This document shows, one piece after another, positions 1-34,491 of a stretch of DNA of 34,491 nucleotides. How positions within the stretch are numbered: position 1 is the stretch's first letter; the number at the start of each line of letters is the position of its first letter. The notes beneath the pieces were generated by a model. That model was not told the DNA's origin and ran no database searches. It saw only the letters and a program-made list of their open reading frames with translations. The DNA comes from Sideroxydans sp. (GTDB lineage: Bacteria; Pseudomonadota; Gammaproteobacteria; Burkholderiales; Gallionellaceae), in contig PNNY01000007.1 in assembly GCA_013824485.1 (NCBI GenBank), positions 1-34,491 of the forward strand, written 5' to 3'. Position numbers and translations under genes: made by a program.

Positions 1-1
1 A

Positions 2-808
2 GGGTTTGTGTTCCTTGGTGCGGGTGGCGGAGCATTGCCTCTGCTACAAAAGTCGGGCATCCCTGAAGCCAAAGGCTATGGTGGCTTCCCCATCAGCGGG
101 CAGTGGCTCATCTGTCACGACCCCAAGATCGTGCGTCAGCACACCACCAAGGTATATGGCCGTGCGGCAGTCGGTGCCCCACCGATGTCGGTGCCGCATC
201 TGGATGCGCGCATCATCGGTGGCGAGTCGGTGCTGTTGTTCGGGCCGTTCGCCAGTATCACCACCAAGTTCCTCAAAGAAGGTTCGGTGCTCGATCTGTT
301 CTCGTCATTGAAGTCGGCCAACTTGAAACCGATGCTATCGGTTGCGCGCGACAACATGGATCTCACACGCTATCTGGTGAGCGAGGCATTCAAGTCGCAC
401 AAAGAGCGCGTGGATACCTTGCGTGAGTTCTACGCGGAGGCTTCCGAGAATCAATGGGAGTTGGCAGCGGCGGGGCAGCGTGTGCAGATCATCAAAGGTT
501 GCGATACGAACGGCGGCAAGTTGGAGTTCGGCACCGAGATCGTGACTTCTAAAGACGGTACGCTAGCCACCTTGTTGGGCGCTTCGCCGGGTGCATCCAC
601 CTCGGTGCAAGCGATGATCGAAGTCATCGAGCGTTGTTACAAGAAGCGCATGAAGTCGGCCGAGTGGAAGAGCAAAATGAAGGAGATGATCCCTTCTTAT
701 GGCGAGTCGCTGGATGACAACGTGGCACTGCTACACGAGGTGCGGAATCGTACGCTGGACACGCTGGGGTTGGAACACCGAGCAGGGAAGACGACGGCGA
801 AAGTCTGA
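2..808 (+). CDS. mqo: Malate:quinone oxidoreductase, C-terminal part (5' end outside window)
   Basis: Membrane-associated FAD enzyme that oxidises malate to oxaloacetate and passes electrons to the quinone pool. About 268 C-terminal residues of a family usually near 500 are present; the frame is open from base 2 (GFVFLGAGGGALPLLQKSGI), so the start lies upstream. Family-typical stretches are visible: GGFPISGQWL, VYGRAAVGAPPMSVPHLD, LLFGPFASITTKFL, DNMDLTRYL, AGQRVQIIK and the C-terminal LLGASPGASTS, which belongs to the FAD/substrate region. The stop (806-808) lies 3 bases from the stop of the convergent PAS-GGDEF-EAL gene. With maeB about 4 kb away it suggests active malate metabolism, although the genes are not in one operon. 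Confidence 0.95.
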   Translation, partial: GFVFLGAGGGALPLLQKSGIPEAKGYGGFPISGQWLICHDPKIVRQHTTKVYGRAAVGAPPMSVPHLDARIIGGESVLLFGPFASITTKFLKEGSVLDLFSSLKSANLKPMLSVARDNMDLTRYLVSEAFKSHKERVDTLREFYAEASENQWELAAAGQRVQIIKGCDTNGGKLEFGTEIVTSKDGTLATLLGASPGASTSVQAMIEVIERCYKKRMKSAEWKSKMKEMIPSYGESLDDNVALLHEVRNRTLDTLGLEHRAGKTTAKV

Positions 809-811
809 GAC

Positions 812-3800
812 TCAGCCCCGTTGTCTCTCCATCAGGCGGGAAAAATCTGCGGGTGTGAGTGCTCTGGAATACAAGAAGCCCTGCGCGTAATCGCAGCCCA
901 TCTTCGCCAGTAGGTCGAGTTGTTGTTGTGTCTCCACGCCCTCGGCGATGACCTTCAACCCTAACTTGTGCGCCATCACTACGATCGCTTCTGCGAGCGC
1001 TTTGTCGTTGTCATCAGCTTGCAGATTCAAGATGAACGACTGGTCGATCTTCACATAGTCGATGTCGAGCTTCTTCAGATAGGACAATGCAGAGTAGCCT
1101 GTTCCAAAGTCGTCGATGGCGACTTGGATGCCCGCATCACGGAAAGCCAATAGCTCGGAGATGACAGCAGGAGTGTGATCTAGTAGTACGCCTTCTGTGA
1201 TCTCGATGACCAGGTTCTTTCCAGATAGGCGAGTCTTGGTTAGATGTTCTTTCCATTGGCAGCGCTCGGATTTTGACTGGATCTGGATCGGAGATTTGTT
1301 CACGCTGATCTGGAAGTCACTGCCGTAGCGCTTCGTCCAATCCAGCGCCTGTGCAACAGCCTGTTGGAATACCCAATCGCCAATCTCGTGGATGAGTCCT
1401 GACTCTTCTGCCAGCGGGATGAATTCCGCTGGGCTGATGAGTCCGCGCTTGGGGTGGAACCAACGCAGCAAAGCCTCTGCCTTGTGTATCCGGCCCGTAT
1501 GGATGTCAACGATGGGTTGGTAGTGCAATTCGAACTGCTGTTCTGCCAGTGCATTGCGCAAATCATTCAACATGTGCAGACGATACAACGCAGCCTCTTG
1601 CATCGCATTAGTGAAATAGCTGAAGCGATTACGGCCTGCATTCTTGGCGACATACATCGCTTGGTCGGCGTTCTTCAGCATATCTTCTAGGTTGGTCGCA
1701 TCTTCGGGATATAGGGTGATGCCTATACTGGCCGAGACGTAAGCAGTGTCGACTCCTAGTTCGAACGGTAGCGACAGCGAACGCAAGATGTCCGCCGCGA
1801 TGCGTTCGACGCTGGCACGATCATCCAGCTCTGCGAGAATGATGGTGAACTCATCGCCGCCTAGTCGTGCCACGGTGTCTGATTCACGCACGCAGGCCGC
1901 GATGCGTTGTGCTGCCTCTATGAGCAGGGCATCGCCCGTATCGTGTCCTAAAGAGTCATTCACTTCTTTGAAACGGTCGAGGTCTAGGAACATCAGAGCC
2001 AGCCCCAACCCTGCGCGGTGCGCTTTCTTGATGTCTTGCGTCAAGCGGTCGCGGAACATGCGACGATTCGGCAAGCTAGTCAGTTGGTCGAAGTTGGCTT
2101 GTGCCCAAATGAGCTCTTCAGATTTTTTCTTCTCGGTGATGTCGGAGAACAAGGCAACATGGCGGTGTACGCTGCCATCTGAGTTATAGACCGTGTTGAT
2201 AGTTTGCCATTCGGCGAATATCTCGCCGTTCTTGCGACGGTTCCATATCTCGCCTTGCCAGTGACCAGTTTCTTTCAGATTTGCCCACATGGTTTTGTAA
2301 AACGCGGGCTCATGACGACCAGAGTGGAGGATGGAAGGAGACGCACCGATCGCCTCATCCGCTGCATAACCCGTCAGTTTGGTGAAGGCAGGATTCACTT
2401 CGATGATGGTGGCGTTCTCGTCGGTGATGAACATGGCCTCGCTGCTGTTCTCCAGCACCATCGAAGCAAGGCGCAATTTTTCTTCAATGGACTTCTGCTG
2501 CGTCACATCTCGTCCTGAGCCCACTACGCCGATCACCTCGCCTTTGTCGTTGACGAAGGGAGCTTTGTGCACATCTAGGAATAAGAACTTGCCTTTGACG
2601 TTGCCGTATTCATCGAACTGAGACGGCGTGCCATTTTGTAGGGTGATGCTGTCGCTGTCTTGGCACAGCTCGCCAAATGTGTGCCATTCAGGATTCTCTG
2701 GTTGCGAGTTCCGTTCACGCATCGCAAAGAACATATCGTCTTTGCCGATGGGTTCTTCGGTGTCCTTGGCGTTCAATAGTTGTTCGCAGATCGCTTTATT
2801 GGCGAACAAATAACGCTTGTTCAGATCCTTCGCCCAAATCATGTCGGTGACGTTGTCAGTGATCAAGCGTAGCAGCGTGGACAATGTGCGCGCACGCTCT
2901 TCACTTGCTTGCAGCGCCTCTTCAGATTTGATGCGAGCTGTGATGTCTGTCGAAACACCGCACAAGGCATAGATGCTCCCATCTTCAGCGCGAAGTGGTA
3001 GTTTGGTGGATAGATAGGTGAAGGTTTTTCCCGTGGCGACGACGGTATTGGTCTCTTCTGTGGTGTGGGTCTCGCCTCTATCCAAAACATCACGGTCATT
3101 GGCGCGAATGTTCGCGGTCGTTGCGGCATCAAAGAACTTTTCATCGCCGCAGCCGACGATGTCTTTCATCTCTACTCCCCACAGTTCGCGCACTCTGCGA
3201 TTGGCGAATAGATATTTCCCTGCTTGGTCTTTGAGGTAGATGTAAGCATCGACATTGTCGAGGATGGTCAGCATCTTTTTCTCGCTGGTGCGCAACGCCA
3301 TTTCCACGTGATATTGCTCGGTGATGTCCTTGAAGCACCAGATACGTCCCCGCTCTTCACCGACAGCAAGCGCTTGGGTGAAACGCGCAAAGACACGTCC
3401 ATCTTTGAAGTGGAGTACGTCACGCGCTTGTTCATCGCTAGCGTAAAGTTTGCGCACTAGACCAAGGAAATCCTCGGGGTCATTCAGTTGTTCGAGGGCC
3501 CAAGACAGTAGTAGATCGTCATTTCTTTGTTCAAGCAAAGTCGGAGGGATGCGCCAAAGTTCCATGAATCGTTTGTTGGTGGAAAGTACGCGCCCGTCAT
3601 GGCCGATCATCAGAATGCCTTCGTCGGTGGATTCCAGCGTGGTGCGCAGTAGCGTTTCGCTTTGCTTTATCTTCTCTTCAGCCTTTTTTTCTAGGGATAT
3701 GTCGCGCACGGAACTCAAGATGTGGGGCACACCATTTAATTGCATGATGGAGGCTGACAAAGAACCCATGACGGCTTGACCATACCTGGGTTGGAACTGG

Positions 3801-4690
3801 GTCTCTATATGGTCGCAATGGCCTGAGCGCATGAGCTCGGCTGCCATATGTTCACGATCAGCAGGGTCGTACCAAAATCCCATTTTTGCCGTTGTCTTAC
3901 CGATGACCTCTGCGCGACTGAATCCCGATTTTTGAACGAAGGCATCATTGACCTCGGTGATGCAGCCGTCCGCCAAACGGGTGATGAGCATGAGGTCTGG
4001 ATTGAGATTGAAGAACAAGGCGAAGCGTTGGTCGGCTTCCTGCTGTTCGATCTCTGCACGCTTGCGTTCGGTGATATTGATGGTGCTGCCTGCCGCTAAG
4101 AGTGGCTTGCCCATCGCATCGCGTTGGATGATGCCGCCTCGGGTGTGTACCCAAGCCCATTCCCCAGCATTCAACGCGACGCGATATTCAAAATCGAATT
4201 TGGCCGCGCCAGGTTGCAACGCCTGCTGCATGCGTTGTTGGAATGTCCCGACATCGTCAGGATGGATGGACCTGAGCCAATCCGTAAGCGAGCGTGGAGG
4301 CTCATCTGCGGCGAAACCGGGGATCTTGATGCGCGCAGTGTTGTATTTGATGGCGTAGGTGGTGAGATCGAATTCCCATAAGTCCATCTGTGCGGCTTCG
4401 ATCGCCATCTCCAGATTCAGGCGGGTGCGCTGTGCGGCGTTTTCTACATTCTGAAGTTGTGCCTTGCTGATCTCGTCGAGCAGGTGGGTGAATATGAATG
4501 CAAGGATAGGGGAGGCGATGAGCGTGACGATCAGTGTTATTTGGAGCGCGAAAAGGCGCACTTCGCCAAATATCAGTTGCGACAAGATGGTTACGCAGAT
4601 CTCGGAGAGTGCGAGAGAGCTAAGTACGATGTATAGATTGAGCTGCCATCGCTTGATGTGCTGCATGCGTGAGATCAGCTTCGAGTCCAT
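812..4690 (-). CDS. Membrane sensor: six PAS domains, GGDEF and EAL (cyclic di-GMP turnover)
   Basis: A 1292-residue protein. Two hydrophobic segments (about 19-41 and 45-70) anchor it in the inner membrane. Six PAS/PAC modules follow at roughly 90-215, 220-340, 343-465, 468-592, 598-738 and 740-860, each ending in an ITE/DIT-type PAC motif. The GGDEF domain has intact GGDEF at 944-948 and an RxxD inhibitory site at 935-938, five residues upstream, so cyclase activity with product inhibition is plausible. The EAL domain keeps EAL at 1072-1074, DDFGTGY at 1193-1199, the KIDQ lysine near 1214 and E1250, so phosphodiesterase activity also looks intact. The net activity cannot be read from sequence. 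The start has an AAGGGG ribosome-binding site. It is divergent from maeB and convergent with mqo. The signals sensed are unknown. Confidence 0.93.
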   Translation of the reverse strand: MDSKLISRMQHIKRWQLNLYIVLSSLALSEICVTILSQLIFGEVRLFALQITLIVTLIASPILAFIFTHLLDEISKAQLQNVENAAQRTRLNLEMAIEAAQMDLWEFDLTTYAIKYNTARIKIPGFAADEPPRSLTDWLRSIHPDDVGTFQQRMQQALQPGAAKFDFEYRVALNAGEWAWVHTRGGIIQRDAMGKPLLAAGSTINITERKRAEIEQQEADQRFALFFNLNPDLMLITRLADGCITEVNDAFVQKSGFSRAEVIGKTTAKMGFWYDPADREHMAAELMRSGHCDHIETQFQPRYGQAVMGSLSASIMQLNGVPHILSSVRDISLEKKAEEKIKQSETLLRTTLESTDEGILMIGHDGRVLSTNKRFMELWRIPPTLLEQRNDDLLLSWALEQLNDPEDFLGLVRKLYASDEQARDVLHFKDGRVFARFTQALAVGEERGRIWCFKDITEQYHVEMALRTSEKKMLTILDNVDAYIYLKDQAGKYLFANRRVRELWGVEMKDIVGCGDEKFFDAATTANIRANDRDVLDRGETHTTEETNTVVATGKTFTYLSTKLPLRAEDGSIYALCGVSTDITARIKSEEALQASEERARTLSTLLRLITDNVTDMIWAKDLNKRYLFANKAICEQLLNAKDTEEPIGKDDMFFAMRERNSQPENPEWHTFGELCQDSDSITLQNGTPSQFDEYGNVKGKFLFLDVHKAPFVNDKGEVIGVVGSGRDVTQQKSIEEKLRLASMVLENSSEAMFITDENATIIEVNPAFTKLTGYAADEAIGASPSILHSGRHEPAFYKTMWANLKETGHWQGEIWNRRKNGEIFAEWQTINTVYNSDGSVHRHVALFSDITEKKKSEELIWAQANFDQLTSLPNRRMFRDRLTQDIKKAHRAGLGLALMFLDLDRFKEVNDSLGHDTGDALLIEAAQRIAACVRESDTVARLGGDEFTIILAELDDRASVERIAADILRSLSLPFELGVDTAYVSASIGITLYPEDATNLEDMLKNADQAMYVAKNAGRNRFSYFTNAMQEAALYRLHMLNDLRNALAEQQFELHYQPIVDIHTGRIHKAEALLRWFHPKRGLISPAEFIPLAEESGLIHEIGDWVFQQAVAQALDWTKRYGSDFQISVNKSPIQIQSKSERCQWKEHLTKTRLSGKNLVIEITEGVLLDHTPAVISELLAFRDAGIQVAIDDFGTGYSALSYLKKLDIDYVKIDQSFILNLQADDNDKALAEAIVVMAHKLGLKVIAEGVETQQQLDLLAKMGCDYAQGFLYSRALTPADFSRLMERQRG

Positions 4691-4828
4691 GCGATTTCCC
4701 CTTGGGTGATTCCCTTTGAATTTATGTGGTAACTGATGTTGAGAATCTCGCGCGATGTTACTCCAAGACGGCAGATTTCAATTCGAGGAAAAGAGAGTGC
4801 GGCCGTATGTCATACCAAATTGCTGGAC

Positions 4829-4834
4829 TATAAT
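4829..4834 (+). promoter_or_regulatory. Candidate -10 element for maeB
   Basis: A perfect TATAAT lies 37 bases before the chosen maeB start. The hexamer about 17 bases upstream (TATGTC, 4806-4811) is a poor -35, so this is a candidate only. Confidence 0.35.
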
Positions 4835-4871
4835 CGAGCCACGATTCACATCTATCGATCGCGAGGAAATG

Positions 4872-7142
4872 ATGGACAAGCAATTGCGTGAAGCAGCCTT
4901 GCAATATCATCGCCAAACTCCGGCGGGCAAGATCTCGGTGAATGCGAGCAAACCCTTGCATACGGCGCGCGATCTTTCCTTGGCCTATTCCCCAGGAGTG
5001 GCGGCGGCATGTGAGCTGATCGTGGAGAACCCCGCCGAGGTGCGCAATATGACGGCGCGTGGCAATCTGGTGGCGGTCATCACCAACGGTACGGCGGTGT
5101 TGGGCTTGGGCAACATCGGGCCCTTGGCGGCTAAGCCGGTGATGGAAGGTAAAGGTGTGTTGTTTAAGAAGTTCGCTGGTATCGATGTGTTCGACATCGA
5201 GATCGCCGAGAATGACCCCGACAAGCTCGTGGACATCATCGCCGCGCTGGAGCCGACTTTCGGCGGCATCAATCTGGAAGACATCAAAGCACCCGAGTGC
5301 TTCTACATCGAGCGCAAGCTGCGTGAGCGCATGAAGATACCTGTCTTCCATGACGACCAACATGGCACGTCTATCATCGTGGGCGCGGCCTTGCTGAACG
5401 GATTGAAAGTCGTCGGCAAGAAGATCGAAGATGTGAAGTTGGTGGCGAGTGGTGCGGGTGCGGCAGCGTTGGCCTGCTTGGATATGCTGGTGACGCTGGG
5501 TGTGAAGATGGAGAACATCATCGTCACCGACATCAAGGGCGTGGTGTACACAGGGCGTGTCGAAGAGATGGACGACAACAAGGCGCGTTACGCCAAAGAT
5601 ACCAAGGCGCGCACGTTGGGTGACGTGATTGCGAATGCCGACGTGTTCCTCGGTCTGTCTGCGGGTAATGTATTGAAGCCCGAGATGGTGAAGCAAATGG
5701 CAGACCGTCCGCTCATCTTCGCCTTGGCGAATCCGACACCAGAGATCATGCCAGAAGTGGCGAAGGCGGCGCGCCCTGATGCCATCCTTGCTACAGGTCG
5801 TTCCGACTATCCGAACCAAGTGAACAATGCCTTGTGCTTTCCCTACATCTTCCGTGGTGCGCTGGATGTCGGCGCTTCCACCATCAATGAGGCGATGAAG
5901 TTGGCGGCGGTGCATGCCATCGCTGAGCTGGCGCAGGCCGAGCAATCGGATCTGGGGACGTCAGCGTACGGCGAGGAGAGCGCGCCATTTGGCCCTGAGA
6001 ATCTGATCCCCAAGCCTTTCGATCCGCGCCTCATCTTGCGCATCGCACCCGCGGTGGCACAAGCCGCGATGGATAGCGGTGTGGCGACGCGTCCCATTGC
6101 GGATATGCAGGCCTACCACGAACGTTTGAACGGTTTTGTGTATCAGTCGAACATGATCATGAAGCCGGTGTTCGACGCGGCGAAAAGATCGCCCAAGCGA
6201 CTGGTGTATGCCGAGGGTGAAGATTGGCGCGTGTTACATGCCGTGCAGACGGTGGTGGACGAGGGCTTGGCATTCCCTATCTTGGTGGGGCGTCCAGCGG
6301 TGGTGGAGGCGCGCATCGCCAAACATAATTTGCGTATCCGTGCGGGGGTGGATTTTGAGTTAGTGAATCCCGAAAGCGATCCGCGTTACCGTGAGTATTG
6401 CGCGGAATACCACCGCTTGGTGCAGCGCAAAGGCGTGACGCTGGATACCGCCAAGCGTGAGATGCGCAGACGCAGTACGCTGATCGCGGCGATGTTGGTG
6501 CGCATGGGTGCGGCGGATGCTTTGCTGTGTGGCACGATATTCCAACCGCTGATGCACCTGTTGTATATCGACCAGGTGTTGGGGCATAGCCCAGGCAGCA
6601 ATGTGTATGCGGCGATGAATCTGTTGCTGTTGCCGAATCACACTTTGTTCGTCTGCGACACGCATGTGAACCTCGATCCGACGGCGGAGCAGATCGCCGA
6701 GATGACTTTGCTGGCGGCCGCCGAAGTCAGACGTTTTGGTCTGGTGCCCAAAGTGGCCTTGCTGTCGCATTCCAATTTCGGCAGTCACGATAATGCCTCC
6801 GCGCTAAAGATGAGTCGTGCCCGCGAGATATTGGAGCAGGCCGCGCCCGAGTTGGAAGTCGAAGGCGAGATGCACGGCGATGCGGCGTTGTCGGAGGAAT
6901 TGCGCAGCGCGACCTTCCCCAATTCACATTTGAAAGGCTGTGCCAACCTGCTCATCATGCCTAACTTGGATGCGGCGAACATCGCCTACAATCTATTGAA
7001 GATGACAGCAGGCGAAGGCGTCACCATCGGTGGCATACTGTTAGGGGCGAATAAGTCGGCGCATATCCTGACTTCGACCGCGACGGTGCGGCGCATCGTG
7101 AATATGAGTGCTTTGGCCGTAGCTGGAGTGAGTGCAAAGTAA
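4872..7142 (+). CDS. maeB: NADP-dependent malic enzyme with C-terminal phosphotransacetylase-like domain
   Basis: Decarboxylates malate to pyruvate and supplies NADPH. About 756 residues, the usual size of MaeB. The N-terminal malic domain has [11 protein letters not shown] and the signature [20 protein letters not shown]; the NAD(P) domain has the glycine-rich [16 protein letters not shown]; the last ~320 residues are the phosphotransacetylase-like domain (for example [19 protein letters not shown]), which in this family is regulatory. The frame is open from 4755, but the start at 4872 is preferred because GAGGA (4863-4867) sits 4 bases before it and the product then begins [14 protein letters not shown], as in homologues; ATG 4869 is the neighbouring alternative. 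Monocistronic by spacing. Confidence 0.95.
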
Positions 7143-7301
7143 TGAAGCGGAGTTCTGTAAATCCAAATTTCGTCGCAATACGGCGTTGCTCACGAAAAAT
7201 TACTCCTTACATATAAAATCATATGCGCGTCGCAATTTTTCGTTCGCGCCTTGTCTTGCTTAGAACTTTGAATTTATAGAACCCCCTAAATGGAGAGCAT
7301 G

Positions 7302-7535
7302 ATGAACAAACAGGAAGTTGAATTACTGAGTCAAGAGATCGAGATGTTGATGGCAGAGCGTGCGCGCTTGCTTAAAGTGGTGGGCGCGGCAGCGGTGTTG
7401 GTAGCGAATGCGGATGCGGCCTTGCTGCAACCGAATGCGGTGGATGCAGCCGAGATGCTATCTGAATTGTTGAATCAGTTGCCCGAAGAGACATTGCAAG
7501 ACGCGCTAGAGTCGGTGCATGCGCAAACAATGTAG
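7302..7535 (+). CDS. Small uncharacterised protein, 77 aa
   Basis: I do not recognise a family. The chosen start (MNKQEVELLSQEIEMLM) has GGAGAG at 7292-7297, 4 bases upstream; ATG 7299 and ATG 7290 are in-frame alternatives. The first 30 residues look like an amphipathic, coiled-coil-prone helix, followed by an Ala/Val-rich helix (VVGAAAVLVANADAALL) and an acidic C terminus (LLNQLPEETLQDALES). There is no signal peptide; the hydrophobic stretch is short and contains Asn and Asp, so it is probably soluble and helical. It stands alone between maeB and the patatin gene, with about 145 AT-rich bases upstream. Base composition and clear start signals support a real gene. Confidence 0.7.
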   Translation: MNKQEVELLSQEIEMLMAERARLLKVVGAAAVLVANADAALLQPNAVDAAEMLSELLNQLPEETLQDALESVHAQTM

Positions 7536-7612
7536 AAGATACAGAGCTTGTCGTAATGCTGCATCCTGCAGATGCTTTGAATTTTCCGTGAACTGAATTT
7601 GCTTGTCTGAAT

Positions 7613-8785
7613 ATGAAACGACAAAAGATCGGACTGATCCTGACAGGAGGCGGGGCGCGAGCGGCTTATCAGGTCGGCGTGCTGAAGGCTATCGCCGAAT
7701 TCTTGCCATATCGTACGCGCATGCCTTTCGATGTGGTGTGTGGCACATCCGCAGGGGCTTTGAATGCGGTGACGCTGGTAGTGAATGCGCGCCACTTTCG
7801 CAAAGGGGTGCGCTATCTACACAATATCTGGAACAACGCGCACATTAACGAGATATATCGTTCCGATGTAATTGGTGTGGCGGCGAACAGCGGTCGTTGG
7901 TTGATGGGCTTGGTGCTAAGTGTGCTGGGTAGTAGTCGCTACAATCGCGTGTCTCTGTTGGACAATCGTCCCATGCGCACTTTTCTTGAACGCACGCTCC
8001 CCTGTGAATTGATACAACAGCACATCGATGAAGGCCTCGTGCATGCGGTGAGCGTGACGGCCTCGGGTTATGGTTCGGGACATTCAGTGACCTTTTACCA
8101 AGGCGCACCAGACATCAAGCCGTGGAAGCGCGCACGCCGCCTCGGTGTGCCAACGCAGATCAGCATCCAACACATGCTCGCATCCTCGGCCATCCCTTTC
8201 ATGTTCCCCGCAGTCCACGTGAACCGCGAGTTCTTCGGTGACGGCTCGATGCGCCAGATCGCGCCCATCAGTTCGGCATTGCATCTGGGGGCTGAGCGGG
8301 TGTTGGTAGTTGGGGTGGGGCATGATCCTTTGGAGGAGAGGCAGAAGCGTTCCAAGATCGATAGCTATCCGTCGCTAGCGGAGATTGCAGGGCATGCGCT
8401 GGATAGCATCTTCATCGATGGGCTTGAGGTCGATCTGGAAAGGTTGCACCGCATAAATCGCACCATCGGCATGATCCCTGAAGAGTTGCGCGGTAATGTG
8501 AATCTGCAACACGTCGAAGCCTTGGTCATCACGCCCAGTCAGCCGTTGGAGAAGGTGGCCGAGCGTCATATCGCCAACCTGCCGTGGACGATCAGGCTGT
8601 TGTTGCGTCTGGTAGGCGTGATGCGGGGGAGCGGTGCGAACTTAGTGAGTTATCTGCTATTCGATAGGCATTATTGCCGTGCTTTGATCGATCTGGGTTA
8701 CCAAGATGCGTTGAAGCGTCGTGATGAGATCCTGCGCTTCTTGGAGCAGGGCGGCACGGCCACGTGCAACGATCTGTCGCAATGA
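7613..8785 (+). CDS. Patatin-like phospholipase family protein
   Basis: Predicted serine acyl hydrolase (lysophospholipase or esterase type). 390 residues. The patatin core is N-terminal: oxyanion-hole glycine run GGGARAA at 12-18, nucleophile elbow GTSAG at 44-48 (Ser46), and the dyad aspartate in FFGDGS (Asp210), where DGS replaces the usual DGG/DGA. The C-terminal ~150 residues are variable and hydrophobic near the end. No signal peptide is evident, and no good ribosome-binding site precedes the ATG. The stop overlaps the start of birA (ATGA), so the two are probably co-transcribed. The natural substrate cannot be assigned. Confidence 0.88.
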   Translation: MKRQKIGLILTGGGARAAYQVGVLKAIAEFLPYRTRMPFDVVCGTSAGALNAVTLVVNARHFRKGVRYLHNIWNNAHINEIYRSDVIGVAANSGRWLMGLVLSVLGSSRYNRVSLLDNRPMRTFLERTLPCELIQQHIDEGLVHAVSVTASGYGSGHSVTFYQGAPDIKPWKRARRLGVPTQISIQHMLASSAIPFMFPAVHVNREFFGDGSMRQIAPISSALHLGAERVLVVGVGHDPLEERQKRSKIDSYPSLAEIAGHALDSIFIDGLEVDLERLHRINRTIGMIPEELRGNVNLQHVEALVITPSQPLEKVAERHIANLPWTIRLLLRLVGVMRGSGANLVSYLLFDRHYCRALIDLGYQDALKRRDEILRFLEQGGTATCNDLSQ

Positions 8786-9780
8786 GTCGCGCTGAGCACA
8801 CTGCCCCCAAGCCGTTGACGTTCGCTTTGCTGAAGGTGTTGGCGGATGGCGATTTCCATTCCGGTGAGGAGATGGCGCGTAGTGTGGGATTGACGCGCAC
8901 CAGTGTGCATAACGCTTTGCAGGATGTCGCGCAGTTCGGTTTGAAATTGCATAGTGTGCGCGGACGTGGTTACCAATTGGCGCAACCGCTCTATTGGTTA
9001 GAGACGGAGAAGATCACTGCTCATCTGGGTGAAGCCGGCAAATATCTGGACTTGATGATTGTGGATCATGCCGAATCGAGTAACGCGGTTTTGTTGGGGC
9101 GCGTGCGTCAAGGTGCGCAAAGCGGAAGCGTGTTGGCAGTGGAGTGGCAAAGCGCAGGGCGTGGTCGCTTAGGGCGACGTTGGTATTCTGGTTTGGGAGA
9201 TGCGCTCACGTTCTCTTTGCTGTGGCGCTTCGATAAAGGATTGGCTGCATTATCGGGATTGAGCTTGGCGGTGGGTGTCGCCATGGTGCGCGCCTTGCAC
9301 GAACTGGGCGTGAGCGAGGCTGGATTGAAATGGCCTAACGATGTGTTGCTGCCCGAAGGTAAATTGGCAGGCATCTTGTTGGAAGCACAGGGCGATATGT
9401 TGGGGCCGAGCGCGGTGGTGATCGGTGTCGGCATGAATCTATCGCTCCCCGATGCGGCACGCAAGCAGATCGATCAGCCCGTGAGCGACCTTTTATCCTA
9501 CGGCGTGCCTTTAGGTGATCGTAATCGCGTGTTTGCGGTGTTGTTGAAGCACTTGGTTGCAGTGTTGCAAGTTTTTGCGACACATGGATTTGCTGCATTG
9601 CGCGCAGAGTGGGAGCTTTATCATCGCTTGCAGCAGTGTGATGCGCTCGTGCACATGCCAGATGGCTCGCAGATCGAAGGGGTCGTGTTGGGCGTGGATG
9701 ATGAAGGTGCGTTGCGTATGCGGACACAGAGTGGCGAGCAGGTGTTCCATGCGGGTGAGATAAGTTTGAGGAAGGCATGA
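8782..9780 (+). CDS. birA: Bifunctional biotin-[acetyl-CoA-carboxylase] ligase / biotin operon repressor
   Basis: Activates biotin with ATP and attaches it to the carrier protein of acetyl-CoA carboxylase. 332 residues. An N-terminal winged-helix domain (about 15-65, with SGEEMARSVGLTRTSVHNAL) suggests it also acts as a DNA-binding repressor. The catalytic domain has the biotinyl-AMP loop GRGRLGR at 126-132 and KWPNDVLL at 183-190; the C-terminal small beta domain is present. The ATG at 8782 is chosen because it overlaps the patatin stop as ATGA; a GTG 18 bases upstream is less likely. Its stop overlaps coaX. The birA-coaX-SPOR order is common in betaproteobacteria. Confidence 0.95.
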   Translation: MSRAEHTAPKPLTFALLKVLADGDFHSGEEMARSVGLTRTSVHNALQDVAQFGLKLHSVRGRGYQLAQPLYWLETEKITAHLGEAGKYLDLMIVDHAESSNAVLLGRVRQGAQSGSVLAVEWQSAGRGRLGRRWYSGLGDALTFSLLWRFDKGLAALSGLSLAVGVAMVRALHELGVSEAGLKWPNDVLLPEGKLAGILLEAQGDMLGPSAVVIGVGMNLSLPDAARKQIDQPVSDLLSYGVPLGDRNRVFAVLLKHLVAVLQVFATHGFAALRAEWELYHRLQQCDALVHMPDGSQIEGVVLGVDDEGALRMRTQSGEQVFHAGEISLRKA

Positions 9781-10496
9781 TGTTATTGCTCGACATTGGG
9801 AATTCGAGAATCAAATGGGCGTTGGTGCAAGAGGGGCGTCAAGTGAACGTGGGTGCATTCGAAAATTCCGCGTCGGTATCGCTGCAACAGGAATTCGCGG
9901 CACTCACGGTGCCATCGCGCGTCCTGGTTTCCAATGTGGCTGGTGAGGATGTGGCCAGGAGGGTGCGCGAGCTTTGCACCGCGTGGGTTCGACCATTGGA
10001 TTTCGTGAGTGCAAAGATCGAGCAATGTGGCGTGCGCAATGGATACGCCCAGCCGCAGCGTTTGGGGAGTGACCGCTGGGCGGCGTTGATCGCGGCTTGG
10101 CATGAAGTGCGCGGCGCATGTCTGGTGGTGACTTGCGGTACGGCTACAACAGTAGATGCGCTCTCAGCCCAAGGTGAGTTCTTGGGCGGGCTGATCCTGC
10201 CGGGTGTGGATATGATGCAGCGCTGTCTTGTCACAGGCACGGCGCAACTGACGGCAACTGAAGGTTCGTTGAGAGACTTTCCGTTGGATACCTCTGACGC
10301 CATTTATAGCGGTGCGATAAGGGCCACACTAGGAGCGATCGAGAGTCAGTACGTGTTGTTGAAGGATGCAGAAGCGCGTGTGCTGTTGAGTGGTGGCGCT
10401 GCGGTGAAAGTGTCGCCACATCTGTCCATGCCGTTCGATCATGTGGATAATCTGGTCTTGCGGGGATTGCAGATCATTGGGGAAGGTGCAGCATGA
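9777..10496 (+). CDS. coaX: Type III pantothenate kinase
   Basis: First committed step of coenzyme A synthesis: phosphorylation of pantothenate. About 239 residues, normal for CoaX. Visible motifs are the N-terminal ASKHA phosphate loop DIGNSRIKWA (6-15), PQRLGSDRWAA (93-103) containing the catalytic Asp99, TCGTATTVDAL (119-129), and GGLILPGVDMM. Two adjacent ATGs (9777 and 9780) are possible; GAGGAAGG at 9768-9775 serves either. The first overlaps the birA stop. The stop overlaps the next gene in the same ATGA manner, so birA, coaX and the SPOR gene form a tight operon. Confidence 0.95.
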   Translation: MMLLLDIGNSRIKWALVQEGRQVNVGAFENSASVSLQQEFAALTVPSRVLVSNVAGEDVARRVRELCTAWVRPLDFVSAKIEQCGVRNGYAQPQRLGSDRWAALIAAWHEVRGACLVVTCGTATTVDALSAQGEFLGGLILPGVDMMQRCLVTGTAQLTATEGSLRDFPLDTSDAIYSGAIRATLGAIESQYVLLKDAEARVLLSGGAAVKVSPHLSMPFDHVDNLVLRGLQIIGEGAA

Positions 10497-11218
10497 CAAA
10501 GTGGGTGTTAGGTCTTTTGTTGGTATTGAACATCGCATTCTTCGCGCTGATGCAATGGGGCGGTGCGCTGACGAAGGATGCCGATGCCGTAGTTGTTCAG
10601 GCTCCTCTCAATGAGGATAAGATTCGATTGGTGAGTGGCGTGGTGCCAGCGTCCTCAGTATCGGCTGTCTCAAGCACAGTGATTTCTGCCAATGCACAAC
10701 CCTTTGCCCCCGCATCCATCCTTTCCTCCGAACTAGCCTCTGTGCCCAAGATAGGTAAGCAATGTCTAGAGTGGGGCGAATTCTCGGGACGAGGGTTGGC
10801 AGATGCGCAAGCAGGTTTGGCTTCATTGAAGTTGGGCGAAAAGTTGTCTCAGCACATCGTTGAGCATGCGGGCGGATTTTGGGTCTACATTCCTCCGCTG
10901 AAGAGTCACATCGAAGTGCAGAGGAAGATCGCACAACTGAAAAAACTTGGAGTGGAGGATTACTTTGTCGTGCAAGAGGAAGGCGTGTGGTTGAACACCA
11001 TCTCGCTGGGTGTCTTCAGAACCGAGGACGCTGCTCAGAAATTCCTTGATAGCTTGCGTGAGAAGGGAGTGCGCAGTGCAAAGGTGGGAGAACGCATGAG
11101 CAAGCTCAAGTTCACCGTGTTCGCATTGAAGGATGTGGATGCGGCCACAGCCGAGAAGATAAAGGCCTTACAAAAGGGATTTCCGGACAGTGAGCTTAAA
11201 TCGACTGACTGTAATTGA
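10493..11218 (+). CDS. SPOR-domain membrane-anchored protein
   Basis: 241 residues. One N-terminal transmembrane helix (about 4-22, WVLGLLLVLNIAFFALM) is followed by a Ser/Ala-rich linker and a C-terminal SPOR-like domain of about 75 residues (GGFWVYIPPLKSHIEVQRKI ... NTISLGVFRTEDAAQKFLDSL). SPOR domains bind denuded septal peptidoglycan, so a periplasmic role near the division site is likely. C-terminal to coaX in the operon, overlapping its stop by four bases. A promoter for the downstream tRNA appears to overlap its stop codon. Family-level call only; the exact partner is unknown. Confidence 0.85.
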   Translation: MTKWVLGLLLVLNIAFFALMQWGGALTKDADAVVVQAPLNEDKIRLVSGVVPASSVSAVSSTVISANAQPFAPASILSSELASVPKIGKQCLEWGEFSGRGLADAQAGLASLKLGEKLSQHIVEHAGGFWVYIPPLKSHIEVQRKIAQLKKLGVEDYFVVQEEGVWLNTISLGVFRTEDAAQKFLDSLREKGVRSAKVGERMSKLKFTVFALKDVDAATAEKIKALQKGFPDSELKSTDCN

Positions 11219-11243
11219 CAGGACAGGGTGAAATCGGGAGAAT
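11215..11243 (+). promoter_or_regulatory. Probable sigma-70 promoter of the tRNA gene
   Basis: TTGACA (11215-11220) is separated by 17 bases from GAGAAT (11238-11243). The predicted start near 11250 lies about 38 bases before the mature tRNA. The -35 overlaps the stop codon of the SPOR gene. Confidence 0.5.
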
Positions 11244-11287
11244 GCCGCCCTCTTTTAAGGCATGTACTCTTGGCCTTGCAGGTTTCC

Positions 11288-11364
11288 GGTGATATAGCTC
11301 AGTTGGTTAGAGCACAGCACTCATAATGCTGGGGTCGGTGGTTCAAGTCCACCTATCACCACCA
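11288..11364 (+). tRNA. tRNA with CAT anticodon, probably elongator tRNA-Met
   Basis: 77 bases with a complete cloverleaf. The acceptor stem GGTGATA pairs with TATCACC (11354-11360), discriminator A is followed by an encoded CCA (11362-11364), the D arm has AGCTCAGTTGGTTAGAGC and the T arm GGTTCAAGTCC. The anticodon loop reads CTCATAA with CAT at 11322-11324. The 1-72 position is a G-C pair, so it is not initiator tRNA-fMet. The CAT anticodon could also belong to tRNA-Ile2, where lysidine modification reads AUA; the anticodon stem resembles elongator Met, but sequence alone does not settle this. Confidence 0.95.
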
Positions 11365-11370
11365 AATAAA

Positions 11371-11400
11371 AAAAACTCCAGCCGAAGCTGGAGTTTTTTT
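11371..11400. terminator. Bidirectional rho-independent terminator
   Basis: Stem AAACTCCAGC / GCTGGAGTTT with a CGAA tetraloop (11383-11386), followed by a T run on the plus strand and preceded by an A run, hence a T run on the minus strand. It ends the tRNA transcript and, from the other side, the first 30-aa peptide gene. Confidence 0.92.
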
Positions 11401-11422
11401 GTTTTCTACGACTGTGCCGCGA

Positions 11423-11515
11423 TCAGTTAGTGAACAACTCTTTCAACATCCACAAAGAAAAACCAACTGCTACGAGTGCTGTACCGATTGCGGAAATATC
11501 AGCGATGAATGACAT
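11423..11515 (-). CDS. 30-residue predicted membrane peptide, copy A
   Basis: Begins MSFIADISAIGTALVAVGF, then SLWMLKELFTN. The ATG is preceded by GGAGGAG at the ideal distance (complement of 11521-11527), one of the strongest ribosome-binding sites in the window. A single hydrophobic helix spans about residues 9-24, with Asp6 before it and Lys/Glu after it. No signal peptide and no lipobox. Copy B, 190 bases upstream on the same strand, has the same length and shares 14 of 30 residues, including MSxIADISxIGxA and VGFxxW. Selection on both copies argues for a translated gene. It ends at the bidirectional terminator. I do not recognise the family; a small subunit of a membrane complex, a regulatory peptide or a membrane toxin are all possible. 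Confidence 0.75.
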   Translation of the reverse strand: MSFIADISAIGTALVAVGFSLWMLKELFTN

Positions 11516-11570
11516 ATTTTCTCCTCCACAGAGATTCAAGTTGAACATACCAACAAAAACTACAGGGGGA

Positions 11571-11598
11571 ATCGTAGCACATTCGGAAGGTCTCGCAA
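11571..11598 (-). promoter_or_regulatory. Candidate promoter of 30-aa peptide A
   Basis: Reading the minus strand, TTGCGA (11593-11598) is followed after 16 bases by TACGAT (11571-11576), each four of six to consensus. The leader would be about 50 bases. Confidence 0.3.
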
Positions 11599-11670
11599 GT
11601 ACGTAGGCAATGGAGTACCTGACCAAATGGCTGGGCCGTTGGTCTCGGTGATGTGTGAAAGCTTGAGGGG

Positions 11671-11693
11671 TGTAGGGAGCGTAGCTTCCTACA
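11671..11693. repeat. REP-like palindrome between the two peptide genes
   Basis: Ten-base arms TGTAGGGAGC and GCTTCCTACA around a GTA loop; one position is a G-T mismatch. It lies 13 bases beyond the stop of peptide B (minus strand) and has no T run, so it is more like a transcript-stabilising or REP-type palindrome than an intrinsic terminator. Only one copy is seen in this window. Confidence 0.5.
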
Positions 11694-11705
11694 CTTAGGA
11701 CTTGG

Positions 11706-11798
11706 TTAGCCTTTGATCGTTTGAATCGTGATCCAGATTGCGAAACCGACGGAGAAGATTGCTACGCCGATGGATGAAATGTCTGCGATGTAGGACAT
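11706..11798 (-). CDS. 30-residue predicted membrane peptide, copy B
   Basis: Begins MSYIADISSIGVAIFSVGF, then AIWITIQTIKG. The ATG has AAGGGAG about 7 bases upstream (complement of 11806-11812). The predicted transmembrane helix covers about residues 10-27, with a C-terminal Lys. Compared with copy A the hydrophobic core is changed conservatively (L/I, V/F, A/S) while the N-terminal IADIS and the VGF and W positions are held. This is the upstream member of the pair; the REP-like palindrome separates them, and each may have its own promoter. No family recognised. Very short genes of this kind are easily missed by annotation pipelines. Confidence 0.75.
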   Translation of the reverse strand: MSYIADISSIGVAIFSVGFAIWITIQTIKG

Positions 11799-11820
11799 GT
11801 GGTGACTCCCTTGTGCTGGT

Positions 11821-11850
11821 TTATGATGGTTCTTATGAGCGATAGTGCAA
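11821..11850 (-). promoter_or_regulatory. Candidate promoter of 30-aa peptide B
   Basis: On the minus strand, TTGCAC (11845-11850) is followed after 18 bases by TCATAA (11821-11826), 23 bases before the ATG. Similarity to consensus is moderate. Confidence 0.3.
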
Positions 11851-11860
11851 ACTTATGAAG

Positions 11861-11888
11861 TTGACTAAAGCGGTTTTAATTATATGAG
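11861..11888 (+). promoter_or_regulatory. Candidate promoter of miaB
   Basis: TTGACT (11861-11866) is followed after 16 bases by TATGAG (11883-11888) in an AT-rich stretch about 100 bases before the miaB start. The -35 is good, the -10 mediocre. Confidence 0.4.
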
Positions 11889-11985
11889 CAGATTTCTCGA
11901 CTATTCACACATCTTTATTAAGGCTTACAGTTAAAAGGTTAATATTTCTCAATAAGTTATCGCGACCCAGTCGCAGAGGCAGAAC

Positions 11986-13314
11986 GTGCAGAAGAAGCTC
12001 TATATAAAGACCTACGGTTGCCAGATGAACGAGTACGACTCTGACAAGATGGCAGATGTGATGCAAGCCTGCGGCGATATGGCGCAGGTGGATAGGCCCG
12101 AGGATGCGGACATCATCTTGTTTAACACATGCTCGATCCGTGAGAAGGCTGAGGACAAAGTGTTCTCTGACCTTGGGCGTGCACGCGAGATGAAGTTAAG
12201 GAAACCGGCTTTGTTGATCGGCGTTGGAGGTTGTGTCGCTAGCCAAGAGGGGCATGCCATCCTCAAGCGCGCACCTTACGTAGATGTGGTCTTCGGTCCG
12301 CAGACCTTGCATCGTTTGCCGCAACTCATTGAGGATCGGCTTGCCAGTGGCCGCGCTCAGGTGGACATCAGCTTCCCTGAGATCGAGAAGTTCGACCATC
12401 TCCCCGCTGCGCAAACCACCCATGGCGCAGCGTTCGTCTCCATCATGGAAGGGTGCAGCAAATATTGCACCTTCTGTGTCGTGCCGTACACGCGCGGAGA
12501 AGAGATATCACGACCGTTTGAGGATGTGTTGCGTGAAGTGGAGAAGTTGACCGCACAAGGGGTGAGTGAGATCACTTTGATTGGTCAAAACGTGAATGCC
12601 TATCAGGGCGAGACGCCTGATGGTGATACGGTGGATTTCGCGTATCTGGTGCAGGCGGTTGCTGCGATTCCTAGCGTCCAGCGTTTGCGTTTCACGACCT
12701 CGCATCCTCGCGAGATGTCACAACGATTGATCGACCTTTACGCGACGACATCCAAGCTGGCGAGCCATCTGCACCTGCCTGTACAGTCGGGCTCTGACCG
12801 CATCTTGGCGGCGATGAAGCGCGGCTACACGGCGCTGGAATACAAATCAGTGGTGCGCAAATTGCGTGTCGCTCGTCCAGACATATCGATCACTTCCGAT
12901 TTCATCATCGGTTTTCCCGGAGAGACGGAAAGTGATTTTGAAGCAACGATGAAGTTGATCGACGAAGTTGGCTTCGATGCCAGTTTTAGTTTCTTGTTCA
13001 GCCCACGTCCAGGTACGCCCGCTGCCGAGATGCAAGATGACACGCCCTATGAGGTCAAGATGGCGCGTTTGCATCGTTTGCAAGAACGTATCGCAACTCT
13101 GGGCCAACAAGTTAGCGATAGCATGGCGGGTACGGTGCAACGCGTGCTGGTGGAGAACATCTCGCGTAAGAGTGATGCCGAGTTGGCGGGTCGCACAGAG
13201 AACAATCGAGTAGTCAATTTTGCGGGCTCACCGGGGATGTTGGGGCGCTATGTGGATGTGCGCATCGCATCGGGTACTTTGCATACCTTGCGTGGAGAAT
13301 TGGTGCTGAAATGA
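11986..13314 (+). CDS. miaB: tRNA-2-methylthio-N6-dimethylallyladenosine synthase
   Basis: Radical-SAM methylthiotransferase that adds the 2-methylthio group to i6A37 of tRNAs reading UNN codons. 442 residues, normal length. The N-terminal UPF0004 domain holds the auxiliary cluster cysteines Cys12 (YGCQMN), Cys49 (FNTCSIRE) and Cys83 (GGCVASQ). The radical-SAM CxxxCxxC motif is at Cys157, Cys161 and Cys164 ([17 protein letters not shown]). A TRAM domain is C-terminal. The start is GTG, with GAGG about 7 bases upstream. It overlaps ybeY by four bases; phoH, which often sits between them, is absent. Confidence 0.96.
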
Positions 13315-13757
13315 GTGATGAGAATAAACTTTCGCTGTCGGTACAGTTCGCCAGCAATGCGAAGAAATTGCCGACTCGACAACAATTCCGCCGCTGGGTG
13401 AAAGTGGCGCTACAACAAGATGTGCAGATGGTGTTGCGCATCGTGGATGACATCGAAGGGCGTGCGCTGAACCAGAGCTATCGCGGCAAAGATTACGCGA
13501 CCAATGTGCTGACTTTCGTCTATGACGATAGTGAGCCACTGTATGGCGATGTGGTCATCTGCGCGCCTGTGGTGGCACGTGAAGCGAAAGAGCAAGGTAA
13601 AGAACTGCTCGCACACTTTGCGCACTTGACCATCCATGCGGTGTTGCATCTTCAGGGTTATGACCACGAGAACAAACGTGACGCAGAGGAAATGGAGGCG
13701 CTCGAGACTGCGTTGATGCTCAAATTACGGTATCCTGCACCTTATCTAGTTAGTTGA
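13311..13757 (+). CDS. ybeY: Endoribonuclease YbeY, 16S rRNA 3' maturation
   Basis: Zinc-dependent single-strand RNase acting in 16S rRNA 3'-end processing and ribosome quality control. 148 residues. The metal-binding H3xH5xH signature is [11 protein letters not shown] with His109, His113 and His119; NVLTFVYDD and YGDVVIC precede it, as in the family. The start overlaps the miaB stop (ATGA). corC follows after 9 bases, so miaB, ybeY and corC form an operon. Confidence 0.95.
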
Positions 13758-13766
13758 AGTCGAGTA

Positions 13767-14615
13767 ATGGACGGTTCAGAAAGTAGTAGTAAACCCAGTT
13801 TGTTGGAGCGGCTCTCCAATCTTTTATTGCGTGAGCCGGAAGACCGTGAGCAGTTGGTCGCTCTGTTGCATAGCGCTTACGAACGCAATCTGTTGGATGC
13901 TGATGCGCTTTCTATGATGGAGGGCGTCATCCAGGTCTCAGAGCGCCAAGTGCGCGAGATCATGATTCCCCGTGCGCAGATGGATGTCATCGACATCAGT
14001 CAGCCGCCAGAAGAGTTCATTCCCCACGTCATCGAAACAGCGCACTCACGTTTCCCCGTCACCGATGGCGACAAAGACAACATCATCGGTATCTTGTTGG
14101 CGAAAGACTTGTTGCGTTACTACGCGGGTGAGGAGTTTGATGTGCGCGACATGTTGCGCCCTGCTGTGTTTGTGCCCGAATCCAAGCGCCTCAACATCTT
14201 GTTGCGCGACTTCCGCAGTAATCGCAATCACATCGCACTAGTGGTGGATGAGTACGGCGGTGTGAGCGGTATGGTCACCATCGAAGACGTGCTGGAGCAG
14301 ATCGTCGGCGACATCGCGGATGAGTACGACTTCGATGAGGAGGAGGACAACATCATCCGGCAGGATGATGCGCATTGGCGCGTCAAGGCCGACACTGAGA
14401 TTGAAGACTTCAACGAGGCGTTGGGTACGGATTTCAGCGATGAGGACTACGATACCATCGGTGGCTTGGTACTCAAGTCGGCAGGCCAGCTACCCAAGCG
14501 TAATGACCGCATCCAGATCGGTGAATGGCAGTTCACTGTGTTACGTGCCGACAGCCGCAGGTTGCATTCCTTGCTGGTGGAACGCCTGCTGATCGAGGCC
14601 GACAAGCAGGAGTGA
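13767..14615 (+). CDS. corC: CorC/HlyC family CBS-domain protein
   Basis: 282 residues. A soluble CorC-type protein: two CBS motifs (about 70-190; REIMIPRAQMDVIDI and VVDEYGGVSGMVTIEDVLEQIVGDIADEYD) and a C-terminal CorC/HlyC transporter-associated domain (TIGGLVLKSAGQLPKRNDRI). The family is linked to Mg/Co efflux and envelope homeostasis; in proteobacteria the gene typically sits next to lnt and ybeY. Here a three-gene minus-strand block separates it from lnt. No transmembrane segments. Confidence 0.92.
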   Translation: MDGSESSSKPSLLERLSNLLLREPEDREQLVALLHSAYERNLLDADALSMMEGVIQVSERQVREIMIPRAQMDVIDISQPPEEFIPHVIETAHSRFPVTDGDKDNIIGILLAKDLLRYYAGEEFDVRDMLRPAVFVPESKRLNILLRDFRSNRNHIALVVDEYGGVSGMVTIEDVLEQIVGDIADEYDFDEEEDNIIRQDDAHWRVKADTEIEDFNEALGTDFSDEDYDTIGGLVLKSAGQLPKRNDRIQIGEWQFTVLRADSRRLHSLLVERLLIEADKQE

Positions 14616-14620
14616 TGCAG

Positions 14621-14645
14621 GAGTCGTTCTAGCTTAGAACGACTC
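14621..14645. terminator. Shared hairpin at convergent 3' ends of corC and the rluF-like gene
   Basis: Perfect 11-base arms GAGTCGTTCTA and TAGAACGACTC around a GCT loop. The right arm also encodes the last residues and stop of the minus-strand gene. There is no T run on either side, so it may stabilise 3' ends or aid termination rather than act as a classical intrinsic terminator. Confidence 0.6.
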
Positions 14646-15365
14646 ATCCTCACGTAGATAACGCCACTGCCCCTGTGGCAACTCCCCTAGCCTAACTTTG
14701 CCGATGCGCACGCGTTTCAATGCGGTGACGCGCAATCCCACCATCTCACACATACGGCGTATCTGACGCTTCTTGCCTTCTACGAGGATGAAGCGCAGTT
14801 GGTCGTCATTCATCCAACTCACTTTGGCGGGTTTCAGCTTCTTACCATCCAAGGACAAACCGTGATTCAGCATCGCCAAGCCGTTGTTCTCCAACTTACC
14901 TTGCACGCGCACGAGATATTCTTTTTCGATGGGCGAATCTTCGCCGATGAGTTGCTTGGCTACTCGTCCGTCTTGCGTGAGTACCAATAAACCGGTGGAG
15001 TCGATGTCGAGGCGGCCGGCAGGCGCCAGCCCCAAGAACTGGCTGCGATGGAAGCGATGCGGCGACTTGTCTTCTGTCCAACGTGTGGCTTGGTCGAACA
15101 GCAAGATAGCGGGTTTGTAGCCTTCTTCTGCTTGTCCTGAGACGTAGCCCACAGGCTTGTGCATCAAGATGGTGACGCGATCTTTTTGTTTGGCTTGTGC
15201 AGCTTTTTCGAGAGTGATCTTTTGCGTGGGCAAAATCTTAAAACCGAGTTCGCTCACCAGTTCGCCATCAACCTTAACCCAACCTTTGGCGATGTAATCA
15301 TCCGCCTCGCGGCGTGAGCAGAGACCTTGTTCGGACATGAGTTTTGAGAGTCGTACTTTTTCCAT
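14634..15365 (-). CDS. RsuA/RluB/E/F-family pseudouridine synthase, RluF-like
   Basis: 243 residues. An N-terminal S4 RNA-binding domain (RLSKLMSEQGLCSRREADDYI, about 5-60) precedes the RsuA-type catalytic core with AGRLDIDSTGLLVLT, catalytic Asp120, then KEYLVRV and the C-terminal VEGKKRQIRRMCEMVGL. The S4 sequence and the RRMCE motif resemble E. coli RluF (23S rRNA U2604) most, but small-subunit RsuA cannot be excluded. It is last in a minus-strand operon behind marC; its ribosome-binding site AGGA overlaps the 3' end of marC. Confidence 0.88.
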   Translation of the reverse strand: MEKVRLSKLMSEQGLCSRREADDYIAKGWVKVDGELVSELGFKILPTQKITLEKAAQAKQKDRVTILMHKPVGYVSGQAEEGYKPAILLFDQATRWTEDKSPHRFHRSQFLGLAPAGRLDIDSTGLLVLTQDGRVAKQLIGEDSPIEKEYLVRVQGKLENNGLAMLNHGLSLDGKKLKPAKVSWMNDDQLRFILVEGKKRQIRRMCEMVGLRVTALKRVRIGKVRLGELPQGQWRYLREDESF

Positions 15366-15367
15366 TT

Positions 15368-15994
15368 TTATCCTAATGCGGGAAACAATCCGCGTAATCC
15401 GCCTGCCATGAATTCCACAGCGATAGCGGCCAATAACAATCCCATCAAACGGGTAACGATGTTGCTGCCAATCCTACCCAAACGTCGCGATACCCATGGT
15501 GCGATGAGGAAGGTGAGCCAGACGGTGAGGCTGAGTGCGACGAGCACCAGCGCCATCACGCCGTAGTGTCCGGTGCCACTGCCTTTGTGTGCGTCGAGGA
15601 TGACGGTGCTGATCGCACCGGGGCCGGCGAGCAAGGGCGTAGAGAGCGGTACGATGGCGATGGACGACGTGGCATCGCCGTCCGCTTTGTCGTCAGGCGC
15701 GAGCTTGGGCTTGTCGCCGATGAGCATGTTGATGGACATCAGCAGCAGCAAGATACCGCCCGCCGTGCGGAAAGAATGGATGCTGATGCCGAAGAACTCC
15801 AAGATCGCCTCGCCCAGCAATAATGCAGCAAGCAAAATGACCAACACGGAAAGCGATGCGATGCGTCCCACCCGTTCACGCTTCTGCGCCGTCATCCCCG
15901 CAGTGAATGCGATGATGATAGGGATGATGCCCACCGGATCGATGATCGCGAACAGGCTGATGAAGATTTTTGTGTATTCGGTGAAGTCGAGCAT
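15368..15994 (-). CDS. MarC/YhgN family inner-membrane protein
   Basis: 208 residues, six predicted transmembrane helices. Family hallmarks: FISLFAIIDPVGIIPII near the N terminus and the repeat-like IAIVPLSTPLLAGPGAISTVI in the middle. The family was named for multiple antibiotic resistance, but its function is unproven; no substrate is assigned. Only two bases separate its stop from the pseudouridine synthase start, and nine bases lie between it and the upstream cNMP-binding gene. Confidence 0.9.
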   Translation of the reverse strand: MLDFTEYTKIFISLFAIIDPVGIIPIIIAFTAGMTAQKRERVGRIASLSVLVILLAALLLGEAILEFFGISIHSFRTAGGILLLLMSINMLIGDKPKLAPDDKADGDATSSIAIVPLSTPLLAGPGAISTVILDAHKGSGTGHYGVMALVLVALSLTVWLTFLIAPWVSRRLGRIGSNIVTRLMGLLLAAIAVEFMAGGLRGLFPALG

Positions 15995-16003
15995 ATCGAT
16001 TCG

Positions 16004-16477
16004 TTAGACGATGTGATCGACAAGTTGTCCTACCGCCATGCGCAGGCGGCGCGACAAACTGACTGCGATGGAGCGGATGACACGTGCTGCCATGCGCGGA
16101 TGTTCTTCCAACATCTTGTCCATCGCCTCTTTCGAGAGCGTCAGTAGGATGCTGTCTTGTGCGGCAGAGCAGGTGGCGGAACGACGTTCGCCATCCAGTA
16201 CCGCCATTTCACCGAAGGCTCGACCATGACCCAAAGTGACCATCTCCACCTGCTCTTCGTTCTGATTCGCCTTGATGACGGAGACGCTGCCGGAATGCAC
16301 GATACACATGAAGGTGCCGATATCCCCCTCGTTAAAGATGACCTCATCCTTGGCGACTTTGCTGACACTGAAATAATGCGCAGCAGCCCGTAGTTCGGCG
16401 GGCGCCAGATGATTGAATAGGTCGCAGTCGATCAGCATGGAGCTGATCTCTTCGAGGAGAGCGTAAGGTGTTGCCAT
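16004..16477 (-). CDS. Stand-alone cyclic nucleotide-binding domain protein
   Basis: 157 residues made of a single CRP-type cNMP-binding beta-roll plus flanking helices. The phosphate-binding cassette FGEMAVLDGERRSA (88-101) keeps Glu90 and an Arg, as in nucleotide-binding members. There is no helix-turn-helix, kinase or channel domain, so it is not itself a CRP-like transcription factor; the C-terminal helix (RMAARVIRSIAVSLSRRLRM) could be a partner-binding surface. First gene of the operon with marC and the rluF-like gene. Ligand and partner are unknown. Confidence 0.85.
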   Translation of the reverse strand: MATPYALLEEISSMLIDCDLFNHLAPAELRAAAHYFSVSKVAKDEVIFNEGDIGTFMCIVHSGSVSVIKANQNEEQVEMVTLGHGRAFGEMAVLDGERRSATCSAAQDSILLTLSKEAMDKMLEEHPRMAARVIRSIAVSLSRRLRMAVGQLVDHIV

Positions 16478-16521
16478 GGTGCGCTTCTGGGTTGGTTCTG
16501 ATGGCGGCGGAAGTTACACCG

Positions 16522-16527
16522 TATAAT
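16522..16527 (+). promoter_or_regulatory. Candidate -10 element for lnt
   Basis: A perfect TATAAT 30 bases before the GTG start of lnt. No convincing -35 stands at the right distance, so confidence is limited. Confidence 0.35.
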
Positions 16528-16556
16528 CGGACGAATCAACTTAATCCCAGCCATTC

Positions 16557-18044
16557 GTGAGTAGACTCATCTCAAATCCTTATCTTTTCGCTTTTCTTGC
16601 GGGCGCGATCGCCGTATTCGGTTTCGCTCCGTTCGGCATCTTTCCCTTGCCAGTCTTGTCACTAGCTGCGCTGTTCTGGCTGTGGAGTAAGGCCGAACGT
16701 CCTTCGCAAGCCGCATGGTTGGGTTTCGCTTTCGGCATGGGCTTGTTCTGTGTGGGCGTCAGTTGGATATACGTCGCGCTGCATGAGTACGGTTATATGC
16801 ATCCCATCTTGGCGGCATTGGCGACCGCACTGTTCGCGGCGGTGAATGCCTCCATTCCTGCGCTGGCCGGCTATGTGCAAGCCAAGTTCAATCATCCGCT
16901 GACGCGGAGACTGTTGTTGGTCATGCCTGCCATCTGGACGCTCGCCGAGTGGGTGCGTAGTTGGTTGTTCACTGGTTTTCCTTGGCTCTCCTTCGGTTAC
17001 TCCCAAGTGCCGAACAGTCCCTTGGCTGGATATGCCCCTATTGTTGGTGTGTTCGGGGTGTCACTACTCGTGGCACTGAGCGCAGCATTGGGGCTGCTGA
17101 TTTGGCACATGCGTTGGAACAAGCTGGGCAAATCGGCGTTGACTTGTGTGGTCGCATTGTGGATCGCGGGGGCGGCACTCAGTCTTGTTGACTGGACGCA
17201 ACCTCAAGGCGAGTCACTCAAGGCGAGCTTGCTGCAGGGCAATATCGCGCAAGACATCAAGTTCAACGAAGACGCCTTGATCGGCACATTGGAGACCTAT
17301 AGACGCTTGGCCGAAAGCAGTGATGCTCGCCTCATCGTAATGCCCGAAACGGCATTGCCATTGCTGCGTGAATACGTCCCCGAGGGCTATCAAGCCATCT
17401 TGCGCGACCACGTGCGACAAAACGGCGGTGACATCCTCATCGGCGCATTCGAACGTGAAGACGGGAGCTACTACAACAGCATTTACTCATTGGGTGTGTC
17501 CGAGAGTCAGCACTACCACAAAGATCATCTCGTTCCCTTTGGCGAGTTCATCCCTCTGCGCAGCGTGCTCGGCTGGCTCATCAATGAGGTGCTGCAGATA
17601 CCGATGGGCGACCAAACTAGAGGTGGAGTAAATCAACCGCCATTGAACGTCGCTGGGCAAAAGGTCGCGGTGGATATCTGCTACGAAGATGCCTTTGGCG
17701 AAGAGGTCATCCACGCCTTGCCCGTAGCCACTTTGCTGGTGAACGTCACCAACGACGCGTGGTATGGCGATTCCTTCGCCGCCGAACAACACAACCAGTT
17801 GTCGCAGATGCGCGCATTGGAAACGGGGCGCATGATGTTGCGCGCCACCAACACGGGCGTCACCTCCGTCATCGGCGTGGATGGCCGTGTGCAAGCCCAA
17901 CTACCGCAGCATGAAGAGGGTGTGCTCACCGCGCAGGTGCAAGGCTATGAGGGAGCCACACCCTACGTGCGTTGGGGCAATGCGGCGATGTTGTTGCTGG
18001 CGGTACTGATGCTTGGGGTCGCTTGGAAGTTACGGAACAGATGA
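16557..18044 (+). CDS. lnt: Apolipoprotein N-acyltransferase
   Basis: Inner-membrane enzyme that adds the third acyl chain to the N-terminal cysteine of lipoproteins. 495 residues. About six N-terminal hydrophobic segments, then a nitrilase-like periplasmic domain, then a C-terminal anchor (AAMLLLAVLMLGVAW). Catalytic triad residues are Glu264 (VMPETALP), Lys322 (HKDHLVPFGEFIPL) and Cys375 (VDICYEDAFGEE). The start is GTG with no visible Shine-Dalgarno. Starts the lnt-glyQ-glyS-gmhB-plsC-ygjP block; its stop overlaps the GIY-YIG gene. It would act on LptM encoded at 26.4 kb. Confidence 0.95.
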   Translation: MSRLISNPYLFAFLAGAIAVFGFAPFGIFPLPVLSLAALFWLWSKAERPSQAAWLGFAFGMGLFCVGVSWIYVALHEYGYMHPILAALATALFAAVNASIPALAGYVQAKFNHPLTRRLLLVMPAIWTLAEWVRSWLFTGFPWLSFGYSQVPNSPLAGYAPIVGVFGVSLLVALSAALGLLIWHMRWNKLGKSALTCVVALWIAGAALSLVDWTQPQGESLKASLLQGNIAQDIKFNEDALIGTLETYRRLAESSDARLIVMPETALPLLREYVPEGYQAILRDHVRQNGGDILIGAFEREDGSYYNSIYSLGVSESQHYHKDHLVPFGEFIPLRSVLGWLINEVLQIPMGDQTRGGVNQPPLNVAGQKVAVDICYEDAFGEEVIHALPVATLLVNVTNDAWYGDSFAAEQHNQLSQMRALETGRMMLRATNTGVTSVIGVDGRVQAQLPQHEEGVLTAQVQGYEGATPYVRWGNAAMLLLAVLMLGVAWKLRNR

Positions 18045-18295
18045 GCTGGTATTGCTACCTCCTGCGCTGTGCTGACGACACCCTCTACTGCGGCATCACC
18101 AACGACTTGGATAAACGTCTCGCAGCGCACAATACGGGTGAGGGAGCCAAGTACACACGAGGTCGGTCACCGTTGACATTGGTGTATCGGGAGTCTTGTG
18201 TCGACAAGTCCGCCGCCTTGAAGCGGGAATGCGAGATCAAGTCTTTGACGCGTGCCGAGAAGCTGCTGTTGTGCGGGGTGACGCAGAGGGCTTAA
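18041..18295 (+). CDS. GIY-YIG nuclease-superfamily protein (YhbQ/UPF0213 type)
   Basis: 84 residues, a single compact GIY-YIG domain. The two beta-strand motifs appear as WYCYLL and LYCGITND; the catalytic-type Arg follows in DLDKRLAAHN and the metal-site Glu in ALKRECEIKSL. The start overlaps the lnt stop (ATGA), though the open frame runs further upstream inside lnt. YhbQ-type proteins have been linked to DNA repair, but the role is uncertain. A new promoter for glyQ appears just after its stop. Confidence 0.88.
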   Translation: MSWYCYLLRCADDTLYCGITNDLDKRLAAHNTGEGAKYTRGRSPLTLVYRESCVDKSAALKRECEIKSLTRAEKLLLCGVTQRA

Positions 18296-18306
18296 ACCCG
18301 TAAAAT
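18278..18306 (+). promoter_or_regulatory. Candidate promoter of glyQ
   Basis: GTGACG (18278-18283), 17-base spacer, TAAAAT (18301-18306). The predicted start near 18313 leaves a leader of about 27 bases to the ATG at 18340, so the N-terminal extension of GlyQ would be transcribed. Confidence 0.45.
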
Positions 18307-18339
18307 GCGCGCCTTCGCATATTTTGCTGGGCATTATCC

Positions 18340-19320
18340 ATGAGCACCCTAGGTTCAAAACCGACTTTTGGTTCCGACATCACGCGCTCCACGCATGAGT
18401 CTTCACCGAAGGTGGGCATAAAGCCCACCTTTCAACAGATCATCCTGATCTTGCAGAATTTTTGGGACAAGCAAGGCTGCGCGCTTTTGCAACCCTACGA
18501 CATCGAAGTGGGGGCGGGTACCTTCCATACGGCGACCTTCTTGCGCGCCATCGGCCCCGAGCCTTGGCGTGCCGCGTATGTGCAACCTTCACGCCGCCCC
18601 AAGGACGGGCGTTATGGCGAGAACCCCAATCGCTTGCAGCATTACTATCAGTACCAAGTGGTGCTGAAACCTTCCCCTGACAACATCCAAGAATTGTATC
18701 TGGACAGCTTGCGCGCGCTGGGCATCAACACCAGTGAGCACGACATCCGCTTCGTCGAGGACGATTGGGAATCTCCCACACTGGGCGCGTGGGGCTTGGG
18801 TTGGGAGGTGTGGCTGGATGGTATGGAGGTCACGCAGTTCACCTATTTCCAAGAGGTCGGCTCACTCACTTGCAAGCCTGTGTTGGGTGAGATCACTTAC
18901 GGTCTGGAACGTCTGGCCATGTATCTGCAAGGTGTGGAGAACGTCTACGACCTTGTGTGGGCGAAGAACGGCGACTCTGTGGTGACCTACGGTGATGTGT
19001 ACCACCAGAACGAAGTGGAGCAATCCAAATACAACTTCGAGCATTCCAACGTCGAGATGTTGTTCCGTCACTTCAACGAATATGAGTCCGAAGCCAAACG
19101 CCTGATGGACACTGGGCTGCCTTTACCAGGTTTCGAAATGGTGATGAAGTGCTCGCACACGTTCAACTTGCTGGATGCACGTGGTGCGATCTCGGTGACC
19201 GAGCGTGCGGCTTACATCGGTAGAGTGCGTGCGCTAGCGCGCCAAGTTGCACAAGCCTATTACGATTCACGCGAAGCATTGGGTTTCCCCATGGCTAAAC
19301 AGATGGAGAAGTCCGCATGA
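18340..19320 (+). CDS. glyQ: Glycyl-tRNA synthetase alpha subunit with unusual N-terminal extension
   Basis: Charges tRNA-Gly together with GlyS (alpha2beta2). 326 residues; the family is usually near 300. The class II core is clear: [39 protein letters not shown], and [20 protein letters not shown]. The first 30 residues ([13 protein letters not shown] ... KVGIKPT) are not typical. Their DNA holds a perfect hairpin (18409-18431), and removing it leaves MST joined to FQQIIL, the normal type of N terminus, so an in-frame element insertion is likely. Alternative start GTG 18412 would bypass most of the extension. Neither start has a strong ribosome-binding site. The stop overlaps glyS. Confidence 0.95.
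18409..18431. repeat. Palindrome inside the glyQ 5' coding region
   Basis: Perfect nine-base arms AAGGTGGGC and GCCCACCTT with an ATAAA loop, encoding the residues KVGIKPTF. It is the 3' half of a roughly 75-base segment that looks like a dispersed palindromic element. No T run follows, so it is not a terminator. Confidence 0.75.
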
Positions 19321-21467
19321 AGAACGAAACGCTATTGATCGAACTGCTCACCGAGGAGTTACCTCCTAAGGTGCTGGAAAAATTGTCGACCACGTTCGCT
19401 GACGAAGTGTTCGCTGCATTGCGTGAGCAGGCTTTGGTCAGCGACGCTAGCGTGTGCACACCGTACTGCACGCCGCGTCGTTTGGCGGTGAGCATCAGCA
19501 ATGTCGCCGCACTGCAGGCCGATCGCATCATCGAGCGTAAAGGCCCCGCTGTTGCGGCGGGCTTGGATGCGGAAGGCAAGTCTACCAAAGCGCTGGAAGG
19601 TTTCATGCGCTCGGCCAACGTCACGTTGGCGCAGTTGAGTCGTGTCGGCGAAGGCAAGGCGGAATGTTTCGTGGCACGCATCGAGCAAAAGGGTAAGGCG
19701 CTGGATGAGTACTTGCAGGACATCATCATCCAAGCATTGAAGAAGCTTCCGGTACCGAAGGTGATGCGTTGGGGTGATTCCGACCACCAGTTCGTGCGCC
19801 CCGTGCACGGCCTCACCATCTTGCATGGCAGTCGTGTGGTGATGGCGGAAGTTCTTGGGTTGCAAAGCGGCAATGTCACCAGTGGTCACCGCTTCATGTG
19901 CAGCGAGCCGCGTATCACCATCGAACACGCCGACGATTACGAAGCCACCTTGGCACGTGACGGGCGCGTGGTGGCTAGTTTCGCCAATCGTCGCGACAGT
20001 ATCGTGGCGCGTCTGGATCAACTTGCGGAAGACAATGACGCGATCTGGATCGGTCATGCCAACTTCGATCTGCAAAAGTTGCTGAGCATGTCGAACGAAG
20101 AACGCAGTGTGTTGAGTGGTCTGTTGGATGAAGTGACGGCGTTGGTGGAATGGCCTGAGGTGTATGTCGGCGAGTTCGAGAAAGAATTCCTCGAAGTACC
20201 GCAAGAGTGTCTCATCCTCACCATGCAGCAGAACCAAAAATATTTCCCGCTGTTGGATAGCAACGGCAAGTTGCTGAACAAGTTCCTCATCGTCTCCAAC
20301 ATGCAGGTGAGCGACCCGCATCACATCATCGAGGGTAACCAACGCGTGGTGCGTCCACGCTTGTCCGATGCGCGTTTCTTCTTCAATCAGGACCGCAAAC
20401 AGAAACTGGAATCTCGTGTCGAGAAATTGGGCAACGTGGTGTATCACAACAAGCTGGGTTCGCAGTTGCAGCGCGTCGAACGCATCACCACGCTGGCAGG
20501 CATCATCGCGCGTCTGCTGGGTGCGGAGAAAGCCGATGCAGAATTGGCGGCACGCCTGAGCAAGGCCGATCTCATCACCGACATGGTGGGCGAGTTCCCC
20601 GAACTGCAAGGCATCATCGGGCGCTACTACGCGTTCCATGATGGCGAGAAGCTGGAAGTGGCGAACGCCATCGAAGCGCATTACCACCCCCGCTTCGCAG
20701 GCGACACCTTGCCGCAAGGCGGCTTGGCATGTTCGGTCGCGCTGGCGGACAAGTTGGAGACCATCATCGGTATCTACGGCATCGGCCAAGTGCCGACGGG
20801 TGACAAAGATCCGTTCGGTCTGCGCCGTCAGGCCTTGGGTATCTTGCGTATCCTCATCGAGACACCGCTCGATCTGAACCTGCCAGCCCTACTCAAAGCG
20901 GCTGCCGACAATTTCCCAGCGGGTATGTTGAGTGCCACGGTGGCAGCAGATGTCGAAGGCTTCATGCTGGACAGGTTGCGTGGTTATCTGCGTGAGCGTG
21001 GCTTTGAGGGCGCACATATCGAAGCGGTGCTGGCGGTGTTGAATGGCCGTTTGCACGAGGCGATGCCGCGCTTGCAGGGTGTACGCACCTTCGCGGCATT
21101 GGAAGTGGCCAAGGACCTTGCAGCAGCCAACAAACGTGTGCAGAACATCATGCGCAAGAACCAAGAAGAGTTGGGCGATCTGTCGAACACCGCTATCAAG
21201 CTCGATCTGCTGAAAGACGATGCGGAGCGCGAGTTGCACCAAGCCATACAAGACATCACACCGATGGCGCGTAGCTACTTCGAGCGTGGCGATTACGCCA
21301 ACAACTTGAAGACACTGGTCACGTTGAAGCCTTTCATTGATGACTTCTTCGACAAGGTGATGGTGATGGCGGAAGACAAGGCGCTGCGTTTGAATCGTGC
21401 CGTGTTGTTGCAGCAACTGGGCAAGTTGATGAATCAGTCAGCCGATATTTCTAAGTTGGCCGCATGA
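19317..21467 (+). CDS. glyS: Glycyl-tRNA synthetase beta subunit
   Basis: 716 residues, normal for bacterial GlyS. The N terminus [15 protein letters not shown] is family-typical, as are the middle motifs [12 protein letters not shown] and [19 protein letters not shown] followed by [17 protein letters not shown]. The C-terminal ~120 residues form the DALR-type tRNA-binding region. It recognises and binds tRNA while the alpha subunit carries the aminoacylation site. The start overlaps the glyQ stop (ATGA), and its own stop overlaps gmhB. Confidence 0.97.
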
Positions 21468-21994
21468 AGCTCATCATCCTAGACCGCGACGGCGTCATCA
21501 ATTTCGACTCTGACCAGTTCATCAAGAGCCCAGAGGAGTGGAAACCCATTCCTGGTAGCTTGGAAGCGATTGCGCGTTTGAACCAAGCGGGTTATCGCGT
21601 GGCAGTGGCGACCAACCAGTCTGGAATCGGGCGCGGTCTGTTCGATATGCCGACCTTGAACGCCATCCACGACAAGATGCATAAGTCGCTGGCGCAAGTC
21701 GGCGGGCGTGTCGATGCCATCTTCTTCTGCCCACACACCAATGATGCGAACTGTGAGTGCCGCAAACCTAAGAGCGGCATGATCGAAGAGATCGCTACGC
21801 GTTTTGGCGTGAGCTTGAAGGGGGTGCCTGCCGTGGGTGATTCCTTGCGAGACTTGGAAGCCGCCGGTCGTTTGGGCGCGCAACCTTATCTGGTGCTGAC
21901 AGGCAAGGGTGCCAAGACTCAAGCCAAAGGCGGACTGCCTGAAGGCACGTTGATCCACCCTGATCTTGCTTCTGTTGTTTCGAGTTTGCTATGA
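21464..21994 (+). CDS. gmhB: D-glycero-beta-D-manno-heptose-1,7-bisphosphate 7-phosphatase
   Basis: HAD-superfamily phosphatase in ADP-heptose synthesis for the LPS inner core. 176 residues. Nucleophile and acid/base are Asp7 and Asp9 in ILDRDGVIN; ATNQSGIGRG is motif II; the zinc site is Cys89, His91, Cys97 and Cys99 (FFCPHTNDANCECRKPK); GDSLRDLEAA is the last motif. Overlaps glyS upstream and plsC downstream by four bases each, so envelope and translation genes are co-transcribed, as in many betaproteobacteria. Confidence 0.95.
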   Translation: MKLIILDRDGVINFDSDQFIKSPEEWKPIPGSLEAIARLNQAGYRVAVATNQSGIGRGLFDMPTLNAIHDKMHKSLAQVGGRVDAIFFCPHTNDANCECRKPKSGMIEEIATRFGVSLKGVPAVGDSLRDLEAAGRLGAQPYLVLTGKGAKTQAKGGLPEGTLIHPDLASVVSSLL

Positions 21995-22695
21995 CACTTA
22001 TCCGTTCCATCATCTTCCTGATCGCGCAATGGGTGTTCACGCTCATCTATGCGCTGTTCTCGCCAATCATGTTTCTCACCGATCAACACACGCGTTTTCG
22101 TTTTTTGTCTGGTTATGCGCCCGGCACGTTGTGGTTGCTGAAGATTATCTGTGGCATTCGCATGGAGGTGCGAGGTGCTGAGAACATTCCGTCACATCCT
22201 TGCGTGGTACTGAGCAAGCACCAATCGGCATGGGAGACGGTATCTCTGCAGATAGTGCTGCCTCCGCATGCATGGGTGGCTAAGCGTTCTTTGTTATGGG
22301 TGCCGTTCTTTGGTTGGTTATTGGCCTTGTCCAGTCCGATCGCACTGGATCGAAGCAAAGGAAAAGAATCGATGCGCCAGATATTGGAAAAGGGCAAAAA
22401 GAAATTAGACGATGGGTTCAGCGTGGTGATATTTCCTGAAGGCACGCGCATCCCATTCGGGCAGCGCGGAAAGTACAAGATCGGCGGTGCGATGTTGGCG
22501 GAACATACCGGTGCGATGGTGCTACCTGTGGCGCATAACGCTGGAAAATACTGGGGTAGGAACTCCGTTCGCAAACACCCCGGCACCATCATCATGTCCA
22601 TCGGCAAACCAATCGTCACTACTGGCCTGAAGGCAGATGAGATCAATCGCCTGACGGAAGCGTGGATCGAAGGCGAGATGACCAAGCTGGGTTGA
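21991..22695 (+). CDS. plsC: 1-acyl-sn-glycerol-3-phosphate acyltransferase
   Basis: Transfers an acyl chain to lysophosphatidic acid to make phosphatidic acid. 234 residues. The N-terminal hydrophobic helix (IIFLIAQWVFTLIYALF) anchors it in the inner membrane. Block I is KHQSAWET, so the family motif HX4D appears as HX4E (His77, Glu82); block III is FPEGTR with Glu150. From memory the HX4E form also occurs in other proteobacterial PlsC proteins, so I do not read it as inactivation. Overlaps gmhB; its stop shares a base with the ygjP start. Confidence 0.93.
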   Translation: MTLIRSIIFLIAQWVFTLIYALFSPIMFLTDQHTRFRFLSGYAPGTLWLLKIICGIRMEVRGAENIPSHPCVVLSKHQSAWETVSLQIVLPPHAWVAKRSLLWVPFFGWLLALSSPIALDRSKGKESMRQILEKGKKKLDDGFSVVIFPEGTRIPFGQRGKYKIGGAMLAEHTGAMVLPVAHNAGKYWGRNSVRKHPGTIIMSIGKPIVTTGLKADEINRLTEAWIEGEMTKLG

Positions 22696-23432
22696 TGTTC
22701 GGCTCTTCACGCAAATCTGCAGTGCCTATCACGGTCGAGCAACGCACACTTCAGTTGCTCGACAAACAAATTTCCTACACCTTGAAACGTAGTAAGCGTC
22801 GCACCATCGGCTTGCGCATCGATGATCGCGGCTTGACGGTTAGCGCGCCTTTGCGTGCCTCTGAGAAATGGCTGCATAGCGTCCTGTTGGAAAAAGCCGA
22901 GTGGGTCGTACAGAAATTGGATGGCTGGCAGTCCAAGAAAGCGCCCGTGATCGAATGGCGCGATGGGGCAAGCATCCCATTCAGGGCCGAAACATTTCTT
23001 TTGCGTCTCACACCCAAAGTGCGCGGCGCCGCTCCGAAATTACAGGCAGAAATTTTGCTCGTCCCTATTGGTGAAGATGCAGATGCTGCGCGTATCGAAA
23101 AAGCGGTAACCGCGTGGTATCGCATCGAGGCTTTGCGCGTGTTCGAGGAGTGTGTGGCCTACTTCGCACCGCTGATGAACGTCTCGCCACGCGAGATCAA
23201 ACTCTCATCTGCGCGAACCCAGTGGGGGAGTTGCACGGTACACAAGGTGGTGCGCTTGAACTGGCAACTAGTGAAGATGCCCTTGCACCTCATCGACTAT
23301 GTAGTGGTGCATGAACTGGCGCACTTGGTCGAGATGAACCACTCGGCTGCGTTCTGGCGTGTGGTGGAAAGCGTCTGTCCCGATTACAAGCAATGCCGCA
23401 AAGAGCTGCATAGATACGGCATTGCAGAGTAA
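22695..23432 (+). CDS. YgjP-like (M48-related) metal-dependent hydrolase
   Basis: 245 residues from the ATG at 22695, which overlaps the plsC stop as TGATG; the frame is open upstream, but that part lies in plsC. The family domain YgjP/DUF45 is complete: KRRTIGLRIDDRGLTVSAP near the N terminus, RTQWGSCTVHKVVRLNWQL, and the zinc signature VVHELAHLVEMNHSAAFW. Predicted zinc peptidase-like hydrolase of unknown substrate, cytoplasmic. Last gene of the lnt-ygjP block; convergent with the BCS1-like gene, with 3 bases between stops. Confidence 0.9.
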   Translation: MFGSSRKSAVPITVEQRTLQLLDKQISYTLKRSKRRTIGLRIDDRGLTVSAPLRASEKWLHSVLLEKAEWVVQKLDGWQSKKAPVIEWRDGASIPFRAETFLLRLTPKVRGAAPKLQAEILLVPIGEDADAARIEKAVTAWYRIEALRVFEECVAYFAPLMNVSPREIKLSSARTQWGSCTVHKVVRLNWQLVKMPLHLIDYVVVHELAHLVEMNHSAAFWRVVESVCPDYKQCRKELHRYGIAE

Positions 23433-23435
23433 TGG

Positions 23436-24668
23436 TCAGCTGGGTATCTGCTTGAGCGTGTGAGCTACTTGATCGAACTCCGAATGTGACAGCAGCACTT
23501 GTTGTATCTGGGCTGGACTGAGTGCACGTTCTGGTAATTCAGCGACTAGTTGTTCGATCGCATTCTTCTGATCCGTATGAAAGCGTAGCAACATCGTGGC
23601 GACCTGCTCGCGCGAGGCGAGATCGAGTTTGAAATCCACATCGATACGTCCTGGGCGGATGAGCGCAGGGTCGAGTAGTTCACGGTGATTGGTGGTGAGG
23701 AAGATGATGCGACCTTCCTGTGCTGCCACGCCGTCAAGTGCGTTCAACAAACCACTGAAACTTACTGCGATACGGTCATCCTGTTTTTGGCGCGCAGCAA
23801 AGAAGGCATCCACGTCTTCGATCAAAATGAGTGAACGCGCGGGTGTCTTCTGCAACAGCATGGCGATAGTCTGGTCATTCAACTTGGGGTTGGTGAGCGA
23901 GAGCCAGCAAAGGTTGAGGTGCAACTCGCCTGCGAGCGCAAACGCCATGCTGGTCTTGCCGGTGCCAGGTGGTCCGTAGAGCAGATAGCCTCTGCGCCAA
24001 GGGATGCCCATCTGCGCATACCAACTGCGTTTGGAAAAGAAGCTGCGCGCATCGTCCAACAAACGTTGGCGTATCTCGCCATCCAGCACGACGGAGTCGA
24101 TGGCACGACGTGGACGTGCATCGGCCTTGCGCCAGTTCTCTGCCCAACTATCCACAGTGAACATCAGTGTATGGTCGGCCAGACGCGCGTAGGTGCGCTT
24201 CAATACATCATCTAGCAAGGTCTCCAGATAGCGGCGTGAACCGAACAGTACGTGGATGCGTAGCGTATCCACTACTTGCAAGTTCACGCTCACCTCGCGC
24301 TCAATCCACATCAAGTGTCCTTGGAACCAAAAGAGGTGGAAGCCGGGGGCTGGGCTGTAGAGCAGTTGTGGCATGCCGTTAGAACTGCTCTCTTCATCGG
24401 GGTCGGCATTCTCTTGGATGACGGTGAAGAAGCGACTGCTGCGTCCGAATGGCAGGTCGTTCAGCCAAGTGATGAGGGCACTGAACAGGTCGTTGCGGCT
24501 GTCGATGACGGCGGTGACGATGAACACGCGATTGAAATATGACCACAACATACCTGGGACTTTTCGCAGCAACGCGGCGAGCAATCCCATCAATCCCAAG
24601 ACGACCCCCCCAACGAAGAGTTGGTTCTGGAATTGCGCTTGGATGAGAGACCAGACTGAATCGAGCAT
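23436..24668 (-). CDS. BCS1-like AAA ATPase, membrane-anchored
   Basis: 410 residues. N-terminal transmembrane helix (about 17-35, LFVGGVVLGLMGLLAALL), a BCS1_N-like region (about 45-220), then a AAA domain: Walker A GPPGTGKTS (232-240), Walker B LILIEDVD (280-287), FSGLLNALDGV (304-314) and TTNHRELLDPALIRPGRID (325-343). The last two motifs are nearly those of mitochondrial BCS1, which translocates the folded Rieske iron-sulfur protein for complex III. Bacterial homologues are poorly understood. The gene follows cyaY by 17 bases in an operon with frataxin genes, which fits an iron-sulfur connection, but the client is unknown. The ribosome-binding site is weak, so translation may be coupled to cyaY. 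Confidence 0.88.
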   Translation of the reverse strand: MLDSVWSLIQAQFQNQLFVGGVVLGLMGLLAALLRKVPGMLWSYFNRVFIVTAVIDSRNDLFSALITWLNDLPFGRSSRFFTVIQENADPDEESSSNGMPQLLYSPAPGFHLFWFQGHLMWIEREVSVNLQVVDTLRIHVLFGSRRYLETLLDDVLKRTYARLADHTLMFTVDSWAENWRKADARPRRAIDSVVLDGEIRQRLLDDARSFFSKRSWYAQMGIPWRRGYLLYGPPGTGKTSMAFALAGELHLNLCWLSLTNPKLNDQTIAMLLQKTPARSLILIEDVDAFFAARQKQDDRIAVSFSGLLNALDGVAAQEGRIIFLTTNHRELLDPALIRPGRIDVDFKLDLASREQVATMLLRFHTDQKNAIEQLVAELPERALSPAQIQQVLLSHSEFDQVAHTLKQIPS

Positions 24669-24685
24669 GGCTTATTTTCGTGGTG

Positions 24686-24994
24686 TCAAAAGTGGATGTC
24701 CGCGCCTTGCTCGGCGAACAGCTCGGTGAGTTTTGAGAATAGCTCAGAGCCATCGCGTTGGCTGAGCCAATGGTCATCTTGCAACGCATAGTGGAAGCCG
24801 CCCGATTTTGCAGCGAGCCATATCTCTTGATTGGGTAGGTGGCGGTTCACGATGATCTTGTTGCCGTTCTCGAACTCGATCTCCATCACCACGCCGTTGC
24901 TGTCGTAGTCGATATCTTGGTCGCTATTGTCGTTTGCCTGTTCGATGCGTCGAAATGCTGCATCCGCCGCTACGTTGAATTCATGTTCTGTCAT
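24686..24994 (-). CDS. cyaY: Frataxin homologue CyaY
   Basis: Bacterial frataxin: binds iron and modulates IscS-dependent iron-sulfur cluster assembly. 102 residues from the start at 24994, preferred over ATG 25012 because AAGGA lies about 7 bases upstream and the product then begins MTEHEFNVAADAAFRRIE. The acidic first-helix/strand region (QANDNSDQDIDYDSNG) is intact, as is the frataxin signature NKIIVNRHLPNQEIWLAAKS with GGFHYAL. It sits between the frataxin-protease fusion (14 bases upstream) and the BCS1-like gene. cyaY beside lptM-lysA is a familiar proteobacterial arrangement. Confidence 0.93.
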   Translation of the reverse strand: MTEHEFNVAADAAFRRIEQANDNSDQDIDYDSNGVVMEIEFENGNKIIVNRHLPNQEIWLAAKSGGFHYALQDDHWLSQRDGSELFSKLTELFAEQGADIHF

Positions 24995-25008
24995 GGTATG
25001 TCCTTGTG

Positions 25009-26322
25009 TCATTTGCGACCGATCAGCATCATGCTGTCGCTCTGGCTCACTTGAAAATTACGCAATACGTTCGCGCCGAGCAGGTTGATCTCCATATTCG
25101 GCATCACGGCGACGGTGATGTTCTGCAACACGAAGTTACCTAGCGTCATGTTGGGGACGAGGGCGATGCAACCCGTCGCCGTTCCGTTCGCAGTTTGGAA
25201 CTGTACCTCTTTGCAGTTGTGGATGCCTGCTTGTCGAGCGATGTCGCTGGAGATGGAAGTGACCGAGGCGCCTGTGTCGACCATGAATGTGACAGGCGTA
25301 TTCGCGATCGAACCTGGAACATAGAAATGCCCATTGCCTTGTCGCTGTACCACCATGCTGCCGTCGCCCGAGAAGGTGGGAGCTGGGGGCGGGGCTTCGG
25401 TGGTGATCGTTTTGACGAATAGCTGAAAATCATCCATGTCCGCACCTGACGATTGCATGGCGAGTTGCATCGGTTTGTCCATCTGCACGGTCAGCGATTT
25501 ATCGAACTTCATCAGGTGACCGTCAGAGAATCCAGCGCGCGGGTCACACCAAATATTGCCTGCGCTGAAAAGCATGTCGTACTGTCCCGCAGGGAGATGG
25601 AGTGAGGTCGTCTGTCTGGCATGAACTAAGATGGAAAGCGATGGGATGACTGTCTTTGGTTCAGCAAGTATCAACAGTAACGGGTAGGCATGATCGTTCT
25701 TTAGCGTGATCTCGGCATCGTTCGGTCCGTCGGTGCGTAGGTTGTTCGAGAAGATGTTGATGCTACCGTTTGCAGGCAAGGACGCTTCACACTTTCGAGT
25801 GCCGCTAGTCGCTTCGGCGGTCATGTATTGGACATTTGTCTCGCCCTTGGCGTTATTTTCGGCTGGAGGCTGGCCGAGGCGTTGCGCGAACCAAAAGCCA
25901 GCCAGCACGGCGAGCGTCAGAATGAGCAGATTACGCAAGCCGTGACTTTGAGGCGACTCGTCCATGCTTGGAGCGATCACTGTGCGTTGCTTGGGGGCGC
26001 TGTTCGGCGCTCTGGCGTTGATTGCTGAACTGGTGATGGTGTGCTCAATGAGCGTCGCAACGCTTTGTGTGAGTTCACCTTGGTCGTGCGCACGCCACTC
26101 GCCATTCTTGAGATCGAACTCTGTGCCGCCAGCGCGCGAAGCGAGCCAAGCCTTGTTCGAGTGAGGATCGATGTTGATGACGATGCGTTGCCCATCGGCG
26201 AATTCCAAGCGCAAGGCATTGCCGTTTCTGTCCACATGGATGTCCGCCCCGCGCGCACGCACCATCGCTTCGATATGCTCGAATAAGGTGCTAGCAAGGC
26301 TGGAGTGAGTGCTTTCCGTCAT
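25009..26322 (-). CDS. Fusion: frataxin-like domain, transmembrane helix, beta-rich domain, retropepsin-like aspartic protease
   Basis: 437 residues in one uninterrupted frame. Residues about 8-95 resemble CyaY: EFADGQRIVINIDP, KAWLASRAGGTEFDL, GEWRAHDQGEL align with the signature of the neighbouring cyaY product. A Pro/Ser/Gln linker leads to a transmembrane helix (131-147, NLLILTLAVLAGFWFAQ). Residues about 165-305 form a beta-rich domain with Cys178 and Cys259. Residues about 325-437 match single-domain clan AA proteases: FYVPGSIANTPVTFMVDTGA with catalytic Asp349 (DTGA 349-352), and INLLGANVLRNF near the end. Likely topology is cytoplasmic frataxin domain and periplasmic protease. The frataxin part lacks the acidic iron-binding patch. 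First gene of the operon with cyaY and the BCS1-like ATPase. Family combination not known to me. Confidence 0.88.
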   Translation of the reverse strand: MTESTHSSLASTLFEHIEAMVRARGADIHVDRNGNALRLEFADGQRIVINIDPHSNKAWLASRAGGTEFDLKNGEWRAHDQGELTQSVATLIEHTITSSAINARAPNSAPKQRTVIAPSMDESPQSHGLRNLLILTLAVLAGFWFAQRLGQPPAENNAKGETNVQYMTAEATSGTRKCEASLPANGSINIFSNNLRTDGPNDAEITLKNDHAYPLLLILAEPKTVIPSLSILVHARQTTSLHLPAGQYDMLFSAGNIWCDPRAGFSDGHLMKFDKSLTVQMDKPMQLAMQSSGADMDDFQLFVKTITTEAPPPAPTFSGDGSMVVQRQGNGHFYVPGSIANTPVTFMVDTGASVTSISSDIARQAGIHNCKEVQFQTANGTATGCIALVPNMTLGNFVLQNITVAVMPNMEINLLGANVLRNFQVSQSDSMMLIGRK

Positions 26323-26327
26323 ATAAT
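26322..26327 (+). promoter_or_regulatory. Candidate -10 element for lptM-lysA
   Basis: TATAAT overlapping the start codon of the divergent fusion gene and 35 bases before the lptM ATG. The -35 region is weak (GCTGGA at 26299-26304). Confidence 0.45.
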
Positions 26328-26362
26328 CCGCAACGCTGAAACTTCAAGAAAGAGTGTGAGAC

Positions 26363-26488
26363 ATGCGTACCGTCTGCATTATGTTGCTGTTGCTCGTCGC
26401 CTTGCAAGGATGCGGGCGAAAAGGGCCATTGTTCTTGCCGTCCCCTGCTGCCCATAACGATCCATCAGTCCAATCAGAACGAGCTTAG
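26363..26488 (+). CDS. lptM: LPS-assembly lipoprotein LptM (YifL/LppL type)
   Basis: A 41-residue lipoprotein. The signal peptide MRTVCIMLLLLVALQGC ends in a lipobox with Cys17, followed by GRKGPLFLPSP, the CGxKGPLYxP pattern of LptM. LptM is an outer-membrane lipoprotein that assists LptD maturation. Seven bases separate it from lysA, its usual partner. The reading frame is short but the motif is diagnostic. The start codon has only a weak GAG-type ribosome-binding site. Confidence 0.9.
   Translation: MRTVCIMLLLLVALQGCGRKGPLFLPSPAAHNDPSVQSERA
26378..26407 (-). promoter_or_regulatory. Candidate promoter of the frataxin-protease/cyaY/BCS1 operon
   Basis: On the minus strand, TTGCAA (26402-26407), 18-base spacer, CATAAT (26378-26383); both hexamers are five of six to consensus. 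It lies inside the lptM coding region, since only 40 bases separate the divergent start codons. Confidence 0.4.
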
Positions 26489-26495
26489 TAAACCT

Positions 26496-27743
26496 ATGAC
26501 CCCTTATTTCAAATATCAACAAGAGCAACTGTGCGTGGAAGATGTTTCTTTGCAAGACATCGCCGAGCGTTTCGGCACTCCCTGTTATGTCTATTCACAC
26601 GCTGCCTTGACCGACGGCTATCGTCAATTCGCCGATGCGTTCAAGAGTCGTGAGCACCTTATCTGCTACGCAGTGAAAGCCAACTCCAGTTTGGCTATCC
26701 TCAACTTGTTCGCAAAGCTAGGTGCTGGATTCGATATCGTTTCTGGCGGAGAGCTGCAACGCGTGTTGGCGGCAGGTGGTACGGCCAACAAGGTGGTGTT
26801 CTCGGGCGTAGGAAAATCCGAGGTGGAAATGAGGGTGGCATTGGAAGCGGGGATACTTTGCTTCAACGTCGAATCGGAGCCGGAGCTCGCTAGGCTTAAT
26901 GCAGTGGCGGGCGCGATGGGCAAGATCGCGCCGATCAGTTTGCGCGTGAATCCCGATGTGGATGCCAAGACTCACCCCTACATCTCCACAGGCCTCAAGC
27001 AAAACAAATTTGGCGTGGCCTATACCGAGGCTTTGGCTATCTATCGCAAAGCGGCAGGCATGGCGCACATCAAGATCACGGGGATGGATTGTCATATCGG
27101 TTCGCAACTCACTGAGACCAGTCCGTTCATCGCAGCGGCGGAGAAGGTGTTGGCACTGGTCGATCAATTGGCGGTGGAAGGTATCGTTTTGGAGCATCTC
27201 GATCTGGGTGGTGGTTTGGGGATTCGCTATGACGATGAGACTCCACCCTGCATCGCCGAGTACGCAAAGGCATTGCTGACCGCACTGCACGGCCGTTCTG
27301 AGAAGCTGATTGTCGAGCCGGGGAGGGTGCTGGTTGGCAATGCGGGCGTGCTGCTGACGCGCATTGAATATCTCAAACACGGCGAAGAGAAGAATTTCGC
27401 CATCGTCGATGCGGCGATGAACGACCTGATGCGCCCAGCACTTTATGATGCTTATCACGCCATCCTCCCTGTGCAGAAAAAGTCAGTGGCGAGTCGTCTC
27501 TATGACGTTGTCGGGCCGATCTGCGAGACGGGAGATTTTATTGGTCGTGGCCGTGAGATGCCCGTAGAACAAGGCGATGTGCTGGCTGTGATGTCTGCAG
27601 GTGCGTATGGAATGAGTATGAGTTCTAACTACAACACACGTCCTCGGGCGGTCGAGGTAATGACCAATCGATCGCAGATCCACGTCATCCGCGAGCGGGA
27701 AGAAGTGGCGCAATTGTTCGATGCTGAAAAAATCCTTCCGTGA
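26496..27743 (+). CDS. lysA: Diaminopimelate decarboxylase
   Basis: PLP enzyme for the last step of lysine synthesis. 415 residues, normal length. The PLP lysine is Lys61 in CYAVKANSS; other motifs are SGGELQRVL, GMDCHIGSQ, LDLGGGLGIRY, EPGRVLVGNAG and the active-site Cys343 in GPICETGDF. Co-transcribed with lptM. A perfect nine-base hairpin, GAAAAAATC / GATTTTTTC, straddles its stop codon (27726-27750). Confidence 0.97.
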   Translation: MTPYFKYQQEQLCVEDVSLQDIAERFGTPCYVYSHAALTDGYRQFADAFKSREHLICYAVKANSSLAILNLFAKLGAGFDIVSGGELQRVLAAGGTANKVVFSGVGKSEVEMRVALEAGILCFNVESEPELARLNAVAGAMGKIAPISLRVNPDVDAKTHPYISTGLKQNKFGVAYTEALAIYRKAAGMAHIKITGMDCHIGSQLTETSPFIAAAEKVLALVDQLAVEGIVLEHLDLGGGLGIRYDDETPPCIAEYAKALLTALHGRSEKLIVEPGRVLVGNAGVLLTRIEYLKHGEEKNFAIVDAAMNDLMRPALYDAYHAILPVQKKSVASRLYDVVGPICETGDFIGRGREMPVEQGDVLAVMSAGAYGMSMSSNYNTRPRAVEVMTNRSQIHVIREREEVAQLFDAEKILP

Positions 27744-27750
27744 TTTTTTC
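27726..27750 (+). terminator. Hairpin across the lysA stop codon
   Basis: Arms GAAAAAATC (27726-27734) and GATTTTTTC (27742-27750) with a 7-base loop. The stem is AT-rich and the T run lies within the right arm, so it is a weak terminator at best. Confidence 0.35.
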
Positions 27751-27771
27751 GCATCAACATGCACAAATCTG

Positions 27772-27801
27772 TTGCGTAAAAAAAATATTCGCGCATAGAA
27801 T
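27772..27801 (+). promoter_or_regulatory. Candidate promoter of the H1-like gene
   Basis: TTGCGT (27772-27777), 18-base spacer rich in A, TAGAAT (27796-27801). The leader to the start codon would be about 110 bases and contains a small GTGCA/TGCAC hairpin. Confidence 0.45.
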
Positions 27802-27918
27802 GCAAGCACCGTGCGTGTTGGGAGATTTCAAGTAGTCGAAAGACGCATCGGGAGTGCAGTGGTTGCACGAAGAAAAGAAGTACCTGGTTAGTCCATCAAA
27901 CTTTAATAAGGAATGAAA

Positions 27919-28128
27919 ATGGCAACTGCAGATACCAAAGCAAAAAGCACCACTACCAAGAAAGTAGCAGCTAAGAAGCCAGCCGCTAAAAAAGTAGCTG
28001 CTAAGAAACCAGCAGTGAAAAAAGCAGCAGCTAAGAAGCCAGCCGCTAAAAAAGTAGCTGCTAAGAAACCAGCAGCGAAAAAGCCAGCTGCAAAAAAAGC
28101 AGCAGGTAAAGGCATCCTCGGCGCCTAA
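27919..28128 (+). CDS. Histone H1-like Lys/Ala/Pro-rich DNA-binding protein
   Basis: 69 residues, almost entirely repeats of AAKKPAAKK and AAKKVAAKK type, as in the C-terminal tails of bacterial H1-like proteins (AlgP, Hc1/Hc2, BpH1 type). Such tails are disordered and bind DNA or RNA non-specifically, so a nucleoid role is likely. Start 27919 is chosen because AAGGA lies 6 bases upstream; ATG 27913 abuts that site. The gene contains a 60-bp tandem duplication (27961-28080). Short C-terminal end GKGILGA. It has its own promoter and a downstream terminator. Confidence 0.85.
   Translation: MATADTKAKSTTTKKVAAKKPAAKKVAAKKPAVKKAAAKKPAAKKVAAKKPAAKKPAAKKAAGKGILGA
27961..28080 (+). repeat. Two tandem 60-bp units inside the H1-like gene
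   Basis: Units 27961-28020 and 28021-28080 differ at only two bases (t/c at unit position 5 and t/c at position 56). A partial, more diverged third unit follows. Each unit encodes 20 residues. Confidence 0.95.
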
Positions 28129-28273
28129 GCTTCGTAGATTGGGGCGGGCGCCGGGTAGTAGCGTTTCGCCCTTTCTGCGATCTCCTGTTTAGGTAGAGTC
28201 TGCTTCGTCGGGTTTCGTTAGATTTTTACAGCGAAGTTCGGGCGACGGTTTAAGAATCCATTGAGAATCCTTA

Positions 28274-28311
28274 TCCTCTTCGTTTGAGGAGAGATTTTCG
28301 TCTCTTTTTTT
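28274..28311 (+). terminator. Probable terminator of the H1-like gene
   Basis: Two adjoining small hairpins: TCCTC/GAGGA (28274-28290) and AGAGA/TCTCT with a TTTTCG loop (28290-28305), followed by a run of T to 28311. The 28129-28273 interval holds no gene that I can see. Confidence 0.6.
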
Positions 28312-28333
28312 GTTTGGCCTTGATTGGCAAAAA

Positions 28334-28352
28334 GCTGAAGTGTTTTTTTCAG
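28334..28352 (-). terminator. Weak hairpin after mgtE
   Basis: On the minus strand CTGAA and TTCAG arms enclose an A-rich loop and are followed by CTTTTT, 17 bases beyond the mgtE stop. The stem is only five pairs. Confidence 0.35.
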
Positions 28353-28368
28353 TGTTTCTTGCTTGCAA

Positions 28369-29826
28369 TCAGTGGATCAGGAATATCGTTGCCAATCCTA
28401 AGAATATAAAGAACCCACCGCTATCTGTGATGGCTGTCAGCATTACGCTGGCTCCAATGGCAGGGTCGCGTCCAAGTCGCTGCATCAACAGTGGGATGCC
28501 AATACCGCCCAAGGCGCCAAGCGTCAAATTGAGTGTCATCGCGCTCGTCATCACCAGTCCAAGCGGTACACTGTGATAGAGGAAATAAGCGAATAATCCT
28601 GCAATCCCACCCCACACCAAACCGTTCAAACCGCTGATGGCCAACTCTTTCATCATCAATCTGCGCGCGTTGCTTTGTGTGATCTGCCCTAGTGCAAGCG
28701 AGCGGATGATGATGGTGGTCGTTTGATTGGCTGAATTGCCGGCGATACCCGCAACGATGGGCATCAAGGTGGCAAGCGCGACGAATTGCACGATGGTATC
28801 TTCGAATTCACCGATGACACGGGAGGCGAAGAAGGCGGTACACAGATTCAATGCGAGCCAAGCCCAGCGGTTCTTTGCGGACTTCCATACGGAAGCGAAA
28901 ATATCCTCTTCCTCACGCAAACCCGCTTGGTTCAAGATATCCGTTTCCGATTCCGAGCGGATGAAGTCCAGCACGACGTTAACGGTGACGCGCCCGACCA
29001 ATTTGCCATCCTCATCAACGACGGGTGCAGAAACCAAGTCGTAACGCTCGAACGCTTGTGCGGCTTGATCTGCTTTTTCTTCAGGATGAAGCTGAATGGT
29101 CTCTGTCAGCATGAGTTCGCCGACGATCATCTCGGGTTCATTGACGACAATTAGATTGATGGGCAACACGCCCTTGAATTTGTCATCACGATCGACCACG
29201 AAAACTTGGTCGGTGTGGTCCGGCAACTCATCGAAGCGACGCAGATAGCGAGAGACGACCTCCAGTGTCACATCTTCGCGCACGTGCACCATACTGAAAT
29301 CCATCAGCGCCCCGACGGAATCTTCCGAGTAGGACATCGCCGCGCGTAACTGTTCGCGCTCTTCGATCGAGAGCGACTTGAACACATCGCGCATGACGTT
29401 CTGGGGTAAATCTGGAGCGAGGTCGGCGATCTCGTCGGTATCGAGCTGCTCCGCCGCTTCACGCAACTCTTCGCGACTCATGGTGGCGATCAGCGATTCG
29501 CGCACTGCATCCGAGACCTCGATCAGGATCTCACCATCACGATCCGCTTTAACCAACTCCCAAACCAACAGTCGCTGCTCGATAGGCAGCGCTTCTAATA
29601 TGTACGCAATATCAGCTGAATGAAGTTCGCCTAGTTTTTCGCGCAACTCCGAGAGGTGGCGTTTATGCAACATCTTGTCGAGCAACTCATGGCGTTCGTC
29701 ACGGGGCAACTCTTGGTTGTGCGCCACGGTTTCAACAAGCGCGTGCTTTTCGAGCAAGTGCTGAACCTGCAAGAGGTGGTCTTGTACATTTTCTGTGTAG
29801 TGATGCTCGGGGGAAATCTCGGACAT
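28369..29826 (-). CDS. mgtE: Magnesium transporter MgtE
   Basis: 485 residues. Acidic N-terminal superhelical MgtE_N domain (about 35-145), a pair of CBS domains (about 150-280, which sense cytosolic Mg2+ and gate the channel), then five transmembrane helices in the last ~170 residues with the signature MPIVAGIAGNSANQTTTIIIR that lines the pore. Inner-membrane Mg2+ channel. GAGG lies about 8 bases before the ATG. Monocistronic on the minus strand, convergent with the H1-like gene. No Mg-responsive leader is recognised in the 385 bases upstream. Confidence 0.95.
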   Translation of the reverse strand: MSEISPEHHYTENVQDHLLQVQHLLEKHALVETVAHNQELPRDERHELLDKMLHKRHLSELREKLGELHSADIAYILEALPIEQRLLVWELVKADRDGEILIEVSDAVRESLIATMSREELREAAEQLDTDEIADLAPDLPQNVMRDVFKSLSIEEREQLRAAMSYSEDSVGALMDFSMVHVREDVTLEVVSRYLRRFDELPDHTDQVFVVDRDDKFKGVLPINLIVVNEPEMIVGELMLTETIQLHPEEKADQAAQAFERYDLVSAPVVDEDGKLVGRVTVNVVLDFIRSESETDILNQAGLREEEDIFASVWKSAKNRWAWLALNLCTAFFASRVIGEFEDTIVQFVALATLMPIVAGIAGNSANQTTTIIIRSLALGQITQSNARRLMMKELAISGLNGLVWGGIAGLFAYFLYHSVPLGLVMTSAMTLNLTLGALGGIGIPLLMQRLGRDPAIGASVMLTAITDSGGFFIFLGLATIFLIH

Positions 29827-30063
29827 GACGAAACCTCGATGAATTGCGCGATATTGTAATCAATTAGAAGGTGAATATCGAACAAAGATTACTTAATAAA
29901 GCTTAAAGACTATTCCTTGGGTGAGTGCCCATTTTTGCGCAACGACTTCTGGCGCCGACAAGGTTGGAAGTAAATTTTTGTTGAAATTTCGTCACTATTT
30001 GACGGAGATAGGAACCTAGATGGGCTTGTCAACTCCCAGCTCACTCATCATTGTTGTTGAATA

Positions 30064-30075
30064 GGACTAAAGTCC
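30064..30075. promoter_or_regulatory. Palindrome, possible activator site
   Basis: GGACT-AA-AGTCC, centred about 80 bases before the predicted sigma-54 transcription start, the normal distance for an NtrC-type enhancer-binding protein site. The cognate protein is unknown. Confidence 0.4.
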
Positions 30076-30124
30076 ATACGTAACAGCATGAATTATTTAG
30101 CTAAAAGTAATCTAAAACTAGCCT

Positions 30125-30140
30125 TGGCTCGAAAGTTGCA
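30125..30140 (+). promoter_or_regulatory. Sigma-54 promoter of the DUF11 cluster
   Basis: TGGCTCG-AAAG-TTGCA matches the RpoN consensus TGGCACG-N4-TTGCW at all but one position, with exact GG-to-GC spacing (GG 30126-30127, GC 30138-30139). The predicted start near 30151 gives a leader of about 60 bases. Expression would need RpoN and an ATP-dependent enhancer-binding protein. Confidence 0.75.
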
Positions 30141-30211
30141 TTAAAATGGTCGGGTAATTTAAGAGCATTGATGTCAGATGCCAAATTCATGGTTAAGGCG
30201 GAGAGCTGAAA

Positions 30212-31432
30212 TTGGGCGGTAGTCGGGGGCAAACAATCGGGTCGGTCAGTAAGCGGGGTTGCCAAGCTGTGCAGCTGGCCGCCTGCCAGATACGCGATGC
30301 ATTCCTTGGCTTGGCAGTGATTTTGATTTGCATACTCACCGCACCTGCTGCTTGGGGTGTTGGAACCGCATCTGGCCTCACTATCTCTAGTTCCGCGACC
30401 GTGAGTTATGACTTTGGGGGAAGTGTTCAGCCCCCGATTACCAAAGTGGTTTCTTTTGTGGTGGACAACAAGGTCAATATGACTGTGGTTGAGGTGGGCG
30501 GAGGAGCGACCGCTGTGATCGCCGATCCACTACTTCCTGTTACCTCAAGCGCAACCTTCACAGTGACCAATCATGGCAACACCACGCAAGACTTTGCGCT
30601 TGCGGTGGCAAATCTGGTCAATGGCACGGTTAATCCTTTCGGTGGTGCGTTGGTCGATAACTATGATGGTGGTCCATGCGCGGTAAGCAACATCGTGATT
30701 GCGGCGGGCTCGATGGGCCCCTACGCAGGTCCTGCTCAGCAGTACATCAATGCATTGGCCGCCGATAGTTCGGCGACAGTAACAGTTAGCTGCACTACGC
30801 CTGCGGCACAAGCCAACAACAGTTTGGCGGTAATCTCTCTGAAAGCGACTGCGCGAGATAATGACGGAGCCAACACCTTGGGAGCGGCGCTGGCGAACGA
30901 TCTAACGCCCGATCAGGTGAATACGGTGCAAGTGGTTTTTGTGGATGCTGCGGGTTCAGATGACGTGGCAATAGATGGTGCTTACTCCGTACGCGATGCA
31001 TTCCTTGCGGGTACGGTTATTCTCACGTTGACCAAAGAAGTTCTCGATGTGACTGATGTGAATGGACGCTTGGTCCTGAATCCCCTGCCTGGTGATTCAG
31101 CATTGATACCGAAGTCAACCCTGACCTACCGCATTACGGCTGTGATGGTAGGGCAGGGGACGGCGAACAACTTGGTCGTTAAAGACGTTCTCCCGGCAAG
31201 CTTAACTTATATGCCGGGCACCCTCTCGGTGGCCTGCGTCTCGGGTAACTTCACCGTTCCGGGAGCTTGCGGAGTGGGTGTGATTACCACGCCGCAAGTC
31301 GCTGCAAGCAAGACAGACAGTAATGTCGATGCTGACTTTGCAGATTTCACTGGCAACACCGTTTCAGTTTCGCTGGGGAATGTTGCGGTTCCGGCGAATG
31401 TCGTCATCACCTTTCGCGCAACGATTAATTGA
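30212..31432 (+). CDS. Secreted DUF11-type protein 1
   Basis: 406 residues, TTG start; the frame closes at a TAA 18 bases upstream and GGAG lies about 8 bases before the TTG, while the next candidate start (GTG 30269) would trim the basic n-region. Signal peptide with hydrophobic core FLGLAVILICILTAPAAWG, then VGTASGLTISSSATVSYDFGG. The mature part has an N-terminal beta domain shared with protein 3 (VVDNKVN, NTTQDFALAVANL, TVSCTTPAAQANNSLAVIS) and a C-terminal DUF11 domain (LTYRITAVMVGQGTANNLVVKDVLPASLTYMPG, split here only by family boundaries). DUF11 proteins are surface or extracellular adhesin-like proteins. First gene behind the sigma-54 promoter. Confidence 0.82.
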   Translation: MGGSRGQTIGSVSKRGCQAVQLAACQIRDAFLGLAVILICILTAPAAWGVGTASGLTISSSATVSYDFGGSVQPPITKVVSFVVDNKVNMTVVEVGGGATAVIADPLLPVTSSATFTVTNHGNTTQDFALAVANLVNGTVNPFGGALVDNYDGGPCAVSNIVIAAGSMGPYAGPAQQYINALAADSSATVTVSCTTPAAQANNSLAVISLKATARDNDGANTLGAALANDLTPDQVNTVQVVFVDAAGSDDVAIDGAYSVRDAFLAGTVILTLTKEVLDVTDVNGRLVLNPLPGDSALIPKSTLTYRITAVMVGQGTANNLVVKDVLPASLTYMPGTLSVACVSGNFTVPGACGVGVITTPQVAASKTDSNVDADFADFTGNTVSVSLGNVAVPANVVITFRATIN

Positions 31433-31443
31433 AGGAGGCTGTT

Positions 31444-31947
31444 ATGCGTAATTCACGTTTACTGTTCTTAGCATTGCTGTTCGCTCTGTTGGGGTTGGGC
31501 GGATTCTCTTTTGCCGCGCAGGCTGCAGATGGCGCAATCAAGGTGACCAGCATCGCCGAGGTGGAAGTGGTTACTACCGGCAAAGATGGCAAGAAATCCG
31601 TCAAACGCACGCCTCCTGGCAAAGCTGTTCCAGGCACTGAAGTGATCTTCACCAACATCTTTGAAAACACCGGAAACAAAGCAGCGAGCAACATCGTTAT
31701 CGACAACCCTATCCCAGAAAATACTTTTTATAAGGCGGATAGCGCGATGGGCAAAGACTCTGTAATCACCTTTTCGGCAGATGGAGGCAAAACTTTAGGC
31801 CTTCCTGAAAAAATAAAAATCAAAGGTGCCGATGGCAAACTTAGAACTGCACTGCCAAACGAATATACCCATATCCGCTGGACCTACAAAGGTCAATTGA
31901 CGCCTGGTAAATCCAGCGAAGTCAGCTTCCGAGCGGTCATCAAATAA
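31444..31947 (+). CDS. Secreted single-domain DUF11-like protein 2
   Basis: 167 residues from ATG 31444, which has GGAGG five bases upstream; the frame is open 15 bases further but that start lies at the previous stop. Signal peptide LLFLALLFALLGLGGFSFAA, cleaved after AQA. The mature part is one Ig-like domain resembling the DUF11 fold: PGTEVIFTNIFENTGNKAAS, NIVIDNPIPENTFY, and HIRWTYKGQLTPGKSSEVSF. It follows protein 1 by 11 bases, so the two are co-translated. Probably periplasmic or extracellular; no anchor motif seen. Confidence 0.82.
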   Translation: MRNSRLLFLALLFALLGLGGFSFAAQAADGAIKVTSIAEVEVVTTGKDGKKSVKRTPPGKAVPGTEVIFTNIFENTGNKAASNIVIDNPIPENTFYKADSAMGKDSVITFSADGGKTLGLPEKIKIKGADGKLRTALPNEYTHIRWTYKGQLTPGKSSEVSFRAVIK

Positions 31948-31985
31948 AGAATAGCTATTGTGAATAGACACCTATCGAGTTACCC

Positions 31986-32074
31986 CGGGCGTTACGCGAT
32001 GCCCGAACCGATGACGGATCCACCAGTGATCCGTCTTCCTGTTTCTGGGCACGGCCCGCCGATCCGGGAGGGCC
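31986..32074 (+). ncRNA. Structured GC-rich RNA segment between DUF11 genes 2 and 3
   Basis: Three consecutive hairpins in the 218-base gap: CGGGC/GCCCG (31986-32005), GACGGATC/GATCCGTC with a CACCAGT loop (32013-32035) and GGCCC/GGGCC (32053-32074). The segment is GC-rich, whereas the following 90 bases before gene 3 are AT-rich. No T run follows. It could be a processing site, an attenuator or a cis-regulatory RNA. No known riboswitch recognised. Confidence 0.4.
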
Positions 32075-32165
32075 CCTCATGAAAAGTAGATAAGCAGCAC
32101 AGGTTTTAGAAGTGAAAAGTAAGTTTTGCAGTTTATTGAGTTGTTAATTTTTAAGGAGAAACATA

Positions 32166-33383
32166 ATGAAACGAACGAATGCGAGTCAGCATCCCAAGTT
32201 CGCGGCACTGTTGGCTAGTGCAGCGTTGCTTGGTTTGGTCTCACAAAGCGCACTGGCGGCGGGTACGGCTTCCGGTACCTCCATCAGCAACACGGCAACC
32301 TTGGCGTATAGCGTGGGTGCGGTTACTCAAACACCGATTACCTCTGCGGCGGCGGCTTTCGTGGTGGATAACAAAGTCAATCTGATCGTTGCTGAATTGG
32401 GCGGTGCTGCGACAACCGTGATTCCTGATCCAACACTGGGCACCGTATCGACATCGACCTTCACTGTGACCAACACCGGTAACACTACGCAAGACTTTAG
32501 CCTTGCGGTGGCTGACCTGGCGAATGGCACAGCGAACCCCTTCGGCGGTGCGTTGACCGACAACTACAACAGCACTCCAGCATGTACTGTGACCAACATC
32601 GTGGTGGCAGCAGGCTCGATGGGTGCATACACTGCAGGCGATTCGCACATCAATGCGCTGACTGCAGATAGCTCGGCTACCGTTACGGTGAGTTGTACTA
32701 CACCTGCGGCGCAAGCTAACAACAGCTTGGCAGTGATCTCGCTGACCGCGACAGCATTTGCGGATGATGCGGCGAACACGCTGGGTGGTGTTTTGGCGAA
32801 CGATACGGGTGTTGATGTTCCTGGCACCGTGCAGATCGTCTTCGCAGACGTCGCTGGCTCGGATGATGCAGCGTTGAGCGGCAGCCATTCCGCACGTGAT
32901 GCCTTCGTGGTGCAAACCGCAGTGTTGTCAGTTTCCAAAGTGGCGACGGTGATCTGTGATCCGGCGAACGGCGGCAAAGACATAGCCAATCCGAAGAACA
33001 TCCCGGGTGCGTACGTGCAATACGCCATCACCATCAGCAACACAGGTACGGCAGCAGCAACACTGAGCACCGTGACCGATGCCTTGCAAGCACAGTTGAC
33101 CTTTGATACTGCACTGATCAGTGGTGCTGGTGCTGCAACCAATTGCGCGGCGGGTTTGCAGTCCTTGTCGGCAACGGGTTTTGGTGCACTGCGCGGTACA
33201 GGTGCAACGACCTATGCTGCACCAGGTTTGGCAACTCAAGACGTGACTGCGGGTGCAACGACTTCTGGTCAGAACGTGACCATCAACTTTGCCACCTTGG
33301 CAGGTACGGCTTACGGCGCGGCTGATGCCGTGTTGCCAGCAAACGGTTTTGTCACGGTTTATTTCAACGCATTCGTGCAATAA
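32166..33383 (+). CDS. Secreted DUF11-type protein 3
   Basis: 405 residues. AAGGAG lies 7 bases before the ATG. Signal peptide MKRTNASQHPKFAALLASAALLGLVSQSALA, reported here in parts: basic n-region to Lys11, core FAALLASAALLGLV, cleavage near ALA-AGTASG. Mature start GTASGTSISNTATLAYSVG is a near copy of protein 1, as are the FVVDNKVN, NTGNTTQDFSLAVADL and TVSCTTPAAQANNSLAVIS stretches. The C-terminal half carries a DUF11 domain (YVQYAITISNTGTAAATLS). Very rich in Ala, Thr and Ser, poor in Lys. Same transcript as proteins 2 and 4 by spacing, unless the hairpin segment upstream terminates. Confidence 0.84.
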   Translation: MKRTNASQHPKFAALLASAALLGLVSQSALAAGTASGTSISNTATLAYSVGAVTQTPITSAAAAFVVDNKVNLIVAELGGAATTVIPDPTLGTVSTSTFTVTNTGNTTQDFSLAVADLANGTANPFGGALTDNYNSTPACTVTNIVVAAGSMGAYTAGDSHINALTADSSATVTVSCTTPAAQANNSLAVISLTATAFADDAANTLGGVLANDTGVDVPGTVQIVFADVAGSDDAALSGSHSARDAFVVQTAVLSVSKVATVICDPANGGKDIANPKNIPGAYVQYAITISNTGTAAATLSTVTDALQAQLTFDTALISGAGAATNCAAGLQSLSATGFGALRGTGATTYAAPGLATQDVTAGATTSGQNVTINFATLAGTAYGAADAVLPANGFVTVYFNAFVQ

Positions 33384-33398
33384 GCGTCGAGATAAGCA

Positions 33399-34491
33399 TT
33401 GTCTGATCGTTTGACAAATCATTCATCCCTGACCCGCACGGTCCGCCGTGTGGCAGGGGATGTCTTGGGCAGGTTGGCCGCAAGGCCAGCCCGCCTTTTA
33501 CTGCGCACTTCGGGTGTGCAGCAAAAGGCGTTGGCGTTCGTTTTATTGATGGGGGCTAGCAGTGTCGCGATGGCGGTGACGCCTGCAGGCTTCCATATCA
33601 ATAACACAGCAACGGCGAATTACAACGTGGGCGCAACACCGTTGTTGGCAACAGCCTCTGCCGCCAATGATGTCACAGCGAGCTGTATGAATGTCGGCGT
33701 GAAGATCGACTTGATGAAATACGTGCCACCCGCGAAGCAAGCGAGCGTGTCAGCGAACGCAACGAACATCAATTTCCAGCCCGCTGTCTACGCGCCTAGT
33801 GGCGCGATCACTGGGCCGTTCGTGCAGCTGCCTGGCTCAATATCGTTGACGGGGAATGCACTCGTACAATTTGTGCCAACAGTGGGTCAAAACGTATTGA
33901 TCGATACCGTGAATGATACGGCGGGCAAGCCCGTGGCGGCTTTTGCGCGAAGCGAGCCTATCTTTATTCGTGTCGTAAGTTATGGCGCTAATAAAGATGG
34001 CGCAGTGGCCGAAACAGTGGCGGTGACCGTTTCGACCGTCAATAGTGGTGATCAAGAAGTCGCTCAACTCACCGAGACAGGACCGTCTACAGGCATATTC
34101 GTGGGGGTGTTAGCCTCCAGTTTCGCATCGGTGACCACTCAGAACGACGGATATCTCAGTATCGCGAATGTAGAAGAAAGCATCACCGCGACCTATGTCT
34201 ATACAGACCCAAGTTGCCCTGTCGGTGCAGGCGTGTCCAGTTCTAGCAGTAGCTTGATCGACCCTTACGGTATCGTGTTCAACTCGGCGACAGGTGCACC
34301 CATCGCCAATGCGCGCGTCACCCTCATCAATACGGCGACAGGCCTGCCAGCCGTTGCCTATTGTGATGATGCAGTCACTGTCCTGCCGCAACCCGTTGTG
34401 ACGGGTACGGCCACCGCATGCGATCCAATCCCCGTTGCAGGCGGATTCAGATTCCCATTGGTTGCTGCGGGAAATTATCGCCTGCTCGTGG
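33399..34491 (+). CDS. Large secreted DUF11-cluster protein 4, truncated by window end
   Basis: Open from TTG 33399 (after a TAA at 33393) to the last base, at least 364 codons, no stop seen. The start is uncertain: TTG 33411 and GTG 33450 are alternatives. A long basic n-region (RTVRRVAGDVLGRLAARPAR) precedes a signal core (ALAFVLLMGASSVAMA) with cleavage before VTPAGFHINNTATANYNVG, the same opening motif as in proteins 1 and 3. Later parts show ETGPSTGIFVGVL and DPYGIVFNSATGAPIANARV, a carboxypeptidase-regulatory or SdrD B-like beta-sandwich. Probably a long, multi-domain surface protein. 15 bases separate it from gene 3. Confidence 0.75.
   Translation, partial: MSDRLTNHSSLTRTVRRVAGDVLGRLAARPARLLLRTSGVQQKALAFVLLMGASSVAMAVTPAGFHINNTATANYNVGATPLLATASAANDVTASCMNVGVKIDLMKYVPPAKQASVSANATNINFQPAVYAPSGAITGPFVQLPGSISLTGNALVQFVPTVGQNVLIDTVNDTAGKPVAAFARSEPIFIRVVSYGANKDGAVAETVAVTVSTVNSGDQEVAQLTETGPSTGIFVGVLASSFASVTTQNDGYLSIANVEESITATYVYTDPSCPVGAGVSSSSSSLIDPYGIVFNSATGAPIANARVTLINTATGLPAVAYCDDAVTVLPQPVVTGTATACDPIPVAGGFRFPLVAAGNYRLLV

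Follow-up and report, generated by a model that had tools for sequence, protein, structure and literature searches.

A gene on contig PNNY01000007.1 of Sideroxydans sp. joins a frataxin/CyaY-like domain, in one reading frame, to a transmembrane helix, a beta-rich middle domain and a retropepsin-like aspartic protease. This is a new and conserved architecture: the full-length fusion is present in 29 of 158 Gallionellaceae genomes, and no description of such a frataxin-protease fusion was found in the open-access texts searched, in keeping with a first-pass annotation of the same DNA, which knew of none. In the window (the whole analysed stretch of 34,491 nucleotides), the fusion gene occupies 25009..26322 and encodes 437 residues, as judged from the open reading frame, profile matches and alignment. 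It lies on the minus strand, which the annotation did not give. From the N-terminus, the protein comprises the frataxin/CyaY-like domain (residues 1-98, 26029..26322), with the fold retained and the acidic ridge largely gone according to profiles, model and alignment; a linker that is variable in alignment and dN/dS and is presumably cytoplasmic (residues 99-126, 25945..26028); the transmembrane helix (residues ~128-147, or 127-146 in the model, 25882..25941); the middle domain (residues ~175-312, 25387..25800), in which the alignment shows invariant C178 and C259; and a clan AA retropepsin-like protease domain (residues 320-436, 25015..25365) with invariant C370 and C385 and the catalytic D-T-G-A motif at residues 349-352 (25267..25278), all on the same strand. 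This order, including the two cysteines of the beta-rich domain, is the one that had been read from the letters, and profiles, model and alignment agree with it. The neighbours are also as first described. A normal cyaY identified by frame and profile (24686..25012, minus strand) lies directly downstream; its first ATG overlaps the stop codon of the fusion (ATGA), and a family-like start, MTEHEF, is found at 24994. On the opposite side lptM (26363..26488) and lysA (26496..27743) diverge on the plus strand, with 173 bp from the start of lysA to that of the fusion.

The family search covered 158 Gallionellaceae genomes, the window's included. Twenty-six of the 34 genomes in the window's Sideroxydans-like genus carry the fusion, as do 3 of the 19 in genus g12. 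Within the window's genus, it is present in all 21 genomes that are at least 90% complete; G150 and G153 show just a C-terminal fragment, located at the edge of a contig, and the six genomes in which no fusion was found are 53-80% complete. The 28 full-length orthologues besides the window's own are 40-78% identical to it. Named records matching the query come from Gallionellaceae and Sideroxydans MAGs, one being labelled only Gammaproteobacteria; they are largely the same genomes as the 29 and add no extra count. Among the matches listed, no fusion was found outside the window's genus in samples of the order (399 genomes, E 1e-10, four window-genus genomes included), the class (369 genomes, E 1e-32) or the phylum (398 genomes, E 1e-32), samples that overlap, score at most four candidates per genome and may miss rare cases. 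A chimeric assembly is ruled out by the occurrence of the full-length fusion in 29 genomes.

Residues 1-98 belong to the frataxin/CyaY domain family. First, residues 1-95 match Frataxin_Cyay (Pfam, PF01491) with 44.2 bits against a cut-off of 21.3, and the CyaY profile TIGR03421 (NCBIfam) scores 60.6 bits against 53.25. When the fused frame was scored, each of the 26 full-length fusions found in the genus, among them that of the window, exceeded the Pfam cut-off. Second, in an AlphaFold model computed from a five-row alignment, residues 11-100 adopt the helix-sheet-helix order of frataxin with block-mean pLDDT of 65-82, the full-length model being poor elsewhere (mean pLDDT 42.8 overall). The first four Foldseek matches are CyaY structures (1ew4, 4jpd, 4hs5 and 4lp1), the target-length TM-scores of the best PDB matches 1ew4, 4jpd and 4hs5 are 0.45-0.61, and CyaY chains are also the best solved-structure matches of the N-terminus. 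A chance similarity to frataxin is ruled out by these Pfam and NCBIfam scores, the CyaY fold matches and the 26 of 26 fusions above the cut-off. Of the checks that the first-pass annotation had proposed, the profile searches, the structure prediction and the search for the same domain order came out in its favour, and the outcomes it had named as fatal (no frataxin score or fold, or homologues whose lack of the domain would indicate chance or a chimera) did not occur. Since the equivalog cut-off of CyaY is passed, annotation may name the fusion protein CyaY.

The surface of the fused domain, by contrast with its fold, has changed. It was compared in 28 fused domains, 26 CyaY proteins of the same genomes, 9 CyaY of relatives without the fusion and 20 CyaY of other families, the window's own fused domain and CyaY being left out of the first two sets; one sequence, the CyaY of L055, is truncated at the edge of its contig. 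The acidic ridge was scored at the equivalents of E18, E19, D22, D23, D27, D29, D31 and E33 of E. coli CyaY, D25 falling in a gap. NMR work maps the binding of IscS by CyaY to this acidic surface and reports that iron is bound there too, and seven of these eight positions (all but E18) are on its contact list (PMC5346568). Fused domains carry on average 1.82 acidic residues at the eight positions (range 0-4, n=28), against 5.88 in CyaY of the same genomes (4-7, n=26), 4.11 in CyaY of non-fusion relatives (3-5, n=9) and 4.60 in those of other families (3-7, n=20; drawn from the best matches of the order search and so leaning towards similar CyaY); the ranges overlap, fused domains reaching 4 and non-fusion CyaY going down to 3. 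Lysine or arginine occupies 1.50 of the positions in fused domains versus 0.04, 0.11 and 0.10 in the same three CyaY groups, and the D29 equivalent is still present in 23 of 28 fused domains. Judged by these residues, the fused domain appears to lack most of the ridge for iron and IscS that functional CyaY has. The beta-sheet face is changed as well: all 28 fused domains have Glu at the His70 position, 25 of them have Lys or Arg at the Thr40 position, and the R53 equivalent is lost. Other equivalents on this IscU-facing sheet are kept (Trp61 28/28, Asn52 27/28, Ala63 28/28, Gly68 26/28), and because this core is retained the fused domain may contact IscU. Among the residues that do not vary across the 29 aligned fusions are L39, F41, D43, Q45, W59, A61, E68 and W76. 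Most residues fixed in the fused domain, D43 among them, are also common in CyaY, and E68 alone of those listed is unlike every CyaY group compared.

The first-pass annotation had suggested that the protein couples cytoplasmic iron or iron-sulphur status to periplasmic proteolysis. In this reading, the protease would be switched by a frataxin domain still responsive to cytoplasmic iron or to the state of Isc. The frataxin fold and family scores, the position of the fusion in the same gene cluster as cyaY and the retained Trp61, Asn52, Ala63 and Gly68 equivalents on the face that contacts IscU (available contact list, PMC5346568) are consistent with such a role, as is the presence of Sideroxydans MAGs among the named relatives, a group that abstracts describe as iron oxidisers. 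However, the iron/IscS ridge is mostly gone and partly basic, the R53 equivalent is lost and His70 is replaced by Glu throughout. Moreover, CyaY was not detected in G112 or G104 (100% and 85% complete, respectively), where the fusion is the only frataxin found, and the protein persists in one clade whose protease motif is dead. The frataxin-rhodanese-glutaredoxin fusion already known from bacteria, on the other hand, retains most of its acidic residues (PMC2679010). With its main support lost in this way, iron coupling now seems unlikely. The loss of the ridge together with a changed but fixed face favours a changed binding role over iron sensing; of these two proposals, a repurposed docking or control domain would be the stronger. 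If this is correct, frataxin, studied mainly as an iron-sulphur assembly factor, has a fold that can take other roles, and the fused domain would be a natural experiment in which the IscU-facing surface can be studied apart from the iron ridge. An obligate pairing between the basic helix 1 of the fusion and the acidic ridge of the CyaY encoded in the same genome was also considered and rejected, since G112 and G104 show no CyaY; it could be optional at most. As a separate observation, no frataxin/CyaY match was obtained in 16 of the 19 g12 genomes, or in 14 of the 15 with a completeness of 90% or more.

By profile and motif, the C-terminal part belongs to the TIGR02281 retropepsin-like proteases. 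Residues 335-422 match gag-asp_proteas with 74 bits (cut-off 28.2) and residues 323-433 match TIGR02281 with 72.6 bits (cut-off 57.95). In PDB searches the best protease match of the C-terminus is the ApRick protease, which we take to belong to the Rickettsia APRc family. Of the 29 aligned fusions, 26 have an intact D-T-G-A motif; other residues take its place in L024, L027 and L028 (genomes G124, G143 and G123), which form one clade with support 100/95. These three retain the four cysteines and the LLG motif. The protein stays under purifying selection in this clade: in L027/L028, its closest pair, dN/dS is 0.11 for the frataxin domain and 0.16 for the protease, and protease values of 0.18 and 0.29 were obtained in two pairs with L024; these proteins are candidate pseudoproteases. 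In addition, G124, G143 and G123 each encode a second, different type of DTGA protein that begins with a DUF4124-like stretch; such proteins also occur in at least 5 of the 23 genomes of the genus with an intact fusion. These second proteins (L109-L116, from eight regions fetched, with Pfam run on L109) have a signal-peptide-like start.

One helix is predicted, at residues ~128-147. It is weak by hydropathy in L030, the most distant fusion, where no 19-residue window reaches 1.4. In many rows the most hydrophobic window lies at ~215, within predicted strands; a second membrane helix at ~215-233 was rejected, the AlphaFold model showing beta strands there. Pfam scans of the window protein and five homologues gave no match for the middle domain, and a separate model of it is poor (pLDDT 46). 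Flanking charge leans weakly towards N-in, with 2.1 Lys/Arg per 15 residues before the helix and 1.6 after it (among 29 rows, more before in 15, equal in 7, more after in 7), so topology is not decided by charge. Export of the C-terminal part is favoured by the cysteine pattern and by a homologue with a signal-peptide-like beginning. All 29 fusions have exactly four cysteines C-terminal to the helix and none or one N-terminal to it, and the frataxin-less homologue L044 begins with the signal-peptide-like stretch. In RloA proteases a cysteine pair is reported as conserved in periplasmic but not in cytosolic relatives (PMC12239564, available part), and APRc of Rickettsia, a membrane-anchored retropepsin, was predicted to be N-in/C-out (PMC4140852, available part). 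The fusion is likely to have the same N-in/C-out topology, with the protease part in the periplasm.

Gene order bears on the origin of the fusion. In all nine fetched Gallionellaceae loci without it (eight of genus g6, one of g5), lysA and cyaY are divergent neighbours with 147-232 bp between tblastn matches. Of the 29 genomes with the fusion, 26 have it between these two genes (25 of 28 fetched loci and the window); G106 has an extra gene between fusion and cyaY, and in G104 and G112 the fusion is at another locus, near phosphatase-like, ubiG-like and gyrA-like genes (named by eye). One might suppose that the fusion merely gave the protease the promoter and ribosome start of cyaY, leaving frataxin as a folded leader. 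The start of the fusion does lie where cyaY starts in relatives. However, in G104 and G112 the frataxin domain moved with the protease away from the cyaY site, and besides its fixed residues it has a dN/dS of 0.11-0.31, against 0.20-0.76 for the linker, 0.04-0.30 for the middle domain and 0.03-0.29 for the protease (our own Nei-Gojobori script, ten chosen pairs, some dS values saturated). The domain thus appears to be under purifying selection and is hardly a relic; a passive leader is very improbable.

The first-pass annotation explained the fusion by local duplication of cyaY followed by fusion, and a tandem duplication of this kind would fit the gene order. The frataxin tree (103 columns) does not add proof, since the fused domains group there as a single clade on a long branch, not nested in Gallionellaceae CyaY. 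Gln45 is present in 28 of 28 fused domains and in 9 of 9 CyaY of non-fusion Gallionellaceae, and in 0 of 26 CyaY of the same genomes and 0 of 20 of other families; it may link the fused domain to the non-fusion CyaY, as a single-site hint only. What this origin story missed is that the membrane-middle-protease part belongs to an older family existing without frataxin. L040-L043 (f16, order search) can be aligned from roughly the membrane helix through to the C-terminus, and the match of L044 (f37) begins at residue 198; L044 also has the cysteines of the middle domain. These five are 27-32% identical to the window protein over the middle and protease domains and share the same four cysteines. 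L107 and L108 (f247, phylum search) match from about residue 215, and their reading frames, L117 and L118, have a membrane-helix-like stretch at the start; the match of L106 (G749) covers 302-435 only. amoA is present in three of the four f16 genomes, which on this ground look like ammonia oxidisers of the Nitrosomonas type; by eye, the frataxin-less genes of f16 lie elsewhere in the genome. Among the matches listed for Gallionellaceae (down to E ~5e-11), there was no form without frataxin. The middle domain would be an undescribed domain common to iron oxidisers and Nitrosomonas-like genomes. In a tree of the C-terminal part the 29 fusions form one clade against seven frataxin-less rows (100/99). 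Given these homologues, and with the root of the tree assumed, frataxin was most simply joined to an older membrane protease. G104 and G112 group with the window and G129 in that tree (84/77, below the starred level) and with G129 in the frataxin tree (100/92, the window row not being in it). This grouping, together with the changed locus, points to horizontal transfer of the fusion into g12.

Taken together, we tentatively favour, with a confidence a little short of even, an inner-membrane and probably periplasm-facing protease whose frataxin-fold part has been neofunctionalised as a cytoplasmic docking or control domain. The Sideroxydans-like lineage would descend from an ancestor in which a tandem cyaY copy became fused in frame to the older membrane protease. 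The C-terminal middle domain and protease would probably face the periplasm, and the former CyaY would keep its fold in the cytoplasm while no longer binding iron or IscS in the manner of CyaY. It could instead bind a cytoplasmic partner through its changed beta-sheet face, and this binding would place or dimerise the periplasmic protease, a form of inside-to-outside control; in the motif-less clade the binding role alone could remain. Dimerisation matters here, as retropepsins are reported to act as homodimers (PMC12239564, available part) and a fusion protease with a single DTGA should need to dimerise. A simpler version, in which frataxin acts as a stable knob in the cytoplasm that helps two protease chains to meet or anchors them, with no sensing, agrees with a long and variable linker between conserved domains. 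Yet the frataxin-less homologues manage without such a knob, and a Glu fixed in place of His70 points to a specific contact, although this could itself be a dimer contact; anchoring of this sort is also doubtful. The docking and control reading can be carried further, to a frataxin copy serving as the cytoplasmic receptor half of a transmembrane protease that signals from inside to outside without binding iron, becomes a catalytically dead tether in one clade and has spread horizontally to relatives without CyaY. In this full form it is possible, though on the unlikely side.

Among known systems, CyaY/frataxin (PF01491, TIGR03421) shares the fold, the secondary-structure order and the Trp61 and Asn52 equivalents with the fused domain, which differs in its lost ridge, changed R53 and H70 equivalents and membrane tether. 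The frataxin-less proteins L040-L044, L117 and L118 have a short N-terminal tail or a signal-peptide-like start instead of frataxin. PerP and SpoIIGA are retroviral-type aspartic proteases in bacterial regulation and, to our knowledge, are without frataxin. In SpoIIGA the protease part is cytoplasmic and the signal extracytoplasmic, the reverse of the arrangement proposed for the fusion. Both are named beside APRc, which is also membrane-anchored and has three predicted helices (PMC4140852, available part). The fusion shares the DTGA and LLG motifs with the TIGR02281 clan AA proteases, and differs from these and from APRc by the extra two-cysteine beta-rich domain, the frataxin domain and the loss of the motif in one clade. 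RloA and RimB of Pseudomonas are also bacterial retropepsin-like dimers, with disulphide-containing secreted forms; RloA has a signal peptide, RimB is cytosolic, the substrates are glutamate-rich, and the available part of the source mentions no frataxin domain (PMC12239564). The bacterial frataxin-rhodanese-glutaredoxin fusion likewise places frataxin in a multidomain protein, but with sulphur and redox domains, mostly kept acidic residues and, in the part available, no protease (PMC2679010).

Two further features of the window may be mentioned. Two exported-looking proteins of ~405 residues, similar by eye, are encoded at 30212-33383 on the plus strand (30212-31432 and 32166-33383), with a smaller open reading frame (31429-31947) between them. 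Directly downstream of cyaY, at 23436-24668 on the minus strand, lies a gene for a bacterial BCS1-like AAA ATPase (BCS1_N 94 bits, AAA 76 bits); mitochondrial BCS1 is the handler of the Rieske Fe-S protein. The gene was not found in the remaining fetched fusion loci, some of which stop near cyaY, and it is found at the same place in G131 (L059) and G148 (L061).
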